A stretch of 64,000 bases of DNA from an uncultured Anaerolineae bacterium. Lineage in GTDB: Bacteria; Chloroflexota; Anaerolineae; Aggregatilineales; Phototrophicaceae. The translations under genes were made by a program, and so were the position numbers. The stretch is from assembly GCA_934216615.1 (NCBI GenBank), contig CAKQCB010000001.1, positions 744,001 to 808,000 on the forward strand, given 5' to 3'. The notes below the pieces were generated by a model. It was not told where the DNA came from, ran no database searches, and saw nothing but the letters and a program-made list of their open reading frames with translations. Below are positions 1-64,000 of this stretch, one piece after another (the first letter of the stretch is position 1; every line of letters begins with the position of its first letter).

Positions 1-1
1 C

Positions 2-136
2 AACTACGTGATCGGCATTGAAGTCGCCCCTTGTCAATCCCGCTGTACGTATTCAGAGAGGGTTGCATTTTTTGATCAATTTGGGGAAACGAGCACGCCC
101 TTTTTGTTATTGCCCGTTCTGTTTGAATTATCTTGA
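2..136 (+). CDS. C-terminal end of a DUF4432-like aldose-1-epimerase family protein (partial)
   Basis: A reading frame is open from the left edge to a TGA at 134-136, giving 44 residues. It begins NYVIGIEVAP and ends with a hydrophobic strand. This resembles the end of DUF4432 (galactose-mutarotase-like) proteins, where a 'Y..GiEP' segment is followed by an ER motif, a short PGE-like turn and a last beta strand. The other two forward frames hit stops within the first 25 bases. The body of the gene lies outside the window, so the family call rests on a short tail and is tentative. The sequence immediately after its stop carries the likely promoter of the next gene. Confidence 0.4.
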   Translation, partial: NYVIGIEVAPCQSRCTYSERVAFFDQFGETSTPFLLLPVLFELS

Positions 137-151
137 AACGCCACATACAAT
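123..151 (+). promoter_or_regulatory. sigma70-type promoter for the URO-D family gene
   Basis: TTGAAT at 123-128 and TACAAT at 146-151 are separated by 17 bases. These match the -35 consensus at 4 of 6 positions and the -10 at 5 of 6. A start of transcription near 158 would leave a leader of about 50 bases. The -35 box overlaps the end of the preceding partial gene. Confidence 0.45.
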
Positions 152-210
152 CACGGCGCGCACATCTCATAGGGTGCACTTCAACATGAGGTTAAGGTAG
201 CTTAGTTTTT

Positions 211-1188
211 ATGGATAAACGCGAACGCTTAGCACATACACTTGCAGGTGAACCCGTTGACCGCCCAGCGGTTGCCGTGTGGCGACATTGGATTGGGGAC
301 GATCAGCGAGGGCCAGATTTAGCGCAAGCGGTCATGCAATTTCAACAGCAGTTCGATTGGGATGTGATCCCCATCGTCCCTGCGAATACATTTTCTCTAG
401 CCGATTATGGCAGTTTTGACGTGTGGGATGGCGACTTGTACGGGCGACGAAAAGTGACACAGCATCCCATACAGCGCTCGTTGGATTGGACAAATCTTCG
501 TCCGCTCGACCCTGAACGGGGTGATTTCGGCAGAATGTTAGAATCTATTCAACTTGTCACCGCCGCTAACACAGAAAAAACGCCGATGATTTTGACCGTT
601 TTCAGCCCGTTCTCACAAGCATTGGAATTGGTCGGGCGGGATATGCTTCTCCATCATTTGCGCACCTCTCCAGATCGTATTCATCTGGCATTGAACGTCT
701 TCGCGGAAAGCCTGACCCGTTTTCTGGATGTCGTGCGCAAAACGGACATTGAAGGGATTCATTACGTCATCGACGGCGCGAATTATGATCTACTCTCGCC
801 CCAAGAATATCAAGTGTTTGGGCAAGGCTATGATCGACAAATTCTCAGTATGTTACCGTCCAAGTTCTGGCTCAACATAGTTCATTTGCGCGGAACACGC
901 GGAATGTTCCAAATGGCGAATGACTTGCAAGCGTCTCTCATCCAGTGGCAAGACCGCGACTCTGAAACCAACTTAGTCGCCGGAAAATCAATGGCGCTGG
1001 GCGCGGTTTGTGGAGGCATCACTGCTGAGCTTTTACAATATGGACCAGCAACCAGTATTCGCGACCAGTCGTTAGATACACAGCAAAAAACGAATGGACG
1101 GCGAATTTTACTTTCAGCGGGGAGTTTCATTCATGTGACCACCCCCTTAGCTCACTTACGTGCACTCAGACAATCCGTGGAGCGTTAA
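211..1188 (+). CDS. URO-D family protein (uroporphyrinogen decarboxylase-like, function unclear)
   Basis: This 325-residue protein opens with the family signature 'R..L.GEPVDRP' and has the length of a URO-D TIM barrel. It is probably not HemE, because the RQAGR substrate-binding arginines after the signature are replaced by WRHW. It also lacks the zinc motif of corrinoid methyltransferases of this fold (MtaA, CmuA; His-X-Cys): the matching place near residue 224 reads VHLRG, with Arg where Cys is expected. The late 'GGI' turn is present as AVCGGIT. It is most likely an uncharacterised URO-D-domain enzyme. It starts at ATG 211 with a weak, distant AAGG, and rsmD follows 5 bases after its stop, so the two are probably co-transcribed. 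Confidence 0.75.
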   Translation: MDKRERLAHTLAGEPVDRPAVAVWRHWIGDDQRGPDLAQAVMQFQQQFDWDVIPIVPANTFSLADYGSFDVWDGDLYGRRKVTQHPIQRSLDWTNLRPLDPERGDFGRMLESIQLVTAANTEKTPMILTVFSPFSQALELVGRDMLLHHLRTSPDRIHLALNVFAESLTRFLDVVRKTDIEGIHYVIDGANYDLLSPQEYQVFGQGYDRQILSMLPSKFWLNIVHLRGTRGMFQMANDLQASLIQWQDRDSETNLVAGKSMALGAVCGGITAELLQYGPATSIRDQSLDTQQKTNGRRILLSAGSFIHVTTPLAHLRALRQSVER

Positions 1189-1193
1189 AACCC

Positions 1194-1751
1194 ATGTCAC
1201 ACCGTGTCATCGCGGGTACTGCCAAAGGCAAACGTTTAAAAATGGTCCCGGGCGATACCACCCGCCCAATTATGGATCGTGTGAAAGAATCGCTCTTTAA
1301 CATCATTGGACGAGATATTTTTGATGCTTCCTTTCTCGACTTATTTGCAGGGACGGGCGCAGTCGGCATCGAGGCGTTAAGTCGCGGTGCGGAACATGCC
1401 TTATTCATCGACCTTGAAGCGAAGGCCATCGCCACTATTCAGGACAATCTGAAAACCACCCACTTTCTTTCCCAAGCAGAGGTGAGACAGACGAGCGCCT
1501 TTTCTTTACTGGCACAAAAACCGCATAAAAAGTTTGAATTTATTTATATTGCCCCGCCACAATATCAAAAATTATGGGTCCAAACCTTGGTGGCATTGGA
1601 AAATAATCAAGAATGGGTTACACAAGAGACTCAGGTGATCGTCCAGATCGACCCATCTGAAGTGGAACCAATCTCATTGAAAACTCTTGAATTGGTCGAT
1701 GAACGCCGTTATGGCAATACCTTGTTATGGTTTTTAGTGAAGAGGCAGTAG
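1194..1751 (+). CDS. rsmD: 16S rRNA (guanine(966)-N2)-methyltransferase, RsmD family
   Basis: The 185-residue protein has the RsmD layout. The N-terminus is 'RVIAGTAKGKRL', then 'TRPIMDRVKESLFNII', then the SAM-binding motif DLFAGTGAVGIEALSRGA at about residues 49-66. RsmD methylates N2 of G966 in 16S rRNA during small-subunit assembly. The catalytic motif IV, normally [D/N]PP[Y/F], reads APPQY near residue 120, so the acidic/amide residue that contacts the guanine amino group is Ala. Length and all other motifs are normal, so I keep the family call and treat this as a variant active site. It lies 5 bases after the URO-D gene and 24 bases before the next gene. Confidence 0.85.
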   Translation: MSHRVIAGTAKGKRLKMVPGDTTRPIMDRVKESLFNIIGRDIFDASFLDLFAGTGAVGIEALSRGAEHALFIDLEAKAIATIQDNLKTTHFLSQAEVRQTSAFSLLAQKPHKKFEFIYIAPPQYQKLWVQTLVALENNQEWVTQETQVIVQIDPSEVEPISLKTLELVDERRYGNTLLWFLVKRQ

Positions 1752-1761
1752 AAATGTTAGG

Positions 1762-1773
1762 AGAGTGCACTCT
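1762..1773. promoter_or_regulatory. 12-bp perfect palindrome between RBS and start codon
   Basis: AGAGTGCACTCT is a perfect 12-bp palindrome two bases before the ATG at 1776, overlapping the end of the GGAGAG ribosome-binding sequence. It could be an operator or a short stem that limits ribosome access, or chance. Confidence 0.25.
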
Positions 1774-1775
1774 AA

Positions 1776-2198
1776 ATGCCGGAATATAGCCATATAGAAG
1801 AAGTTGCAAGCCAAGTCATCGCAACTTTTGGGTTCACAAGCCCGCCAATTCCTATCGAAGCCATGTTACAACATCCTGTCGATGGCATGTGGGATGTGGT
1901 GGACGTGACACAAATTTCGAGCGGTTTTTTTCGCCCAAATGATGCCCATTCACCGCGCATGTCGCTTGCGCGGTTGCTCGTACTGCATATTTTACGCAGT
2001 GAATGGGGGGAAACACATCAATTATCTACGTTACTGAACAGCAAAGAAAAAACACACGCCTTTGCACGCATGTTGATCATGCCTGCCGTGTTGTTGTCTA
2101 AAATCCCAACCGCTTCACTCAACGTTGAAATTTTAACCAAGTTGTTTGAGGTCCCCGCAGAAGAAGCGCGTAAACGACTAGAGGAATGGAAACCTTAA
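1776..2198 (+). CDS. IrrE/ImmA-like protein lacking the metallopeptidase motif
   Basis: This 140-residue protein resembles the ImmA/IrrE (DUF955) fold. It starts with a helix carrying 'PPIPIEAMLQH', has a central helix where the zinc motif should be, then 'FARMLIMPAVLL' (the FA..LLMP motif of the family) and a C-terminal helix with 'LFEVPAEEARKRL', which normally places the protease relative to a regulator. The HEXXH helix is replaced by 'LARLLVLHILRSEWG' (residues about 64-78), with no His-Glu pair, so proteolysis is unlikely. A binding-only or regulatory role is inference. It has a good GGAG ribosome-binding site. Its stop overlaps the convergent cca stop by 4 bases. Confidence 0.5.
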   Translation: MPEYSHIEEVASQVIATFGFTSPPIPIEAMLQHPVDGMWDVVDVTQISSGFFRPNDAHSPRMSLARLLVLHILRSEWGETHQLSTLLNSKEKTHAFARMLIMPAVLLSKIPTASLNVEILTKLFEVPAEEARKRLEEWKP

Positions 2199-3631
2199 GT
2201 ATTCTGCGAATGATTTCCATTCATCTGCGTTTGATCTATTTGTTGACTCAAATAGGTCAACGCATCATTGGGTGTTTTGATCAACTGCTGAACCTGCGCT
2301 TCCCGCACAGCATCCAACAACTTCCCTAAAATTGGTCCCGCTTTGATCGAAAAGTGGCGCATGATGTCATGGCCACTTAATAACGCAGGTGGCTCCACCA
2401 ATTCATCATACTGATCAAAATATACGCCTAACACCGTTTGCGCTTGTTCCACCAATCGCACCCATTCATCTTGTGAAATCACGAGTCCAGAAGTGGTGAG
2501 ATGGTGCGCTAAGTCGAGGATGACGATATCAATCCCTGCAACGCCCGTCTTTCGCCAATAACGATGCAAACTCAGCCGATCCGTCCCACTCAGCGCGAGG
2601 AACGATCCTCGGTGACGATAGATCAAACGCAAGCGATCACGTTCAGGGTTACTCAAACGCCACAGGGCAAAAAATTCTTCTAGATCAGACGGTTCTAGGT
2701 TGAGCATTAATAAAGAGAATACAAGTAACGCTCGATGTGATCGCTCATCTGCCCAAGCAGTCAGAAAATGAGATTGTAATTTGGTTCGGTAGCGATCCAG
2801 CGAAAAGACGACCATCCCTAAGCTAAATTGAGCGGCCGTTTCGTCTGTGCGATTGGGGCTGATGGTCGCGAGTAATTCAGACAGCCGTTCTTGCCAAGAA
2901 ACCAATTGATCCCATGAGAGCAAATTTGTGTCTGATGACGACTGGGATTGAGGGAATAACTGCTCGATCACGCCGACGGCTTTGGCAACGCGCAAGGCAG
3001 TTGTCACACGCGGTAAGTTGAGCAGTTTAAAAACTTCATCGCGCACGCGTTCGGGCGAAGCTTGCCGAATATGCGAAACCGCCTTGCGTAATTGAGCGAG
3101 GGTGTCTGGTTCTATGCGCAGACCAAACTGCACACTTTGACGCACTCCACGAATCACCCGTATGGGGTCATTCAAAAGCGCGTTTGGTCTGCACAAGCGC
3201 AGGCGCTTTTCTACAAGATCGCGTAAGCCCTCATGAACTTGATACACGCTGTCTAACTGACGAAGATCAACAGCCAGTGCATTCAGCGTAAAATCACGGT
3301 CCAGCAGATCGGCCTCTAAATCTTCCCCGCGTATCTTTGAAACATCGATCAGCATTTTGCCCGTAGGCACCGTGAGGATGGCACGGCCAACATCGCGCTC
3401 ATCGTCGAGTGAGAAGTAAGCGCCGTTTTGATGATTAGCGATAAAACGCGCCAATTTACGCCCGCTGCCTGTGGTGATCAGGTCAATGTCTTGTAAGGGA
3501 CGGCGAAAATATGCATCTCGCACCACCCCACCCACCAAATAGATCGTGTCGGTGTAATCGGCTAACAGGTCCTGCAATTCATAAATTTCATCAGTCCAAG
3601 CCAGCGGACTATTCAGCGACATTGGTTCCAT
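2195..3631 (-). CDS. cca: CCA-adding enzyme / poly(A) polymerase family nucleotidyltransferase
   Basis: A class II tRNA nucleotidyltransferase of 478 residues. The N-terminal domain has YLVGGVVRD (residues 31-39) and the metal-binding DID (48-50). It is followed by 'RDFTLNALAVDL', 'NDPIRVIRGVRQSVQFGL' and 'SPERVRDEVFKLL', the head-and-neck motifs of the family. A helical C-terminal part ends with 'SGHDIMRHFSIKAGPILGKLL', typical of bacterial enzymes that repair or add the 3' CCA of tRNA. Poly(A) addition cannot be excluded from sequence alone. The start overlaps the end of hpt by 23 bases, so hpt and cca form one transcript; an alternative ATG lies at 3622. Confidence 0.85.
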   Translation of the reverse strand: MEPMSLNSPLAWTDEIYELQDLLADYTDTIYLVGGVVRDAYFRRPLQDIDLITTGSGRKLARFIANHQNGAYFSLDDERDVGRAILTVPTGKMLIDVSKIRGEDLEADLLDRDFTLNALAVDLRQLDSVYQVHEGLRDLVEKRLRLCRPNALLNDPIRVIRGVRQSVQFGLRIEPDTLAQLRKAVSHIRQASPERVRDEVFKLLNLPRVTTALRVAKAVGVIEQLFPQSQSSSDTNLLSWDQLVSWQERLSELLATISPNRTDETAAQFSLGMVVFSLDRYRTKLQSHFLTAWADERSHRALLVFSLLMLNLEPSDLEEFFALWRLSNPERDRLRLIYRHRGSFLALSGTDRLSLHRYWRKTGVAGIDIVILDLAHHLTTSGLVISQDEWVRLVEQAQTVLGVYFDQYDELVEPPALLSGHDIMRHFSIKAGPILGKLLDAVREAQVQQLIKTPNDALTYLSQQIDQTQMNGNHSQNT

Positions 3632-4199
3632 GTTGCTCGCTCAAATACACATCTGTTTTAACAACGCCGACAAACGGCAAATTCCGATATTTCTCGTCAA
3701 GATCAAGCCCATAGCCAAACACGAACTTGTCTTCAATTGAAAACCCGATGAAATCAATCGGGATGTTAATCTGACGACGTGAGGGTTTATCCAACAGGGT
3801 ACACAATCGCATACTTGCAGGCCGACGCGCTAACATCACATCCATGACAAAGCGTAAGGTATGCCCGCTGTCAATAATATCTTCGATGATGAGCAAATGT
3901 TTCCCCGTCACTTCAGATTTTAAGTCCATATCAATACGCACCTTACCGGTAGATTCGCGCGCGCCTTTGCCGTAACTTGAAATGGACAAGAAATCGATCT
4001 CATGCGGTACGCTGATATGGCGCATCAAGTCGGTGAGAAAAACAACCCCACCTTTTAAGATACAAATCAGCAGTAAGTTATTAACATCTTCATAGACTTG
4101 GCTGATTTCTTTCCCTAATTCTGCGATTCGCGCCTGTAAAACATCCTCATCCAATAAAACTTCTTGCAGATACTTTTCATACGCAGCTGACATATTCAC
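3609..4199 (-). CDS. hpt: hypoxanthine phosphoribosyltransferase
   Basis: Purine salvage enzyme of 196 residues that joins hypoxanthine or guanine to PRPP. The PRPP-binding signature is clear: LLIIEDIIDSGHTL at about residues 101-114. Upstream are 'ILKGGVVFLTDL' and the flexible-loop segment 'SSYGKGARESTGKV'. 'FVFGYGLDLDEKYRNLP' near the C-terminus is the base-binding and metal-binding end of the Hpt family. Size and motifs are normal. It is the first gene of an hpt-cca operon, with a perfect TATAAT 23 bases upstream of its start. Confidence 0.93.
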   Translation of the reverse strand: MNMSAAYEKYLQEVLLDEDVLQARIAELGKEISQVYEDVNNLLLICILKGGVVFLTDLMRHISVPHEIDFLSISSYGKGARESTGKVRIDMDLKSEVTGKHLLIIEDIIDSGHTLRFVMDVMLARRPASMRLCTLLDKPSRRQINIPIDFIGFSIEDKFVFGYGLDLDEKYRNLPFVGVVKTDVYLSEQHGTNVAE

Positions 4200-4220
4200 A
4201 ACCTCTCAAATACGCGACGC

Positions 4221-4226
4221 ATTATA
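4221..4226 (-). promoter_or_regulatory. -10 element for hpt-cca
   Basis: The minus strand reads TATAAT here, a perfect -10. The best -35, TTCATT at an 18-base spacing, is weak. The implied transcript start is close to the hpt ATG at 4199, so the leader would be very short. Confidence 0.45.
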
Positions 4227-4258
4227 GCAGTTTCAATCTATTTTAATGAACCGCTGTC

Positions 4259-4285
4259 TTAACACGACCCAGTTTCATGTACAAT
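4259..4285 (+). promoter_or_regulatory. possible promoter for the uridine-kinase-like gene
   Basis: TTAACA (4259-4264) and TACAAT (4280-4285) each match the consensus at 5 of 6 positions, but the spacer is only 15 bases. The -10 would overlap the most upstream in-frame ATG (4277), which argues for translation starting at 4331. Confidence 0.3.
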
Positions 4286-4330
4286 GGCAACACGATTGTT
4301 CAGATTATTCATTCCTTATGTATATTGATT

Positions 4331-6109
4331 ATGCCGAAAACAAAAAAACAAAAATTGACATCCGCCATTGAAGTTGCCGCCCCGCGTGAAAATGTTCAAA
4401 TCACACTCCAAGAGGGCATCACTTTACAGGCACCTATGGGCACAACCCTAGAAAAATTCTTTGAGTTTGCAGAAACACAATTTCCGCACCTTTTCCCCAC
4501 CGCATTCATTGCGGGGATCATCAATGGCAAATTACGCGAACTCGGTTATACGCTCTATCACGATGCCGTTGTTCAGCCTATTTTATATGCGGACAGTGAC
4601 GGACGGCGAATCTATCGACGGACGTTGGTTTTGCTATTAGCAGTCGCCGTTGATGAGTGTTTTCCCGGCGCTAAAGTCAATGTGAGTTATGCAATGCCTG
4701 AAGGTGGATTTTATGTCTTGGTGAAAAACCATGCCCCCTTCACGGAAAGCGAACTCAAAAAACTTGAGAAACACATGCGCAAGCTGGTCAAAGAAGATCA
4801 TCCCATCACTAAGGCGATGGCAAAGACGAGCGATGCAGCAGCGCTGTTTAGCGAACGTGACGAAGATGATAAAGTCCGCTTGTTAGAAGCGCGTCACCGC
4901 CCTGACCTCACGTTATACACCCTGCGCGGACGTAGTGATTATCACTTTGGCTACATGATGCCGTCTACGGGTTACCTAAAAGCCTTCAGTTTACAAAAAT
5001 TGGATAACGGCTTCATCTTGCATTATCCAAGCCGTGAAAAACCCGATGTCCCTACGCCCGACATCGCCGAAAATCTCAAAATTCATCAGGTGTTCCAAAG
5101 AGCGGAAGAATGGTTAGAACGCATCGGCGTGGAAGACATCGGTCAACTGAACCAGCTCACCCGCAGACACGAAACGCAAGAATTGGTCTTGGCCGCAGAA
5201 GCGCGTCATGAACAGCATCTCGCGCTGATCGCGGGGGAAATTTACCACGAACATCATCAAAATAACCTGCGCATTGTGCTGATCGCGGGGCCATCTTCTT
5301 CAGGCAAAACCACATTTTCAAAACGATTAGCAATCCAACTTTTGGCGCATGGGTTACGCCCCTTCACGCTCGAACTGGATAATTACTTTGTTGACCGCGA
5401 ACTGACCCCTAAAGATGAGCATGGCAACTATGACTTTGAGGCGTTAGAGGCGATCAATCTGCCCTTGTTTAACAGTCACTTGCTGAAATTGATTCAAGGG
5501 GAAGTTGTTCAGCTTCCAACCTTCGATTTCATCAGCGGGAAGAGCCAACAACAGGGCAGTGTCAGCCAGTTGAAAGACAATCAAATTTTGATCTGTGAAG
5601 GGATTCATGGCATTAACCCCCGCCTTGTGACTGAAATTCCAACGGCGCAGGTGTTCAGAATCTATGTGTCCCCGCTCACGCAGTTAAATCTCGACTTGCA
5701 TAATCGTATTCCCACCACCGACGTGCGCTTATTACGGCGCATGTGCCGTGATGCGGTGCATCGTGGGTATTCAGCGACAGATACGATCAATCGTTGGGCT
5801 AGTGTACGGCGGGGCGAAAAGCGAAACATTTTCCCCTTCCAAGAGAACGCCAACGCGATGTTCAACTCATCTTTGGTGTATGAACTAGCCGCCTTACGTT
5901 CGATTGCAGAACCGCTCCTCTTACAAGTCGCGCCCTCCACACCCGCTCACTTAGAAGCGAACCGTTTACTTTCGTTCTTGCGTTGGGTACACCCGATGAG
6001 CGAAACAGAGCGCGCGCTGATCCCAGATACATCCCTGCTTCGTGAATTCACGGGCGGGTCAATCTTGGATAAATATCATCCGGGTGTCCTCAAAACGCGC
6101 GACATCTAA
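4331..6109 (+). CDS. TGS-domain uridine kinase-like nucleoside kinase
   Basis: This 592-residue protein has an N-terminal TGS/threonyl-tRNA-synthetase-like half followed by a P-loop kinase half. Residues to about 75 resemble TGS ('ITLQAPMGTTLEKFF'), and the next segment contains the ThrRS second-additional-domain-like 'FTESELKKLEKHMRKLV'. The kinase half has Walker A GPSSSGKTT (about 319-327), 'LELDNYFVDRE' and 'ICEGIHGINPRL', as in uridine kinase/phosphoribulokinase proteins. Such fusions are known as putative uridine or nucleoside kinases. I chose the ATG at 4331 because the upstream ATG at 4277 overlaps a likely -10 element. The stop overlaps that of the convergent gene by 4 bases. Confidence 0.75.
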   Translation: MPKTKKQKLTSAIEVAAPRENVQITLQEGITLQAPMGTTLEKFFEFAETQFPHLFPTAFIAGIINGKLRELGYTLYHDAVVQPILYADSDGRRIYRRTLVLLLAVAVDECFPGAKVNVSYAMPEGGFYVLVKNHAPFTESELKKLEKHMRKLVKEDHPITKAMAKTSDAAALFSERDEDDKVRLLEARHRPDLTLYTLRGRSDYHFGYMMPSTGYLKAFSLQKLDNGFILHYPSREKPDVPTPDIAENLKIHQVFQRAEEWLERIGVEDIGQLNQLTRRHETQELVLAAEARHEQHLALIAGEIYHEHHQNNLRIVLIAGPSSSGKTTFSKRLAIQLLAHGLRPFTLELDNYFVDRELTPKDEHGNYDFEALEAINLPLFNSHLLKLIQGEVVQLPTFDFISGKSQQQGSVSQLKDNQILICEGIHGINPRLVTEIPTAQVFRIYVSPLTQLNLDLHNRIPTTDVRLLRRMCRDAVHRGYSATDTINRWASVRRGEKRNIFPFQENANAMFNSSLVYELAALRSIAEPLLLQVAPSTPAHLEANRLLSFLRWVHPMSETERALIPDTSLLREFTGGSILDKYHPGVLKTRDI

Positions 6110-7551
6110 AATAAAGATCGAAGTGAAGGCTTCGGCATCCCTTTCGGAATCTCAATATTCAGCAGGTCAAGCACTGTCGGCGCGACCTGCTGAATATGCG
6201 CCCCGTCCAGCTCCATCCCCTGCTGTGGCTGTGACGGATCATAATAGAGGATCAGCCCTTGCTGGGCATGGTTGGCATCGTCAGGGCCGGTATCATTTTC
6301 ATACACCAAGATGCGGTTCCATCCCACACTACCAATCGAACGCCAAGCAAGATCGCCAAAATAGATCAACAGGTCCGGCGGGATGCCGTTCACTTCGGCA
6401 TAAAGTTCTTGTGGTTGAAAACAACGTGTGCCGATGAACTTGCCGTTGTCATCCGTCATTGCGCTTAATTTTTGGCGAATTTCTTCGATCACAGACGGAA
6501 CATCAACAGGGGCTATCACGCCTTGCGGTTCACGCCCTGCGATATTCAGAAAAAGACGCCCGTAATACCCCCCTTCGCCCCATGCGCGTGTTTTTGACCA
6601 GTCGATATCAAGCTGATCAAATTTGACGACACCTTGAGAGGGATTCACAGGGGTTTTCAAAACCAAATAACCCTCTTGGATCAGCCATTCATTCAGGCAA
6701 ACCCCGCCTTCCATGCGCTGGCCTCCATGATCTGACACCACCAAAAAGACGGTTTCCGTCCCCTCTTTCTGGCAAGCAGACATCAATTGAGCAATTTCAG
6801 CATCCAGCAGTTGATAATAATCACGGATGGCATGTTGAAAGGGTGAATTCGTTACATAATGCCGATGTTCTGAATCCATGTGCGCCCATAACGCATGATG
6901 CATACGGTCTAAGCCAATTTCCACCATCATGAAAAGGTCCCAATCACGGGTTTCTGCGAGATGGCGCGCCGTAGCAAAATGTGTTCTTGTCATGGCCGTG
7001 ACTTGTTCGATCAACCATGCTTTGTTTTCTGTGCGAAAATCTTTGACGTCAAAGGGGTATTCTGGCGTGATTTGGTGAATTTCGTCGCGGAGTGCAAGGG
7101 GATACGTAAAATCACTTTGCGCGTCAGGGGTCAAAAAGCAAGTCACCATTTCGCCATTGATGGGGTGTGCGGGAAACGTCCCCGGCACGTTTAAAACGAT
7201 ACTCCGCTTGCCATAATTCGAGAGGATATCCCACAAACGTGGCTCTAAAACGGCTTTTCCATTGGCGATCGTAAAGCGTTCGTAGTGATAGCCACTGCGG
7301 TTACGAAACCCGTAGATGCCTAATGCGCCCGGGTCTTTTCCTGAAGTCATACACGACCATGCGGGGACGGTGATGGCAGGAATCACACTTTCTAATTTAC
7401 CAAACGCCCCTTGCGAGCGCAGACGGTCTAACGTGGGAAGTTGCCCCGCGAACTTTTCGAACATCAACGACGGTTCAGCACAATCTAAACCAATAACAAC
7501 AACGCGCCGTTTCAAAGGTCGGCGCGTCTCTTTTTTAAACCAGTTCAACAC
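6106..7551 (-). CDS. alkaline phosphatase superfamily hydrolase (type I phosphodiesterase/nucleotide pyrophosphatase-like)
   Basis: A 481-residue soluble enzyme of the alkaline phosphatase superfamily. It opens with 'VVVIGLDCAEPSLMFEKF', where the Asp is a metal ligand. The nucleophile region is 'VPAWSCMTSGKDPGALGIYGF', matching the family's PAW..M.TG..P..HG pattern. Later come 'GLDRMHHALWAHMDSEHRHY' (metal-binding D and H) and VVSDHGG (second DH pair). The C-terminal 'GIPPDLLIYFGDLAWRSIGS' and 'VAPTVLDLLNIEIP' are typical of homologues annotated as nucleotide pyrophosphatases. The natural substrate is unknown. It lies 30 bases downstream of the small membrane-protein gene on the same strand. 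Confidence 0.8.
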   Translation of the reverse strand: MLNWFKKETRRPLKRRVVVIGLDCAEPSLMFEKFAGQLPTLDRLRSQGAFGKLESVIPAITVPAWSCMTSGKDPGALGIYGFRNRSGYHYERFTIANGKAVLEPRLWDILSNYGKRSIVLNVPGTFPAHPINGEMVTCFLTPDAQSDFTYPLALRDEIHQITPEYPFDVKDFRTENKAWLIEQVTAMTRTHFATARHLAETRDWDLFMMVEIGLDRMHHALWAHMDSEHRHYVTNSPFQHAIRDYYQLLDAEIAQLMSACQKEGTETVFLVVSDHGGQRMEGGVCLNEWLIQEGYLVLKTPVNPSQGVVKFDQLDIDWSKTRAWGEGGYYGRLFLNIAGREPQGVIAPVDVPSVIEEIRQKLSAMTDDNGKFIGTRCFQPQELYAEVNGIPPDLLIYFGDLAWRSIGSVGWNRILVYENDTGPDDANHAQQGLILYYDPSQPQQGMELDGAHIQQVAPTVLDLLNIEIPKGMPKPSLRSLF

Positions 7552-7581
7552 AACTTTTGCCTTTATTGGGTGTGGAGAAAC

Positions 7582-7935
7582 TTATTGATTTTTATCTTCT
7601 AAAGAACGGGCACGGTTCAATAAAATCTGATCATCTTCATCTAAAGACCGACGCGACGCGAGGAGATCATCTAAACGTTGTAATTCATCATCGCTCAAGT
7701 TGTCTAACATTCTATCTAAGTTGCCCCGTTTGGGCTTGCTCAACCCTTCGGTGAGTTCGCGTGAACCGCTTGAAATCCCCTTCGAGCCAGATTCCCAAAC
7801 AAATAAGGTTGATAAAAGCGCAACCCCAGCGACTACAATGGTCACAAGGGTATTATCTGAAATGCCCGAAGCGACCATGATAATTGTGAAACAAATCCAA
7901 ATAATCGCGGTAGCTGGAAGCTTAATACCATCCAT
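7582..7935 (-). CDS. small two-helix membrane protein with acidic helical tail
   Basis: A 117-residue protein. Residues about 8-26 and 30-48 are hydrophobic and form two membrane helices separated by a tight GISDN turn. The rest is cytoplasmic-looking and charged, with 'LDRMLDNLSDDELQRLDDLLASRR', an amphipathic helix resembling short oligomerisation tails of small membrane proteins. I do not recognise a defined family. It lies between nagA and the phosphodiesterase gene on the same strand and may share their transcript. Confidence 0.6.
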   Translation of the reverse strand: MDGIKLPATAIIWICFTIIMVASGISDNTLVTIVVAGVALLSTLFVWESGSKGISSGSRELTEGLSKPKRGNLDRMLDNLSDDELQRLDDLLASRRSLDEDDQILLNRARSLEDKNQ

Positions 7936-8015
7936 CGTTTATAATCCTTCACTCAGCACTTCATAAAATAGGTTACAGATTATACGTAATTCTTGCGTGT
8001 TTCGTCTCACAACCC

Positions 8016-9167
8016 CTACTGTTGATACACAATCCGCCCACCAACAACGGTCGCAGACACTTCAATATCCTCAGTCAAGATCACAAAATCCGCATCTTTC
8101 CCAACTTCGATACTGCCCTTCACATCGCCCAAACCAATTTGATGAGCGGCGTTTAAACTGGTGGCAGGCCACATTTCAAAAAAGGAGAAGCCCGTAAATT
8201 GGATGAAGTTGCGCACGGCTTGATCAAACGTCAGCACACTGCCAGCGAGCGATCCATTAGCGAGACGGATAGCGCCTTCTTTTAAGGTTGCATACGTATC
8301 ATACAACGGATATTCTCCGTCTGGCATTCCAGCGGCGCGCATCGCATCGGTGATGAGGATGACGCCTTCAATCCCCTTGGCTAGAGCGATGAGCTTCACC
8401 ATCGCAGGGTGAACGTGAATACCGTCCACAATCACTTCACAGCGAATGCGGGGATCGGTCAAAATAGCGCCGACTGCCCCGGGCTGGCGATGATTCAATG
8501 GCGGTTGTGCGTTAAACGTATGGGTGGATTGGGTCAAGCCTAAATCGACGGCGGCCAATGTTTCTTCATAACTGGCATCGGAATGGGCGAGAGAAACCGC
8601 AATCCCGCGCTCGATACATTCAGAAATCAGCCAATGATTTTCAGGGTATTCAGGCGCCAGCGCGAGGAGTTTAATCACGTTATGATTCAAAAAATCAAGC
8701 GCTTCGTCACGTTCGGCACGACGGATATACCCCGTATGTTGTGCCCCTGAACGTACAGGGTTTAAGTATGGCCCTTCAAGATGAATTCCCAAAACTTGCG
8801 CGCCATCGGTTGGGGCACCTTGAATACTCAACGCGGCCTGTAAGGCGTTTTCGATACGTTCGCGTGAATCTGTCCAAGTGGTGGGTAAGAAGCTAGTACA
8901 GCCGTGACGTGCGATAAACCGCGCGATCCAAATGAAGGCTTCTGGGGTGGCATCCATCGTGTCTTGGCCGACACTGCCATGAATATGTAAGTCTATAAAC
9001 CCGGGGGCGACGATTTTATCATCTGCGTCGATGTACGTCGCATCGGTTTCAGGGGGGGCACCTTCGCCAACCGCCTCAATTTTTCCGTTGACGCACCTCA
9101 CCCAACCGTGTTGCAAAACCCCCTCAGGAGTAATAACTCGTCCATTTTTAATCATGAGCGTGCTCAT
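8016..9167 (-). CDS. nagA: N-acetylglucosamine-6-phosphate deacetylase
   Basis: An amidohydrolase of 383 residues that removes the acetyl group from GlcNAc-6-phosphate in amino-sugar catabolism and cell-wall recycling. Seen: GFIDLHIHG (His61, His63 metal motif), HLEGPYLNP (metal-binding Glu), 'VSLAHSDASYEE' and 'STHTFNAQPPLNHRQPG' (metal and substrate histidines) and 'ILITDAMRAAGMPDGEY' with the catalytic Asp. The C-terminal 'GSIEVGKDADFVILTED' is the normal return to the small beta domain. No other nag gene is nearby. The gene ends about 80 bases before the start of the next minus-strand gene. Confidence 0.93.
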   Translation of the reverse strand: MSTLMIKNGRVITPEGVLQHGWVRCVNGKIEAVGEGAPPETDATYIDADDKIVAPGFIDLHIHGSVGQDTMDATPEAFIWIARFIARHGCTSFLPTTWTDSRERIENALQAALSIQGAPTDGAQVLGIHLEGPYLNPVRSGAQHTGYIRRAERDEALDFLNHNVIKLLALAPEYPENHWLISECIERGIAVSLAHSDASYEETLAAVDLGLTQSTHTFNAQPPLNHRQPGAVGAILTDPRIRCEVIVDGIHVHPAMVKLIALAKGIEGVILITDAMRAAGMPDGEYPLYDTYATLKEGAIRLANGSLAGSVLTFDQAVRNFIQFTGFSFFEMWPATSLNAAHQIGLGDVKGSIEVGKDADFVILTEDIEVSATVVGGRIVYQQ

Positions 9168-9288
9168 AAGCTATCCTTCAATTGGTGAGGTGACGCAACC
9201 CAAAGAAAAAAATCATAAATGCTATTTTACTATTCATCCTAGCGTATTTCGATGATCTATGGAGGCGAATAAACAATTTATGGACAAT

Positions 9289-9320
9289 AAAAACAGCCCT
9301 ATGGCGTCCATAAGGCTGTT
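9289..9320 (-). terminator. intrinsic terminator after carB
   Basis: AACAGCC pairs with GGCTGTT and TATGG with CCATA around a CGT loop (arms 9292-9304 and 9308-9320), with one internal mismatch. The minus strand continues into five T residues (9293-9289). It lies 17 bases beyond the carB stop and closes the arg-car transcription unit. Confidence 0.85.
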
Positions 9321-9336
9321 CTCACAAAACTGAATC

Positions 9337-12300
9337 TTACCCTTCAGCAACGGCGCTCGCTTCTGGGATGTGATGGTGCTTTTGCAAACTGCGCACGCGC
9401 AACGGTTTTTGACGCAAGGCTTTGATACCTTGAACCGTCGCCATTGCCGCGCTCATGGTGGTGACAATCGGCACGCCATACAGGTGTGCTGTGCCACGAA
9501 TCAAAGCGCCGTCGTAGTGGGCTTGTCCACCACGTGGCGTGTTGATGATTAAGTTGATTTTGCCCGCGCGAATTTCATCCACGATATTCGGGGAACCGTC
9601 GCTCACTTTTTGGATCACCTGCGTAGGCAAGCCCAGCGATTCTAAATACCCCGCCGTGCCGGATGTCGCAAACAATTTAAAACCCAATTGATGTAAGTCG
9701 CGCGCGATCTTCGTGATTGCCCCGCGATCAAACGGGTTCACACTGATAAAAACATTCCCTGTCTGGGGTAAACGTGTGCTGGCAGCAATCTCTGCTTTGG
9801 CAAACGCATGACCGAATGAGGAAGCGTGTCCCATCACTTCGCCTGTAGAGCGCATTTCTGGCCCTAAACGCGCGTCAACACCGGGGAATTTCTGGAACGG
9901 CATCACCGCTTCTTTCACAAAGAAGCCATCTACTGAGGGTTCTTCTGTGAAGCCCAAGTCTTTCAACGTTTTACCCGCGGCAATTTCCGCCGCAAAACGC
10001 GCTAAAGGATAACTGGTCGCCTTGCTGACAAACGGGACAGTACGGCTGGCGCGTGGGTTGACTTCTAACACGTAGACGACTTCATCCTTCACCGCAAATT
10101 GGATGTTGAACAACCCCTTCACACCCAATGCCTTGCCGATACGATCCGCATATTCACGGATAATTTCCACGTGGTAATAGCTGATCTTGTACGGCGGAAG
10201 CACACATGCAGAGTCGCCACTATGCACACCCGCTTCTTCGATGTGCTGCATAATCCCACCGACAGTCACTTCTACGCCGTCGCTCACCGCATCGACATCA
10301 ACTTCAAACGCATCGTCCAAGAATTGATCGATCAGAATGGGGTGTTCGGTCCATGTGATGTTTTTATCCAGCCAGTCCAAAAGCATCGCATCATCAAACA
10401 CGATTGCCATCCCGCGCCCGCCCAAAACATAACTGGGACGGACTAATACAGGATAACCAATTTGATGCGCGGCGGCTAAGGCTTCATCACGGTTATAAGC
10501 GAGTGAACCCGCAGGTTGAGGAATTTCCAGTTCTTGCATCAACTGATGGAATTTTTCACGGTCTTCGGCCAAGTTGATGGTCTTGACGGATGTTCCCAAG
10601 ATGGGCGCGCCCGCTTCTTCCAATGCCCCTGCGATATTCAAGGGGGTTTGACCGCCAAACTGCACTAACACCCCGATGGGCTTTTCTTTCGCGATGATGT
10701 TCAACACATCTTCAGTTGTGATGGGTTCAAAGTACAAACGGTCTGCGGTGTCATAGTCGGTACTGACGGTTTCAGGGTTACAGTTGACCATGATCGTCTC
10801 ATAGCCTAAATCTTTGAGCGCGAAACAGGCATGCACACAGCAGTAATCGAACTCAATCCCCTGCCCGATGCGGTTAGGGCCACCCCCCAGAATGATCACC
10901 TTTTTACGGTCAGTAGGATCAGTTTCGTCTTCGGGTTCGTAGGTGGAATACAAGTAAGGTGTAAAGGCTTCAAACTCGGCCGCGCAGGTATCCACACGAT
11001 AATAGTTTGGCAGTACACCCAGAGAAAAACGATAGTCACGAACGGCTTTTTCGGTCGCGTTCACCAACCCTGCAATTTGATGATCGCTAAACCCGTTCAT
11101 CTTCAGGTGACGCATTTCAGTTTCCGTAAGTGAACTTAATTCACGGTTTTCATAAGTGTTTATCACCGTGACCAGATCGACCATTTGCTGAACGAACCAC
11201 GGGTCAAATTTGGTATTGAGCACCACTTCTTCAGCAGTGACGCCACGCTTCAAAGCATCTGCCACTTGGAATAACCGTTGTGCAGTGGGCACATTGAAAG
11301 TTTCAGGAGAAACGTTCGTGTTGGTGGTTCCGAACCCCATAATGCCGATATCTAATGAACGGATGCCTTTCTGTAAGGCTTCGTTGAACGTGCGTCCAAT
11401 CGCCATCACTTCGCCAATGGCTTTCATTTGCGGGCCAAGCGTGCGGTCAGCGCCGGGGAATTTAGCAAAATCCCAACGGGGAATTTTGACAACGACATAG
11501 TCTAATGAGGGTTCAAAACTTGCAGGCGTAACCCGTGTGATGTCGTTCGGAATTTCGTCTAACGCAAACCCAACTGCCAACATCGCCGCGATCTTCGCAA
11601 TCGGGAAGCCGGTGGCCTTGCTCGCCAACGCAGACGACCGCGAAACGCGCGGGTTCATTTCGATGACAAACACCTCGCCAGTTGTTGGGCTGACCGCAAA
11701 TTGAACATTTGCACCGCCCGTCGCCAAGCCGACTTTATCCAGAACCGCTTTCGCCATATTACGCAGACGTTGCAATTCTTTATCGGTCAAGGTTTGCGCA
11801 GGCGCTACGGTGATGCTGTCGCCTGTATGTACGCCCATCGGGTCAAGGTTTTCGATAGAACACACCACCACAAAATTGCCTTTGTGGTCGCGCATGACTT
11901 CCAGTTCAAATTCTTTCCAACCCAAAACGCTCATCTCGATCAGCACTTCACCGACAGGTGAAAGTCGAATTCCACGTTCGGCGACGACGCGCATTTCATC
12001 TTCGTTATAGGCCACGCCACCGCCCGAACCGCCCAATGTAAACGAGGGACGAATCAAGGCTGGATACCCGACTTCTTTGGCGGCTTCAAGCGCTTCTTCG
12101 ACCGTACCCACGACTTTTGAAGGTGGGCATTGGAGGCCGATCTCTAACATCGCATCTTTAAAAAGCTGACGGTCTTCGGCAAGGTCGATGCTCGGCAGGC
12201 GAGCGCCGATCAGTTCAACGCCGTAGCGATCTAAAATCCCTTGTTCGGCTAAAGCCTTCGCAAGGTTCAAGGCGGTTTGCCCGCCCACCGTTGGCAAAAG

Positions 12301-12555
12301 TGCGTCCGGCTTTTCTGTCGCGATGATTTGTTCGCAAATTTCAGGCGTTAAAGGCTCCACATAGGTTGCATCGGCAAATTCAGGGTCGGTCATGATGGTC
12401 GCAGGGTTGGAGTTAATCAACACGATGCGATACCCTAAAGAGCGCAGGACTTTACACGCCTGCACCCCGCTGTAATCAAACTCACACCCTTGTCCAATGA
12501 CGATTGGGCCTGAACCAATCACCATAATCGTCTTGATATCTGTTCTTTTCGGCAT
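9337..12555 (-). CDS. carB: carbamoyl-phosphate synthase large subunit
   Basis: At 1072 residues this is full length for CarB, which makes carbamoyl phosphate from bicarbonate, ammonia (delivered by CarA) and two ATP. Two homologous ATP-grasp halves are visible. The first begins '[21 protein letters not shown]' and the second '[21 protein letters not shown]'. Each has its '[12 protein letters not shown]' or '[11 protein letters not shown]' glycine loop and the '[18 protein letters not shown]' / '[18 protein letters not shown]' metal site. The C-terminal MGS-like allosteric domain starts around '[15 protein letters not shown]'. It follows carA by 46 bases and is the last gene of the arg-car run. 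Confidence 0.97.
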
Positions 12556-12601
12556 ATTTTCCCGTTTAACTTTCGGCTTTCATTTCTATCAAAGCAACAA
12601 C

Positions 12602-13735
12602 TTAGGCTGATGGGGTGGAGACGCCCTTCACACGGTTGACAAATTCATCAAAGAGGTACAGCGAATCATGTGGGCCGGGTGATGCTTCAGGGTGATACTG
12701 CACACTAAACGCGCCCAACGCTTGATGACGCAGACCTTCAATGGTTTGATCGTTCAGATTGACGTGAGTAACTTCCGCGCCCTTCAAATCGCTGTCGGGC
12801 GTGACAGCAAACCCATGATTATGCGAGCTGATTTCGATCACGCCTGTCAGCATGTTTTTCACAGGCTGGTTGCCACCTCGATGACCGAAGCGCATTTTTT
12901 CAGTTTTGCCCCCTAATGCCAGCGCCAAAATTTGATGACCTAAGCAAATGCCAAAGATCGGAACTTTGCCTAATAAGGCGCGTGTACTCTCAATCACATC
13001 GGTGACGGCGGCGGGGTCACCCGGCCCATTACTCAGAAATAAGCCCTCGGGCTTTAAGCTCAAAATTTCTTCTGCAGAAGTATGCGATGGAACCACCGTC
13101 ACGCGCATGCCACGGTCGGTGAGCATACGCAGAATGTTCTTTTTGATACCGGTATCATATGCCACGACCAGCGGGCCGTTGGGGTCATAATGATGTTCCT
13201 TGTACCAAGCGGCATCGCTAGTTTCTGTCCAGTGATACGGCTCAGGACACGTCACCTCATTCACGAGGTTCATCCCGTTCATGTCGGGTGAACTCTTCGC
13301 CATTTCAATCAATGACTGTGGATCATTGGCCGCTTCCCCATGCGCAATCACCGCACGCATCACGCCACGGTCACGGATGTGACGAACGAGGGCGCGCGTT
13401 GCAACTTCGCTCAAGCCGATCACGTTGTTTTCTGCCAGATACCCGCTTAGATCGCGTTCACTGCGCCAATTGCTTTCGATGGGGCTTAAGGAACGCACCA
13501 CAAAACCAGACACCCACACCTTTTCAGATTCAACATCTTCAGGGTTAATACCCGTATTCCCCACATGACTGACCGTCATCGTCACGATCTGACGGTCATA
13601 CGAAGGATCGGTCAAAATTTCTTGGTACCCTGTCATGGAGGTATTAAAAACCACTTCACCCGCTTGAATACCCTCAGCGCCAAACCCTTTTCCGGGGAAA
13701 ATGCTCCCGTCTTCTAGCGCTAGAACTCCTTGCAT
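12602..13735 (-). CDS. carA: carbamoyl-phosphate synthase small (glutaminase) subunit
   Basis: A 377-residue class I glutamine amidotransferase that supplies ammonia to CarB. The N-terminal CPSase small-chain domain begins 'ALEDGSIFPGKGFGAEG' and contains 'VFNTSMTGYQEILTDPSY'. The amidotransferase domain has 'GLFLSNGPGDPA', the nucleophile in FGICLGHQ (Cys near residue 265) and the His/Glu pair in 'QYHPEASPGPHDS'. All catalytic elements are present. It has a strong TAGGAG ribosome-binding site and is preceded by an imperfect terminator-like hairpin after argJ, so its level may be lowered relative to the arg genes. Confidence 0.97.
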   Translation of the reverse strand: MQGVLALEDGSIFPGKGFGAEGIQAGEVVFNTSMTGYQEILTDPSYDRQIVTMTVSHVGNTGINPEDVESEKVWVSGFVVRSLSPIESNWRSERDLSGYLAENNVIGLSEVATRALVRHIRDRGVMRAVIAHGEAANDPQSLIEMAKSSPDMNGMNLVNEVTCPEPYHWTETSDAAWYKEHHYDPNGPLVVAYDTGIKKNILRMLTDRGMRVTVVPSHTSAEEILSLKPEGLFLSNGPGDPAAVTDVIESTRALLGKVPIFGICLGHQILALALGGKTEKMRFGHRGGNQPVKNMLTGVIEISSHNHGFAVTPDSDLKGAEVTHVNLNDQTIEGLRHQALGAFSVQYHPEASPGPHDSLYLFDEFVNRVKGVSTPSA

Positions 13736-13759
13736 ACTTTCTACTCCTACATAAAATGA

Positions 13760-13788
13760 GAGGCGGTACTTTCAAGATCGACCGCCTC
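13760..13788 (-). terminator. hairpin between argJ and carA, possibly a partial terminator
   Basis: GAGGCGGT (13760-13767) and ACCGCCTC (13781-13788) form a perfect 8-bp stem with a 13-base loop. On the minus strand it is followed by TCATTTTATG, a poor U-tract. It may reduce read-through into carA or stabilise the processed arg mRNA end. Confidence 0.4.
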
Positions 13789-13805
13789 ATCATAAGTTCA
13801 CAATG

Positions 13806-15005
13806 TTATGTTCGGTAATGCCCGTTGATGGAAACGTAATCGTGGCTCAGATCGCACGTCCATACAGTTGCACTTCCATGACCGATACCACAATCCAACC
13901 GTACCGCAATTTCGGACGCAGTCATGATGTCCGTTGCTTCGGCTTCTGCGTATGAAGTGGGCATGGCATTTTCAAATAACAGCAGGCCATCGGTGGCATC
14001 CAGCCCGGGTTTGATCCACAGTCGGATGTTTTCAGGAACCAACGTCGCGCCAGACCGTCCGGCAGCGGCGACAATCCGCCCCCAATTGGCATCGCCTCCA
14101 TAAAAGGCGGTTTTAACTAAGGGGGATGTGGCGATGGTATTGGCGATTTGTTTCGCCTGCTCATCGCTAGCAGCACCTTCAATTTGCAGCGTGATGAACT
14201 TCGTCACGCCTTCGCCGTCGCGCACAATCGCCTGTGATAATTCGCGTGCTACAGAAAACAGCGCATCCCGAAATTCGGCGATGTCTTCATCTGTGGTGAC
14301 AGCCATGCCAGAAGCGCCATTCGCCAACAACAAAACGGTGTCGTTGGTGCTCATGTCACCGTCGATCACAATACGGTTAAACGTCTGTTCGCCAATTTCC
14401 GAAAGCATGGACTGTAATAACACGGCATCCACTGAAGCATCAGTCGTGATGACGCTCAACATCGTCGCCATATTCGGCGCAATCATACCCGCGCCTTTTG
14501 CGATACCCGCAACTGTCACTTTCCCTCTGCTTAGTTGGACTTCTTGTTGTGCAAACTTGGGACGTGTATCGGTCGTCATGATCGCTTCCGCCGCTTGTTC
14601 CCAATGATCGCCCAATTGAGCCGAAGCTAAGTTCACCCCGTTTTGAATCGCATCCATGTTGAGATGGGTGCCGATCACACCTGTAGACATCACCAGCACA
14701 TCTTCAGCATCACAGCCAACCGCGTCCGCGGTCAAGCGTGCCATCATCCCCGCGTTTTGTAACCCTAACTCGCCTGTACAGGCATTGGCACAGCGCGTAT
14801 TCACGGCAACTGCACGAATCGATTGATTGTTCTTCGCTAACAGCGCCATATCAAAAATGACGGGCGCGGCTTTCATATGGTTGATGGTAAATACGCCAGC
14901 GGCGGTACACGGGCGGTCACTCACAATCAATGCAAAATCGAGCGCATTATTTTTCTTTAAACCGCAGTGTACCCCTGCGACGCGAAACCCTGCTACTTGT
15001 GCCAT
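13806..15005 (-). CDS. argJ: bifunctional ornithine acetyltransferase / N-acetylglutamate synthase
   Basis: ArgJ transfers the acetyl group from N-acetylornithine to glutamate, making ornithine and recycling acetylglutamate. The proenzyme cleaves itself before the catalytic Thr. Here 'KGAGMIAPNMATML' (about residues 173-186) contains that Ala-Thr site. The C-terminal half has 'DGDMSTNDTVLLLANG', 'VRDGEGVTKFI' and 'FYGGDANWGRIVAA', all typical. Length (about 399 residues) is normal. ATG 15005 is preferred over GTG 15008 because it gives better spacing from GGAG. It starts a few bases after the argD stop, consistent with translational coupling. The cyclic pathway fits the absence of argA and argE in this cluster. 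Confidence 0.95.
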   Translation of the reverse strand: MAQVAGFRVAGVHCGLKKNNALDFALIVSDRPCTAAGVFTINHMKAAPVIFDMALLAKNNQSIRAVAVNTRCANACTGELGLQNAGMMARLTADAVGCDAEDVLVMSTGVIGTHLNMDAIQNGVNLASAQLGDHWEQAAEAIMTTDTRPKFAQQEVQLSRGKVTVAGIAKGAGMIAPNMATMLSVITTDASVDAVLLQSMLSEIGEQTFNRIVIDGDMSTNDTVLLLANGASGMAVTTDEDIAEFRDALFSVARELSQAIVRDGEGVTKFITLQIEGAASDEQAKQIANTIATSPLVKTAFYGGDANWGRIVAAAGRSGATLVPENIRLWIKPGLDATDGLLLFENAMPTSYAEAEATDIMTASEIAVRLDCGIGHGSATVWTCDLSHDYVSINGHYRT

Positions 15006-15009
15006 CACA

Positions 15010-16209
15010 TTACTCCACAGAAGCCAACATGGCCGTTAATTTTTCGATGAGGACATCAACATGCGACTTTTCAATCACCAACGGGGGCACAAAACGAATG
15101 ACATCCGTCCCCGCGTTGACCATCAACAACCCTGCTTCATAGCCCTTCTCGATGAACGGCGCAACATCGACGGTTAGTTCTAAACCCACCATCAAGCCTT
15201 CACCGCGAACATCTTTAAGCAGAGGGCTGTTGATCTCTGACAAGCGTTCTTTTAAATACGTTCCGACTTCGCTCACATGCTCAAGGAATTGAGGTTGATT
15301 GATGCGGTCAAAGACATACTTCGCCACGCTCGTGATGAACGGCCCCCCGCCAAATGTTGTGCCATGATCGCCGGGTTGGATATGCTGAGCAATCGCGTTC
15401 GTGGTCAAAATAGCGCCAATCGGCAAACCGCCAGCGAGAGGTTTCGCTAAGGTCATGATATCCGGCGTGACCCCGCTGTGTTGATGTGCCCACAATTTCC
15501 CTGTGCGCCCCAACCCGCATTGAATCTCGTCAAAAATCAGGGCTGCATCAAATTGATTGCACAGCTCACGCAGGGTTTGTAAAAACTCGGGCGTGGCGGC
15601 ATGAATCCCGCCTTCCCCTTGGATCGGTTCGACAAACACCGCCGCCGTATTTTCACCGATGACAGCGCGCGCGCTGTCGATGCTGTTGAATTCCCCTAAT
15701 ACAGCGCCTGCCATCAAAGGCTTGAAAGGCTGTTGATATTTTTCTTTGGGGGTGAGCGCTAATGCGCCCATCGTCCGACCGTGAAACGCGTGGGTGAAGC
15801 TGACGATCTCAGTCTTGTGAGGGTTACCTTTGGCAATCGCGGCTTTACGCGCAAATTTGATCGCCCCTTCGTTGGCTTCCGCCCCGCTGTTACTAAAGAA
15901 GACCCGTTCGGCAAATGAATTTTCCACCAACGCCGACGCGAGTTCCGCTTGGGGCGCGGTGTAATAGAGATTGCTGGTATGGAGTAACCCACCGCCAGCG
16001 CTTTGAATCGCGTTTTGCAAACCGACATCGTTATAGCCCAAGGCGTTGACAGCGATCCCCGCCACCCAATCAAGATAGGCTTTGCCGTCTGTGTCATAAA
16101 CAACCACCCCATCACCGCGTTCAAGGACAAAAGGAGGACGCTTATACGATTGAACAACGTTCTCATTTTCTAAAGTGATGATTGGGTTTGTTTGTGGTTC
16201 TAGCGTCAC
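15010..16209 (-). CDS. argD: acetylornithine aminotransferase
   Basis: A class III PLP aminotransferase of 399 residues that converts N-acetylglutamate semialdehyde to N-acetylornithine. Visible: 'GDGVVVYDTDGKAYLDWVAGIAVNALGY', 'FFSNSGAEANEGAIKFARK' (phosphate-binding loop), 'FTHAFHGRTMGAL', 'FVEPIQGEGGI', 'LIFDEIQCGLGRTG' (PLP-binding Asp) and 'LAKPLAGGLPIGA' with the Schiff-base Lys near residue 252. The start is GTG 16209, placed 8 bases after GAGGAG. It follows the HNH-like gene by 57 bases and runs directly into argJ. Confidence 0.95.
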   Translation of the reverse strand: MTLEPQTNPIITLENENVVQSYKRPPFVLERGDGVVVYDTDGKAYLDWVAGIAVNALGYNDVGLQNAIQSAGGGLLHTSNLYYTAPQAELASALVENSFAERVFFSNSGAEANEGAIKFARKAAIAKGNPHKTEIVSFTHAFHGRTMGALALTPKEKYQQPFKPLMAGAVLGEFNSIDSARAVIGENTAAVFVEPIQGEGGIHAATPEFLQTLRELCNQFDAALIFDEIQCGLGRTGKLWAHQHSGVTPDIMTLAKPLAGGLPIGAILTTNAIAQHIQPGDHGTTFGGGPFITSVAKYVFDRINQPQFLEHVSEVGTYLKERLSEINSPLLKDVRGEGLMVGLELTVDVAPFIEKGYEAGLLMVNAGTDVIRFVPPLVIEKSHVDVLIEKLTAMLASVE

Positions 16210-16266
16210 TTTTTTTGCTCCTCAATAGATGACCTTCTCGCGGTCATGATCCCCAAAAGAATTGCA

Positions 16267-16872
16267 CTACTTTTGTTCTTGAAACTTCGACCAACCTAAG
16301 CGTTCTTCCACCCAACTTTGCGCGCCTTTTGCACCATCAACCCAACCATGTTGCGCTTCGTAACGAATGGTCGCTAAACACCAACTCAACACTTTTTCGA
16401 TGACCGTAACAGGGACTTGCCCCGAATTCATCACATGTTGGATGATGCTTTGGCTGTAATCCGACGACTTCACCAGCGCGTTATAGATCAAGTGGTGCAG
16501 TTCGTGACAGTTAGCACACAACTGCAAGGTCACTTGGTTTTCCCCATGGGTTGCCACATCCCACAAATGATGCCGATGGGATGAGGGGTATCCACACGCG
16601 CTACACGGGGTTTTGCGTTCTTTCACCGTAGGCCGTCGGCGTTTCTTCAACCGACGATATTCTTGTAAACGATAGAAATCCGTCCAATATTCGATCACCT
16701 CTAAGCGTTCACTCGTTTTTGTGTAAGCTGTTAATACAGCGTCAAACGAAGCGGTGATTTCATCCCCTTGTTTGCCGGGGAATAAGTCCCGTACCAAGGT
16801 ATATAACGCGGTTTGTGCTTCATCCACACGGGTTGTATCGGGTATCTTTTCTAATTGCTTCTTTTTCGCCAT
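16267..16872 (-). CDS. HNH-endonuclease-like protein inside the arginine operon
   Basis: A 201-residue basic protein unrelated to arginine synthesis. Its centre has a zinc-type HNH arrangement: 'PCSACGYPSSHRHHLWD' followed by 'LQLCANCHELHHLIYNAL', that is CXXC, HxHH, CXXC and HH. This matches HNH nucleases in which the second CXXCH.LHH closes the beta-beta-alpha-metal fold. The flanks are helical and charged, with 'RRLKKRRRPTVKERK' before the motif suggesting nucleic-acid contact. Its ATG lies 15 bases after argB with a TAGGGG-type ribosome-binding site, so it is co-transcribed with the arg genes. Activity and target are unknown. It could also be a structural zinc protein. Confidence 0.6.
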   Translation of the reverse strand: MAKKKQLEKIPDTTRVDEAQTALYTLVRDLFPGKQGDEITASFDAVLTAYTKTSERLEVIEYWTDFYRLQEYRRLKKRRRPTVKERKTPCSACGYPSSHRHHLWDVATHGENQVTLQLCANCHELHHLIYNALVKSSDYSQSIIQHVMNSGQVPVTVIEKVLSWCLATIRYEAQHGWVDGAKGAQSWVEERLGWSKFQEQK

Positions 16873-16887
16873 CAGGAATACCCCTAC

Positions 16888-17640
16888 TCACTGACTTATA
16901 ACGGTCCCGCCATGCGATAACAGGCCGACCAAGTTGGTGATGACAACATTCTTCACGCCACTTTCTAAGGCGTGTAAAGCCGTGTTCACCTTCGGAATCA
17001 TGCCGCCGAAAATCGTGCCGTTTTCAATCAAGGTGCGGATATCTGCCTTTTGTAAGGCAGGCAGTAAATTGCCGTCTTGTAATACACCTTCGACATTGGA
17101 TAAAAAGATCAAGCGGTCTGCGTCGATTTCAGCGGCGATTGCCCCTGCCACATGGTCGGCATTGACATTGAGATTCGATTCTTCCCCGTAACAGATCGGC
17201 GCTATCACGGGAATGGTGCGTTGCGATAAGATATCAAACAAAACTTGAGAACGTACCGTAACGACTTCCCCTGTAAAGCCCATGTCTTGGGTTGGGTGTA
17301 CCATCTTCTGAGCACGAACCATCCCTCGATCCACGCCTGAAAGCCCGATGGCATCTATGCCCGCTTGGTATAACGTGCGCACCAAACGTTTATTCACAGA
17401 CCCGCATAAAACCATCTCAACCAATTGTAAGGATTCCGCATCCGTCACGCGGATACCGTCCACATACTTCGGTTGTATCTTCATCTTTTCTTGCAGTGCG
17501 GTGATCTCTTTGCCACCCCCATGCACAATCACCACCGAGTGCTGAATCTGCTTGATGACCACGGCCAACTGCTGCAAAAATGCATCATCATCCAATTCAT
17601 GACCACTTATTTTGATTAACCAACGCGATAATAAATTCAT
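16888..17640 (-). CDS. argB: acetylglutamate kinase
   Basis: Phosphorylates N-acetylglutamate, the second arginine step. The 250-residue protein has the amino-acid kinase fold: 'VVIVHGGGKEIT' near the N-terminus, 'VDGIRVTDAESLQLVEMVLCGSVNKRLV', 'VIAPICYGEESNLNVNADHVAGAIAA' and 'DRLIFLSNVEGVL', ending with 'GGMIPKVNTALHALESGVKNVVI'. It is slightly shorter than many ArgB proteins and lacks an obvious N-terminal extension of the kind used in arginine-inhibited hexameric forms, so feedback inhibition may be weak (inference). It starts 14 bases after argC, with GAGGTA upstream. Confidence 0.95.
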   Translation of the reverse strand: MNLLSRWLIKISGHELDDDAFLQQLAVVIKQIQHSVVIVHGGGKEITALQEKMKIQPKYVDGIRVTDAESLQLVEMVLCGSVNKRLVRTLYQAGIDAIGLSGVDRGMVRAQKMVHPTQDMGFTGEVVTVRSQVLFDILSQRTIPVIAPICYGEESNLNVNADHVAGAIAAEIDADRLIFLSNVEGVLQDGNLLPALQKADIRTLIENGTIFGGMIPKVNTALHALESGVKNVVITNLVGLLSHGGTVISQ

Positions 17641-17654
17641 GGGTCATACCTCGA

Positions 17655-18665
17655 TTACAGTAAGGCGGTCGTTTCCGGTAACCCAACCATTAGATTAAAA
17701 CATTGTACGGCTTGTCCAGATGCGCCTTTGCGCAGGTTATCTGTCACACTGGTGATGTGAACGAACTGATCGGCGACAGGGGTGATGCTGATCGCACATC
17801 CATTGGTGCGAACAACATGTTTTAATGTCGCTTGCTGGCCTGTCGGAAGCACTTTCACAAACGGTTCACTCTGATAAGTTTCTGCATATAACGCCTGAAC
17901 TTGATCGCTCTGCATTGTGTCGTTCAAATGCACGTAGATGCTCGCCATCAAACCACGATCAACAGGCAAAAGATGCGGGACAAAGATCACGTTGCCCGCT
18001 TCTGGAGCCAACTTTTGAATTTCTTGTTCAATTTCACCGACGTGGCGGTGTACTCTGCCCGGACTATACGGGGAAAAATTGCTATACACTTCCACGAAAT
18101 GCAAGTTGGGTTTAGGCTCACGTCCAGCGCCAGAAACGCCTGACTTGGCATCGACCACAATCGGCTGACCTACCGATAAAGCATGCGTTTTTAGCAGTGG
18201 GTACAAACCGAGTAAGGTCGTTGTTGGGTAACACCCGGGGGAAGCAATCACACGCTGACCCGCAATGTGCGCGCGATTAAATTCCGGTAAACCATAGACA
18301 ACAGGTAAAAGATGAGGGGCGGGATGTTCGTGGTTATACCATTGTTTATAAGATTCAGGGGTGGTTAAGCGTAAGTCAGCAGAGAGGTCAACGACGATTT
18401 TACCCGCGTCAAGCGCTTTCGCGGCGTATGTGGCCGATGCAACATGCGGTAACGCTAGGAAAACCACATCCACAGCATCCAGCGACACTTGATCGTGAGG
18501 TACATACGCTAAGGATGAAAAAGGAATTGACTGACCCGCATACGTCGATGATGTCCCAAAAACAAGCTCGACATGGGGATGCTTGGCTAAAATTTCGACC
18601 AAATCTTGGCCTGCATAGCCAGAAGCTCCAAAAATCCCTACACGATATTTTACACCTGTTGTCAT
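17655..18665 (-). CDS. argC: N-acetyl-gamma-glutamyl-phosphate reductase
   Basis: NADPH-dependent third step of arginine synthesis, 336 residues. The Rossmann start 'VGIFGASGYAGQDLVEIL' is clear. The active-site cysteine lies in 'ASPGCYPTTTLLGLYPL' (Cys near residue 145), followed by 'DAKSGVSGAGREP', and the catalytic His is in 'RVHRHVGEIEQEI'. It is the first structural gene of the arg-car run. Its ribosome-binding site GAGGAGGGG (18668-18676) abuts the U-tract of the attenuator terminator, so transcription into argC is decided immediately upstream. Confidence 0.96.
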   Translation of the reverse strand: MTTGVKYRVGIFGASGYAGQDLVEILAKHPHVELVFGTSSTYAGQSIPFSSLAYVPHDQVSLDAVDVVFLALPHVASATYAAKALDAGKIVVDLSADLRLTTPESYKQWYNHEHPAPHLLPVVYGLPEFNRAHIAGQRVIASPGCYPTTTLLGLYPLLKTHALSVGQPIVVDAKSGVSGAGREPKPNLHFVEVYSNFSPYSPGRVHRHVGEIEQEIQKLAPEAGNVIFVPHLLPVDRGLMASIYVHLNDTMQSDQVQALYAETYQSEPFVKVLPTGQQATLKHVVRTNGCAISITPVADQFVHITSVTDNLRKGASGQAVQCFNLMVGLPETTALL

Positions 18666-18676
18666 ATCCCCTCCTC

Positions 18677-18719
18677 AAAAAAAATCCCCCGACCTCTCCA
18701 CAAAGTAGAGGTCAGGGGA
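18677..18719 (-). terminator. attenuator (intrinsic terminator) in the arg leader
   Basis: On the minus strand a 13-bp stem (18719-18707 with 18697-18685) encloses a 9-base loop and contains a single mismatched pair. It runs into eight uninterrupted T residues (18684-18677). It is located between the leader reading frame and the argC ribosome-binding site. The 5' arm can alternatively pair with an upstream leader segment (see the antiterminator entry), which makes it a conditional terminator rather than a simple end of transcription. Confidence 0.9.
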
Positions 18720-18782
18720 TTGCTCAGCGAATTTTAACGGTGGAAATCACATCGCTAATAGCAAAAATCCCATCATGACCTC
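18708..18782 (-). promoter_or_regulatory. antiterminator pairing in the arg leader
   Basis: Leader bases 18782-18776 (GAGGTCA) are perfectly complementary to 18714-18708 (TGACCTC), the core of the terminator 5' arm. Bases 18771-18766 (GGGATT) are complementary to 18721-18716 (AATCCC). The two helices (7 and 6 bp) stack across a 4-by-1 internal loop, giving a 13-pair antiterminator that uses the same bases as the terminator stem. The upstream half lies inside the leader frame, 12 bases after the last codon of the Arg run, which is the geometry needed for ribosome-controlled switching. Confidence 0.8.
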
Positions 18783-18875
18783 ATTGGTCTGCGGGCGACG
18801 GCTACGACGACGCAAAACTTCCACAAATAGATGCACAGTAAATCCATACTGAATAAAACACTTCAACTCAAACAT
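18747..18875 (-). CDS. arginine leader peptide (attenuation), start codon uncertain
   Basis: The maximal frame is 42 codons (ATG 18875 to TGA 18749-18747). Codons 22-27 read Arg-Arg-Arg-Ser-Arg-Arg (CGT CGT CGT AGC CGT CGC, 18812-18795). It sits directly upstream of the attenuator and antiterminator of the arginine operon, as expected for a ribosome-stalling leader. The best promoter has its -10 one base upstream of the ATG at 18875, so that ATG is probably not transcribed. GTG 18836 or GTG 18824 (29 or 25 codons) are likelier starts, although neither has a clear Shine-Dalgarno sequence. A different-frame 24-codon ORF (ATG 18847 to TGA 18773) with three scattered Arg codons overlaps it and is the alternative. 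Confidence 0.65.
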   Translation of the reverse strand: MFELKCFIQYGFTVHLFVEVLRRRSRRPQTNEVMMGFLLLAM

Positions 18876-18876
18876 G

Positions 18877-18905
18877 ATTTTAGAGAACTTCTTATAACCT
18901 GTCAA
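18877..18905 (-). promoter_or_regulatory. sigma70 promoter of the arg-car operon
   Basis: The minus strand has TTGACA (18905-18900), a 17-base spacer and TAAAAT (18882-18877): a perfect -35 and 5 of 6 in the -10. Transcription should begin near 18870, giving a leader of about 205 bases before argC. A second, weaker -10 (TATAAG, 18896-18891) without a -35 would start slightly upstream. Confidence 0.8.
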
Positions 18906-18965
18906 TTTCAGATTTAAGTCCGATTTTTTCTAATCAGGATTTTGTCAATAGACATATACTTTTCA

Positions 18966-18994
18966 TTGACGCACCGTTGCATCACCTTTAGCAT
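18966..18994 (+). promoter_or_regulatory. promoter of the ABC exporter operon
   Basis: TTGACG (18966-18971), 17 bases, TAGCAT (18989-18994). The transcript start near 19001 gives a leader of about 22 bases with AAGG at 19010-19013 before the ATG. It diverges from the arg promoter with about 60 bases between the two -35 boxes. Confidence 0.5.
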
Positions 18995-19022
18995 GAGCGC
19001 TAATATAATAAGGCGTGACCCT

Positions 19023-19946
19023 ATGATTGAAGTGATACACCTCTCCAAAACTTATGGTGATTTTCTCGCGGTTGACCAAATTTCTTTCAAAGCAAAAAAG
19101 GGGCAGATCGTCGGTCTGTTAGGGCCGAATGGGGCGGGTAAAACCACGACGATGCGTATGCTGACCGGCTTCATTCCGCCGAGCAGTGGCAGCGCTAAAA
19201 TTGCAGGCTTTGATATTTTGGAAGCGTCTTTAGACGCTCGCCGTCACATCGGTTATTTACCCGAACGCACCCCGCTCTATCTAGATATGACTGCCCAAGA
19301 ATATGTCACATTTTGGGCGAAAATGCGCGGGTTGCGTTCGCCTTCAAAAGCAGTCAACAACATCTTGAAACGCGTCCAACTTTATGAGCAGCGACGCGTG
19401 TTGATCCGTAAACTCTCCAAAGGGATGCGCCAGCGATTAGGATTGGCGCAAGCGCTCGTTCATGACCCGTCAGTCATCATTTTGGATGAGCCGACGATTG
19501 GCATTGACCCGAAACAAGTGATTGAGGTTCGAGAAACAATCCGCGAAATTGGACATGATCATACCGTATTGTTCAGCACGCATATCTTAAGTGAGGCGGA
19601 ACAAATCTGTGATCAAATTTTCATCATCAATCACGGCAAAATTGTGGCCGAAGGTTCGCCGGATGCCCTGCGTGAAAAATCCAGCCAGGGCAGTGTGATT
19701 TTTGTCGAAATTCAAGGAAGTGATCAAGAAAAATTGAAGCGCGCTTTCTTAGCCATCCCCACTGTGACTACAGTAGAAGCATCGAATCGTCAATTTCATA
19801 TCCACACCAACTCAGAAAAAGATATTCGCGCTGAAATTTCGGCTGTCATCATGGCGCAACAGGCTTCGATCCTCGAACTACGTCGTGAAGTTTCCAGCCT
19901 CGAAAATATCTTTTTGCAGTTGGTGGAAGGGAACACAACAAAATGA
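19023..19946 (+). CDS. ABC exporter ATP-binding protein, GldA-like
   Basis: A 308-residue ATPase with Walker A GPNGAGKTT (residues 34-42), Q-loop region 'YLPERTPLY', ABC signature 'LSKGMRQRLGLAQAL', Walker B 'VIILDEPTIGIDP' and switch His in 'LFSTHILSEAEQ'. The extra C-terminal domain ('FVEIQGSDQEKLKRAF') is usual in ABC-2-type exporters such as GldA and Nos/CcmA-like proteins. ATG 19023 is chosen over an upstream in-frame ATG at 18942, because the latter precedes the promoter -10 and only 19023 has a spaced AAGG. The stop overlaps the next start (ATGA), so it is coupled to the permease. Energises transport together with the next three genes; cargo unknown. Confidence 0.85.
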   Translation: MIEVIHLSKTYGDFLAVDQISFKAKKGQIVGLLGPNGAGKTTTMRMLTGFIPPSSGSAKIAGFDILEASLDARRHIGYLPERTPLYLDMTAQEYVTFWAKMRGLRSPSKAVNNILKRVQLYEQRRVLIRKLSKGMRQRLGLAQALVHDPSVIILDEPTIGIDPKQVIEVRETIREIGHDHTVLFSTHILSEAEQICDQIFIINHGKIVAEGSPDALREKSSQGSVIFVEIQGSDQEKLKRAFLAIPTVTTVEASNRQFHIHTNSEKDIRAEISAVIMAQQASILELRREVSSLENIFLQLVEGNTTK

Positions 19947-20671
19947 GTCTGTGGTATGTGTTTCAACGTGAAATCCGCCAATATCTCACCACACCCGTCG
20001 CGTATACCATCGCCAGCGCGCTCCTCGTCTTCACGGGGATTTCCTTCATGCGTGAGGTTTATCTTTCGGCGGAAGCAACCACCCCTGTAAACCCTGCCGT
20101 CATTCCGATCATCCTCTCTTTCACGCTGATCTTCTTTGCCCCGCTGATGACCATGCGCTTGATCGCCGAAGAAAAACGTGAAGGCACGCTCGAGCTGCTC
20201 ATGACATCCCCCGTACCAGAGACCAACATTGTCTTAGGTAAATTCTTGGGGGCATGGGGTTATTACACGTTGATCTTGATGATCACCTTCTTATATCAAA
20301 TTGGACTTGGCACCATGACCGCCCAAGATTGGGGGCATGTGATGGCCGCATATATCGGCATTTGGCTATATGGAGGCGCGACCCTCTCGATCGGGTTGGT
20401 GTTTTCAGCCGTCACAGAAAATCAAATCGTCGCGGCCTTTTTAAGCGTGATCACATTGTTTTTATTGTGGCTAGGCGACCAAGCGGGTGATTTCATCGTC
20501 AATATTGATGTAGCGCGGGTTGTTCGTCAGCTTTCACTGCAAGGTCACTTTACAACCTCGTTTGCATCCGGCTTATTTCGCGCTGAAGATGTCGCGTTCT
20601 TTGCAGGCATCATTGTTGTGATGTTATTTATCGCCATCCGCGCGGTAGAAAATCAAAGGTGGCGTTCATGA
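19943..20671 (+). CDS. ABC-2 type permease, GldF-like
   Basis: A 242-residue integral membrane protein with about six hydrophobic helices. The N-terminus 'VFQREIRQYLTTPVAYTIASALLVF' and the motif 'RLIAEEKREGTLELLMTSPVPETNIVLGKFLG' are hallmarks of ABC-2 permeases of the GldF/NosY type, the latter being the coupling segment. It forms the membrane half of the exporter with the preceding ATPase. Both junctions are 4-base ATGA overlaps. In Bacteroidetes the equivalent genes were named for gliding, but homologues occur in many non-gliding bacteria, so motility is not implied. Confidence 0.82.
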   Translation: MSLWYVFQREIRQYLTTPVAYTIASALLVFTGISFMREVYLSAEATTPVNPAVIPIILSFTLIFFAPLMTMRLIAEEKREGTLELLMTSPVPETNIVLGKFLGAWGYYTLILMITFLYQIGLGTMTAQDWGHVMAAYIGIWLYGGATLSIGLVFSAVTENQIVAAFLSVITLFLLWLGDQAGDFIVNIDVARVVRQLSLQGHFTTSFASGLFRAEDVAFFAGIIVVMLFIAIRAVENQRWRS

Positions 20672-22314
20672 CGCGGTCTTCTAAAAACATCGTTATTAAT
20701 CGCACCCAAGTCGCACAAGCTAGCGGGTTGATCGGCGCGATATTCCTGCTTCTCGGCTTGATCGGGTATGTAGGTACAGGCTTCCTCGCCAATTACTTGA
20801 TTGTGATCTTGGTGTTGGGCGTCATAGGTCTAATCTTATGGGCTGTGCTTGCCCCGCGTGATTTTGCCGGTTTCCTCACAGGGCGAACGGTACGTTTTGG
20901 CACGCTCACGCTGTTTTCAACGTTGTTGCTGGTGGGGTGTGTTGTCCTCGTTTACGGGTTGTTACGCAACGCCGCGATCACGCTCGACATGACCGAAACG
21001 CAACGGTTCACGCTCAGCGCTGAGTCCGAACAACTGCTTCAGCGGGTGGTACGCCCGATCCGTTTTACGGGTTTTTATACCTCGGCAAACCTTGATGTCC
21101 GTGAAATTGATGATCAATATTTCCGACTGTATGAGGCCGCGACCAATGGCTTGATCACACGTGAATTTATTGACCCCGAAGAAGCGCCCGCCATCGCCCA
21201 AACCTACGGCGTAAACAACGATGCACAAGTGTTCATCTCCTATCTTAACGAAGATGGGACAACCGATTTCAACTCACTCGCGCGCGTGCCGTTGACGGTC
21301 AATCAAGAACGTGAACTCACCAATGCGATTGCGCGCCTCTTGGTGGCGAACACCATCACCGTCTATTTTGAAATGTCACATGGTGAACGTGATACACTCG
21401 GTGGCACTGCGGATGGTCTCTCAAGCATCAACGCAGGTTTACAAGAAACAGGCTTCATCACGATGCCCCTCGACCTGCAAACATTAGCCTCTAACAATGG
21501 GGATGTTCCTGCTGATGCGGCGGCGATCTTTTTTGTCGGCCCGACAACAGATTTAAGCCAAGCAGAGATCGATATTTTAGACCGTTATCTCAACCGTGGT
21601 GGATCGCTCTTTTTAATGTCCGACCCGCAATTTAACGAGGATCGCTTTCTCGCTCAAAATGGACTATTCAATCAATACTTATGGGATCATTACGGCATCC
21701 GCGCATTGGATACCGCAGTGGTTGACCCCGCAGTTAGCGGGCAAACTGCGCTGGACGTTTACAGCTCAACCGTGTTCATTGATTCAGATATTGGCGCACG
21801 CTTAGACCCTTCAGCCGGAACCGCGACCTTATTCCGCTTGGCTCGCGGTCTTGAAGTGAACCTCGAAAGTGCGCCTGAATCTATCGCCAATGGGCAGGTC
21901 ATCCTCTCGTCTCCACAAAGTTGGGGGGAAACTAACTTTGAACTTTTATCCCGCACGAACACCTATCAAAACGATGTAAATGAGGACTTGCAAGGGCAAC
22001 AAAGTTTAGTCGTTTGGGCATATCATTCAGATACCCAAGCTAAAATCGTCCTAGTGGGCGACAGTGACTTTGTGACCAATGGGCAAGTCACATCTGCAGC
22101 GGGGAATGGCATCCTGTTTACAGACAGCACCACATGGCTGACCAACCTCAGCAACACCATTGGCTTTGCGCCTCAAGGCTTTAGCACATCCCTTCCCTTC
22201 ATTGGCGTACCGCGTCAAACGATAGATATGTTCGCATTTCTATTTGTGATCGTCTTGCCATCTGTCGTTTTCCTAACAGGAGCTTTTATATGGGCAAGAA
22301 GAAGTCGCGCGTAA
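20668..22314 (+). CDS. GldG-like auxiliary protein of the ABC exporter
   Basis: A 548-residue protein with three hydrophobic segments in the first 110 residues, a large extracytoplasmic domain and one C-terminal helix ('FLFVIVLPSVVFLTGAFIWARR'). After the N-terminal helices comes 'LDMTETQRFTLSAESEQLL', the GldG/DUF7088 signature, then an ABC-type-uncharacterised-transport-system domain with 'YFEMSHGERD', 'DAAAIFFVGPTTDLSQAEIDILDRYLNRGGSLFLMSDP' split by short loops, and 'IVLVGDSDFVTNG'. The last two resemble the glutamine-amidotransferase-like fold seen in GldG. Start ATG 20668 overlaps the permease stop. It is probably the third subunit of the exporter. Confidence 0.8.
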   Translation: MTRSSKNIVINRTQVAQASGLIGAIFLLLGLIGYVGTGFLANYLIVILVLGVIGLILWAVLAPRDFAGFLTGRTVRFGTLTLFSTLLLVGCVVLVYGLLRNAAITLDMTETQRFTLSAESEQLLQRVVRPIRFTGFYTSANLDVREIDDQYFRLYEAATNGLITREFIDPEEAPAIAQTYGVNNDAQVFISYLNEDGTTDFNSLARVPLTVNQERELTNAIARLLVANTITVYFEMSHGERDTLGGTADGLSSINAGLQETGFITMPLDLQTLASNNGDVPADAAAIFFVGPTTDLSQAEIDILDRYLNRGGSLFLMSDPQFNEDRFLAQNGLFNQYLWDHYGIRALDTAVVDPAVSGQTALDVYSSTVFIDSDIGARLDPSAGTATLFRLARGLEVNLESAPESIANGQVILSSPQSWGETNFELLSRTNTYQNDVNEDLQGQQSLVVWAYHSDTQAKIVLVGDSDFVTNGQVTSAAGNGILFTDSTTWLTNLSNTIGFAPQGFSTSLPFIGVPRQTIDMFAFLFVIVLPSVVFLTGAFIWARRSRA

Positions 22315-22904
22315 AAAATTATTCCGCGCCCACCCATACCCTTTTAAGGCGCGAATATTTAACTTTTGTCGGCTTGGGTGTTCTCTTCATCGCGCTGTTG
22401 ACGCTGACGGTTCTACAGAATACGCAGATGCAAAACCGTCAAAACGCCGAAGATATTGAAACATTATTAGTGTTTCCTAACCTGACGTTAGAAAACCTGC
22501 AAGCGGTGCGTCTAAATGATATAAGGGAAGGGCGAGAGATTATTCTTGTGAAATACCCTGATAATTCATGGGGACTTCCCAACACAGAATCGGGTCAATA
22601 TGATCCCACATTCGCGCAGAACGTTCCGCGAACGATCATCTTATTGCCCTATCAACGGATCATCGAGAATCCCTCAGAACTTGAGTGGACCAACTATGGG
22701 TTGATTCCGACGCCACTTTTCCAAATCGAGTTTTTTACGCTTGAAGGGGAATCGCACGTGGTGGCGGTGGGGAATCGCGCTCCGTCTAATGCTGTTTATT
22801 ACGCGCTCGTAGATGAACGGGAAGATGTCTATCTGATCGACCGCGCACCTATCGACTATCTGCTGGCGCAGATCATCCGTCCGCCGATCACGCCTTCACC
22901 TTAA
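22290..22904 (+). CDS. DUF4340-like membrane-anchored protein
   Basis: A 204-residue protein with a basic N-terminus, one membrane helix (about residues 24-43) and an extracytoplasmic beta-rich domain. Features such as 'LVFPNLTLENLQAVRLNDIREGREIILVKYPDNSWGLP' split across two strands, and 'LIPTPLFQIEFFTLEGESHVVAVGNRAPSNAVYYALVDE', match the repeating pattern of DUF4340 proteins, which commonly follow gldG-like genes. It overlaps the preceding gene by 25 bases, so it is translated from the same mRNA. The family's function is unknown; it may be a lid or substrate-handling part of the exporter. Confidence 0.65.
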   Translation: MGKKKSRVKNYSAPTHTLLRREYLTFVGLGVLFIALLTLTVLQNTQMQNRQNAEDIETLLVFPNLTLENLQAVRLNDIREGREIILVKYPDNSWGLPNTESGQYDPTFAQNVPRTIILLPYQRIIENPSELEWTNYGLIPTPLFQIEFFTLEGESHVVAVGNRAPSNAVYYALVDEREDVYLIDRAPIDYLLAQIIRPPITPSP

Positions 22905-23003
22905 TTGAGGGGGAATAGAGGCAGTTATCATCCGTCCTCAAAAACAGGATGATCATCACTATTCGACTAAAACGGCACCATTCATAATGGTTATTTAAAC
23001 TGC

Positions 23004-23051
23004 TTGACACGATTTTCATTTTGGGATACTGTTTACATTCTCTATGTAAAC
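23004..23051 (+). promoter_or_regulatory. promoter-like sequence and 8-bp hairpin upstream of the sigma factor gene
   Basis: The 317-base gap 22905-23221 has no gene. TTGACA (23004-23009) is followed at 15 bases by GATACT (23025-23030) or at 17 by TACTGT. Directly after comes a perfect 8-bp hairpin, GTTTACAT (23031-23038) with ATGTAAAC (23044-23051) and a 5-base loop. Any transcript from here would meet the terminator-like hairpin at 23050-23084 after a few tens of bases. An earlier weak stem (ATCATCC/GGATGAT, about 22927-22954) lacks a U-tract. Confidence 0.35.
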
Positions 23052-23084
23052 AGACAGGCGGCGTGCCTAACGCCGTCTGTTTTT
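23050..23084 (+). terminator. terminator-like hairpin upstream of the sigma factor gene
   Basis: ACAGAC (23050-23055) pairs with GTCTGT (23075-23080) and GGCG (23057-23060) with CGCC (23071-23074), leaving one bulged A, followed by T residues to 23084. It may end the ABC exporter transcript or attenuate a short leader RNA. Its first two bases are shared with the preceding hairpin, so the two compete slightly. Confidence 0.6.
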
Positions 23085-23187
23085 GTGAAGCGTAAAACTG
23101 TCTTTGCTGTCTCGTGTAGAACGTACAAAATAGCGGACAGCTCACATTAATATATGGTAACCAATGTGCGCACAGTATTTTCTACTG

Positions 23188-23196
23188 TGTTATAGT
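23188..23196 (+). promoter_or_regulatory. extended -10 promoter of the sigma factor gene
   Basis: TGT followed directly by TATAGT (23191-23196) is an extended -10 element; no good -35 is present. An inverted repeat CAGTA-TTTTC-TACTG lies just upstream (about 23173-23187). Transcription near 23203 would leave a leader under 20 bases. Confidence 0.45.
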
Positions 23197-23221
23197 TTAA
23201 ATGAAACAAATGGTATAAAGC

Positions 23222-24469
23222 ATGCTCAATGTAATGACACGTAAAGAAGAACTCCGCAATCAAATTTTAGAGAAGGCAAAGAAGAAAGGTCGCATTAGTT
23301 ATGATGACCTTCTTGCTATGGTGCCAGAAGCGGAGCGTGATATTTCCATGATTGATGATCTCATGGATGAGTTATTAGAAACAGGCATTGAAATAAGCTC
23401 AAGTAGTGATGTGGATGATGCTATGTTTAACCCCAATTCAAAGTTGTCAGAGCCAGATTTTGAACTTCAAGCATTTGAAGACGATGAAGATTTCACCAAT
23501 TGGTATGTTGATGAAGACTTAACTGGCGACGCGGGCTATCAACAAGCCCTCGATAGTGATGACGTTGTAGGTTTATACCTTAAAGAAGCTGGCCGTGTGC
23601 CGTTATTGACCGCTGAAGAAGAAGTTTCGCTTGCGAAACGCATGGAAGCGGCTGAAAAAGCGCAATACACACTCGACACCGAAGGCGAAATTCTGCCTTT
23701 AGATGATGTCTATACCCTGCGCGATACCCTTTATGATGGGGAAATGGCGCAAGAACATTTAATCCGTGCAAATGCACGTCTGGTCATCAGCGTTGCAAAG
23801 AAATATATTGGCCGTGGTGTCCCCTTCTTAGATTTGATTCAAGAAGGCAATATTGGTTTGATCCGCGCGACAAAGAAGTTTGATTACCGTCGTGGTCACA
23901 AGTTCAGCACCTATGCCACATGGTGGATTCGTCAAGCCGTGAGCCGCGCCGTTGCGGACCAAGGTCGTACCATTCGTGTGCCTGTTCACATGGGCGACCA
24001 ACTGAACCGTATGCGCCGTGTACAAATGCGTTTAACCCAAGAATTAGGCCGTGACCCCTCCATTGATGAGTTGGCCGTTGGCATGGAAACGACACCGGAC
24101 AAGATCGAGAATTTACTTGAAATTGCGCGTCGTCCTGTCAGCCTTGAAACCCCTATTGATGAAGATGGTGATGCGGTTTTTGGTGACTTCGTAGAAGACG
24201 TCAACAGCCCTGCCCCAGCAGAAGAAGTTGCGACGAACTTGCTCCATGAACAACTTAAGTCTTCGCTAGATCGTCTGCCTAGCCGTGAAGCGCAAATTTT
24301 ACGTTTGCGTTATGGGTTGGAAGATGGTCGTGTGTATACGCTTGAAGAAGTTGGGCAAGCCATCGGCGTTACCCGCGAACGTGTTCGCCAATTGGAAGCA
24401 CAAGCATTAAACCGTTTGCGCCAATCTTCAGCTCACGTTATCCTTCGTGACTATTTATACGAAGATTAA
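23222..24469 (+). CDS. sigA: primary RNA polymerase sigma factor (RpoD/SigA)
   Basis: A 415-residue group 1 sigma factor. Region 1.1 is visible in the N-terminus ('[17 protein letters not shown]'), region 1.2 in '[18 protein letters not shown]', region 2 in '[20 protein letters not shown]' and '[20 protein letters not shown]' (contacts to -10 and melting), region 3 in '[14 protein letters not shown]', and region 4 in '[20 protein letters not shown]' with the helix-turn-helix '[18 protein letters not shown]'. Strong match throughout. The acidic stretch between 1.1 and 1.2 is typical. ATG 23222 is used; ATG 23234 is an in-frame alternative. Downstream genes follow within 18 bases. Confidence 0.96.
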
Positions 24470-24486
24470 CCAAGGAGCGTACCAAA

Positions 24487-25272
24487 GTGCAAGAAAGAAG
24501 TTCTCGTGGCCTCATGTTAGGTTCTCTCTTCTTGCTTGCTGTGGGAATGATTCTCCTCCTCAATAATTTTCTATTCATTAGCGGCTTCAACGTGACCACG
24601 TTGTGGCCGCTTTTGTTAGTTGTTTTGGGTGGCATCATTGTTTTACGTGGGGATATTCTCTCTGGCGGAAGTGGTCGAACCTTCGGTGTAACGCGTGGCA
24701 GTGTTGAAACTGCGGTATTAGAGATCAATTCGGGCGCGGTTGATGTCAAAATTCGCCCGCTAAGTCAACCTGGACGCTTAATCGCCGGGCAGTTTGCACC
24801 CAACACACGCCCTCAACTAGCCGTTTCAGAAAACCACGCTCATATCCAAATGGATCGTGCGTCAGCCCCATTACTGGCATTATCAGATTGGGAAATTGGC
24901 GTCGCCCATGACCTGCCATGGTCCATTTACGTCAGCACCCATTTAGGGGAAGTTGACTTTGACCTTAACGGTCTCATCTTGCAAAATAGCTTGATCGCTA
25001 CGGGCATTGGAGATATTCGGGTCATTTGCCCCACAGAAGCGATGGAACCGTTAACCATTCGCTCAACGCTTGGGCGAATCCAGTTCATCACCCCACAGGG
25101 GATTCCTGCGCGCATCCGTGTGAAAGAAGGGCGTTTTTTCAGCGTCAAAGCGGATACAGAACGTTATGAGCAGGTCGAAGATGGGGTCTATATGAGTCGA
25201 AACTTTAACTCAGAACTGCCTGTGGTGGACGTTTATATCACAGGTTCTTTTGGCGATGCTTATATTGCGTAA
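24487..25272 (+). CDS. LiaF-like membrane protein
   Basis: A 261-residue protein that starts at GTG 24487, with AAGGAG about 10 bases upstream. The first 60 residues form two to three hydrophobic helices with the 'FNVTTLWPLLLVVLGGIIVLRGD' pattern of the LiaF/DUF5668 transmembrane domain. The rest is a beta-strand-rich domain ('AVLEINSGAVDVKIRPLS', 'LGEVDFDLNGLILQNSLIAT', 'GDIRVICPT') that looks like the toastrack/adhesin-type repeat sheet seen in LiaF and DUF4097-like proteins. Related proteins act in cell-envelope stress sensing; here that is inference. It sits directly after the sigma factor gene and may share its transcript. Confidence 0.6.
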   Translation: MQERSSRGLMLGSLFLLAVGMILLLNNFLFISGFNVTTLWPLLLVVLGGIIVLRGDILSGGSGRTFGVTRGSVETAVLEINSGAVDVKIRPLSQPGRLIAGQFAPNTRPQLAVSENHAHIQMDRASAPLLALSDWEIGVAHDLPWSIYVSTHLGEVDFDLNGLILQNSLIATGIGDIRVICPTEAMEPLTIRSTLGRIQFITPQGIPARIRVKEGRFFSVKADTERYEQVEDGVYMSRNFNSELPVVDVYITGSFGDAYIA

Positions 25273-25278
25273 TATCTT

Positions 25279-25842
25279 ATGACAGCACCAACCCATTACA
25301 GCGTGCTCATTCGGGATGGCATCGAAGAAGACATTCCTGAATGTGTCCGACTGGATCATCATTTTAAAACTGATTTTGTGTGGCAAATGAATGTTGAACG
25401 TGATGAATCAAGTTTCTCACAAGTCACTTTCAGAAAAGAACGCTTGCCCCGTCGCATGGAAAGTCAACATCCCGCTGACCCCAACCGTTTACACCTCACG
25501 CTTGAGAGACGGGATTGTTTTTTGGTCATTTCTCTACGTGACACAAATCAAATCATCGGCTACTTGAGCATGACGATGGACCCCATCTATCGGCTTGGGT
25601 TGATTCGAGACATCGTGATCCAGAATGAATTTCGCGGGAACAAACTTGCTGTACGCCTATTAAACGCCGCGCGGACATGGGGGAAAGAACATCAGCTCGT
25701 TCGCCTGACAGCAGAAATTCCAACCAAGAATTTCCCTGCAATTGAGTTCTTCCAGACGTACAGTTTTATCTTTTGTGGGTTTAACGAACGTCATTTTCTA
25801 AACCAAGACATCGCAGTATTATTCAGCCTCCCTCTACGCTGA
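25279..25842 (+). CDS. GNAT family N-acetyltransferase
   Basis: A 187-residue protein with a GNAT core in its second half. 'LVISLRDTNQIIGYLSMTMD' is strand beta4, 'LIRDIVIQNEFRGNKLAVRLLNAA' carries the acetyl-CoA pyrophosphate loop (here RGNKLA in place of the classic RGxGxA), and 'EIPTKNFPAIEFFQTYSFIFCGFN' is the last helix-strand. The acceptor is unknown. It begins 7 bases after the LiaF-like gene, so it is probably in the same operon. Confidence 0.8.
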   Translation: MTAPTHYSVLIRDGIEEDIPECVRLDHHFKTDFVWQMNVERDESSFSQVTFRKERLPRRMESQHPADPNRLHLTLERRDCFLVISLRDTNQIIGYLSMTMDPIYRLGLIRDIVIQNEFRGNKLAVRLLNAARTWGKEHQLVRLTAEIPTKNFPAIEFFQTYSFIFCGFNERHFLNQDIAVLFSLPLR

Positions 25843-25860
25843 TACTGAGGAACAACGGCT

Positions 25861-27816
25861 GTGGACATCTTGATTGCAACCCTCCTCAAACTTCTAAATG
25901 AAACTTTAGCTTCCACTATTGTTGTCATATCGACCTCGTTTTTGTTGTGGAACCTCTCGCGCAATTTAAATGATCGAGTAGCGCGCACGTCCGCGTTGGT
26001 TTTAGGGTGCGTCACATGGGGCTATGTGTGTGATGTGTTCGTCTCACTAGGACCGGGCGTGGGCACTTATACATCCGTGTTACGCCTCCAGTGGATCGCC
26101 ATCGCGTTCATGCCTACAGCGATGCTCCACCTTTCCGATGCGTTACTCGCCACAACAGGCTTACCCTCACGCGGTAGACGACGTAAAACCATCCGTCTGC
26201 TGTATCTGGTCAGTGTGATCTTCATCATCCTTGCAGCCTTTACCGACTTGTTGATCAAACCAGTTCCGCTGCAGGTGGCCTATTTCCCTGATGAAGAATT
26301 TGTCAGCACGGAAGCAGGCGAACTTTTCCCTGTCTATATTTTCTTCTTTGTGAGCATCGTCACGTTCGCATTCATCAACTTACAAAGAGCGAAAGACCGC
26401 TGTTTAGCCCGGAGTACCCGTCGCCGTATGGGGTATTTACAATATGCGATCTTATTACCGTCGCTCGGCATCTTTCCATTCTCGATTTTGTTGGGAAGTG
26501 GCGCGGAGTACAGCATCACAGGGTTAATCCTCGTCAACATCGCCAATATCGGCGTGGTGCTGATGCTCCTTTTCCTCGCCTACCCGCTCTCATTCTTTGG
26601 GTCGCGCACAGCCGACCGCGTCATCAAACGTGACCTGCTGCAATTCATGTTGCGCGGGCCAGCAACCAGTCTCTTAGCGCTGGTCACGATATTTTTCACG
26701 ATCCCTGCAACTCGCATTTTCGGCCTTCCCGGCTTGGATTTTATGCCGTTCGCGGTGGTCACGGTGATTCTTGTTTGGCAGTGGTTTATCCATCTCGCCC
26801 TGCCCTATTTAGAACGCCGATTGATCTATACCTCTCAAGAAGATTATGAGCAGATTGAGAAATTATCCACGCTTGCAGAGCGCCTCTCAACCCCTTCTGA
26901 TCTGCAACAATTATTAGAAGCGGTTCTCAGTTCAACGTGCGATTACTTGCGCGTAAATACGGTCTTTGTAGTTGCCTTTCAACCTCAAACTGAGATTGTC
27001 GCAGTCATCGGCTCAACGCGCCCCAGCCTCGAAAGCCTCACCCACGAAGAAGCACACCTGATCGAGCTATTGAGTCAAGATGATGACCTGCTCAAAAAAT
27101 GGCAGTCCTTTTGGGTCGCCCCGCTGTACAGTCAGCGCACCGCTGATGATGAAACTTTGATCACGGGGATGTTTGCGCTCCAAGCCCGCGCAAATGAAAT
27201 CGACCTCAATGCAGATGAAATCTATATGCTCAGAAAGTTCATCACGCAGGCCGCCCAAGCCATTGATGATCGCAACCTGCAAAGCGAAATCTACGCTTCC
27301 CTTGAAGGGCTACTGCCTCAAATGCAGTTGACCCGTAACATCACCAATGTGATTGAATACCGCCCGGGCTATGCTGTTAAAAACGCAAACCCGCAAGAAA
27401 TCCTTGCTGACCCCGAACAATTTAGAGAACAGGTACGGGCTGCTTTACGGCATTATTGGGGTGGCCCGGGCCTTTCTAGCAGTCGTCTTTTAACGTTACA
27501 GAGCGTTCAAACCCTGCTTGAAGAAAATGATCAAAGTGCGCCGAAAGCACTGCGCTCGTTATTGCAAAAGGGGGTGGATGCGCTTCGCCCTGAAGGCGAC
27601 CGTAAGTTACTTGCGCCGGAATGGACACTCTATAACATCGTGGAAATGCGCTTTATCAAAGGGCAAAAAGTCAAAGAAGTGGCGCAGAAACTTTCTGTCA
27701 GCGAGGCCGACTTTTATCGCAAACAGAACGTCGCGATCCAAGCCGTCGCAGAAAACATCCTCAAGATTGAGCATGAAGCATCAGAAACAAAACAATCTTC
27801 CAACACACCTCAATAA
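25861..27816 (+). CDS. multi-helix membrane sensor with GAF domain and C-terminal HTH-like segment
   Basis: A 651-residue protein starting at GTG 25861. Residues 1 to about 315 contain eight or so hydrophobic helices resembling the N-terminal membrane module of 7TM-type sensor kinases. A linker ('YEQIEKLSTLAERLSTPSDLQ') leads to a GAF-like domain (about 335-465). The C-terminal 170 residues carry no H-box and no ATPase motifs. They end with 'KGQKVKEVAQKLSVSEADFYRKQ', which looks like a helix-turn-helix. It is therefore a membrane receptor without a kinase domain, and its output may be direct binding of DNA or protein. I do not know a named family for this whole architecture. Confidence 0.55.
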   Translation: MDILIATLLKLLNETLASTIVVISTSFLLWNLSRNLNDRVARTSALVLGCVTWGYVCDVFVSLGPGVGTYTSVLRLQWIAIAFMPTAMLHLSDALLATTGLPSRGRRRKTIRLLYLVSVIFIILAAFTDLLIKPVPLQVAYFPDEEFVSTEAGELFPVYIFFFVSIVTFAFINLQRAKDRCLARSTRRRMGYLQYAILLPSLGIFPFSILLGSGAEYSITGLILVNIANIGVVLMLLFLAYPLSFFGSRTADRVIKRDLLQFMLRGPATSLLALVTIFFTIPATRIFGLPGLDFMPFAVVTVILVWQWFIHLALPYLERRLIYTSQEDYEQIEKLSTLAERLSTPSDLQQLLEAVLSSTCDYLRVNTVFVVAFQPQTEIVAVIGSTRPSLESLTHEEAHLIELLSQDDDLLKKWQSFWVAPLYSQRTADDETLITGMFALQARANEIDLNADEIYMLRKFITQAAQAIDDRNLQSEIYASLEGLLPQMQLTRNITNVIEYRPGYAVKNANPQEILADPEQFREQVRAALRHYWGGPGLSSSRLLTLQSVQTLLEENDQSAPKALRSLLQKGVDALRPEGDRKLLAPEWTLYNIVEMRFIKGQKVKEVAQKLSVSEADFYRKQNVAIQAVAENILKIEHEASETKQSSNTPQ

Positions 27817-27842
27817 GTTTCATATCATGAACTTATACTGAA

Positions 27843-27872
27843 TTGAATATTATTTCGTATTAATGATATACT
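27843..27872 (+). promoter_or_regulatory. upstream promoter of the S1-domain gene
   Basis: TTGAAT (27843-27848), 18 bases, TATACT (27867-27872). It lies just ahead of a stronger promoter, giving a tandem arrangement. Confidence 0.4.
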
Positions 27873-27879
27873 GATTCAG

Positions 27880-27909
27880 TTGACAAAAATCAAACGTTAT
27901 CATTATAGT
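27880..27909 (+). promoter_or_regulatory. main promoter of the S1-domain gene
   Basis: TTGACA (27880-27885), an 18-base spacer and TATAGT (27904-27909): perfect -35 and 5 of 6 in the -10. The transcript would start near 27916 with a leader of about 87 AT-rich bases before ATG 28003. Confidence 0.65.
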
Positions 27910-28002
27910 TTCTCCCTAGCACAATGATTTTTAGCCAATTTTTCAAGAACACTCAAAATGTGATATGACTTTTTATTGTTAATTAAATTGAGGTTATTCA
28001 TA

Positions 28003-29004
28003 ATGCCAAATGAATCTCAACACCGCGAAGATATCCCCTTAACATCGAATCTAGAGGAATCCTATTGGGCTATACTCCTAAATGATAATAACTACGCTGA
28101 ACCTGTAACAGATCATCAATCTTCTGAAAATGACTTTCCGCCCTATGATTTCTACACACCCACCCCCTACGATGTTGGTCCTTTATCTCTAAAAATAGAG
28201 GATACTTCTACTACGATATGGAAAGCCATTCAACAGCTTGCCGAAGCGGATGAAGTGGTTGAATGTATCGTAGTTTCCAGCAACCGCGGGGGCTTACTGG
28301 TAGAGTGGGAATCGTTGCGCGGGTTTGTTCCAGCCAGCCAGTTGATCGATTTCCCAACCACCTCTCACATCGACCAACGCCGTAATGCGCTTAATGACCA
28401 CATCGGCAAAAAACTACTTCTGCGTGTAATTGAACTGGATGTGGAAAATAATCGGCTCATCTTGTCCGAACGGGCCGCACGCGCCAACCCGGGCGAACGC
28501 GCAGGGATTTTGTACCGCCTTAAAGAAGGGGATGTGATTCAAGGGGTTGTCACAAATCTCTGTGATTTTGGCGTTTTTGTCGACTTGGGTGGTTTAGAAG
28601 GCTTGATCCACATCAGCGAGTTGAGCTGGGGGCGTGTCAATGCGCCTTCTGAATTTCTGAAAGCCGGCCAAAAGGTCGAAGTCTACGTGCTCAATGTGAA
28701 CCACCAAGAAGAACGCATCGCCCTCAGCATCAAACGTCTGTTTCCTGACCCGTGGATTCACGTTCACGAAAAGTATCATATTAACCAAGTAATTACGGTA
28801 AAAATCACCAATGTCGTAGACTTTGGCGCGTTTGCGAGAATTGAAAAAGGCTTAGAAGGTTTGATTCATGTCTCTGAATTAGCCGAAGGTCAATTTTTAC
28901 ATCCCCGTAACGTCGTGCAAGAGGGACAAATCGTTCAAGCCCGCGTCCTCAGCATTGATGGCCAGGCGCGTCGGCTCGGTTTAAGCTTGCGCATACAAGA
29001 GTAA
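28003..29004 (+). CDS. S1 RNA-binding protein with three S1 domains (ribosomal protein S1-like)
   Basis: A 333-residue protein. After an acidic N-terminal tail of about 65 residues come three S1 domains. The first is divergent ('CIVVSSNRGGLLVEW', 'GFVPASQL'). The second is canonical ('GVVTNLCDFGVFVDLGGLEG', 'LIHISELSW'), and so is the third ('KITNVVDFGAFARIEKGLEG', 'LIHVSELAEG'). This matches short bacterial S1 homologues that bind single-stranded RNA and help mRNA reach the 30S subunit. ATG 28003 has GAGG 9 bases upstream and is preferred to an upstream in-frame TTG at 27976. It has its own strong promoters and is probably monocistronic. Confidence 0.85.
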   Translation: MPNESQHREDIPLTSNLEESYWAILLNDNNYAEPVTDHQSSENDFPPYDFYTPTPYDVGPLSLKIEDTSTTIWKAIQQLAEADEVVECIVVSSNRGGLLVEWESLRGFVPASQLIDFPTTSHIDQRRNALNDHIGKKLLLRVIELDVENNRLILSERAARANPGERAGILYRLKEGDVIQGVVTNLCDFGVFVDLGGLEGLIHISELSWGRVNAPSEFLKAGQKVEVYVLNVNHQEERIALSIKRLFPDPWIHVHEKYHINQVITVKITNVVDFGAFARIEKGLEGLIHVSELAEGQFLHPRNVVQEGQIVQARVLSIDGQARRLGLSLRIQE

Positions 29005-29036
29005 TTCACTCGTCTTTTTCAGCATGGTCATTTCAG

Positions 29037-29060
29037 CAGTTAGTGCTTCGGCATTAACTG
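29037..29060 (+). terminator. UUCG-loop hairpin after the S1-domain gene
   Basis: CAGTTAGTGC (29037-29046) and GCATTAACTG (29051-29060) form a 10-bp stem with one G-U pair closed by a TTCG tetraloop. There is no U-tract, so it is more likely a stabilising 3'-end hairpin than a strict terminator. Confidence 0.4.
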
Positions 29061-29129
29061 TTGAAGTGCTAAACTCCACTTCCTTCTCAAAAATTCATCA
29101 TTATTTCTCAGCAAAATGACGCTCGTTTG

Positions 29130-29138
29130 TGCTATGAT
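29130..29138 (+). promoter_or_regulatory. extended -10 promoter of ftsK
   Basis: TGC followed by TATGAT (29133-29138) forms an extended -10 element about 50 bases before the ftsK start; no clear -35. Confidence 0.4.
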
Positions 29139-29187
29139 TAGGTCTCACTCAAATTCTACTGGTATGTGTTGAAAGAGGTTGTGGTAC

Positions 29188-31869
29188 GTGGCTGGGTTAA
29201 ATGCAAATGAACCCAAACCTAAAGTTGCGCGGGATGCAAAGGCTGAAAAAGCAAACCGCACAACCCAAAAGAAAGCCACGAAAGTGCCCCCTACCTCAAC
29301 GCCAGACCCTCAAAAGCAAGACCGACTCACGGTCAAACCCGAATTCTGGGACCCACTTTTAGACAGTATCCCCCCTTGGATTGATGAAATCGCCGCTATT
29401 TTATTGGTGGTATTTGGGGTGGTCTCGTTTCTTTCTCTGCTCAATGTCTCGTCAGATGCCACCATCGCCGCCGCATGGTCGAATGCGCTGACAGGGTTGT
29501 TTGGACAAGGTGCGCTCATCGTCTGTGGGGGCATTTTCCTCTTAGGAATCATTATCTGGCTTCCGAAACTAGGGATTGTGATTCGTTTCCCAACCCAACG
29601 CATCCTCGCGATTGAATTTGCATTTTTCTCAATCCTCGCCCTGCTCCATTTAAATTCAGGCGAAAGTGAGCTAAGGCGTGCGGCAGGCCTTGGTCAAGGC
29701 GGGGGTCAAGTCGGATGGGCATTCAGCACCGCCGTGAGCAGTATCGTCGGTATCCAAGTCGCCGCGATTATTTTTGGGGTCATCCTCGTTTTGAGTATTG
29801 CGGTTGTCTTGGGTCTGAACCGTCGCCAGTTGGGCAATTGGTTAAAGAGAAGCAGTCAAAAACTCCATGCTTACGGGGAAGAATTGCGCGCCCCTTATCA
29901 AAAAGCACGCCAAGAGGCGAAATCGCGGTTAGATGATGCCCACAGCACCCCTGTCAAATTGATGGATACTGACGCCCCGCAACTGCTGATGCCTACGGCG
30001 GCACAAACCCAACGCATTAAACATTATTCACTCATGCGCATCAAGGTGAACCTCGCGAATATTCCGCCGTCGTTGCGTCAAGAGTTACGCAACGCCTCTC
30101 AAGCGAATACAGCCGCTGAACCCCAAGAGGCATCCGCACCAACCCCAACGGTAAGTGCGGAATCCTTGCCAATTTTCCAACGCAAGGAAAATAACTTTAA
30201 TGCCATCGGCACGATCAAAGGGAAACCGGGCAAAGCCAGCGGGCCTTTATTGGTAGAACGGCCTGATGGACGCATGAAACGTTATTTCACCGTGTCAAAT
30301 CTAAAAGAACCACGTAGTAACATCAAGCGGGATGCGAACCTTCCTAGCATTGATCTTCTGCGCAATACCGAACTGAACTTGCCAAATGAGCAGGAAATCA
30401 ATCAAAACGTCGTCTTGATCGAAAACACACTGCTTGAATTTGATATTGATGTGGATGTGGTGGATGTCAAAGTGGGGCCAACAGTCACTCAATATGCCGT
30501 TCAGCCTTACGTGGATAACAAAGACATCCCGAACCCAAATGCCGAATCCCCGACATTCAGCCGTACCCGTGTGAGCAAGATCGCCTCTCTCGCAAATGAT
30601 CTTGCCTTAGCCTTGTCTGCTCGGCGGTTACGCTTGGAAACGCCTGTGCCGGGTCACAGCTACATCGGCATTGAAGTACCGAATAAAAACCCGAGCGTGG
30701 TCGCCCTGCGTTCTGTGTATGAAAGCAAAGCCTACGCAGAAATTGCAGCGAAGAAAAAAGCACCCCTGCTCGTTCCGCTAGGGCGGGATGTTGCAGGCGC
30801 GCCAGTGGCAATCGACCTCGTCACAATGCCTCACCTACTGATCGCGGGAACGACGGGGTCGGGCAAATCCGTTTGTATCGCGGCGATTGCGGCGTCGCTC
30901 ATCCTCGATAACACACCCGACATGGTCAAGATGGTGATGCTAGACCCGAAGATGGTGGAACTGAGCCGTTTTAACGGAATTCCGCATTTGATCGGCAACG
31001 TCGAAACCGATCAGGAACGCATCATCGAAGTGTTACATTGGTGCACGCGGGAAATGGATCGTCGTTACCGCCTTCTCGAAGAAAACGCGGCGCGTAACAT
31101 CGACATCTATAACTCACGTTTGGGACGACGCAAAAAGGATGATCAGCTTCCGTACATCGTCGTGTTTGTGGACGAAATCGGCGACTTGATGATGAGCAAA
31201 CCCGACGAAACAGAAAAGACAGTGACACGCCTTGCGCAGATGGCGCGCGCCGTCGGAATCCATTTGATTGTCGCTACCCAACGGCCAAGCGTGGACGTGA
31301 TCACAGGGTTGATCAAAGCGAACTTCCCTTCCCGCATTTCATTTGCAGTGGCTTCCAGTACGGATTCGCGCGTCATCTTAGATGCTGTCGGCGCGGAAAC
31401 ACTCATGGGCAAAGGCGATATGCTCTATATGCCTGCGGATGGCATGGCGCCACAGCGTTTGCAAGGCTGTTTCATCAGCGATGATGAAGTGCGTGCGCTG
31501 ACCAAACATTGGAAAGACTGGACTGCCCAACAAATTGCAGACGGCAAGATTGACCCTAAGAAGAATAGCCCATGGGAACGCGGTTTAACACGACGCGAAT
31601 TCCTCGCTGAAACAGACCCGATGCTCGAACAAGCGATTGAGTTGGTCATCGCTGAACAAGATGCTTCGGCCTCGCTCATTCAACGTCGCTTAGGCTTAGG
31701 CTATCCTCGTGCGGCGCGCATCATGGACCTTTTAGTTGAGCTGGCAATTGTGGGTGAAGTCAAAGATGGGGGGCGTTCGCGTGAAGTCCTCATCAAACCG
31801 GGGAAAGACCCCTTCAAAGACTTGATCGATGAGAGGATGAATAAGGCAAACACCCCACCAGAAAATTAA
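29188..31869 (+). CDS. ftsK: DNA translocase FtsK/SpoIIIE
   Basis: An 893-residue septal DNA pump that clears chromosome ends at division. The N-terminal part has about four membrane helices (roughly residues 65-210), followed by a charged, Pro/Ala-rich linker. The motor has an alpha/beta region ('VDVVDVKVGPTVTQYAVQP', 'LETPVPGHSYIGIEVPN'), Walker A GTTGSGKSV (about 554), 'MVMLDPKMVELSRFNGIPHL', Walker B 'YIVVFVDEIGDLMM' and 'HLIVATQRPSVDVITGLIK'. The C-terminal gamma winged helix ('SLIQRRLGLGYPRAARIMDLL') would read polar KOPS-like sites. GTG 29188 is favoured over TTG 29179 by the position of AAGAGG. Its stop overlaps the convergent SRAP gene stop. Confidence 0.93.
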   Translation: MAGLNANEPKPKVARDAKAEKANRTTQKKATKVPPTSTPDPQKQDRLTVKPEFWDPLLDSIPPWIDEIAAILLVVFGVVSFLSLLNVSSDATIAAAWSNALTGLFGQGALIVCGGIFLLGIIIWLPKLGIVIRFPTQRILAIEFAFFSILALLHLNSGESELRRAAGLGQGGGQVGWAFSTAVSSIVGIQVAAIIFGVILVLSIAVVLGLNRRQLGNWLKRSSQKLHAYGEELRAPYQKARQEAKSRLDDAHSTPVKLMDTDAPQLLMPTAAQTQRIKHYSLMRIKVNLANIPPSLRQELRNASQANTAAEPQEASAPTPTVSAESLPIFQRKENNFNAIGTIKGKPGKASGPLLVERPDGRMKRYFTVSNLKEPRSNIKRDANLPSIDLLRNTELNLPNEQEINQNVVLIENTLLEFDIDVDVVDVKVGPTVTQYAVQPYVDNKDIPNPNAESPTFSRTRVSKIASLANDLALALSARRLRLETPVPGHSYIGIEVPNKNPSVVALRSVYESKAYAEIAAKKKAPLLVPLGRDVAGAPVAIDLVTMPHLLIAGTTGSGKSVCIAAIAASLILDNTPDMVKMVMLDPKMVELSRFNGIPHLIGNVETDQERIIEVLHWCTREMDRRYRLLEENAARNIDIYNSRLGRRKKDDQLPYIVVFVDEIGDLMMSKPDETEKTVTRLAQMARAVGIHLIVATQRPSVDVITGLIKANFPSRISFAVASSTDSRVILDAVGAETLMGKGDMLYMPADGMAPQRLQGCFISDDEVRALTKHWKDWTAQQIADGKIDPKKNSPWERGLTRREFLAETDPMLEQAIELVIAEQDASASLIQRRLGLGYPRAARIMDLLVELAIVGEVKDGGRSREVLIKPGKDPFKDLIDERMNKANTPPEN

Positions 31870-32531
31870 TGTATGGGGTTCAAAATTTCGGGAACATCCA
31901 CGACAGGGCGATTGACCATCTTGGAAACGGCATACGCGTCCATGCGGTCGGCATCATAGCTGTCGAGGAGTGGCATCACCACATCCGCAGGCAAATCCGT
32001 TTTATCGAGCCAAAGAGAATACTCATTTGGGGACAAAATCACGGGCATCCGCTCATGAATTGGCTTCATGAACTCGTTCGCGCTGGTGGTGATGATCGTA
32101 AATGTCTTCAATTCATTTCCGCTGGGGTCATTCCAAATTTCCCACAACCCTGCAAGAGCAAAGATCGGTTCATCTTTTAAGTAGATATACAGAGGCGTTT
32201 TAGAGCCGTCATCTTCTTTACGCCACTCAAAAAAACCTGTCGTTGGCACTAAACAACGACGACGTTTTAAGGCCGTGCGAAAAGAAGGTTTTTGATCCAC
32301 CCCTTCCCCACGCGCATTAATCATCTTGTTGCCAATAGCAGGGTCTTTTGACCACGACGGTACCAAACCCCATTTAAGGTAATCAACCTGTTTTGGGTTC
32401 GCATTGGTGATCACCGCGACAGGTTGGCTCGGCGCAATATTAAAGCGCGGGGTAATTTCGGGAATTCCATCTAAATCAAATGCCTGCTGAAGTTGAGTGC
32501 CATCCGCATTTAAGGCAAACCGTCCGCACAT
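31866..32531 (-). CDS. SRAP domain protein (HMCES/YedK family)
   Basis: A 221-residue protein beginning MCGRFALN, where Cys2 is the catalytic residue that forms a covalent link to abasic sites in single-stranded DNA after Met removal. 'ITPRFNIAPSQPVAVI' (conserved Asn), 'LKWGLVPSWSKDP', 'NARGEGVDQKPSF' (Arg and Glu), 'RCLVPTTGFFEWRK' and 'PIHERMPVIL' (active-site His) are all present. So it should be an active DNA-damage shield. No SOS box was searched for. It converges on ftsK with a 4-base stop overlap and is the last of three minus-strand genes. Confidence 0.92.
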   Translation of the reverse strand: MCGRFALNADGTQLQQAFDLDGIPEITPRFNIAPSQPVAVITNANPKQVDYLKWGLVPSWSKDPAIGNKMINARGEGVDQKPSFRTALKRRRCLVPTTGFFEWRKEDDGSKTPLYIYLKDEPIFALAGLWEIWNDPSGNELKTFTIITTSANEFMKPIHERMPVILSPNEYSLWLDKTDLPADVVMPLLDSYDADRMDAYAVSKMVNRPVVDVPEILNPIH

Positions 32532-32542
32532 GGTTTCGCTCC

Positions 32543-32803
32543 CTATTTTTTAGGTTGATCCACACGTCCCAATTCAGCAATTTGACGCACCATCGCTAAC
32601 ACAGCGAGGCCAATCGAAATCATCTCACCTGTGCCAACACGCCGTCTGCCCTGCGGGTTCACTTCAATATCATCTTCTACGGCGCGAGAATAAAAATAGG
32701 CTGAAAGCAGACCCAACAATACGCCTCCAGCAGCCCCAAATAAATAAGAACGGGTACGCATGGAATTTAACTCTTCCTCATTATTGGATGGAATAATTGA
32801 CAT
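32543..32803 (-). CDS. small membrane protein of unknown function
   Basis: An 86-residue protein counted from ATG 32803, chosen because AGAGAGGAA lies 7-15 bases upstream; a longer in-frame start at 32875 would overlap the previous gene by 38 bases. One glycine-rich membrane helix ('YLFGAAGGVLLGLLSAYFY') is followed by a polar stretch and a second weaker hydrophobic helix ('MISIGLAVLAMVRQIAEL'). The 'G.A.G...G.L.A' pattern resembles small chaperone-like envelope proteins, but I cannot assign a family. Confidence 0.55.
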   Translation of the reverse strand: MSIIPSNNEEELNSMRTRSYLFGAAGGVLLGLLSAYFYSRAVEDDIEVNPQGRRRVGTGEMISIGLAVLAMVRQIAELGRVDQPKK

Positions 32804-32837
32804 AGGTTCATTCCTCTCTGAGTTACCGTTTACAACC

Positions 32838-33344
32838 TTATTCGTTTTCACTTGTTGGTGGGTGCTTAGGTTCAATTTTCTTCACCCAATGCGAGACAAC
32901 ACGCTCTAACCCCGCAAATTTTGCATTCACATTTGCACTTTGCTTCACAGCAACTTCGCTGGCTTGTTGGGTACGGTTGGCAAAACTGATCGACAGCTTC
33001 TCAAGTTTTTGCAACGGTACCGTCAGCAGTTTATGCCCATGTCCCGTTGCAACTGCCGCGACAACCATCAGCAGGTAGATGGGAAATAGACACAGTAAAA
33101 AAGGGATTAAAATAAAGATACAGAGGAGAGAATTCGCGATGATGTCTCTCTGCAAAGGGTTGGGAAGCAGAGCAACGATCACCAAGATTGCTATAAGCCC
33201 AACAAAGCCTAAAATAACGGGGAGATAAATCTGCAACCATACATTACGTCGATGCGCCTTCATCGTTTCTTCAAGGCGGGTTTGTGGGTCTATAGGCAGC
33301 TTCTCTTCAGGTCTTTGTGTGGATTGGTCAACACCTATCGCCAT
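32838..33344 (-). CDS. two-helix membrane protein of unknown function
   Basis: A 168-residue protein. A charged N-terminus of about 35 residues is followed by two long hydrophobic segments (about 38-60 and 70-98), then a region with a heptad-like pattern ('LQKLEKLSISFANRTQQASEVAVKQSANVNAKF' broken into short helices) that could form a coiled coil. No recognised family. It is the first gene of a three-gene minus-strand set with the small membrane protein and the SRAP gene. Confidence 0.55.
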   Translation of the reverse strand: MAIGVDQSTQRPEEKLPIDPQTRLEETMKAHRRNVWLQIYLPVILGFVGLIAILVIVALLPNPLQRDIIANSLLCIFILIPFLLCLFPIYLLMVVAAVATGHGHKLLTVPLQKLEKLSISFANRTQQASEVAVKQSANVNAKFAGLERVVSHWVKKIEPKHPPTSENE

Positions 33345-33484
33345 ACACGATTCCTAAATTTAGTAAGTTCAAGATAAGACCACAACATCAAAGGTTAAAC
33401 ATTGCCATTTTCATAGCTCATGCATAACAATGTATATTCTACCATGAGGATACCGCATCTTTTGTATTTCATAAGGGAACTTTC

Positions 33485-34390
33485 ATGTCATTTACACTTA
33501 CGGTTGCTGAAGAAGTTAACCAAGCGTTAAGAAATAACCAACCAGTCGTCGCACTGGAATCCACCGTCATCACCCATGGGCTACCCTACCCTGCCAACGT
33601 CGAAACCGCGTTGGGGATGGAACAGGCCATTCGCGAACAAGGCGCTATTCCAGCCACCATCGCCGTCTTGAAGGGCGAAATTCATGTAGGGCTATCCGAA
33701 TCTGTCATTGATGAACTAGGCCAAACCCCTAGCGCCCGCAAAGTCAGCCGTCGCGATATCGCGCTGAGCGTTGCCTTGAAACAAACAGGCGCGACTACTG
33801 TCGCAGGGACGATGATTGTTGCCAAAGAAGCAGGTATTGATGTGTTTGCAACGGGCGGTATTGGCGGTGTGCATCGCGGGCATCCGTTTGATGTCTCGGC
33901 TGACTTGCTCGAATTGGGACGCACCCCAATTGGCGTCGTGTGCGCGGGTGCAAAATCCATCCTCGATTTGCCCCTCACCCTCGAAGTTTTGGAAACGCAT
34001 GGCGTTCCGATCATCGGCTATCAGACCGATTCACTACCCTCTTTTTACAGCCGTAACAGCGGGTTGCCCATCGATCAACGGATTGAAACCGTTGAAGAAG
34101 CGGCGGCTATCCTGTATGAAATTAAACGCATGAACATGGAACATGGCGCGTTAATCACCGTGCCCATCCCCGCTGAATATGAATTGCCGTTTGAAGAAGC
34201 GGAAGCGGCCATCATCCAAGCGACTGAAGAAGCTGACCGTGACGGGATTCGTGGAAAAGCGATCACCCCTTACGTGTTAGCCAAAGTCGTCGCCTTGACC
34301 GAAGGACGTTCACGCGCCGCCAACACTGCGCTGCTGCTCAATAATGCACGGGTGGGCGCGCAGATTGCGAAGGCATTAACTCGCCTATAG
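33485..34390 (+). CDS. psuG: pseudouridine-5'-phosphate glycosidase
   Basis: A 301-residue enzyme that splits pseudouridine 5'-phosphate into uracil and ribose 5-phosphate. The family signature is clear: 'VVALESTVITHGLPYPANVETA' split at the loop, 'GEIHVGLS', 'SRRDIALSVALKQTGATTVAGTM', 'DVFATGGIGGVHRG', 'VVCAGAKSILDLPLTLEVLET' and 'GIRGKAITPYVLAKV'. All expected lysine and metal-site regions are in place. The partner kinase psuK is not adjacent. The gene has AAGGGAAC about 10 bases upstream of its ATG. Confidence 0.95.
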   Translation: MSFTLTVAEEVNQALRNNQPVVALESTVITHGLPYPANVETALGMEQAIREQGAIPATIAVLKGEIHVGLSESVIDELGQTPSARKVSRRDIALSVALKQTGATTVAGTMIVAKEAGIDVFATGGIGGVHRGHPFDVSADLLELGRTPIGVVCAGAKSILDLPLTLEVLETHGVPIIGYQTDSLPSFYSRNSGLPIDQRIETVEEAAAILYEIKRMNMEHGALITVPIPAEYELPFEEAEAAIIQATEEADRDGIRGKAITPYVLAKVVALTEGRSRAANTALLLNNARVGAQIAKALTRL

Positions 34391-34402
34391 CGAGGAACTA
34401 AC

Positions 34403-34411
34403 TGTTATAAT
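34403..34411 (+). promoter_or_regulatory. extended -10 promoter of the MurA-like gene cluster
   Basis: TGT directly before TATAAT (34406-34411) is an extended -10 with a perfect hexamer; no good -35. Transcription near 34418 gives a leader of about 66 bases that contains a hairpin. Confidence 0.5.
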
Positions 34412-34440
34412 GGCGCAAGTTTTAGGAATAGGCTCATCAA

Positions 34441-34469
34441 ATGCAGAGATTGTTTTCTAGTCTCTGCAT
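34441..34469 (+). promoter_or_regulatory. 9-bp hairpin in the leader of the MurA-like gene
   Basis: ATGCAGAGA (34441-34449) pairs perfectly with TCTCTGCAT (34461-34469) around an 11-base loop, between the promoter and the AAGGAA ribosome-binding site. No U-tract follows, so it is not a terminator; it may affect mRNA stability or translation. Confidence 0.4.
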
Positions 34470-34483
34470 AGTTAAGGAATTGT

Positions 34484-35743
34484 ATGCGGATTCGTGTTAG
34501 CGGACGTGCCCCTTTACAGGGAACTTATCATCCTTCAGGAAGTGCAAATGCGGCGCAGGCATTAATCGCGGCGGCATTACTCACGGAACAGCCTGTGACG
34601 TTACATAATATTCCCGACACGGAAGCCGTATCCGCATTAATTGAAGTCGCTGAAAGTTATGGCGCTGAACTCACAAAGCAAAAAAACACGCTGGTGATCA
34701 CAGCGCCCCAACTCAAAGGGCGCACGATCACACACGGCGAAAACAATCAAAGTTTAGGGGTTATTTTGCTGGTCGCACCGCTGCTCGTTCGCAGGCAGTT
34801 TGTGCGCTTAGAAACTGATTTGCCCCTCAACCGAATCCGCACCCATTTAGAAGCCATGCGCGACCTCGGCATTGATGTGGTCAATAACAACGGTAGTATC
34901 GAAATGCGTGGCATCGCATGGGATGAAAAAGAAGTCCTGCTCACCCAACAAAGCGTGACGGCCACCGCGCTCATCATTTTGTTAGCATCACGGTTGGGCA
35001 AGAAGACGACCCTCCATAACGCGGCGAGTGAACCGCACATCCAAGATTTATGCAGTCTGCTCCAGCAAATGGGCGTAAAAATTGAGGGGTTCGGCTCAAA
35101 CCTACTGGTGATTCATGGCACAGACGATCTTCAGAGTGCAGAATTCACCATTCGCCCTGACCATATCGAAATCGCCAGTATTGCTGTGATCACAGCGATG
35201 ACGGGCGGGCGGGTACAAATTGAGGGGATTCGCCGTCATGATTTACAGATGGCAACCAAAGTGTTTCGCGGTCTCGGCATCCAGTTTGATGTCGATGAGC
35301 AAACGCTCTACATCCCGCATCACGGCCAACTGTTGGTTTCCAACCGTGAAGAAGATGTAGATGCGTCTATCGAAACAACGCCTTGGCCGGGCTTCCCTTC
35401 AGACTTGATCGCGTTGGCGACAGTCACCGCCACACAAGCCAGAGGCACGTCACTCATTCACGAAAAACTTTTTAACAATCGGCTTTTATTCGTCGATAAA
35501 CTTAAGGCGATGGGCGCACAGATTGTCTTAGCCGACCCCCACCGCGCAATTGTGATTGGCGCGACCCCACTACGTGGCATCTATATGGATTCGCCAGATA
35601 TTCGTACCGGCTTGGGGATGCTTTCAGCGGCGATGGTTGCGCATGGCGATTCGGTCATTGATAACGCGCAGTCGCTGGATTACACCTTCGGGGGCATCAT
35701 CAATAAACTGGTCGCCCTCAATGCACAGATCAAATACGAATAG
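34484..35743 (+). CDS. MurA/EPSP-synthase fold protein lacking the MurA catalytic Cys and Lys
   Basis: A 419-residue homologue of UDP-GlcNAc 1-carboxyvinyltransferase along its whole length. Retained MurA features are 'FPSDLIAL' (catalytic-base Asp, FPTD in MurA), 'FNNRLLFVDKL' and 'DIRTGLGMLSAA' (phosphate-binding Arg). Lost features are the active-site Lys in SGAKNAA, which is Ala here (SGSANAA), and the whole GGCxIGxRP loop with its catalytic Cys (or Asp) and Arg, replaced by 'LETDLPLNRIRTHLE'. Normal enolpyruvyl transfer is therefore doubtful. It may bind a nucleotide sugar, carry out altered chemistry or regulate the true MurA. It heads a cluster of wall-related genes, 4 bases before the hydrolase gene. 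Confidence 0.75.
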   Translation: MRIRVSGRAPLQGTYHPSGSANAAQALIAAALLTEQPVTLHNIPDTEAVSALIEVAESYGAELTKQKNTLVITAPQLKGRTITHGENNQSLGVILLVAPLLVRRQFVRLETDLPLNRIRTHLEAMRDLGIDVVNNNGSIEMRGIAWDEKEVLLTQQSVTATALIILLASRLGKKTTLHNAASEPHIQDLCSLLQQMGVKIEGFGSNLLVIHGTDDLQSAEFTIRPDHIEIASIAVITAMTGGRVQIEGIRRHDLQMATKVFRGLGIQFDVDEQTLYIPHHGQLLVSNREEDVDASIETTPWPGFPSDLIALATVTATQARGTSLIHEKLFNNRLLFVDKLKAMGAQIVLADPHRAIVIGATPLRGIYMDSPDIRTGLGMLSAAMVAHGDSVIDNAQSLDYTFGGIINKLVALNAQIKYE

Positions 35744-35746
35744 ACC

Positions 35747-36541
35747 ATGACAACCGAAAGACAATTTCGCGAGGTTCATGGCATTCGCACGGCGTATCAT
35801 ATTTGGGAAACCCAAACCGCCCATGCCCCAACAGTTTTATGTTTACACGGTTGGGGCGCAAGTTTAGATTTGATGGCGCCTGTTGCCGAACGCTTAGCGC
35901 CGTTAGGGTATCGTGTCATCACCTTAGACCTACCGGGCTTTGGCGAAACCCAAGAACCGCCTCAAGCGTGGGGGGTGCCAGAATATGCCCGCTTTGCCAT
36001 CCAGTTTTTAGAGGCATTTCAACAAGAGCGTGTCCATGTGATCGGCCATTCTTTCGGTGGGCGAATGAGCTTAATCCTCGGCGCTGAATACCCAGATCAT
36101 TTCCTCAAATTTGCGTTGGCAGACAGCGCAGGCGTCCCACCCAAGCGCGATATCACCAGCGAAACACGCCTAAAAGCCTATAAAACGATCCGTGATGGCT
36201 TACAAAAGGTTGGGCTTAAGACGCTCTCTAATAACCTGCGAGAAACCTACAGTCAACGGTATGGTTCGGCGGATTTTCAGAATACCAGTGGGGTAATGCG
36301 CGAGACGATTGTGCGCGTCCTCAATCAAGATTTACTGCCTTACGCAGGGCGAATCACACACCCGACCCTGTTGTTCTGGGGAACAGCCGACGAAGATACC
36401 CCCCTCTGGCAAGGTGAACTGCTAGAAAAAACGATCCCCAACGCAGGCTTGATCCGCTATGAAGGCGCGGGACACTACAGCTATCTAGAACATTTATCGG
36501 AATTTATCCACGTTGTAGATTACTTCTTCAAAAACGACTAA
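35747..36541 (+). CDS. alpha/beta hydrolase
   Basis: A 264-residue alpha/beta-hydrolase. Residues include the oxyanion segment 'VLCLHGWGASLDLM', 'VITLDLPGFGETQEPP', the nucleophile elbow GHSFGG (HVIGHSFGGRMSL), 'PTLLFWGTADEDTPLWQG' (acid) and 'EGAGHYSYLEH' (catalytic His). It has a complete triad and no signal peptide. The substrate is unknown. It lies between the MurA-like gene and the Mur ligase with gaps of 3 and 12 bases, suggesting it handles a product of that pathway or an esterified carrier (inference). Confidence 0.8.
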   Translation: MTTERQFREVHGIRTAYHIWETQTAHAPTVLCLHGWGASLDLMAPVAERLAPLGYRVITLDLPGFGETQEPPQAWGVPEYARFAIQFLEAFQQERVHVIGHSFGGRMSLILGAEYPDHFLKFALADSAGVPPKRDITSETRLKAYKTIRDGLQKVGLKTLSNNLRETYSQRYGSADFQNTSGVMRETIVRVLNQDLLPYAGRITHPTLLFWGTADEDTPLWQGELLEKTIPNAGLIRYEGAGHYSYLEHLSEFIHVVDYFFKND

Positions 36542-36553
36542 TAAGGTTTTGAT

Positions 36554-38212
36554 ATGACATCGGTTTACATGCTCATCATTCTTATGATCTGGGGAGTTGG
36601 CACCGCCTATCGTGCCTACCGCCAAGCGCGTTTTTATCAGATTGAAGAATATATGAGCATGCGCTACTTGCGTTGGTATGCGCGTTCGGTTGAGCGTCTG
36701 TTCCCCAAACGCACGATCATCGCATGGTTTTTGAGCAGCCTGCTCGCCTTCATGATGAGCGAAGCGCCCGGCACGTTATTCCCCGCGTTAATTTTGATCG
36801 TCGGGAGTATCATCGCAAATCTGCCCCCTAAAGAAGGGGAAATCAAAAAGGCCTTTAAGGCCACCCCAAGAGCAAAACGATTATTAATTGCAACGTTTGT
36901 CCTCATCATTTTAGGCTTCTTGATCGATATTTGGGTGTTCAATCAGATCAACCCTTCACGCGAAGAGTTTTGGCTTCTGCTTGCGTCCGGCGCAGGATTG
37001 ATCGAATTCTTGCTTGCCCCTATTTATCTCGTCGGCGGGAACCTCGTCGCGAAGCCTTATGAAGCATGGCAGCGCCGCCGCTTCATTGAGCAAGCGCGAA
37101 AGGTGTTAGAGACGGTACGCCCGAACGTCATCGGCATCACCGGAAGTTATGGCAAGACCAGCACCAAAACCTTTCTCGCGCACTTTCTCAAAGATCGCTA
37201 CAAAACCTACCCGACCCCCAAAAGTTACAACACGTTGATGGGGTTATGTTTGGCCATCAACAACGATTTGGCCGATGATCTCAGCATCGAATATTTCATT
37301 GCCGAGATGGGGGCGTACGTCCCGGGTGAGATCGAACGCATCTGCGATTTGGTACATCCCACTACAGGCATCATTGTCGAAGTTGGGCCACAGCATTTAG
37401 AACGTTTTGGCACTATCGAGAATGTCGCAACCGCAAAATATGAATTGATCAAAGCCCTGCCGGAAGATGGTGTGGGCATCTTTAATTGGGATAACCCGCA
37501 TGTCCGCGCCATGTTTGAAAAAGGCTATCCTCACGAATGTATCGCCGTCAGCCAGCAGATCAACTTTGACGAATTTACAAATTCGCTTCCGCACCTTATC
37601 GCCAGTGAAGTAGAAGAAACGCTCAACGGGTTACGCTTCACTGTGACAGACCGACGCACCAATCAATATGAAACGTTCGATGTCCCCTTAAATGGACAAC
37701 ATAACGTTACCAATATCCTCTTAGCGACGGCGGCGGCGTTGCATGAAGGTCTCACCCTCAAAGATATTGCCCGCCGTGCCCGCACCCTCACCCCCGCCGA
37801 AAGCCGACTTGTGAAACAGTCTACAGCATCCGGCATCACGATCATCAACGACGCTTACAGCGCAAACCCCGCAGGGGCAATTTCAGCCTTAAAAGTTTTA
37901 AACCTCTACCAAAATGGCAAGCGCGTATTGGTAACGCCGGGCATGGTCGAACTTGGCGACTTGATGGATGTAGAAAATCACAAACTAGGCATAGAGGCCG
38001 CCAAATACGCCACCGATATTATCCTTGTTGGCAAAGAACAAACCCGCCCTATTCAAGCAGGGTTGGCCGAAGCGCAGTTTTCAAGTGACCATTTGCAGGT
38101 TGTAGACACCCTTGCCGAAGCCATTCAATGGTACGAGCGCAACTTAAAAGCAGGCGATACCGTATTATTTCTTAATGATTTACCTGATACCTATTCAGCA
38201 AAATCAAGCTAA
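36554..38212 (+). CDS. membrane-anchored Mur ligase family protein (MurF-like)
   Basis: A 552-residue protein with two parts. Residues 1 to about 160 hold four to five membrane helices, in place of the UDP-MurNAc-binding first domain of normal MurF. The rest is a Mur ligase: P-loop 'VIGITGSYGKTSTKTFLAHFL', 'YNTLMGLCLAINNDL', 'YFIAEMGAYVPGEIERI', 'VEVGPQHLERFGTIENVATAKYEL' (with the Lys that is carbamylated in this family), 'NGQHNVTNILLATAAAL' and 'INDAYSANPAGAISAL' (MurF signature). An ATP-dependent amide ligase acting at the membrane is the best reading, possibly on a lipid-linked or short-peptide substrate. It is in a run with a MurA-like protein, DUF456 proteins and ddl. Confidence 0.8.
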   Translation: MTSVYMLIILMIWGVGTAYRAYRQARFYQIEEYMSMRYLRWYARSVERLFPKRTIIAWFLSSLLAFMMSEAPGTLFPALILIVGSIIANLPPKEGEIKKAFKATPRAKRLLIATFVLIILGFLIDIWVFNQINPSREEFWLLLASGAGLIEFLLAPIYLVGGNLVAKPYEAWQRRRFIEQARKVLETVRPNVIGITGSYGKTSTKTFLAHFLKDRYKTYPTPKSYNTLMGLCLAINNDLADDLSIEYFIAEMGAYVPGEIERICDLVHPTTGIIVEVGPQHLERFGTIENVATAKYELIKALPEDGVGIFNWDNPHVRAMFEKGYPHECIAVSQQINFDEFTNSLPHLIASEVEETLNGLRFTVTDRRTNQYETFDVPLNGQHNVTNILLATAAALHEGLTLKDIARRARTLTPAESRLVKQSTASGITIINDAYSANPAGAISALKVLNLYQNGKRVLVTPGMVELGDLMDVENHKLGIEAAKYATDIILVGKEQTRPIQAGLAEAQFSSDHLQVVDTLAEAIQWYERNLKAGDTVLFLNDLPDTYSAKSS

Positions 38213-38250
38213 CGCAACAGTCGTGTTTTAGCATTGGAGAAATACCTCAT

Positions 38251-38754
38251 ATGGAGCTTGGTCAAGCCGCCCTTTTATCCCTCGCAAGTGGGCTTATTGT
38301 TGTCTCTGCCCTGTTGACAATCGTCCCTATCTACCCGGGGATCATCGCCACGTATGGCATTATTTTGGTCACGGCGTTCCTTAATAACTTCGTGAACATC
38401 ACCCCGCTTGCGTTCATCGTCATTTCGGGGATCATGCTGTTCGGCTTCACCAGTGATTTTTGGCTTCCACTGGTCGGCGTAAAAACCGCAGGGCTTTCGC
38501 TGTTATCAGGGGTCGGTTCGATTGTCGGCGGGCTGGTGGGAACTTTCATCATCCCTGTGCCCATTATAGGCACGCTCGTGGGGACGATTGCAGGCGCACT
38601 TCTGGTTGAACTGCTCTTGTATCGAGAGATGCGCAAGGCGATGATCGCCGGTAAAACCGCCCTCAAGTTATTTATGGTGGGCTATGCCATCGAATTTGGG
38701 ACGGTCGTTCTCATGACGATTCTTTTTTTCGTGAGTCTGTTCAGCACGCGGTAA
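38251..38754 (+). CDS. DUF456 family membrane protein (copy 1)
   Basis: A 167-residue protein with four to five hydrophobic helices and the glycine-rich 'GLVGTFIIPVPIIGTLVGTIAGALLVELLL' core, read here as two adjoining helices, which is typical of DUF456 (PF04306). The N-terminal 'LLTIVPIYPGIIATYGIIL' is also a family feature. Its paralogue follows 35 bases later. Their function is unknown. Location next to a membrane Mur ligase and ddl suggests an envelope role (inference). Confidence 0.75.
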   Translation: MELGQAALLSLASGLIVVSALLTIVPIYPGIIATYGIILVTAFLNNFVNITPLAFIVISGIMLFGFTSDFWLPLVGVKTAGLSLLSGVGSIVGGLVGTFIIPVPIIGTLVGTIAGALLVELLLYREMRKAMIAGKTALKLFMVGYAIEFGTVVLMTILFFVSLFSTR

Positions 38755-38759
38755 AATAG

Positions 38760-38813
38760 AAGGATCGTTGCTTTTATAAGGAATTCATCATGGTTGAATC
38801 AACGATCCTTTTT
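38760..38813 (+). promoter_or_regulatory. long-loop hairpin enclosing the start of the second DUF456 gene
   Basis: AAGGATCGTTG (38760-38770) pairs perfectly with CAACGATCCTT (38800-38810), with two further weak pairs possible, followed by T residues to 38813. The 29-base loop contains the AAGGAA ribosome-binding site and ATG 38790. The 3' arm lies in the first codons. It could control translation or act as an internal terminator between the two DUF456 genes. Confidence 0.4.
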
Positions 38814-39287
38814 ACTACGCTGTTTGCTATGCTCGGGGTTTTATTCATCTCGCTGATCCCTTTTGTCCCTGGCCCGGGTCTGCTTTGGTTAATCACCCTT
38901 TTATTTGGTGTCCTTGACCAGTTTCAACACCTCACGTTGATCCCCTTCATCTTCATCAGCATGTTGATGCTGGCAGGCTCCACTACCGATTTCTGGATGC
39001 CCATGCTCGGCATGAAAACGCGCGGAGCCTCATTCAGCAGCGTTTTGGGAACCATCGGCGGCGGTTTAGCGGGAACTTTCATCGTGCCGATTCCGCTGCT
39101 AGGGACGTTCGCAGGGGCGATGACAGGCGCACTTCTGCTCGAACTTCTACGTAACGGCAATCTACGCCAATCATTTAAATCTGCGGGTTTTGCGCTAGAA
39201 TCCTATCTGCTTAGCATGTTAGTAGAGTTTCTTATCGGGGTCGCAATGATTGCACTTTTTGTCGTGAGCATTCTCATAACAACTTAA
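38790..39287 (+). CDS. DUF456 family membrane protein (copy 2)
   Basis: A 165-residue paralogue of the preceding protein. It shares 'P.F.PGPGLLWLITLLFGVLDQ' at the N-terminus, the 'STTDFWMPMLGMKTRGASF' segment and the 'LGTIGGGLAGTFIVPIPLLG' glycine core. The two copies have clearly diverged, so the duplication is old. They may form a heteromeric membrane unit. It ends 48 bases before ddl. Confidence 0.75.
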   Translation: MVESTILFTTLFAMLGVLFISLIPFVPGPGLLWLITLLFGVLDQFQHLTLIPFIFISMLMLAGSTTDFWMPMLGMKTRGASFSSVLGTIGGGLAGTFIVPIPLLGTFAGAMTGALLLELLRNGNLRQSFKSAGFALESYLLSMLVEFLIGVAMIALFVVSILITT

Positions 39288-39335
39288 GCAGTTGCCCCCA
39301 TACTTAAGCAGCAACAGAAAGCGATTGAACCTTTT

Positions 39336-40550
39336 ATGAGCGTAAAACGCCCATTAACTATTGCAGTGATTTTTGGTGGCCGTAGTGTTGAACATGATGT
39401 GTCGATTGTCACGGGTCATCAGGTCATCGATGCTTTTGATAAAACGCGCTACGAAGTCATTCCCGTGTATATCGACCGTGAAGGTCGGTGGTTTACGGGT
39501 GACCCGTTACTCAACCTCAAAAACTTTCAAAATGACGTGACAATTCTCGCTGGGGTTACCCCAGTCCTTTTATCCCCTGCGGTCAATCATCACGGCTTGA
39601 TCATCAACCCGAACCCATCGGGATTATTCGCCAAGAGTCAAATCAAGCGCATTGATGTGGTGTTCCCGACAATTCACGGTTCACATGGGGAAGATGGCAC
39701 CTTACAAGGCTTACTAGAGCTGGCAGATATTCCTTATGTTGGCTGTGGGGTGCTTGCTTCCGCGCTCGCCAACGACAAAATTATGAGCAAGACCGTCCTG
39801 CAAACATTCGGTGTGCCCGTCGTAGATGGCCTGAGTATTATGCGCGGTCATTGGCAGCAAGACCCAGAAGCGATCTTAGCCAAAATTCAAAACACGTTTG
39901 AATTCCCCGTGTTTGTAAAACCCGCCACGCTAGGTTCAAGCATTGGGATTAACCGCGTCGCCGACGCGCATATGCTTCCTATCGCACTCGACGTTGCCTT
40001 CAACCTCGACGCGCGCGTGCTTGTTGAGCCAGCAGTGACCCATTGCATCGAAATTAACGCCTCTGTTTTAGGACATGGAACAGAATTCACGGTTTCAACG
40101 TTAGAACAACCAGTATCATGGGAAGAATTCTTAACCTACGAGGAAAAATATCTTCGTGGTGGAGATGGCATGAAAAGCGCGGATCGAATCATCCCCGCGC
40201 CGATTGACGAGGCGTTGACTCAACAGATTCAAGCCCACGCAAAAACTGCATTTGAGGCAATTTCTGGTTCAGGGATTGCGCGGATTGATTTTCTTGTGAA
40301 GCCCAAGACACAGGAAATCTTTTTAAATGAGATCAATACCATGCCCGGCTCACTCTCGTTTTATCTGTGGGAAGCGACGGATATGCCAGCGAGTATTTTG
40401 GTTGAACGGTTGATCCAAATCGCTCGTGATAAAAACACGGAAAAACGACGCAATTCCTATGATTATCGTACGGACTTAATTACACTCACCCAACAACGCG
40501 GCGCAAAAGGCGCAAAGGGTGTAAAAGGAATTAGGTCCAAACTTAATTAA
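39336..40550 (+). CDS. ddl: D-alanine--D-alanine ligase
   Basis: A 404-residue ATP-grasp ligase. 'IFGGRSVEHDVSIVTGHQVIDAF' is the start signature and 'FPTIHGSHGEDGTLQGLLEL' the substrate loop. 'PVFVKPATLGSSIGINRV' is the glycine loop, 'ARIDFLVKPKTQEIFLNEINTMPGSLSFYLWE' holds the metal-binding EIN and product-binding residues, and the C-terminal 'PASILVERLIQIA' is also standard. A basic tail of about 35 residues is extra. Making D-Ala-D-Ala implies that the organism builds peptidoglycan or a related peptide. Located at the end of the Mur-like cluster. Confidence 0.94.
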   Translation: MSVKRPLTIAVIFGGRSVEHDVSIVTGHQVIDAFDKTRYEVIPVYIDREGRWFTGDPLLNLKNFQNDVTILAGVTPVLLSPAVNHHGLIINPNPSGLFAKSQIKRIDVVFPTIHGSHGEDGTLQGLLELADIPYVGCGVLASALANDKIMSKTVLQTFGVPVVDGLSIMRGHWQQDPEAILAKIQNTFEFPVFVKPATLGSSIGINRVADAHMLPIALDVAFNLDARVLVEPAVTHCIEINASVLGHGTEFTVSTLEQPVSWEEFLTYEEKYLRGGDGMKSADRIIPAPIDEALTQQIQAHAKTAFEAISGSGIARIDFLVKPKTQEIFLNEINTMPGSLSFYLWEATDMPASILVERLIQIARDKNTEKRRNSYDYRTDLITLTQQRGAKGAKGVKGIRSKLN

Positions 40551-40572
40551 GCTCTTTGTAAAGAACACTTCT

Positions 40573-42261
40573 ATGAATGTTCAAGGGATGTTTTCTGTGT
40601 CGGATGGATTTAACACTCAAATAGTAAGACATCATTTTCCACGTATGATGTTTGTATGCGTGGTTATCGCCATCGCCACTGCTTGTACACAAGCTCCATT
40701 GGCAGCACCGACGCTCCAAGGGCCGATTGTCCCAACCCGTATCCCTACCCAACAAACAACGATGATCGCTATGGTCACGGAAGAAGTGACGCCAGAGGTC
40801 ACGGCACACCCCACTGCTGAATTCACGGAAGTCGTCATTACGACAGAACCGACGGAAGAAGTCACATCTCCGCCATCTGCGACGGCCGAACCGACGCTCA
40901 CGCCTGAACTCACAATCACAGAAACGGTGACCTCTACGCCGACTGCGACAGAACCCTTTACCCTCGACCCAACGCTTGCACCCACAGAAGAAAATCTCGC
41001 CCCTGTGGTGTATCAAAATACAACCTCATGGTATGACGAGGTGATTCAACCGTCGCCCTTAATCTTAGGGAAAGCGGTTGAAAATACTATTACGCATGAT
41101 GAGCCTCTATTCCTTTATCACTACTATGCTACTGCGGGTGAACTGATCTCGATTGAGATGTTAAAAGAGAACGAAGGGGCAACGCTCGACCCCTTTATTA
41201 TTGTGGTAGACCCTAAAGGGCGTGAAGTTGTTCGAAGCACCAATGATGAATCCACCAACACTCTGAGTGCAGAAGTGCGTGGGATTCGCTTGAGTGAAAC
41301 CGGACAATATATCATCGTCGCCACGCGAAACACCCAACGGATGGGACAAACACAAGGCGCATTCTCGCTCACCCTATACAGCGCGCAAGCAGATGAAACC
41401 ACAGTAGGAACCGTTTCATCGACAATTAATTACGGCACCGTGTTGAGAGAAGCGCTCACCGAAACTACCCCTGAACGTGTCTACACGTTTCGAGGGATTC
41501 AAGGCGACCAAATCACAATTTTCATGAACCGTGTGAACAACCAGCTTGATCCACGTATTTATCTCGAAAATAATACCGGTCTACGGCTCACCTTTAACGA
41601 TGATGATCTCTCGCGCGGGGTGATTGAAGCGCACATCACAACGTTCATTTTGCCACGCACGGGCTATTACAGTATCGTCGCTTCACGATATGCAGCTTCG
41701 CCAAATTACGGGGAATTTGAACTGAAGCTTTCTAAAGTGGGCAGTGTTGCCGAAGAAGACAATACCCATTACAGCGCCCTGCTCGACTGGGAAAACACAC
41801 GAACCTATGGCGAAAACGGCTTCTTCTATTTTAATTCTGCGGCAGGTCATCTGTTAGTCGAAGATGGCAATACGACAATTGCTCAGGCACTCATCACTTT
41901 CTGGTTGCCCCCATTAGAAGCCAATCAACGCCTTGAAAATGCTACGCTACGCCTTGAACCTTGTTATGCTTTTGGCGATGGGTTCACGGGCTTAGGGCCA
42001 CTCACCATCTACCGTGACTTTTTTGGACGGTTTGACCGTCCTGCGGACTTCTCTCGTCCATTTACAGGCGCAGAGATTATCAATACACAGCCAAACTGTG
42101 ATTCGTTAGATGTCACGGAATCGATAGAGCTTGCTTATACAGACAACGACGGACTCGCCCAATTCCGTTTGTCCTTCCGCAATTTACCCAGCGGAGGTGA
42201 ACAAAGCAATCAAGACGAGGTCTTGTTCACGCCGAGCTTAGACTTAGAGATCAGTGACTAG
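40573..42261 (+). CDS. secreted lipoprotein with PPC-like domains
   Basis: A 562-residue exported protein. A basic N-terminus and hydrophobic segment end in a lipobox-like IATAC (Cys near residue 38), so it is probably lipid-anchored. A linker of about 95 residues rich in Thr, Pro and Glu follows. Two pre-peptidase C-terminal (PPC)-like beta domains come next ('FLYHYYATAGELISIEM', 'YTFRGIQGDQITIFM'; 'FILPRTGYYSIVASRYA'). The C-terminal 130 residues resemble a DNRLRE/carbohydrate-binding-type beta domain ('ALITFWLPPLEANQRLENATLRL' in pieces). No catalytic domain is seen. Likely a surface binding protein. It lies 22 bases after ddl. Confidence 0.65.
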   Translation: MNVQGMFSVSDGFNTQIVRHHFPRMMFVCVVIAIATACTQAPLAAPTLQGPIVPTRIPTQQTTMIAMVTEEVTPEVTAHPTAEFTEVVITTEPTEEVTSPPSATAEPTLTPELTITETVTSTPTATEPFTLDPTLAPTEENLAPVVYQNTTSWYDEVIQPSPLILGKAVENTITHDEPLFLYHYYATAGELISIEMLKENEGATLDPFIIVVDPKGREVVRSTNDESTNTLSAEVRGIRLSETGQYIIVATRNTQRMGQTQGAFSLTLYSAQADETTVGTVSSTINYGTVLREALTETTPERVYTFRGIQGDQITIFMNRVNNQLDPRIYLENNTGLRLTFNDDDLSRGVIEAHITTFILPRTGYYSIVASRYAASPNYGEFELKLSKVGSVAEEDNTHYSALLDWENTRTYGENGFFYFNSAAGHLLVEDGNTTIAQALITFWLPPLEANQRLENATLRLEPCYAFGDGFTGLGPLTIYRDFFGRFDRPADFSRPFTGAEIINTQPNCDSLDVTESIELAYTDNDGLAQFRLSFRNLPSGGEQSNQDEVLFTPSLDLEISD

Positions 42262-42274
42262 CAAAAGCAAGAAT

Positions 42275-42979
42275 CTAGGGCTGTTTGATGAACCGATACC
42301 CGATACCATATTCACTTTGAATATAGGTCGGTGTCTTCAGGTCAGGTTCGATCTTTTTGCGCAAATGGGACACATAAATGCGGGGATAGTGAAACTCGCG
42401 TGTGTATTCAAAACCCCATACCTGTTCCAAAAGCTGTTGGAAAGATAAGACTTCCCCCGGGTGCTGGATGAATAACGCCAGCAGTTTGAACTCAGTAGGG
42501 GTTAAGCGCGCTTCTTCACCGCCGATGTAAACACGCCGTAAACCAATATCCACCGAAAGATAATCATCTTCGTACTTCATCGGCAGGTTGGTATCACGGT
42601 CAGAGACGGTATAGCGACGCAGAAGGGCTTTGACCCGCGCTTGAAATTCCATAGAACGGATCGGCTTAATCATGTATTCGTCTGCGCCGACGTTCAAACC
42701 CTGAACGATTTCTTCTTCACTTACCGCATGTGCTGTCATCATCAAAATCGGCACATCCGAAAGTTCGCGAATCCGTTGACAAACCGTTCGTCCATCCATT
42801 TGGGGCAAAGCGATATCAAGAATGACAAGGTCTGGGCGCACATTGTGAAACACCCGCAAACCTTCTAGTCCATCATGTGCCATAATGGGTTCATACCCAA
42901 TCTGGCGTAGGTCTAGCTGAAGTGTGCGAGCTAATGCTTTATCATCATCAATTACTAATACGCGCACAGACATAAGCAC
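42275..42979 (-). CDS. OmpR/PhoB-family response regulator without adjacent kinase
   Basis: A 234-residue two-component regulator. The receiver domain has 'VLVIDDDKALARTLQL', the phospho-acceptor Asp in 'PDLVILDIALPQMDG', 'ILMMTAHA' and the conserved Lys in 'YMIKPIRSMEF'. The DNA-binding domain is a winged helix ('LTPTEFKLLALFIQHPGEVLSFQQLL', 'YPRIYVSHLRKKIEPD', 'IQSEYGIGYRF'). No histidine kinase gene is adjacent, so the partner is elsewhere. It is divergent from the glycosyltransferase gene and convergent with the lipoprotein gene. It has a well-formed promoter. Confidence 0.92.
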   Translation of the reverse strand: MLMSVRVLVIDDDKALARTLQLDLRQIGYEPIMAHDGLEGLRVFHNVRPDLVILDIALPQMDGRTVCQRIRELSDVPILMMTAHAVSEEEIVQGLNVGADEYMIKPIRSMEFQARVKALLRRYTVSDRDTNLPMKYEDDYLSVDIGLRRVYIGGEEARLTPTEFKLLALFIQHPGEVLSFQQLLEQVWGFEYTREFHYPRIYVSHLRKKIEPDLKTPTYIQSEYGIGYRFIKQP

Positions 42980-43012
42980 CTCACATAAAGAAGCGTTGCA
43001 ATATCTTTAAAG

Positions 43013-43041
43013 TTTATACTCTGTAATAGTACCATAGGCAA
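43013..43041 (-). promoter_or_regulatory. promoter of the response regulator gene
   Basis: On the minus strand TTGCCT (43041-43036), 17 bases, TATAAA (43018-43013). Transcript start near 43006 leaves a leader of about 27 bases with GAGG before the ATG at 42979. Confidence 0.6.
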
Positions 43042-43084
43042 GCAGAAATTTATCTAATATTCAGTCGGCACGTAGGAATTCCCG

Positions 43085-43130
43085 TTGGGAAGTTGGGGTG
43101 AGTATGCTATCCTTATGCGTGAAATTTCAC
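43085..43130 (+). promoter_or_regulatory. promoter and 12-bp palindrome of the glycosyltransferase gene
   Basis: TTGGGA (43085-43090), 17 bases, TATCCT (43108-43113). The perfect palindrome GTGAAATTTCAC (43119-43130) lies at the predicted transcription start, a typical operator position. The divergent response regulator is an obvious but unproven candidate for binding it. Confidence 0.45.
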
Positions 43131-43140
43131 ATGTTCAGGC

Positions 43141-44730
43141 GTGCCGAGAGGTAACGTGCCGTATCAATCTAGCGGCGGTCGTCGCAATAATGTTCAATTG
43201 GGTGTCGGGCAATCGATTTGGGCGGGAACGCCCCCAGCCGCAATTCCCGAGCGTATTTTAGATGGTATTCCCGGATGTTTAGCATGGATAGCCTTGTTGC
43301 TATGCATCGTTTTCGCTATCGCTTTTCCGCGTGTTCTACTCACAGTAGCCGTAATTGTAAGCGTATATTCAACCATCCGTTTTTTCCTTGCGGGGGTTGC
43401 CAACATCATCGGCCAGCGCAAGATTAACCGTTGGCAAAAAACGGATTGGAAGACTTACTACGAAACCCATCGTAAAGAAACTTCACTGGAGTGGGATCGA
43501 GTTCTTCACTTGGTCTTAATTCCTGCCTATAAAGAACCGCATGCCGTTCTCGCAAAAACGTTAGAATCGCTAGCTGCTCAACAAGATGCGAAAGAACGCA
43601 TGATTGTCATCTTGGCGATGGAAGCGGCAGAGGCCGACTGTGCCGAAAAAGCGACTGCCTTACAAAAACAATATAGACACGCCTTCAAACACCTTTATTT
43701 CACAGTGCATCCGCGTGGTTTACCCGGTGAAATGCAATGTAAATCCGCCAATGAAGCATGGGCGGCACGCTGGGCAAAGCGTCAGTTAATTGATGAGCTT
43801 GGCTATGATATGGATCACATTGTCGTTTCGACAATGGATGCAGACACGATTTGGCACCCTCAGCATTTTGCGGCGCTCACTGCCCTATTCGCGCTGAACG
43901 AAAAGCGCTATCTGCGTTTCTGGCAAGCGCCGATTCGTTATCACGGCAATATCTGGGAAATTAACCCCTTATTGCGCATCGTGAACGCGTACTCTACCGC
44001 GTTTGAATTGGCCTACCTTGCCGCGCCGTGGTGGATTCCCATGCCGATGTCGTCTTACGCACTCAGTTTCCGCTTGTTAGATAACAGTGGCTATTGGGAT
44101 TCGGACGTCATCGCCGATGAATGGCACATGTACATCAAATCCTTCTTTGCACGTAATGGTGAAGTAGAAATTGAATGTATCTTCCTGCCTTTTCTTGCCC
44201 AAGCGGTCACAGGGGATACACTCATCCAAGCGATTCGAAACCGTTATGAACAAACGTTACGTCACGCATGGGGTAGTAAAGAAGTCGGTTACATGGTGGC
44301 AAAGATGCTTGAACACCCCGAAATTATGTTCACCACCTCATTCCCGCTGTTGTTTCGCATCGCTCACGATATTCTGCTCGCGGGTGCAGGCTGGATCATC
44401 ATGACATTAGGGGCGCAGCTTCCCATCTTGCTCAACCCTACCCTAATCAGCGACCTGAACGCGGAAGGCAACCCGCTGTTCATCGTTTTACAAATCGCGC
44501 TCATCTCGATCTCGCTCTTGGGGATTGTGTTCTGGTATCAAGATGTCTTGGTGCGTCCACCACGCCCACCGGAATACCCACAAACCATGAAAGAACGCAT
44601 TTGGACGCTGCTCAGTTTTCCTATGCTGGCCGTCCTCACGTTGATCGTGGTCGCTTTCCCAACCTTACAAGCACAAACCCGCTTACTCATCGGAATCCCG
44701 TTACAATTTCGGGTTTCGGCAAAATCGTAG
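43141..44730 (+). CDS. membrane glycosyltransferase family 2-like protein
   Basis: A 529-residue processive-type glycosyltransferase. Two membrane helices (about residues 45-90) precede the GT-A domain: 'LVLIPAYKEPHAVLAKTLESL', then the DXD-like 'STMDADTIWHPQHF', then 'VIADEWHMYIKSFFARNGEVE' (the ED-equivalent base) and 'QTLRHAWG' (Q..RW-like). Three C-terminal helices follow. The layout matches GT2 enzymes that extrude or attach surface sugars, but the product cannot be named. GTG 43141 is used; GTG 43156 is equally possible, with AGAGG at 43147-43151 though closely spaced. Confidence 0.78.
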   Translation: MPRGNVPYQSSGGRRNNVQLGVGQSIWAGTPPAAIPERILDGIPGCLAWIALLLCIVFAIAFPRVLLTVAVIVSVYSTIRFFLAGVANIIGQRKINRWQKTDWKTYYETHRKETSLEWDRVLHLVLIPAYKEPHAVLAKTLESLAAQQDAKERMIVILAMEAAEADCAEKATALQKQYRHAFKHLYFTVHPRGLPGEMQCKSANEAWAARWAKRQLIDELGYDMDHIVVSTMDADTIWHPQHFAALTALFALNEKRYLRFWQAPIRYHGNIWEINPLLRIVNAYSTAFELAYLAAPWWIPMPMSSYALSFRLLDNSGYWDSDVIADEWHMYIKSFFARNGEVEIECIFLPFLAQAVTGDTLIQAIRNRYEQTLRHAWGSKEVGYMVAKMLEHPEIMFTTSFPLLFRIAHDILLAGAGWIIMTLGAQLPILLNPTLISDLNAEGNPLFIVLQIALISISLLGIVFWYQDVLVRPPRPPEYPQTMKERIWTLLSFPMLAVLTLIVVAFPTLQAQTRLLIGIPLQFRVSAKS

Positions 44731-44774
44731 TATCAATTTATCCTGTTCGAATATATTTGGTGTGGAGTTGAACG

Positions 44775-45677
44775 ATGGCAAAAGTCGGCTATATCGGTTT
44801 AGGGATTATGGGGGCATCGATTGTCCGCAATTTACTTAAAGCAGGGCATGAAGTCACCGTTCACAACCGGAGTCGGGAAATCGTCGCGACATTAGTCAGC
44901 GAAGGGGCACAAGAAGCCTTCTCGCCCAAAGAAGTCGCCGAAAATGTCGATTTTGTGTTCACGAATTTGCCCGACAGTCCGGATGTCGAATTGGTGGTAT
45001 TAGGCAAAGATGGCATCATCGAAGGGGCGCACGAAGGGTTGATTTATATCGATAACAGCACCATCAAGCCTGAAACTGCCCGTCAACTGGCTGAAAAATT
45101 AGAGGAAGTCGGCATCGCTGCACTCGACGCGCCCGTAAGCGGTGGCGATGTAGGCGCTAAGAATGGCACACTCACGATTATGGTCGGTGGCCCACAAGAT
45201 GCTTTTGATAAAACCGCGCCTTTATTCGAAGCGATGGGGCGCGCATGGGTACTCGTCGGTGATAGCGGTGCGGGACAAATTGCAAAGGCCTGTAACCAAA
45301 TCATCGTTGGTGCGCAGATGGTCGGCCTCGCCGAAGCATTGATCACCGCGCAAAAGTCAGGGGTTGACCCGCGTCGTGTGGTGGATGCGATCAAAGGGGG
45401 CGCCGCGCAAATGTGGACACTAGACGTCAAGCCTCCCCGTTTGTTTGAAGGCAACCGTTCCCCGGGCTTCAAGGCCTATATGCAGCATAAAGACCTCAAT
45501 ATTGTCATGGATACGGCGCGTGCTTATGGTATCCCCCTACCTATGACGGCCATCGTACAACAGCTCTATAGCGCGATGTTAGAAATGGGGCATCGCGAAT
45601 TAGATAACAGCGCAATCATCACCGTGTATGAAGCGCTCACGGGCATCCAACTCGTCGAAAATGATTCTGGAAAGTAA
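44775..45677 (+). CDS. NAD(P)-dependent 3-hydroxyacid dehydrogenase (GarR/HIBADH family)
   Basis: A 300-residue beta-hydroxyacid dehydrogenase. It has the Rossmann start 'VGYIGLGIMGASIVRNLLKAGH', the substrate signature 'DAPVSGGDVGAKNGTLTIMVGG' and the catalytic Lys in 'SGAGQIAKACNQIIVGAQMVGLAEAL'. The C-terminal helical domain includes 'FEGNRSPGFKAYMQHKDLNI'. Best matched to 2-hydroxy-3-oxopropionate (tartronate semialdehyde) reductase or 3-hydroxyisobutyrate dehydrogenase. Which substrate is used cannot be decided from the motifs, and the neighbours do not help. Confidence 0.88.
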   Translation: MAKVGYIGLGIMGASIVRNLLKAGHEVTVHNRSREIVATLVSEGAQEAFSPKEVAENVDFVFTNLPDSPDVELVVLGKDGIIEGAHEGLIYIDNSTIKPETARQLAEKLEEVGIAALDAPVSGGDVGAKNGTLTIMVGGPQDAFDKTAPLFEAMGRAWVLVGDSGAGQIAKACNQIIVGAQMVGLAEALITAQKSGVDPRRVVDAIKGGAAQMWTLDVKPPRLFEGNRSPGFKAYMQHKDLNIVMDTARAYGIPLPMTAIVQQLYSAMLEMGHRELDNSAIITVYEALTGIQLVENDSGK

Positions 45678-45703
45678 CTACACGCTAGAAGCCTGACGCC
45701 ATG

Positions 45704-45737
45704 TATAATAATGACAACCTGTTTCCAATATCTGGAA
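45704..45737 (+). promoter_or_regulatory. -10 element and inverted repeat before the pseudouridine synthase gene
   Basis: TATAAT (45704-45709) is a perfect -10 without a clear -35. About 14 bases later TTCCA-ATATC-TGGAA (45723-45737) forms an inverted repeat near the expected transcript start that could be an operator. Confidence 0.35.
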
Positions 45738-45768
45738 CAATCTCATTTTAAGAAATGGCTAAAACAGC

Positions 45769-47424
45769 GTGAAAGAACGTGTTCAAAAATTAATGGCGAT
45801 GGCGAATGTGGGTTCTCGCCGTGCCAATGAAGAATTGATCGAGCAAGGTCGTGTCCGTGTCAACGGCGTCACGATCAAACTTGGCGACAAAGCGGACCCA
45901 GTCACTGACGTGATTGAAGTAGACGGACAACGTCTCAAATTTGACACCGTCAAAAAGTCGTATTTCGCTCTCTACAAACCGAAATACGTCCTCAGCACAA
46001 GCGAACCTCATAAAGGGGACGAACGTAAAACGGTTTTTGATTACGTCCCCTTTAACGGTCACCTATTCACTATTGGGCGTTTAGATGCCGACAGTGAAGG
46101 TTTGATCGTTCTCACAAATGATGGTGAATTAGCGAATAAGCTCACCCACCCTAAATTCCAACATACCAAAACATACCGCGTCACCGTTCAAGGATTACCA
46201 ACACAGGAAACCATCGACAAATGGCAAACTGGGGTCTACCTTGACGAAGAAGACGGAACAACAGGTCCTTGCTACGTCAAAATCCTCAAAGGGTCTGAAG
46301 TCGAAACGGTCATGCGCGTCATCATGACTGAAGGCAAAAAACGGCAAATTCGACGTGTTGGGCAAGCGCTTGGCCATCGGGTGAAGCGGTTGATCCGCGT
46401 GCAGATGGGTAATTTAAGCATTGAAGGGCTTAAACCGGGCGAATTCCGCGAACTATCACCTGCTGAAGTGGAATTACTTTCCCATCGTTCAGCGGAATAT
46501 GTACGCGCAAAACGCGCGGTACGTGAACGTCAATTTGGCCCACGTCGTCGTTCGCAAACACCGACTGGGCCTACATCCCGCCGTGACGATGAAAGCAAGC
46601 CGAAACGCCGTTCCTTAGTCAGTCGCGGTGACGAAGAAGAAAGATTGGTAGATTCCCGCGATTCACGGGGACCACGCACTTCTCATCGTTCAAATGACGG
46701 TGAAGACCGCAGTCGTTTTGGTGAAGACCGCCCGCGTAGATCAGGATCAACTTCCGGTCGCCCACCACGTAAAACCGATGGGGACAGCCGTCCACCGCGC
46801 CGTTCAGATGAAGGTGAAGAACGCAGTCGTTTTGGCGAAGACCGTCCGCGTAGATCAGGGTCGGCTTCGGGTCGCCCACCCCGTAAAACCGATGAGGACA
46901 ACCGTCCACCACGTCGTTCAGGTGACGGCGAAGAACGTAGTCGTTTTGGTGAAGACCGCCCGCGTAGATCGGGATCAACTTCCGGTCGCCCACCCCGTAA
47001 AACCGATGGGGATAGCCGTCCACCGCGCCGTTCTGGTGAAGGTGAAGAACGCAGTCGTTTTGGTGAAGACCGCCCGCGTAGATCAGGGTCGGCTTCGAGT
47101 CGCCCACCGCGTAAAACCGATGGAGACAGCCGTCCACCGCGCCGTTCTAGTGAAGGTGAAGAACGCAGTCGTTTTGGTGAAGACCGTCCACGTAGATCAG
47201 GGGCAGCTTCGGGTCGCCCACCGCGTAAAACCGATGGGGACAGCCGTCCACCGCGCCGTTCTGGTGAAGGTGAAGAACGCAGTCGTTTTGGTGAAGACCG
47301 TCCGCGTAGATCAGGGTCGGCTTCGAGTCGCCCACCGCGTAAAACCGATGGGGACAGCCGTCCACCGCGCAAGATAGGAGATCGCCCATTTCGTCGTCGA
47401 GAAGATCAAGGAAGTGACGAATGA
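45769..47424 (+). CDS. rRNA pseudouridine synthase (RluB/RsuA family) with a repetitive basic tail
   Basis: A 551-residue protein starting at GTG 45769. Residues 1-60 form an S4 RNA-binding domain ('RVQKLMAMANVGSRRANEELI'). The synthase core carries the catalytic Asp in 'FTIGRLDADSEGLIVLTNDG' and 'EGKKRQIRRVGQALGHRVKRL', as in RluB/RsuA enzymes that modify 23S or 16S rRNA. The core ends near residue 250. The rest is an Arg/Ser/Pro/Asp/Glu tail containing six units of a 38-residue repeat (RSRFGEDRPRRSG..., then RPPRKTDGDSRPPRR). Such tails bind RNA or drive condensation in other proteins; here this is inference. The stop overlaps plsC by 4 bases. Confidence 0.88.
   Translation: MKERVQKLMAMANVGSRRANEELIEQGRVRVNGVTIKLGDKADPVTDVIEVDGQRLKFDTVKKSYFALYKPKYVLSTSEPHKGDERKTVFDYVPFNGHLFTIGRLDADSEGLIVLTNDGELANKLTHPKFQHTKTYRVTVQGLPTQETIDKWQTGVYLDEEDGTTGPCYVKILKGSEVETVMRVIMTEGKKRQIRRVGQALGHRVKRLIRVQMGNLSIEGLKPGEFRELSPAEVELLSHRSAEYVRAKRAVRERQFGPRRRSQTPTGPTSRRDDESKPKRRSLVSRGDEEERLVDSRDSRGPRTSHRSNDGEDRSRFGEDRPRRSGSTSGRPPRKTDGDSRPPRRSDEGEERSRFGEDRPRRSGSASGRPPRKTDEDNRPPRRSGDGEERSRFGEDRPRRSGSTSGRPPRKTDGDSRPPRRSGEGEERSRFGEDRPRRSGSASSRPPRKTDGDSRPPRRSSEGEERSRFGEDRPRRSGAASGRPPRKTDGDSRPPRRSGEGEERSRFGEDRPRRSGSASSRPPRKTDGDSRPPRKIGDRPFRRREDQGSDE
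46708..47370 (+). repeat. 114-bp tandem repeat, six units, in the pseudouridine synthase gene
   Basis: Units begin at 46708, 46822, 46936, 47050, 47164 and 47278, with an exact 114-base period (38 codons). Units differ at a small number of positions, and the last is truncated at about 31 codons. All six reading frames stay open through much of the array, which explains overlapping spurious frames. Copy number is likely to vary by recombination or slippage. Confidence 0.95.
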
Positions 47425-48179
47425 GCGAAAACACAGACGTAAAATTAGCGACGGCACAAGAAACAATGTCCGTCGAAGAATATATTGCCAAACAACCCAC
47501 CTATACGACCAAACGTATTTGGATTCGTCGCTTCATTCGGTTGGTTATATTTAAACTCTTGTGTAAAGTGGAAGTCACAGGGGTCGAAAATGTGCCTGAT
47601 GCAGGTTCATCGGCCATCATGATGAATCACATTTCCCTCTTAGACCCGGTATTGGTCATGGGGGCGGTCACACATCGTTTTGTGATTCCCATGACCAAAG
47701 TTGAAAACTTAGCCAATCCACTTCTACGCCCTTTTGTCCAATGGTGGGGGGCGTTCTCAGTCAACCGCGGGGAGATAGATCGCAAGGCCCTTAATAACTC
47801 AATCGAATTAATGAAAAGTGGACAGCTAATCTTGGTTGCACCCGAAGGTACACGAAGCCCTGAAGGGCTTAAAGAACCTAAAGATGGCCTCGCATTCTTA
47901 ACCACCAAAGCGAATGCGATGCTTATCCCTACCGCCATCATGGGCGCTCAGGACTGGGAAAAGAAACTCAAAAAATTCAAACGTCCGCATATTCAGGTCA
48001 ATTTTGGTCGTCCGTTCCGCTTTAAAACGGAAGGACGCACGCGCATCCCACGTGAAGAATTGACGCAGATGACCGAAGAAGCGATGTATCAGCTTGCGAT
48101 GGCCGTCACAGACCCAACCAAACGCGGGGTGTATGCGGACCTTAGCAAAGCGACCACAGAGCTTATAGAATTTGTTTGA
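47421..48179 (+). CDS. plsC: 1-acyl-sn-glycerol-3-phosphate acyltransferase
   Basis: A 252-residue PlsC-family acyltransferase that makes phosphatidic acid. Motif I is MNHISLLDP (NHxSxxD), motif II is in 'RPFVQWWGAFSVNRG', motif III is 'VAPEGTRSPEG' (EGTRS) and motif IV is 'MLIPTAIMGAQDW'. A basic patch and one hydrophobic segment (about 32-50) suggest peripheral membrane binding. Translation is coupled to the pseudouridine synthase by an ATGA overlap. An imperfect hairpin with T residues follows at 48218-48239. Confidence 0.92.
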   Translation: MSENTDVKLATAQETMSVEEYIAKQPTYTTKRIWIRRFIRLVIFKLLCKVEVTGVENVPDAGSSAIMMNHISLLDPVLVMGAVTHRFVIPMTKVENLANPLLRPFVQWWGAFSVNRGEIDRKALNNSIELMKSGQLILVAPEGTRSPEGLKEPKDGLAFLTTKANAMLIPTAIMGAQDWEKKLKKFKRPHIQVNFGRPFRFKTEGRTRIPREELTQMTEEAMYQLAMAVTDPTKRGVYADLSKATTELIEFV

Positions 48180-48217
48180 CGTTCTGGCGAATCGCGCATT
48201 ATTGTCTATTATAAAAG

Positions 48218-48239
48218 CGGGGCGTAAAGCCTCGTTTTT
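48218..48239 (+). terminator. short intrinsic terminator after plsC
   Basis: CGGGGC (48218-48223) and GCCTCG (48229-48234) form a 6-bp stem with one G-U pair and a 5-base loop, followed by TTTTT (48235-48239). Confidence 0.6.
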
Positions 48240-48255
48240 CGTTTAGGGGAGAAAA

Positions 48256-49041
48256 ATGTCTGATTTAAAATCATCGATTCAACATCAATTCGGCACCGCT
48301 GCCTCAAACTACACCACCAGTAATGTGCACGCCAAAGGCGAAGACCTTGCGAAAATGTTGGAGTTCGCCCAGCTTACGGGCGAAGAAATCGTCTTAGATG
48401 CGGGCAGTGGCGCGGGGCATGTTTCATTCACCTTTGCGCCCCACGTCCAAGAAGTCACGGCGTTAGACCTCACCGATGCCATGTTAGAGCAAGTCAGTCA
48501 AAATGCTCAACAACGCGGTTTCAGTAACATTAAAACCCAACAAGGGGATATTGAAAAGATCCCCTTCCCAGACGCAACATTTGACCGTGTGGTTTCACGT
48601 TACTGTGCTCATCATTTTCCTAATCCACAGCAAGCTGTGAACGAAATCATCCGCGTCTTGAAGCCAAACGGCATCCTCGTATTAAGTGATGTCGTCGGCT
48701 TTGATGACCCCACATCCGATACGTTTTTACAGACCATCGAATTACTGCGTGATCCATCTCATGTTCGTGACTATACGAAGAACCAATGGCTTCAATTTTT
48801 TAGAACATCAGGGGTGCATGCCGAAATCGCTTTTCCATTTGAAATCGCGCTGGAGTTCCAGCCATGGATTCAGCGCATCAACACCCCAGAGACGTTAGTC
48901 AAAGCGCTTGAATATCTGTTTACCAACGCACCGAGCGAGATGAAATCAATCTTCAAAATACAGCCTGATTTGACGTTCACGATTCCATGTGCCGTGTTTG
49001 CCGTTCGTAAGCCCGACGCAAAAGCTCACAAAGTCCTCTAG
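48256..49041 (+). CDS. class I SAM-dependent methyltransferase
   Basis: A 261-residue Methyltransf_11-type enzyme. Motif I is 'VLDAGSGAGHVSFTFAP', motif II 'EVTALDLTDAMLEQV', and 'GDIEKIPFPDATFDRVVSRYCAHHFPN' followed by 'EIIRVLKPNGILVLSDV' are the post-I motifs. The layout is like UbiE/Coq5-type or small-molecule methyltransferases, but no substrate signature is visible. GGGGAG lies 6 bases before the ATG. It follows the terminator after plsC by 16 bases, leaving little room for its own promoter. Confidence 0.85.
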   Translation: MSDLKSSIQHQFGTAASNYTTSNVHAKGEDLAKMLEFAQLTGEEIVLDAGSGAGHVSFTFAPHVQEVTALDLTDAMLEQVSQNAQQRGFSNIKTQQGDIEKIPFPDATFDRVVSRYCAHHFPNPQQAVNEIIRVLKPNGILVLSDVVGFDDPTSDTFLQTIELLRDPSHVRDYTKNQWLQFFRTSGVHAEIAFPFEIALEFQPWIQRINTPETLVKALEYLFTNAPSEMKSIFKIQPDLTFTIPCAVFAVRKPDAKAHKVL

Positions 49042-49060
49042 CCCATGCTCAAGGATTCGC

Positions 49061-49066
49061 TATAAT
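49061..49066 (+). promoter_or_regulatory. -10 element before the epimerase gene
   Basis: A perfect TATAAT, 37 bases before the TTG start at 49103; no recognisable -35. Confidence 0.35.
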
Positions 49067-49102
49067 TGCAACTGGGAAGCACATAAAAATAAAGAGTCCA
49101 CA

Positions 49103-50077
49103 TTGAAAATTCTAATCACTGGTGCAGGTGGTTTTGCAGGAAGTCACCTTATTGAATTGCTTCATCAAAGAAACCCAGACGCTGAATTACATGGCACTTT
49201 TTTTGCGGGCGCAAGTGAAAACTCACCGCAGTTCGTCATCCCGCACGTTCTCGACTTATGTAACCTCGATGCCGTGGTCACGACGTTACAAACCTCTCAA
49301 CCAGACCAAATCTATCACTTGGCGGCATGGGCCAATGTGGGCGCATCCCACCAAAAAGATTACGCGTGGAAGGTGTTCGAAAATAACATTCGTGGGCAGT
49401 TAAATCTATTTCTTGCTTGTATTGAATTGAAAATTCTTCCACGTGTGTTGGCTGTGACTTCGGGCGAAATCTACGATACCAGCAACGCCCACACAGAACC
49501 GATCACAGAACAGACACCGCTCAAACCAGCGAACCCGTATGGGGTGAGTAAGGCCACTCAAGATTTACTCGCGCAACAGTATTTTCTAAGCCACCAACTG
49601 CCGATTGTTCGCGCAAGACCGTTTAACCACACAGGGCCTCGCCAACGACTGGGCTTTGTCGTGCCAGATTTTGCCAACCAAGTCGCTGAAATTGAAGCGA
49701 ATTTACGCGCACCGGTTATGAAAGTGGGCAGTCTCGACTCTGAACGCGATTTCACCGACGTGCGCGACGTGGTTCAAGCCTATTACGCGCTCATGAATCA
49801 TGGTGAAGCGGGTGAAGCGTATAACATCGCCAGCCAACGCCCGATCACGATTCAATCAATTCTGGATTATCTGCTCTCGCTCAGCGACGCAGAGATTACC
49901 GTCACAACTGACCCAACGTTAATACGGCCGGGCGCAAAACCCAAATCGTGGGGAAACACCCAGAAACTGCGCGAAGCCACCCAATGGCGCCCTACCTATG
50001 ACATCCACACAACCCTGCAAGATGTACTGAACGACTATCGCCAGCAAGTGCACAAAAGGATGTCCCAGTCCTCATGA
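49103..50077 (+). CDS. NAD-dependent epimerase/dehydratase, GDP-4-keto-6-deoxymannose reductase-like
   Basis: A 324-residue extended short-chain dehydrogenase. The nucleotide motif 'ILITGAGGFAGSHLIELL' begins at the first residues, and the catalytic YxxxK is in 'NPYGVSKATQDLLAQQYF'. 'ARPFNHTGPRQRLGFVVPDF' and 'DFTDVRDVVQAYYALM' are strongly reminiscent of GDP-mannose 4,6-dehydratase and GDP-4-keto-6-deoxymannose reductase (RMD). The TTG start at 49103 is chosen because AAAGAG lies 6 bases upstream and the Rossmann motif follows directly; longer frames run into the previous gene. It probably supplies a deoxysugar for surface glycans. Overlaps the next start by 4 bases. Confidence 0.8.
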   Translation: MKILITGAGGFAGSHLIELLHQRNPDAELHGTFFAGASENSPQFVIPHVLDLCNLDAVVTTLQTSQPDQIYHLAAWANVGASHQKDYAWKVFENNIRGQLNLFLACIELKILPRVLAVTSGEIYDTSNAHTEPITEQTPLKPANPYGVSKATQDLLAQQYFLSHQLPIVRARPFNHTGPRQRLGFVVPDFANQVAEIEANLRAPVMKVGSLDSERDFTDVRDVVQAYYALMNHGEAGEAYNIASQRPITIQSILDYLLSLSDAEITVTTDPTLIRPGAKPKSWGNTQKLREATQWRPTYDIHTTLQDVLNDYRQQVHKRMSQSS

Positions 50078-51045
50078 AAGCCATCCATTTTGAGCAATAC
50101 GGGCCACCCGAAGTGTTACGTGTTGTGGAAGTAGATCAGCCTACACTAAAAGCGGGTGAAGTGCTTGTGAAAGTACATGCCGCGGGGCTAAACCGCGCTG
50201 ACTTGGTACAGCGACAAGGAAAATATCCACCGCCACAAGGTGGTTCTCCAATTCTAGGTTTAGAAATCAGTGGTGAAGTCGCTTCCTCTTCGACACATTT
50301 TCAAGTCGGCGACCGTGTGATGGCGGTCATCACAGGCGGTGGCTACGCCGAATATGTCGCTGTCCCCGAACCCATGTTAATGCCCATCCCCGCCCATCTG
50401 GATGATATCCAAGCGGCGGCTATCCCTGAAGCATTTTTGACCGCCTATCTCAACCTATTTGCATTAGGCAACCTTCAGCAAGGGGAACGGGTCTTGATCC
50501 ATGCGGGGGCCAGTGGGATTGGAACCGCTGCCATCCAATTAGCACGTCAAGCAGGGGCAACGATTTTCATCACAGCAGGTTCACAAGAAAAAGTCGATTT
50601 TTGTCTGACGCTTGGGGCACATCATGGCATTTGTTATCGTGAACAGAGCTTCAAAGAAGTGATTGCAGAAATCACCGAGCAGCAAGGGGTGAACCTGATC
50701 ATCGATTTTGTCGGCGCGCCCTACTGGAATGATAATCTTGATAGCCTTGCGTATGGCGGTCGGCTGATCCTCGTTGGCTCGTTAGGGGGTACCGTCGGCA
50801 CACTTGATCTCGCTAAAATCCTGCCCAAAAACTTGATGATTCGGGGCACAACCCTGCGCCGCACACCATTAGATCAAAAAGCCCAGTGGGTGAAAGATTT
50901 CTTAGACAGGTTCGGGGATGACTTGGAAGCGGGGAAAATCTCGCCGATCATCGATTCTGTGTACCCATTCGAAGAAGTCGCGAAAGCCCATGCCTATCTT
51001 CATAGTAACACCAGTAAAGGCAAAGTCATCCTCAGTCTAAAATGA
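50074..51045 (+). CDS. NAD(P)H quinone oxidoreductase (QOR/PIG3-like)
   Basis: A 323-residue zinc-free medium-chain dehydrogenase. 'VKVHAAGLNRADLVQRQGKYPPP' is the signature of the PIG3/quinone oxidoreductase subgroup. The cofactor domain has 'VLIHAGASGIGTAAIQLARQAGA', and 'LILVGSLGGTVGTLDL' with 'RGTTLRRTP' completes it. The cysteines of the structural and catalytic zinc sites are absent, as expected for this subgroup. It reduces quinones or related carbonyls with NADPH. Start ATG 50074 overlaps the epimerase stop. Confidence 0.88.
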   Translation: MKAIHFEQYGPPEVLRVVEVDQPTLKAGEVLVKVHAAGLNRADLVQRQGKYPPPQGGSPILGLEISGEVASSSTHFQVGDRVMAVITGGGYAEYVAVPEPMLMPIPAHLDDIQAAAIPEAFLTAYLNLFALGNLQQGERVLIHAGASGIGTAAIQLARQAGATIFITAGSQEKVDFCLTLGAHHGICYREQSFKEVIAEITEQQGVNLIIDFVGAPYWNDNLDSLAYGGRLILVGSLGGTVGTLDLAKILPKNLMIRGTTLRRTPLDQKAQWVKDFLDRFGDDLEAGKISPIIDSVYPFEEVAKAHAYLHSNTSKGKVILSLK

Positions 51046-51173
51046 CATTCTCTGAACATTATTCAGGTAGACTGCACATAACATCTCATGGTTCATTCGA
51101 TGACCTTGCACATTGACGCTTATGTGACGATATGTAACAATCAAATGAAGTTCATTTTTCAGATATTCAGGTC

Positions 51174-51230
51174 ATGATTCTCATGTTTTGCTACACCCTG
51201 CGCCGCACTCATCGCAATACTCATTGTTGA
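51174..51230 (+). CDS. possible leader peptide upstream of the aminotransferase gene
   Basis: Part of the 302-base gap 51046-51347, which has no normal gene. An 18-codon frame, ATG 51174 to TGA 51228-51230, holds three Arg (two adjacent), three Thr, two His and two Cys codons. It lies after a promoter-like TTGACG (51113-51118)/TAACAA (51135-51140) and 54 bases before an intrinsic terminator that precedes the aminotransferase gene. The ribosome-binding site is poor (CAGG, 2 bases before the ATG) and no single amino acid dominates, so the call is weak. Confidence 0.25.
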   Translation: MILMFCYTLRRTHRNTHC

Positions 51231-51283
51231 TAGGAACGTGCATGGGGCATTGGCTGATGCTTGAGATAAAAATACGCTCATCA

Positions 51284-51307
51284 AACACCCCAACAGGGGT
51301 GTTTTTT
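51284..51307 (+). terminator. intrinsic terminator in the aminotransferase leader
   Basis: AACACCCC (51284-51291) pairs perfectly with GGGGTGTT (51296-51303) around an AACA loop and runs into T residues to 51307. The aminotransferase start is only 41 bases further on, and no convincing promoter fits in between, so this may be an attenuator rather than just the end of the upstream operon. Confidence 0.85.
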
Positions 51308-51347
51308 GTTAGTCATTTATTTATATGTCTATTCAGGAGATATTCGA

Positions 51348-52664
51348 TTGACACAGGCATTTGAAAACCCAGATAAGCCCGTTTATGTAGTTCCATCCGA
51401 AAAGCGTATTCCTGTTAATAATTACCCCGCACAGATGATGGAAATTCCACCATCCCGCATGTTCTTAATTCGTGATGCCCTCAAAGCCTACAAAGACAAG
51501 GTTGGCGCAGACGCCGTCACATTCGATGCGTCTCAAGGAGATGGCGGTGCGAGCTTACCCGGTGTCCCCCACTATATCCTAGAAAAAGCGCTCCAACTTC
51601 AAATTGAACACGGCAGCGCATACGATCAACCTTGGGGAACTGTGAAATTCCGCAAAGCCGCCGCCGAAAATTATTGGCAACTTTCTTCAGAAACAGGCTG
51701 GGGGCCAGAAAATATTGTTTTCGTGCAAGGTGGGCGCGATGGACTTCAAAAGGTCTATGCCGCTTTGGTCAGCGTGGGAACGGGTGAAGTCGGCAGTGTG
51801 ATGGTCGTCTCGCGCGTGCCTTGGGTCAGCTACAATTGGGGGCCTTATGCCGTTGGCCTCAATGTGATGTTAGCCCCGGGCCATGAAGAAGACGGCTGGC
51901 GCTACACGCCTGAAGGGATTCGTGCTTGCGTCGAGCTGGCAAAAGAAGAAGGACGCAAGATTGCCGGCATCGTCATCACTTCCCCAGACAATCCCACAGG
52001 CCGTACTATCCCACTCGAAGAACAAATTTTATTAGCGCGTACCGCTTTAGAAGCGGGGATTCCTTACGTCTTATTCGACTGGATTTATCATTGGGTTACC
52101 GATGGCGGGCCGAATGATATCAATATCGTCTTGAACGCTTTCAGCGCAGACGAACGCGAACGCTTAATCTTTTTAGATGGCTTGACCAAGAGCCTCGGCG
52201 CCTCCAATGTTCGTAGTGCGCACATCCTCGCAGGGAAGAAGATCGTCAAACACATCACTAGCCAAGCCTCGCATGGGCCAATTCCCTCTTTCTTCTCGCA
52301 AGCCGTCGCGATTGCCGCCTATGAAGAAGGGTTCGCTGAAGCCGCGAAGTCTATCATCGAGCCGACCAAAGAAAGTCGCCGTGTTCTGCGTGAAGCGTTA
52401 CAAGCAGAAGGTATCGGCCATATTATGGGGGATGGATATTACGCCTTCATCAACTGTGAGCCATTCATCAAAGAAGGTGGCTTAGGCGACTCTGAAGGGT
52501 TGTTGAACTATCTCGGCGCAAATTACGGGGTGGCGGTTGTGCCCGGCGTGTACTTCTCTGACGCAGGCGCGCAGTGGGTACGTTTCTCTTACGCGCTCAT
52601 GCCAGAAAAAACACAAGGAGCATCACAGCGCCTCTTTGAAGGCCTACGCTCTCTCAAAAAATAA
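51348..52664 (+). CDS. PLP-dependent class I/II aminotransferase
   Basis: A 438-residue fold type I aminotransferase. 'DQPWGTVKFRKAAAENY' (the family's G...LR entry helix), 'VFVQGGRDGLQKVYAAL' (cofactor phosphate contact), 'IVITSPDNPTGRTIPLEEQ' (conserved NPTG), 'YVLFDWIYHWV' (PLP Asp and Tyr) and 'LDGLTKSLGASNVRSAHIL' (Schiff-base Lys with following Arg-containing loop) are present. The amino donor and product are not evident. TTG 51348 is chosen because AGGAGA lies 7 bases upstream; the longer frame from 51306 starts inside the terminator U-tract. A strong terminator follows. Confidence 0.8.
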   Translation: MTQAFENPDKPVYVVPSEKRIPVNNYPAQMMEIPPSRMFLIRDALKAYKDKVGADAVTFDASQGDGGASLPGVPHYILEKALQLQIEHGSAYDQPWGTVKFRKAAAENYWQLSSETGWGPENIVFVQGGRDGLQKVYAALVSVGTGEVGSVMVVSRVPWVSYNWGPYAVGLNVMLAPGHEEDGWRYTPEGIRACVELAKEEGRKIAGIVITSPDNPTGRTIPLEEQILLARTALEAGIPYVLFDWIYHWVTDGGPNDINIVLNAFSADERERLIFLDGLTKSLGASNVRSAHILAGKKIVKHITSQASHGPIPSFFSQAVAIAAYEEGFAEAAKSIIEPTKESRRVLREALQAEGIGHIMGDGYYAFINCEPFIKEGGLGDSEGLLNYLGANYGVAVVPGVYFSDAGAQWVRFSYALMPEKTQGASQRLFEGLRSLKK

Positions 52665-52677
52665 GTAAATGAATAAA

Positions 52678-52715
52678 CCCCCTAAAAATTCGAGGTTTTT
52701 AGGGGGATTTTATTT
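52678..52715 (+). terminator. strong intrinsic terminator after the aminotransferase gene
   Basis: CCCCCTAAAAA (52678-52688) pairs perfectly with TTTTTAGGGGG (52696-52706), with a 7-base loop, followed by ATTTTATTT. Confidence 0.9.
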
Positions 52716-52761
52716 ATAATAATATGAATGTTCTTCATAACATTGAAGTGAGCTATAAACT

Positions 52762-53493
52762 ATGAATACACCACCCGTTTTTTCTCAGCAAGATCAGCAG
52801 TATCTCTACAACGCACCTATTTCCATTGAAAAAAGCAATTCCGTCATTCGTTGGTCTTACATCTGGATGTTCTTTGGGTTGTTGGTCACGACAGCAGTTT
52901 CTTGGGTCACCTATAACAATATTGTGGCAGGGACGATTGAACTGTCGCGCGGTCTCTTGTTAGGCGCAATCGTGGCTCAACTTGGGATTGTGATCGGCCT
53001 TTCTTGGGCGATGAACCGTATTCCCGCATGGCTTGCGGCTTTGCTCTTCATGGTCTATGCAGCAGTGACGGGCTTTACCCTCTCCACGATATTTATCGTG
53101 TATACCAGCGAGAGCATCATCAGCGCTTTCGGCACGACAGCCGTCCTGTTTGGCATCATGACCGTGTATGGGTTGACCACAAAAGCGGACTTGTCCAAGT
53201 GGGGAACCTACTTAATGATTGGCTTAATTGGCATCATCGTCGCCAGCGTGATTAACATCTTCATTGGCAGTTCTTCCCTGCAAATCATCGTCAGCATCAT
53301 TGGCGTGATCATCTTCACAGGGCTTACCGCCTATGATACCCAGTGGATTAAAAACGCGGCTTCTCACCCTGCGGTTCAACAAGATGACCAAATGGCGTTG
53401 AAAGTCGGCATCATGGGGGCACTCAAGCTGTACCTCGACTTCATCAACTTGTTCTTGATGTTACTGCGTATTTTCGGCGGTCGTAGAAGCTAA
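52762..53493 (+). CDS. Bax inhibitor-1/YccA family membrane protein
   Basis: A 243-residue protein with seven hydrophobic helices. It has the BI-1 features 'FMVYAAVTGFTLSTIFIVYT', 'AFGTTAVLFGIMTVYG', 'YLMIGLIGIIVASVINIFI' and 'GVIIFTGLTAYDTQWIK', the last holding the conserved Asp used for pH-dependent Ca2+ leak in homologues. The C-terminus ends 'LYLDFINLFLMLLRIFGGRR', which is the family end. A TATAAT (52715-52720) may be its promoter -10. It converges on the Liv operon across a bidirectional terminator. Confidence 0.92.
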   Translation: MNTPPVFSQQDQQYLYNAPISIEKSNSVIRWSYIWMFFGLLVTTAVSWVTYNNIVAGTIELSRGLLLGAIVAQLGIVIGLSWAMNRIPAWLAALLFMVYAAVTGFTLSTIFIVYTSESIISAFGTTAVLFGIMTVYGLTTKADLSKWGTYLMIGLIGIIVASVINIFIGSSSLQIIVSIIGVIIFTGLTAYDTQWIKNAASHPAVQQDDQMALKVGIMGALKLYLDFINLFLMLLRIFGGRRS

Positions 53494-53513
53494 CGACTGT
53501 AGAGAGTAGAAAC

Positions 53514-53542
53514 AAAAACGCGAGGGGTTTCCTCGCGTTTTT
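53514..53542. terminator. bidirectional terminator
   Basis: AAAAACGCGAGG (53514-53525) and CCTCGCGTTTTT (53531-53542) form a 12-bp stem with a 5-base loop. The A/T flanks serve both strands, ending the BI-1 gene on the plus strand and livF on the minus strand. Confidence 0.9.
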
Positions 53543-53549
53543 TGTTTGT

Positions 53550-54263
53550 TTAGCCACCCAAGTAGGCTTCAATGACCATACTATCATGCTGGAGCGCTTC
53601 TGCGCTGTCTGAGTGGGTAATGTAACCCGACTGTAAGACATAACCTCGGTCAGCGACGGCAAGCGCCATGTGCGCGTTCTGCTCTACCAGCAGAATGGTA
53701 GTATGCGCTTCTTCATTCAAATACTCAATCACGCTGAAGATTTCGCGGACGAGGAGCGGGGCTAACCCCATCGACGGCTCATCTAACAGCAGGAGTTTGG
53801 GCCGTGCCATCATCGCGCGCCCAATCGCCAACATCTGCTGTTCACCCCCTGAAAGCGTCCCGCCCAATTGACTTTGCCGTTCCTTCAGGCGTGGGAAACG
53901 CTCGAAGACAAATTCCTCATCTTTCTTGAGGTTGGCGCGGTCTTCCCGCGAATACGCCCCCATCTCAAGGTTTTCACGTACCGTCAAGCGTGTAAAAATC
54001 TTCCGCCCTTCAGGAGATTGGATGATTCCGCGCGTCACAATTTCATGGGCGGGCACCTTCGTAACATCTTCACCGTTGAAGATCACTTTTCCTGAAGAAG
54101 CAGGCGTCAACCCAGAAATGGTATTTAAGGTAGTGGTTTTGCCAGCGCCATTCCCGCCAATTAAGGTGACAATTTCCCCTTGATTGACGGTGAGTGAAAC
54201 GCCTTTTAAAGCATGGATATTGCCGTAATAAGTACTGATATTTTCAATTTCCAGCAGGCTCAT
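53550..54263 (-). CDS. livF: branched-chain amino acid ABC transporter ATP-binding protein LivF
   Basis: A 237-residue ATPase that energises the Liv-type permease with LivG. Walker A GGNGAGKTTT, Q-loop in 'TRGIIQSPEGRKIFTRLTVRENLEMG' (a LivF signature), ABC motif 'TLSGGEQQMLAIGRAMMARP', Walker B 'LLLLDEPSMGLAP' and switch His region 'TILLVEQNAHMALAVADRGYVLQSG' are all present. It is last in the minus-strand operon and its ATG overlaps the LivG stop by 4 bases. Transport substrate is probably branched-chain amino acids, but related systems move urea or amides. Confidence 0.93.
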   Translation of the reverse strand: MSLLEIENISTYYGNIHALKGVSLTVNQGEIVTLIGGNGAGKTTTLNTISGLTPASSGKVIFNGEDVTKVPAHEIVTRGIIQSPEGRKIFTRLTVRENLEMGAYSREDRANLKKDEEFVFERFPRLKERQSQLGGTLSGGEQQMLAIGRAMMARPKLLLLDEPSMGLAPLLVREIFSVIEYLNEEAHTTILLVEQNAHMALAVADRGYVLQSGYITHSDSAEALQHDSMVIEAYLGG

Positions 54264-55063
54264 CGCTGTGCATCCTTACCCAAAACTTCATCCATCGGTG
54301 TCGCGCCTAAATAGGCCTCAATCACCTTAGGATCACGTTGTACTTCGGAAGGTGTCCCTTCAGAAATTTTCTGTCCATAATCCATAACACTGACTTGATC
54401 GGAGACGTTCATCACCAACTTCATGTCATGTTCGATCAAAAAGATGGTCAACCCGCGTTCATCTCGCAAACGCCGAATCAACAGCATCATGTCATCTGTT
54501 TCTTGTGGGTTCATGCCTGCCGTTGGCTCATCGAGGAGCAGTAATTTGGGTTCCGAAGCCAACGCACGGGCAATTTCCAAACGCCGTTGGAAACCATACG
54601 GCAAGTTATCCGCTAAGACGTCGCCTACATTCTTCAACCCAACATAATCGAGCAAGCCTAACGCGCGGTTGATCGCCTCGTATTTTTCATGTCGGGCAGC
54701 GGGCAAACCAATAATCTGCCCAATCGGGTTGCCCTTCAGACGTGGGTGCATACCTACCAAGACGTTTTCTACCACCGTCATGCCTTGAAACAGACGGATA
54801 TTTTGATAGGTACGGGCAATCCCCCATGTGACAATTTTATCAGGCCGTGCACCGCGTAATTGACGGCCATCGAATAACAGGTTGCCTTCGTCGGGTGTGT
54901 AATACCCTGTGATGCAGTTAAAGAAGGTGGTTTTGCCAGCACCATTCGGACCAATCAAGCTGGCGATGGCATGTTTGGGGATCGAAAGATCGACCCAACG
55001 GACTGCCGTCAGCCCGCCAAAACGTTTTGCTAACCCTTGGACATCTAATAAAATCTCGCTCAT
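54260..55063 (-). CDS. livG: branched-chain amino acid ABC transporter ATP-binding protein LivG
   Basis: A 267-residue ATPase partner of LivF. Walker A is GPNGAGKTTFFN, followed by 'GIARTYQNIRLFQGMTVVENVLVGMH' (a LivG-type Q-loop segment). The ABC signature is altered to 'LPYGFQRRLEIARALASEP', as is common in LivG, and Walker B is 'LLLLDEPTAGMNPQET', with 'IFLIEHDMKLVMNVSDQVSVMDYG' after it. Standard length. It follows livM by 12 bases. Confidence 0.93.
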   Translation of the reverse strand: MSEILLDVQGLAKRFGGLTAVRWVDLSIPKHAIASLIGPNGAGKTTFFNCITGYYTPDEGNLLFDGRQLRGARPDKIVTWGIARTYQNIRLFQGMTVVENVLVGMHPRLKGNPIGQIIGLPAARHEKYEAINRALGLLDYVGLKNVGDVLADNLPYGFQRRLEIARALASEPKLLLLDEPTAGMNPQETDDMMLLIRRLRDERGLTIFLIEHDMKLVMNVSDQVSVMDYGQKISEGTPSEVQRDPKVIEAYLGATPMDEVLGKDAQR

Positions 55064-55075
55064 GATCGATTAGCC

Positions 55076-57124
55076 TCACGCTTCTTGAGTGGTTGGCGTT
55101 TGTCGCTCATTGTACGCATTGGCTTCTTCCGCCAAACGTCGTGGGCGTGGTGGAATCAACCCTGCGGGTTTCAGCACCATCGCGGCCACCAATAACGCCC
55201 CAAACGCGAGTAAACGATAATCTGAGAGTTCGCGTAACGCTTCGGGCAAGCCCACCAAAACAAGCGCCCCGACTATAACCCCTGGAATAGACCCTAAACC
55301 ACCGATGATGATTAAACTCAACACATTAATCGACACCATGACGGTGAAGCTATCGGGATAGGCACCAAATAGACGTACGCCCGAAATCGCGCCACCCATG
55401 CCTGCAAACGCCGCCCCCACAGCAAAAGCCAGTAATTTTGTGCGGGTCAAGTTGACGCCCATCGTTTGCGCCACGTCTTCATCGGCACGCATGGCTAACC
55501 AAGCACGTCCTAAGCGGGTGGTCACAATACGATAGCCAATGAACGCGGTGATCAAAATCGTCACTAAAACTAGGTAATAAATCCCCGTTTCCCCCGTGAG
55601 ATCAAAACGCCAATCAGGGTTGATGGAGGTGAGATCGATCACAGGACGGGGAATATTCGCAATCCCTTGCGCTGCGCCAAATAAGGGTTTGAAATCATCG
55701 AACTTCAAAATGATGCGGATGATTTCACCAAAGCCTAAGGTCACAATCGCAAGATAGTCACCCCGTAAGCGCAAGACCGGAATGCCTAACAAAATCCCTG
55801 CGGTGGCGCTCATCAAAATGGAAACAGGCCATGCTTCCCAAAAGGTCATGATGCCAGAACAGGTTTGAGCAATATTTTCAGGGGTGATGGTGCTTGGAGC
55901 CGCACCACCGCAAGTGAGCAAACTCGGCGTCGTCAACAAACCGATGCTGTACGCACCAATCGCATAAAACGCAACGTAACCGAGGTCGAGCAAACCTGCA
56001 TACCCGACCACGATATTCAGCCCGATCCCCATAACAATATACAGCCCCACCCCATTCAGGACGTTGGTGATATATTGACCAGCGAACATCGGCAAGAAGA
56101 CGAGGATGCCAATGGTCGCAAACATCGCAAAACGTTGTGTTCCTTGTTGTTGGCCGCGCGTCAAACGTTCAAAGCTGGCTTTTGCGCGCTCATTCAATGG
56201 ATTGCTGAGCACCATCGCCACAAACAAGATTGCAAACGTGATAAATGCCGCTAAGAGGGTCATGCCACGTTGCGCATTCAAGATGCCAATGACTAACAAC
56301 CCTGCGACGAATAAGAACATCCCATTATGAAACGCGGTAAATGCACCCGCGGTTAACGCGCCGATAGCCCCAATAAAGGCAAAGCTCAAAACCAGAGCGA
56401 TGACGGATTGGTTTGAAGACAGAATCACAGGTGCAGTTCCACCTAAAGTGGTGATCGTATTTGTCGCGAGGAAATACAAGATCAAACCGCTGATAGCGCC
56501 GACACCTATACCCGCCAAAACACGCACAATGGGCGATTGAAGCGCCAGTCGTGTTCCCACGAGATAACCTATGATGAAAATAAGGCAAATCGCGATTGCA
56601 TCGATTGTGGGCATGATATTGCGAATTTGGCTTTCCAGCAGGCCGACGACGGCCGTCAGTGCGACTGCCGTAAAGACAACGCGCTGTAAATCCTCGCGCA
56701 GATGCACGACGAACGAACCAAGAAGCCCGCATAAAGCCGAAAGCCCGACTAATAAACCAGCGCCCACCCATATAGATTCTTGGCCTAATGCTAAAGAATT
56801 TGCCATGGGCTGGGTTAGGTTAGCAAAGACAAAGCGCAAATCAATAAAGGACTCTAAAATAACGAGAAACGCTAAGACAACCCCGATTATCCCTGCACCG
56901 ATAATCCCGTGTAACCAATAGAGTTTTTGTTTTTCACGGAAAGGTTGACGAGCGACTAAATAACCCGTCAGTGCAAAGATGAATAACAAAACGGTGACGC
57001 TTAACGATACAACCCCCTTCACGACTTCGCGCGAAGAAAACTGCCCGAACATCCCTGTCAAAGCAAGGATGCCGATCACAAATGCAATGGGTAAACTCAG
57101 TCGCAATGTATTTTTAAACATCAT
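55076..57124 (-). CDS. livM: branched-chain amino acid ABC permease LivM with a large N-terminal membrane extension
   Basis: A 682-residue permease, about twice the usual size. The LivM core begins near residue 340 ('YITNVLNGVGLYIVMGIGLNIVVGYAGLLDLGYVAFYAIGAY' in adjoining pieces) and includes 'LRLRGDYLAIVTLGFGEIIR' (the ATPase-coupling EAA-like loop) and 'GGLGSIPGVIVGALVLVGLPE'. The first 330 residues add about nine hydrophobic helices not found in ordinary LivM, joined by a charged linker ('NERAKASFERLTRGQQQ'). ATG 57124 overlaps the livH stop by one base; an in-frame TTG lies at 57127. The tail is Pro/Arg-rich. Confidence 0.88.
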   Translation of the reverse strand: MMFKNTLRLSLPIAFVIGILALTGMFGQFSSREVVKGVVSLSVTVLLFIFALTGYLVARQPFREKQKLYWLHGIIGAGIIGVVLAFLVILESFIDLRFVFANLTQPMANSLALGQESIWVGAGLLVGLSALCGLLGSFVVHLREDLQRVVFTAVALTAVVGLLESQIRNIMPTIDAIAICLIFIIGYLVGTRLALQSPIVRVLAGIGVGAISGLILYFLATNTITTLGGTAPVILSSNQSVIALVLSFAFIGAIGALTAGAFTAFHNGMFLFVAGLLVIGILNAQRGMTLLAAFITFAILFVAMVLSNPLNERAKASFERLTRGQQQGTQRFAMFATIGILVFLPMFAGQYITNVLNGVGLYIVMGIGLNIVVGYAGLLDLGYVAFYAIGAYSIGLLTTPSLLTCGGAAPSTITPENIAQTCSGIMTFWEAWPVSILMSATAGILLGIPVLRLRGDYLAIVTLGFGEIIRIILKFDDFKPLFGAAQGIANIPRPVIDLTSINPDWRFDLTGETGIYYLVLVTILITAFIGYRIVTTRLGRAWLAMRADEDVAQTMGVNLTRTKLLAFAVGAAFAGMGGAISGVRLFGAYPDSFTVMVSINVLSLIIIGGLGSIPGVIVGALVLVGLPEALRELSDYRLLAFGALLVAAMVLKPAGLIPPRPRRLAEEANAYNERQTPTTQEA

Positions 57125-58314
57125 CAAGCCTTCTTTTGCGTCGTCGCTTGCCCAAAAATACCAGAGGGGCGGAAGATCAACACCAGAACCAACATCCCGA
57201 AGGCGATCACATCTTTAAGTTGTGATGAAAGCCCGAGCATGGACGGGGCCACCGTTTCGATGATGCCTAAGAATAAGCCACCAAACATCGCCCCCGGAAT
57301 ACTACCGATGCCGCCCAATACGGCGGCGGTAAATGCTTTGATCCCCGGAATAAAGCCGATGAAGGGCGTTACTTGTGCGTTGTAGAGGGCAAATAACACC
57401 CCACCTGCACCCGCCAAAGCCGCGCCCAAAACGAAGGTGATGAGGATCACACGATCCACATTAATCCCCATCAAGGAAGCTGTCGCCTTATCTTCAGAAA
57501 CAGCGCGCATGGCCTTGCCCGTCTTTGTGCGCTTGACATAGAACCATAAGGCCGACATCAAAAAGAGCGCGATAAAAAACACAACAAAGTGAATGGGAAG
57601 AATCCGTAATTGCAAGCCGAACACAACCGCGTCATAACGCCCGCTGATGAGGTCGATCCCACGGCAGATTTCTACGCCATCTACAACTTCACACCCATGG
57701 TCGGGGAAAAGGTTGGGGAACGCGTACAAATGCACGTCAGGGTAACGGCGAGTGCTCACCCCAAATAAGCGGTAAAACAACTGTTGTAACGTGATGGAAG
57801 CCCCAATCGCCGTGATAAGCGGGACAAGGCGGGGTGCATTTCTTAAAGGCCGATACGCAGTCCGCTCTAAGATGATAGCGATTGTGACAGACCCTAACAC
57901 ACCGCATAACATGGTAATGATGAGTGCCAGTAAGGTTTGGTTTTCCAATAAACCGGTTTGTTGCATCGCCGTAATGGCAAAGAAGCCCACATAAGCGCCG
58001 GACATAAAGACTTCGCCATGAGCAAAATTGATCATCAGCAAAACGCCGTAAACCAAGGTATAGCCCAATGCGATCAAAGCATAGATACTACCTTGCGCAG
58101 TGCCGAAGACGAGGTTACGGGCAAACTGGTCTGCACTATACCGCCCAGCACTGATATTGGTGATGCTCACAACAATGAGAAAAATGATGAGAATAAGCCC
58201 GCCTAAACGCAGAGGATTGCGTAAGGTGTTATCTAAAATAAAATCCCCTACACTTCGGCGTGGTGCAGAAGGAAGCCGTGGGGGCACATTCACCCGAGGT
58301 GTGTCTGTAGCCAT
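57124..58314 (-). CDS. livH: branched-chain amino acid ABC permease LivH
   Basis: A 396-residue permease. The core has 'VFGTAQGSIYALIALGYTLVYGVLLMINFAHGE' in two adjoining parts (the LivH NFAHG signature), 'YVKRTKTGKAMRAVSEDKATASLMGINVDRVI' (coupling helix) and 'AFTAAVLGGIGSIPGAMFGGLFLGIIE'. It is about 90 residues longer than usual. The N-terminus has an extra cytoplasmic tail plus one helix, and a loop in the middle ('FPDHGCEVVDGVEICRGIDL') with a Cys pair looks extracytoplasmic. It lies 131 bases after the binding-protein gene and is separated from it by a hairpin. Confidence 0.92.
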   Translation of the reverse strand: MATDTPRVNVPPRLPSAPRRSVGDFILDNTLRNPLRLGGLILIIFLIVVSITNISAGRYSADQFARNLVFGTAQGSIYALIALGYTLVYGVLLMINFAHGEVFMSGAYVGFFAITAMQQTGLLENQTLLALIITMLCGVLGSVTIAIILERTAYRPLRNAPRLVPLITAIGASITLQQLFYRLFGVSTRRYPDVHLYAFPNLFPDHGCEVVDGVEICRGIDLISGRYDAVVFGLQLRILPIHFVVFFIALFLMSALWFYVKRTKTGKAMRAVSEDKATASLMGINVDRVILITFVLGAALAGAGGVLFALYNAQVTPFIGFIPGIKAFTAAVLGGIGSIPGAMFGGLFLGIIETVAPSMLGLSSQLKDVIAFGMLVLVLIFRPSGIFGQATTQKKA

Positions 58315-58389
58315 AAACCTTATCCGTTATTCAAATTGCTAATAAAACATAAGAAGCAATAAGTTATACCCAATAAACTCAATAAAGCA

Positions 58390-58416
58390 CAAAGGTGGGA
58401 AAAATTCCCACCTTTG
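58390..58416 (-). terminator. hairpin between the binding-protein and permease genes
   Basis: CAAAGGTGGGAA pairs perfectly with TTCCCACCTTTG (12 bp, 3-base loop). On the minus strand it is followed by TGCTTTATTG, a weak U-tract. Such stems after binding-protein genes usually allow only partial read-through, giving more binding protein than permease. Confidence 0.65.
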
Positions 58417-58445
58417 CTTGGAGATTAAGGATTATTCTGACCTAA

Positions 58446-61400
58446 CTAGGCTGCTTCTGTCGCTTCAGGAGTGACTTCTGCTTCTGTTTCAACTTCGGCT
58501 TCAGCTTCTGCTTCAACAGCTTCAATGGTGACTTCACCTTCGGCAACCGTACCTGTGGCGATTTGAGCAAACGCGCCATCGGTCACAACCGAGATACCAT
58601 ACGAACCTGCGGACAGTTCACCTGTACCGTCGTTGCTCAACACACCCGTCAAGCCTTCGACACCTGCGACACCACGGACGTATTCGGCCAATGCGGCACG
58701 ATCCACGACCAAGTTGCCATCGGCATCCACGCTACCCACTGCTTCGATCCCATCCAACAGAATGTTGGCCGCATCGTAACCATTTGCATGGTAAGGTGCG
58801 GGGGGTTCTTCACCGTAGGTTTCAATGTAACGAGCGAGGAAGGCATCCAATGCTTCACTGCTGGCCGAGATCGGTGCACTTGCGTACACGCCTTCTGCCG
58901 AGCTGCCTGCCAATTCAACAATTTCTGTACCACGAATGCCATCAGCACCCATCAATGGGGTGTCTTCCAAACCAACATCCGCACGTTGTTCAGCCAAACG
59001 AGCTGCTTCTGCGGGGAAACCCACGAAGTAGATCAAGTCAGGGCTGGCTTGTGCAACATCTTCCAACAAACCACGGAAGTCGGTATCACCGACGGTCACA
59101 GCGTCCGCAGAAACAACTTCACCACCCAAGGCGACGAAGGCTTCAGCAACAACCGAGACCAACCCTTCACCATAAGCGCTACCGTCATGGATGGTAGCGA
59201 TGGTGCGAGCACCTAATTCGTTGTAGATATAGCTGGCAGCGACCAAACCTTGGAAACCGTCAGAGGCAACCGAACGGTTGAAGCTGGCGAAACCGCTGGT
59301 GGTCAAGACTGGGCCAGTGCAGGAGGGGCTGATAGTGGTGTAACCCGCTGCATCAAAAATAGGAGCCGCGGCGAGGCATGCGCTAGAGCACATCGGGCCG
59401 ACGACGCCAATCACGTTCCCATCGCTGGTGAAACGGTTGGCAACGGCTTGCCCACCTTCTGCCGAGCACAGATCATCTTGTGCGTCCAAGCTGACGGCGA
59501 ATTCAACGCCACCCACGGTGACGGTAGGACGATCTTCCAACGCCAATTCAACACCACGTTGAATGTCGATACCCAGAGGGGCAATCCCTTCACCGCTCAA
59601 ACCAACGGCCACACCAATGACCACGTTGCCATCGGGTGCAATCGTCACAGCATTGGCGAGATCAGCAGCGACATCCGTTGTTTCTTCTTCCATAACTTCG
59701 GTTGCAACAGCTTCTTCTGCTTCTGCAACTTCAGTTTCTTCAGCTTCAACAGCTTCGGTTTCTTCCGTTGCTACTGCTTCTACTTCTTCGGCTTCTTCCG
59801 TAGCCACTGCTTCAGTTTCTTCAGCTTCGGTTTCGGCTGGTTCTTCTGTCACGGCTTCTGCTTCAACAGCTTCAATGGTGACTTCACCTTCGGCAACCGT
59901 ACCTGTAGCGATTTGAGCAAACGCGCCATCGGTCACAACCGAGATACCATACGAACCTGCGGACAGTTCACCTGTACCGTCGTTGCTCAACACACCCGTC
60001 AAGCCTTCGACACCTGCGACACCACGGACGTATTCGGCCAATGCGGCACGATCCACGACCAAGTTGCCATCGGCATCCACGCTACCCACTGCTTCGATCC
60101 CATCCAACAGAATGTTGGCCGCATCGTAACCATTTGCATGGTAAGGTGCGGGGGGTTCTTCACCGTAGGTTTCAATGTAACGAGCGAGGAAGGCATCCAA
60201 TGCTTCACTGCTGGCCGAGATCGGTGCACTTGCGTACACGCCTTCTGCCGAGCTGCCTGCCAATTCAACAATTTCTGTACCACGAATGCCATCAGCACCC
60301 ATCAATGGGGTGTCTTCCAAACCAACATCCGCACGTTGTTCAGCCAAACGAGCTGCTTCTGCGGGGAAACCCACGAAGTAGATCAAGTCAGGGCTGGCTT
60401 GTGCAACATCTTCCAACAAACCACGGAAGTCGGTATCACCGACGGTCACAGCGTCCGCAGAAACAACTTCACCACCCAAGGCGACGAAGGCTTCAGCAAC
60501 AACCGAGACCAACCCTTCACCATAAGCGCTACCGTCATGGATGGTAGCGATGGTGCGAGCACCTAATTCGTTGTAGATATAGCTGGCAGCGACCAAACCT
60601 TGGAAACCGTCAGAGGCAACCGAACGGTTGAAGCTGGCGAAACCGCTGGTGGTCAAGACTGGGCCAGTGCAGGAGGGGCTGATAGTGGTGTAACCCGCTG
60701 CATCAAAAATAGGAGCCGCGGCGAGGCATGCGCTAGAGCACATCGGGCCGACGACGCCAATCACGTTCCCATCGCTGGTGAAACGGTTGGCAACGGCTTG
60801 CCCACCTTCTGCCGAGCACAGATCATCTTGTGCGTCCAAGCTGACGGCGAATTCAACGCCACCCACGGTGACGGTAGGACGATCTTCCAACGCCAATTCA
60901 ACACCACGTTGAATGTCGATACCCAGAGGGGCAATCCCTTCACCGCTCAAACCAACGGCCACACCAATGACCACGTTGCCATCGGGTGCAATCGTCACAG
61001 CATTGGCGAGGTCACCTGCCACGTCAGTTGTTTCTTCCACAACTTCAGTTGCAACGGCTTCGACTACTTCCACAACTTCGGTTGCGACGGCTTCAACAGC
61101 TTCTACAACTTCGGTAGCAACAGCATCAACGCCTTCAGCCACTTCGGTCGCTTCAGCTAAAGCATCAGTCACAACTGATTCAATGGCACTGGCAACTTCA
61201 GTTGCTTCAGCAAGGGCATCTTCAACTGCTTCTGCTGCCTCAGTTGCAAGCGCTTCAGCGCCTTCAACTGCTTCAGTAGCCAACGCTTCAACATCTTCAG
61301 CTGCTTCGGTTGCTTCAGCTAATGCCTCATCAACCAAGTTAGCCGCTTCTGTTGCCGCTGCATCAACAGCTTCAACAACTTCCGTAGCAACTTCCACGGG

Positions 61401-61502
61401 TTGTGGTGTTACTGTGGGGGTTGGAGCAGGTTGACACGCTGCAAGAACAAAACTAACTACAAGTACAAATAAAACAATAAATGAGGCTCTTTGTTTTAGC
61501 AT
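58446..61502 (-). CDS. double-domain LivK-type substrate-binding lipoprotein
   Basis: A 1018-residue secreted lipoprotein. The signal peptide ends in the lipobox VLAAC (Cys22). A long Ala/Val/Glu/Thr-rich linker runs to about residue 160. Two LivK-like periplasmic-binding domains follow, residues about 165-550 and 615-1000, identical in amino-acid sequence. A Glu/Ala/Val/Thr linker of about 65 residues joins them. Each domain has 'VVIGVAVGLSGEGIAPLG', 'DDLCSAEGG' (with the usual Cys pair), 'VIGVVGPMCSSACLAAAPIF' and 'IATIHDGSAYGEGL'. It feeds the LivH/LivM/LivG/LivF transporter encoded downstream. One polypeptide would deliver two ligand sites. Confidence 0.92.
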   Translation of the reverse strand: MLKQRASFIVLFVLVVSFVLAACQPAPTPTVTPQPVEVATEVVEAVDAAATEAANLVDEALAEATEAAEDVEALATEAVEGAEALATEAAEAVEDALAEATEVASAIESVVTDALAEATEVAEGVDAVATEVVEAVEAVATEVVEVVEAVATEVVEETTDVAGDLANAVTIAPDGNVVIGVAVGLSGEGIAPLGIDIQRGVELALEDRPTVTVGGVEFAVSLDAQDDLCSAEGGQAVANRFTSDGNVIGVVGPMCSSACLAAAPIFDAAGYTTISPSCTGPVLTTSGFASFNRSVASDGFQGLVAASYIYNELGARTIATIHDGSAYGEGLVSVVAEAFVALGGEVVSADAVTVGDTDFRGLLEDVAQASPDLIYFVGFPAEAARLAEQRADVGLEDTPLMGADGIRGTEIVELAGSSAEGVYASAPISASSEALDAFLARYIETYGEEPPAPYHANGYDAANILLDGIEAVGSVDADGNLVVDRAALAEYVRGVAGVEGLTGVLSNDGTGELSAGSYGISVVTDGAFAQIATGTVAEGEVTIEAVEAEAVTEEPAETEAEETEAVATEEAEEVEAVATEETEAVEAEETEVAEAEEAVATEVMEEETTDVAADLANAVTIAPDGNVVIGVAVGLSGEGIAPLGIDIQRGVELALEDRPTVTVGGVEFAVSLDAQDDLCSAEGGQAVANRFTSDGNVIGVVGPMCSSACLAAAPIFDAAGYTTISPSCTGPVLTTSGFASFNRSVASDGFQGLVAASYIYNELGARTIATIHDGSAYGEGLVSVVAEAFVALGGEVVSADAVTVGDTDFRGLLEDVAQASPDLIYFVGFPAEAARLAEQRADVGLEDTPLMGADGIRGTEIVELAGSSAEGVYASAPISASSEALDAFLARYIETYGEEPPAPYHANGYDAANILLDGIEAVGSVDADGNLVVDRAALAEYVRGVAGVEGLTGVLSNDGTGELSAGSYGISVVTDGAFAQIATGTVAEGEVTIEAVEAEAEAEVETEAEVTPEATEAA
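58504..59660. repeat. 1157-bp direct repeat, copy A
   Basis: Direct repeat of 59854-61010 with an offset of exactly 1350 bases (450 codons). Reading both copies line by line I find one difference, G at 58557 versus A at 59907, which is synonymous (Ala). The copy encodes the second binding domain. Confidence 0.95.
59854..61010. repeat. 1157-bp direct repeat, copy B
   Basis: Partner of the copy at 58504-59660. Identity stops sharply on both sides, where the Ala/Glu/Val/Thr-rich linkers begin. This copy encodes the first binding domain. Confidence 0.95.
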
Positions 61503-61649
61503 GCCTTTTCTCCTTTATTGAAAAGCGTAGATACTAGAACCGAAACCATTAAACAAACCCATCTTGATGTACAGAAAACTGCGAGGCATCACTGTCCGTT
61601 TTACCATAACTTTCTTTAGACGCCAATTACTTTACAATATTCACTCATC

Positions 61650-62597
61650 TCAAAGTGAGTTTATCCCGTGTAGAGAGTCAAGATTATTCACCGCATAGGT
61701 GCGTACGCTAGCGTCGATACGGCCGATCAGACCGGAAAGTACATTTTTCGGGCCAATTTCAATGAATGTGTTGACCCCAGCCTTGACCATTTCTTGGACT
61801 GATTCTGTCCAACGCACAGAATTTGTAAGTTGTAAGTCTAATTCTTCTCTAATCTGTTGCGCTGTTTGGATGGGTGATGCGGACACGTTTGCAAAGACCG
61901 TCGTTTGTGCATTAACAAATGAGGTATTCGCCAAAGCAGTACGGAAGCCGACAGCAGCAGGTTCCATCAAAGGGGAATGAGCGGCGATACTCACAGCGAG
62001 TTTGACAATACGACGAGCGCCCGCGGCTTGTAACTGCTCAATTGCATAATCAAGGGTGGCAACATCTCCAGAAATCACGCGCTGGGTGGGACCATTATCG
62101 TTTGCTAGAACCACCACGCCCCCTGTGTGCGCGCTTGCATCCGCACAAACTTGACGAATCACGCTGGCATCTAACGCCATGACAGCGGCCATCGCCCCCG
62201 GGGAAGTTTCGCCAGCCTCAGTCATGAGGCGACCACGTTCACGAACAAGGCGTAAACCGTCCTCAAAAGAAACCGCGCCCGCTGCTGATAACGCGGTGAT
62301 TTCACCGAGGCTATGTCCAGCAACACAATAAGGTTGAGCATCCGCCACAGTTTCACGAAACGCACGTAACAGCGCGATGCTGGTGACGTATAAAGCAGGT
62401 TGTGTATTGAGTGTGAGATTGAGTTCCGCTTCAGGGCCTTCAAAACACAGGGTGGAAAGCGAGAAACCGAGGATTTCATCTGCTGTTTGAAATGTCTCTC
62501 GTACAATCGGGAATGTGTCTAATAAATCTTTCCCCATCCCGATGACTTGGGAACCTTGTCCCGGAAACACCAGCGCGGTCTTAGACCATTCGAGCAT
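61650..62597 (-). CDS. fabD: malonyl-CoA--ACP transacylase
   Basis: A 315-residue acyltransferase that loads malonyl groups on acyl carrier protein for fatty-acid synthesis. 'LVFPGQGSQVIGMGKDLL' is the start signature. The catalytic Ser lies in GHSLGEITAL, the substrate Arg in 'LRLVRERGRLM', the catalytic His in 'VSIAAHSPLMEPA' and the C-terminal 'FIEIGPKNVLSGLIGRI' is standard. Complete. It lies between rpmF (separated by a strong terminator) and the binding-protein gene. Confidence 0.95.
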   Translation of the reverse strand: MLEWSKTALVFPGQGSQVIGMGKDLLDTFPIVRETFQTADEILGFSLSTLCFEGPEAELNLTLNTQPALYVTSIALLRAFRETVADAQPYCVAGHSLGEITALSAAGAVSFEDGLRLVRERGRLMTEAGETSPGAMAAVMALDASVIRQVCADASAHTGGVVVLANDNGPTQRVISGDVATLDYAIEQLQAAGARRIVKLAVSIAAHSPLMEPAAVGFRTALANTSFVNAQTTVFANVSASPIQTAQQIREELDLQLTNSVRWTESVQEMVKAGVNTFIEIGPKNVLSGLIGRIDASVRTYAVNNLDSLHGINSL

Positions 62598-62655
62598 CTC
62601 AACAACCCTTTCCTCACAATGTATGGTGTGATGAACACTGTAAAATAGAGAATAG

Positions 62656-62694
62656 AAAAGAGTCGTTCATGGTTGCAAGACCATGAACGACTCT
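62656..62694 (-). terminator. strong intrinsic terminator after rpmF
   Basis: AGAGTCGTTCATGGT (62659-62673) and ACCATGAACGACTCT (62680-62694) form a perfect 15-bp stem with a 6-base loop; the minus strand continues TTTTC. Confidence 0.9.
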
Positions 62695-62714
62695 CATCTC
62701 ACCAATTAGATGGC

Positions 62715-62906
62715 TTATTGTTCAGCGCTTTTAACTTCAATCACGGTTTCGCCACGATATGAACCGCAAGCGGGGCAAACATGATGTGCAAGGTGATAAG
62801 CACCACAGGATGGACACTTTGCAAGCTGTTGCAAGCTCAACGCATCGTGAGCACGGCGTTTGTTGCGGCGGCTTGGCGAGTGACGTTTCTTAGGTAACGG
62901 ACCCAC
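62715..62906 (-). CDS. rpmF: 50S ribosomal protein L32
   Basis: A 63-residue L32p protein. The basic N-terminus ('PLPKKRHSPSRRNKRRAHDAL') is followed by a zinc ribbon with 'CPSCGAYHLAHHVCPACGSYRG', read here as two CPxCG knuckles, so this is the four-Cys zinc-binding form. GTG 62906 follows AGGAG at a 7-base spacing. It is transcribed from a near-perfect promoter through a leader that contains a terminator-like hairpin. Confidence 0.95.
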   Translation of the reverse strand: MGPLPKKRHSPSRRNKRRAHDALSLQQLAKCPSCGAYHLAHHVCPACGSYRGETVIEVKSAEQ

Positions 62907-62922
62907 GCGACTACTCCTCTAC

Positions 62923-62949
62923 AAAAAAACATCCAACCGAGCAGGTTGG
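62923..62949 (-). terminator. terminator-like hairpin in the rpmF leader
   Basis: CCAACC (62949-62944 on the minus strand) pairs with GGTTGG (62938-62933) around a 5-base loop, followed after three bases by seven T residues (62929-62923). It lies between the rpmF promoter and its AGGAG. The stem is only 6 bp, so it may be partial or conditional. Confidence 0.5.
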
Positions 62950-62975
62950 TATTGAGCGACTTAATATGCAGGGGC

Positions 62976-63005
62976 ATTATAAGGTTTTCAAGCGTTCAAT
63001 GTCAA
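62976..63005 (-). promoter_or_regulatory. near-perfect sigma70 promoter of rpmF
   Basis: On the minus strand TTGACA (63005-63000), 18 bases, TATAAT (62981-62976). Both hexamers are consensus. The transcript start near 62969 gives a leader of about 63 bases. Confidence 0.85.
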
Positions 63006-63136
63006 GGTAGCTTTGATTTAGGCCCTCAAGAATAAAGGGTTTCGTTTTCACGAAATGACGCGCTACCCTTTTACATGACAGTTACACGTCTCTAGGCAAC
63101 GCATCGATCCGTCTTAACCCGTATTGGAAATCGCTG

Positions 63137-63988
63137 ATGACAACGGCATTACAAACGATGCTCGAAACGATGATGGGTTGGAAAATCCAACAGGTCGATT
63201 TGATCAATCAAGGGCTTACACAGCTCTATAAAATCACAACGTTAGAAGGAAACTTTGTCTTAAAAATGCCTTTGCGTGACGATCATGATTTAATCATCGA
63301 AGCGCGGATGCTCCACTATTTAAAAGCACACTCTCAACTGCCTGTGCCACAAATCCTCATGGAAACGTCGGATATATTACTGCTTAGTTTTCATCAAGGG
63401 TCACACTTCTTTTCGCCAACCGTAGAACGTGAGATCGCTCACCAGCTTGCGCGGCTTCACTCCATCCGCGCTGATGCGTATGGTCTGCCGTTTGATACGC
63501 TGATCGGCGCTTTGCCACAACCCAACACGCAAGCCAGTTCATGGATCGAGTTCTTTAGCCAGTATAGATTGTGCTATATGGCAAAAATCGCCTTTGATGC
63601 GGGCCAGTTACCACGTCCGATGCTCCAGCAGATAGAGCATTTAAGTTCACGTCTGAATAGCTTTCTCGATGAACCGCCCTACCCTGCCTTAATTCATGGT
63701 GATCTGTGGTCAGGGAATGTGCTCGCCACTTATGACACCGCCACCGCATTCATCGATCCCGCAATCTATTATGCAGATCATGAAATTGAACTGGCGTTCA
63801 TCAACCTTTTTCATACGTTTGGCGACGCATTTTGGAATCCATACCAAGACTTAAAACCCATACGCCCCGAATTTTTCGAGGTTCGCCAACACATTTATAA
63901 TCTCTACCCACTCTTAGTGCATGTCACTTTATTTGGGGGAAGTTACCTTTCAAAAGTCGCGCATATTCTTCAGCGGTTTGCCCGTTAA
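63137..63988 (+). CDS. fructosamine kinase-like protein (FN3K/APH family)
   Basis: A 283-residue aminoglycoside-phosphotransferase-fold kinase. 'QGLTQLYKITTLEGNFVLKM' is the N-lobe with the ATP-binding Lys, and 'LARLHSIRADAYGLPFDTLIGALPQPN' matches the fructosamine-kinase insert. 'LIHGDLWSGNVLATYD' has the catalytic Asp and Asn, 'AFIDPAIYYADHEIELAFINLF' the metal Asp and the family YY.H.E motif, and 'FGGSYLSKVAHILQRF' the C-terminal end. Likely phosphorylates ketoamines (Amadori products) for protein deglycation. It is divergent from rpmF. A weak GGAA precedes the ATG. Confidence 0.88.
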   Translation: MTTALQTMLETMMGWKIQQVDLINQGLTQLYKITTLEGNFVLKMPLRDDHDLIIEARMLHYLKAHSQLPVPQILMETSDILLLSFHQGSHFFSPTVEREIAHQLARLHSIRADAYGLPFDTLIGALPQPNTQASSWIEFFSQYRLCYMAKIAFDAGQLPRPMLQQIEHLSSRLNSFLDEPPYPALIHGDLWSGNVLATYDTATAFIDPAIYYADHEIELAFINLFHTFGDAFWNPYQDLKPIRPEFFEVRQHIYNLYPLLVHVTLFGGSYLSKVAHILQRFAR

Positions 63989-64000
63989 TCCTGTTCGGGC

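What the first reader, a model, noticed from the sequence alone, without database searches (positions are those of the whole stretch)
18677..18905. Ribosome-mediated arginine attenuator in front of argC
In one short stretch the minus strand holds a TTGACA-17-TAAAAT promoter, a reading frame with five Arg codons in six (18812-18795), a segment 12 bases later (18782-18766) complementary in 7+6 pairs to the 5' arm of a terminator, a 13-bp terminator stem with eight T residues, and then the argC ribosome-binding site. All parts of a trp/his-type attenuator are present in the right order, and the two structures are mutually exclusive because they share the terminator 5' arm. Arginine operons are usually controlled by ArgR/AhrC repressors, so a leader-peptide attenuator for arginine in a Chloroflexota-like genome would be uncommon and may be undescribed.
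Basis: partly seen in the sequence, partly recalled or inferred. Interest (0 to 1): 0.92.

Follow-up and report, generated by a model that had tools for sequence, protein, structure and literature searches.

The report
Arginine leader-peptide attenuator before argC
In front of its arginine-making genes this Chloroflexota-like bacterium carries what looks like a small RNA switch that senses arginine by how fast a ribosome reads a run of arginine codons, and related bacteria that lack the usual arginine repressor carry the same kind of switch.

Summary
Upstream of argC, on the minus strand, lie a near-consensus promoter, a short frame with an Arg-codon run, competing antiterminator and terminator helices, and argC's ribosome-binding site. 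23 of 26 close Anaerolineae/Chloroflexi relatives carry it before argC; in 20 of 24 leaders the last Arg codon lies exactly 15 nt before the antiterminator. Elsewhere in Chloroflexota I accept it in 29 of 70 genomes examined (from a 400-genome sample; 19 of the 29 partly by eye). In 13 of the 26 close relatives a second Arg leader precedes argG. ArgR was found in 0 of 26 relatives and 0 of the 29, against 97 of the other 371 sampled genomes. No Rfam family matches; nine full-text searches of an open-access library showed no arginine-specific attenuator of arginine biosynthesis. So: a textbook mechanism with an apparently undescribed specificity. Nothing was measured. Equilibrium folding of the complete leader does not switch in most leaders (the window's stays in the terminator form), so switching would have to be kinetic.

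The parts
18900..18905 (-). -35 hexamer TTGACA
   Evidence: (11 of 12 promoter match)
18877..18882 (-). -10 hexamer TAAAAT, 17-nt spacer
   Evidence: similar promoter layout in relatives
18747..18836 (-). leader ORF, GTG start, MHLFVEVLRRRSRRPQTNEVMMGFLLLAM*, 29 codons
   Evidence: frame conservation. Translation not shown; start codon inferred
18795..18812 (-). regulatory codon run CGT CGT CGT AGC CGT CGC
   Evidence: Arg-rich run in relatives
18786..18794 (-). region 1 (CCGCAGACC); GACC pairs with region 2 (anti-antiterminator)
   Evidence: pair counts; early fold
18766..18782 (-). region 2, antiterminator 5' side GAGGTCA-TGAT-GGGATT
18708..18721 (-). region 3: antiterminator 3' side and terminator 5' arm AATCCCCTGACCTC
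18683..18696 (-). region 4: terminator 3' arm GAGGTCGGGGGATT
18677..18684 (-). U-run of the intrinsic terminator
18668..18676 (-). argC ribosome-binding site GAGGAGGGG
   Evidence: by inspection
17655..18665 (-). argC, N-acetyl-gamma-glutamyl-phosphate reductase
   Evidence: Semialdhyde_dh domains
16888..17640 (-). argB-like amino acid kinase
   Evidence: PF00696
16267..16872 (-). unassigned 201-aa ORF between argB and argD
   Evidence: no Pfam family above its cut-off
15010..16209 (-). argD-like class-III aminotransferase
   Evidence: PF00202
13806..15008 (-). argJ
   Evidence: PF01960
12602..13735 (-). carA
   Evidence: PF00988, PF00117
9337..12555 (-). carB-like (recognised by eye; not scanned)

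Best explanation
A ribosome-mediated transcription attenuator specific for arginine, controlling argC and probably the co-directional argB-argD-argJ-carAB genes. Transcription starts near 18870 (inferred) and a ribosome begins the leader ORF at GTG 18836 (inferred). With enough Arg-tRNA it passes the Arg run, region 1 pairs with region 2, region 3 stays free, the 3:4 terminator forms and RNA polymerase stops near 18677. When Arg-tRNA is scarce the ribosome stalls with the last Arg codon (18797-18795) in the A site. It then covers region 1; region 2 is free and pairs with region 3 as soon as that is made, before the terminator's 3' arm exists, so transcription goes on into argC. SHOWN: the parts, their conservation, pairing, geometry and gene association. 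INFERRED: translation, stalling, kinetic capture, termination and the arginine response.
For: Order and parts. Conservation: 23 of 26 relatives. Coding: Arg frame open from a start through region 2 in 23 of 24 (22 placed correctly by the script, L019 by eye), other frames 2 and 1 of 24. Pairing: own partners beat random re-pairing in all but 3, 0 and 0 of 5000 permutations for 2:3, 3:4 and 1:2; terminator 94.6% of cells paired, 12 double-change cells, 0 of 500 shuffles as high in either or in score; 1:2 85% paired, 11 double-change cells, 1 of 500 shuffles as high. Geometry: an Arg (CGN) codon exactly 15 nt before region 2 in 20 of 24; masking a ribosome there takes mean early 1:2 probability from 0.87 to 0.00 and, before the 3' arm is made, 2:3 from 0.63 to 0.97. 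Second unit: Arg leaders before argG in 13 of 26 genomes, different sequence, same logic. Different amino acid, different codons: two leaders before a branched-chain aminotransferase-like gene carry Leu/Val/Ile. ArgR: 0 of 26. Wider phylum.
Against: No expression data. At equilibrium the finished leader does not switch: mean P(3:4) 0.73 free and 0.76 stalled, window 1.00 and 1.00; stalling tips it to 2:3 in only 3 of 24 (L006, L016, L022), and in 3 others (L004, L018, L025) the free RNA prefers 2:3 and the stalled one the terminator. With a ribosome at the stop codon 2:3 is only partly blocked (mean 0.55; window 1.00). Before the 3' arm is made, 12 of 24 free RNAs already have 2:3 at 0.9 or more. 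Antiterminator covariation is weak (3 double-change cells, shuffles mean 2.3). In 1:2 the outer pair fails in 11 of 24, and the counts of pairs with double changes (193 of 500 shuffles as high) and of pair types (171 of 500) are unremarkable. A looser antiterminator shuffle test passed (z < -2) in only 10 of 37, and my terminator finder failed in 17 of 54. The window's likely start is GTG with no clear Shine-Dalgarno by eye.
Confidence: 0.87

Rival explanations
1. The leader encodes an arrest peptide: the nascent chain senses arginine directly in the ribosome tunnel (like the fungal arginine attenuator peptide, recalled) rather than by slow decoding.
For: Within the close relatives the C-terminal RRPxTxEVxxGFL is fairly conserved, and an Arg-Arg-Pro motif recurs in many distant leaders.
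Against: The conserved E-V and G overlap nucleotides needed for helices 1:2 and 2:3. Many leaders of other clades keep little beyond the Arg tract. In L025 the ORF stops right after the Arg run. The argG leaders have a different C-terminus.
Confidence: 0.06
2. A small-molecule riboswitch or an arginine T-box, with the Arg run a coincidence.
For: Highly conserved nucleotides around regions 1 and 2.
Against: No Rfam family reaches gathering in the window, nor in 20 related loci apart from one tRNA; the conservation is explained by Arg codons plus pairing; the Arg frame is kept open; argG leaders share the Arg run but little else.
Confidence: 0.03
3. A plain constitutive terminator after an unrelated short ORF, with regulation, if any, by a DNA-binding repressor.
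For: A short Arg-rich ORF plus terminator occurs in 19 of 1422 (overlapping) background windows; the finished leader does not switch at equilibrium.
Against: 22 of 26 close argC upstreams pass the same strict detector, against that 1.3% background and 0 of 54 more distant argC loci; conserved, partly covarying alternative helices would not be expected; ArgR was found in 0 of 26 relatives, though other repressors were not sought.
Confidence: 0.04

Closest known systems
trp/his/leu/thr/ilv/phe leader-peptide attenuators (classical attenuation; Rfam Trp, His, Leu, Thr leaders)
   Same: Leader ORF with regulatory codons, 1:2, 2:3 and 3:4 helices, intrinsic terminator before a biosynthetic operon.
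   Different: Arginine codons and arginine genes; in Chloroflexota; no match to any Rfam family. PMC3766115 (passages) had only His, Leu, Thr and Trp attenuator motifs from Rfam and suggested a possible gammaproteobacterial origin.
Salmonella speF leader, orf34 (PMC6386406, passages including the abstract)
   Same: Consecutive Arg codons in a leader ORF; ribosome pausing under low arginine changes RNA folding.
   Different: Controls ornithine decarboxylase; uses Rho, RBS sequestration and RNase G, no rho-independent terminator found there; not arginine biosynthesis.
S. aureus rbfL uORF (PMC13009471, passages including the abstract)
   Same: Arg codons in a leader ORF sense arginine.
   Different: Acts on translation initiation of rbf by covering its RBS; no terminator/antiterminator in the passages seen; lowers expression when arginine is low.
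cysS uORF attenuator, uORFC-8-2 (PMC8632094, passages)
   Same: Leader ORF with regulatory codons and a predicted intrinsic terminator.
   Different: Cysteine codons, cysS gene, Rhodobacterales.
Arginine control by ArgR/AhrC (recalled) or by arginine T-boxes (cited in PMC1262725, passages)
   Same: Feedback control of arginine genes.
   Different: ArgR not found in the relatives; no T-box match. PMC1262725 saw no conserved RNA structure upstream of arginine operons in Actinobacteria.

Membership tests
Ribosome-mediated (trp/his-type) transcription attenuator | short leader ORF rich in codons of the amino acid made by the operon | tested here: met
   five Arg codons in six before argC; frame conservation
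Ribosome-mediated (trp/his-type) transcription attenuator | intrinsic terminator between leader ORF and first gene | tested here: met
   the simple pattern scan missed it
Ribosome-mediated (trp/his-type) transcription attenuator | antiterminator that shares the terminator 5' arm | tested here: met
   (87.9% of cells paired); weak covariation
Ribosome-mediated (trp/his-type) transcription attenuator | anti-antiterminator hairpin overlapped by the ribosome stalled on the regulatory codons | tested here: met
   masking fold (footprint of 12 nt from the A-site codon assumed)
Ribosome-mediated (trp/his-type) transcription attenuator | ribosome position decides between antiterminator and terminator | tested here: inconclusive
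   seen in partial transcripts, not at equilibrium in most finished leaders; a ribosome at the stop blocks 2:3 only partly
Ribosome-mediated (trp/his-type) transcription attenuator | leader ORF is translated | not testable with these tools
   needs ribosome profiling or a fusion
Ribosome-mediated (trp/his-type) transcription attenuator | read-through rises when the charged cognate tRNA falls | not testable with these tools
   no expression data
Rfam leader families (Trp, His, Leu, Thr) | covariance-model score at or above gathering | tested here: not met
   the permissive search of 18640-18960 gave 10 matches, all below gathering and to other families
T-box leader (RF00230) | T-box covariance-model match | tested here: not met
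   no match
ArgR/AhrC regulon | an ArgR protein in the genome | tested here: not met
   PF02863 in 0 of 26 relatives' genomes, rings in 8 of 14 controls. The window's own genome is not held, so this is by kinship
Arrest peptide of the fungal AAP kind | conserved nascent-chain sequence independent of RNA pairing | tested here: inconclusive
   clade-level conservation overlaps RNA helices; Arg-Arg-Pro recurs

The most novel reading that the evidence does not exclude
Leader-peptide attenuation is an old, general way of controlling amino-acid genes in Chloroflexota: an arginine regulon (argC operons and, in many, a separate argG unit) run by Arg-codon leaders in place of ArgR, with branched-chain leaders of the same build beside it. 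In much of the phylum the leader ORF is leaderless, starting at or within a few bases of the transcript's 5' end, so the sensing ribosome loads as RNA polymerase leaves the promoter.
Probability: 0.45. Interest if true: 0.75.

Novelty: new member of a known kind. Interest (0 to 1): 0.64.

Why it matters
Arginine biosynthesis in bacteria is usually described as controlled by ArgR/AhrC or T-boxes (recalled; T-boxes also). A branch of a phylum with no detectable ArgR that uses a leader-peptide attenuator would add a new amino acid and a new phylum to this classical mechanism. PMC3766115 (passages) suggested that amino-acid attenuators may have arisen in gammaproteobacteria; a broad Chloroflexota set, with argC and argG units whose leaders differ in sequence but share the logic, makes independent origin or deeper antiquity directly testable. 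Predicted leaderless leader ORFs would also be an unusual way to couple the sensing ribosome to RNA polymerase.

Tried and rejected
Frame B (ATG at 18847, MDLLCIYLWKFCVVVAVARRPMRS*) looked like a rival leader because it ends in region 2; that frame is open from a start in only 2 of 24 leaders, so rejected.

Antiterminator shuffle test over all leaders: only 10 of 37 at z < -2 and 12 of 37 within 5%; no terminator was found by my finder in 17 of 54. G-rich against C-rich segments pair well even when shuffled, so I rely on partner-swap and pair counts, but this counts against a strong claim for every single leader.

First masking run took a wrong 'last Arg' in several leaders; the stalled values were redone with the Arg-Pro codon for partial transcripts and for finished leaders. 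In L013 and L019 no such codon exists and 15 nt was assumed. One search is kept only for the free and at-stop values.

R1 matches read and set aside as chance: G400, G292, G033, G372, G072, and G007, G012, G023 and two in G005 at E 0.01-0.07. Permissive argC-detector hits set aside on reading: G407, G210, G038, G274. The same detector rang in 19 of 33 argG upstreams; I accept 12 and set aside 7 (G016, G025, G008, G007, G010, G168, G114).

Automatic placement errors: the Arg-codon count leaves out L019 and depends on automatic location; the run of L019 was misplaced; the argG region-3 arms of G017, G011 and G005 were cut wrongly, so that partner-swap test (37 of 5000) is rough.

Whole-window search for other leader ORF plus terminator pairs gave no other convincing attenuator.

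Full report
WHAT IS THERE. The minus strand from 18905 to 18665 was read base by base. It holds, in order: TTGACA-17-TAAAAT; a frame MHLFVEVLRRRSRRPQTNEVMMGFLLLAM* (GTG 18836 to TGA 18747) with CGT CGT CGT AGC CGT CGC at 18812-18795; GACC (18789-18786); GAGGTCA-TGAT-GGGATT (18782-18766); AATCCCCTGACCTC (18721-18708); GAGGTCGGGGGATT (18696-18683); eight T; GAGGAGGGG; argC. The 231-nt RNA folds far better than shuffles (z -4.47, 0 of 200). The promoter scores 11 of 12; the tool's terminator pattern found none, which I report against it. Downstream on the same strand lie argC, argB, an unassigned ORF, argD, argJ, carA and carB (carB and the operon by inspection).

CLOSE RELATIVES. One scan with ArgC kept the best 80 of 180 relatives; 26 (L001-L026, 60-75% identity) are Anaerolineae, Aggregatilineales, Anaerolinea or Chloroflexi by title. 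I call this set the close relatives. 23 of 26 carry the element before argC; L007, L021 and L026 do not and were dropped before alignment. Alignment A1 is the window plus 23. The leader peptide reads roughly RRRRSRRPxTxEVxxGFLR* in most; L019 and L024 have weaker runs, and L025 stops immediately after its run.

PAIRING. Named-structure counts on A1. Helix 1:2 (5 pairs): 85.0% of 120 cells paired, 21-45% when slid; 11 double-change cells (1 of 500 shuffles as high), including two G-C to A-U; but the outer pair fails in 11 of 24, and two other measures are ordinary (193 and 171 of 500 shuffles). Antiterminator (11 pairs): 87.9% of 264 cells, mostly invariant or G-U, 3 double-change cells against 2.3 in shuffles. 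Terminator (7 pairs): 94.6% of 168 cells, 12 double-change cells, 0 of 500 shuffles as high in score, pairing or double-change cells (77 of 500 for number of pairs changed). Re-pairing arms between genomes weakens them: 3, 0 and 0 of 5000 permutations do as well for 2:3, 3:4 and 1:2. Relatedness inflates these numbers. The antiterminator often extends by a third helix (such as TTTTGCG with CGCAAA) in the duplexes.

READING FRAME AND GEOMETRY. The Arg frame is open from an ATG or GTG through region 2 in 23 of 24 leaders (L019 by eye, because the script misplaced its run; L025 ends before region 2), the two other frames in 2 and 1. In 20 of 24 a CGN Arg codon lies exactly 15 nt before region 2 (exceptions L013, L019, L024, L025). 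A ribosome with that codon in the A site, assumed to cover 12 nt from the codon's first base and everything upstream, hides region 1 and leaves region 2 free: mean early 1:2 probability falls from 0.87 to 0.00, and 2:3 before the 3' arm exists rises from 0.63 to 0.97, with 22 of 24 at 0.9 or more against 12 of 24 unmasked; in the window 0.67 to 1.00. Arg codons of the leaders are CGT or CGC in 124 of 127, against 246 of 349 in the argC genes (L019 left out).

LIMITS OF THE FOLDING. The finished leader does not switch at equilibrium: mean P(3:4) is 0.73 free and 0.76 stalled, 1.00 and 1.00 in the window; stalling favours 2:3 in 3 of 24 (L006, L016, L022), while in 3 others (L004, L018, L025) the free RNA favours 2:3. 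In many relatives the value stays near 0.83, which fits one bulged base of the six counted (by inspection of the alignment). A ribosome at the stop codon blocks 2:3 only partly (mean 0.55; window 1.00), and the window's stop lies 33 nt after the start of region 2, against 24 nt in 14 of 23 relatives. The model therefore rests on folding order during transcription, as recalled for trp, and the release arm is the less certain part for the window.

THE SAME LOGIC BEFORE ARGG. Model R1 from A1 found the 23 training sites in the 26 genomes and one new strong site, in G024 (E 1.4e-6), which lies before argG. All 53 genomes tested have argG. I read the upstream of argG in 26 of 26 close relatives (G024, 25) and in 8 others (G170, G397, G410, G334, G168, G069, G114, G192). 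13 of 26 have an Arg leader (for example LTRRIRRRRTCSESGG) with its own terminator and, in most, a complementary upstream segment; G008, G002 and G010 keep a terminator but few or no Arg codons; 10 have nothing like it; none of the 8 others was accepted. In several other genomes argG lies about 3-8 kb from argC on the same contig and strand (positions), so it may share the argC leader. Partner-swap on the argG leaders: 37 of 5000 for 2:3, 0 of 5000 for 3:4. Model R2, from the argG leaders, also recognises argC leaders in 8 of 26 genomes at E 8e-10 to 4e-5.

A NATURAL CONTROL. R2 also rang about 3 kb past the argG leader in G013 (E 1.2e-7) and G005 (5e-7), and weakly at the like place in G008 and G015, which I did not read. 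In G013 and G005 a leader ORF rich in Leu, Val and Ile (MSTDRRALSLSLISLTLVLVIIGGLFGLGW*; MSSKRNLSVTLNLIIVVIVLVLIIGGL*) and a terminator precede a branched-chain aminotransferase-like gene after an argH-like gene (genes named by eye). Different genes, different codons, same build.

WIDER CHLOROFLEXOTA. In a 400-genome sample of the phylum (stricter filters, which lose weak matches) R1 matched 15 genomes at E 0.01 or less. On reading 10 are argC leaders: G003 and G024, which had helped build R1, and G170, G397, G306, G104, G136, G069, G128, G060. ArgC is found in 345 of 400 (list cut). I fetched the argC upstream of the 60 next-best listed genomes, skipping G046 (four stretches are short at contig ends). 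A permissive detector rang in 23 of 60; on reading I accept 19, for example RRFRRPGRTGLEG* and RYPRRPRMVAPDDVSG*, the latter with CCAGAC/GTCTGG and TGTGTCTGG/CCAGACACA. A stricter detector rings in 14 of 60, in 22 of 26 close relatives, in 0 of 54 more distant argC loci (three of them Chloroflexota by title) and in 19 of 1422 overlapping background windows. So 29 of the 70 genomes examined are accepted, 19 of them partly by eye. These 70 have the ArgC most like the window's in the sample, so this is not a prevalence.

ARGR. PF02863 matches 0 of 26 relatives' genomes and 97 of 400 in the sample. None of the 29 accepted genomes has it, against 97 of the other 371 (Fisher p 2e-4, not corrected for kinship). 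Of the 41 fetched genomes without an accepted leader, 2 (G321, G401) have ArgR and 39 have neither, so absence of ArgR does not predict the attenuator.

LEADERLESS STARTS. In 12 of 13 argG leaders and 21 of 27 argC leaders outside the close relatives, the in-frame ATG lies 6-10 nt after the -10 hexamer, so the predicted transcript begins at or within a few bases of the start codon; in the window and its close relatives the first in-frame ATG or GTG lies 19-40 nt after it in 16 of 24 and 12-16 nt in 6, with 2 unresolved. Promoters are pattern matches, not mapped.

LITERATURE. Nine full-text searches listed no paper that, by title and abstract start, describes an arginine-codon attenuator of arginine biosynthesis; one search was loose and listed 12 of 1,288 papers. 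I read passages only of PMC8632094, PMC13009471, PMC6386406, PMC3766115 and PMC1262725; PMC2965389 held none of my six terms. Most subscription papers and preprints are not in the library, so novelty is likely, not proven. No Rfam family matches.

VERDICT. By sequence evidence the element is built like a trp/his-type attenuator and meets the anatomical features of that kind; translation, the kinetic switch and the arginine response remain to be shown. It is a new member of a known kind, with a specificity and a phylum for which I found no earlier description.

Noticed in passing
L251:1501-1655 (+) and L252:1501-1643 (-), genomes G013 and G005: Leu/Val/Ile-rich leader ORF plus terminator before a branched-chain aminotransferase-like gene, after an argH-like gene: a probable branched-chain attenuator.
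   Followed up: partly
argG leaders in L198-L216; argC leaders in L110, L113-L118 and most of L133-L161: Leader ATG 6-10 nt after the -10 hexamer: predicted leaderless leader ORFs.
   Followed up: partly
window 16267-16872 (-): A 201-aa ORF with several Cys and His in its middle sits between argB and argD; no Pfam family above its cut-off.
   Followed up: no
L200 (G008), L214 (G002), L217 (G010): argG upstream regions that keep a terminator but have few or no Arg codons: possible decaying attenuators.
   Followed up: no
genomes G264, G144, G007, G021, G026: Neither ArgR nor an Arg leader before argC was found; how arginine genes are controlled there is open.
   Followed up: no
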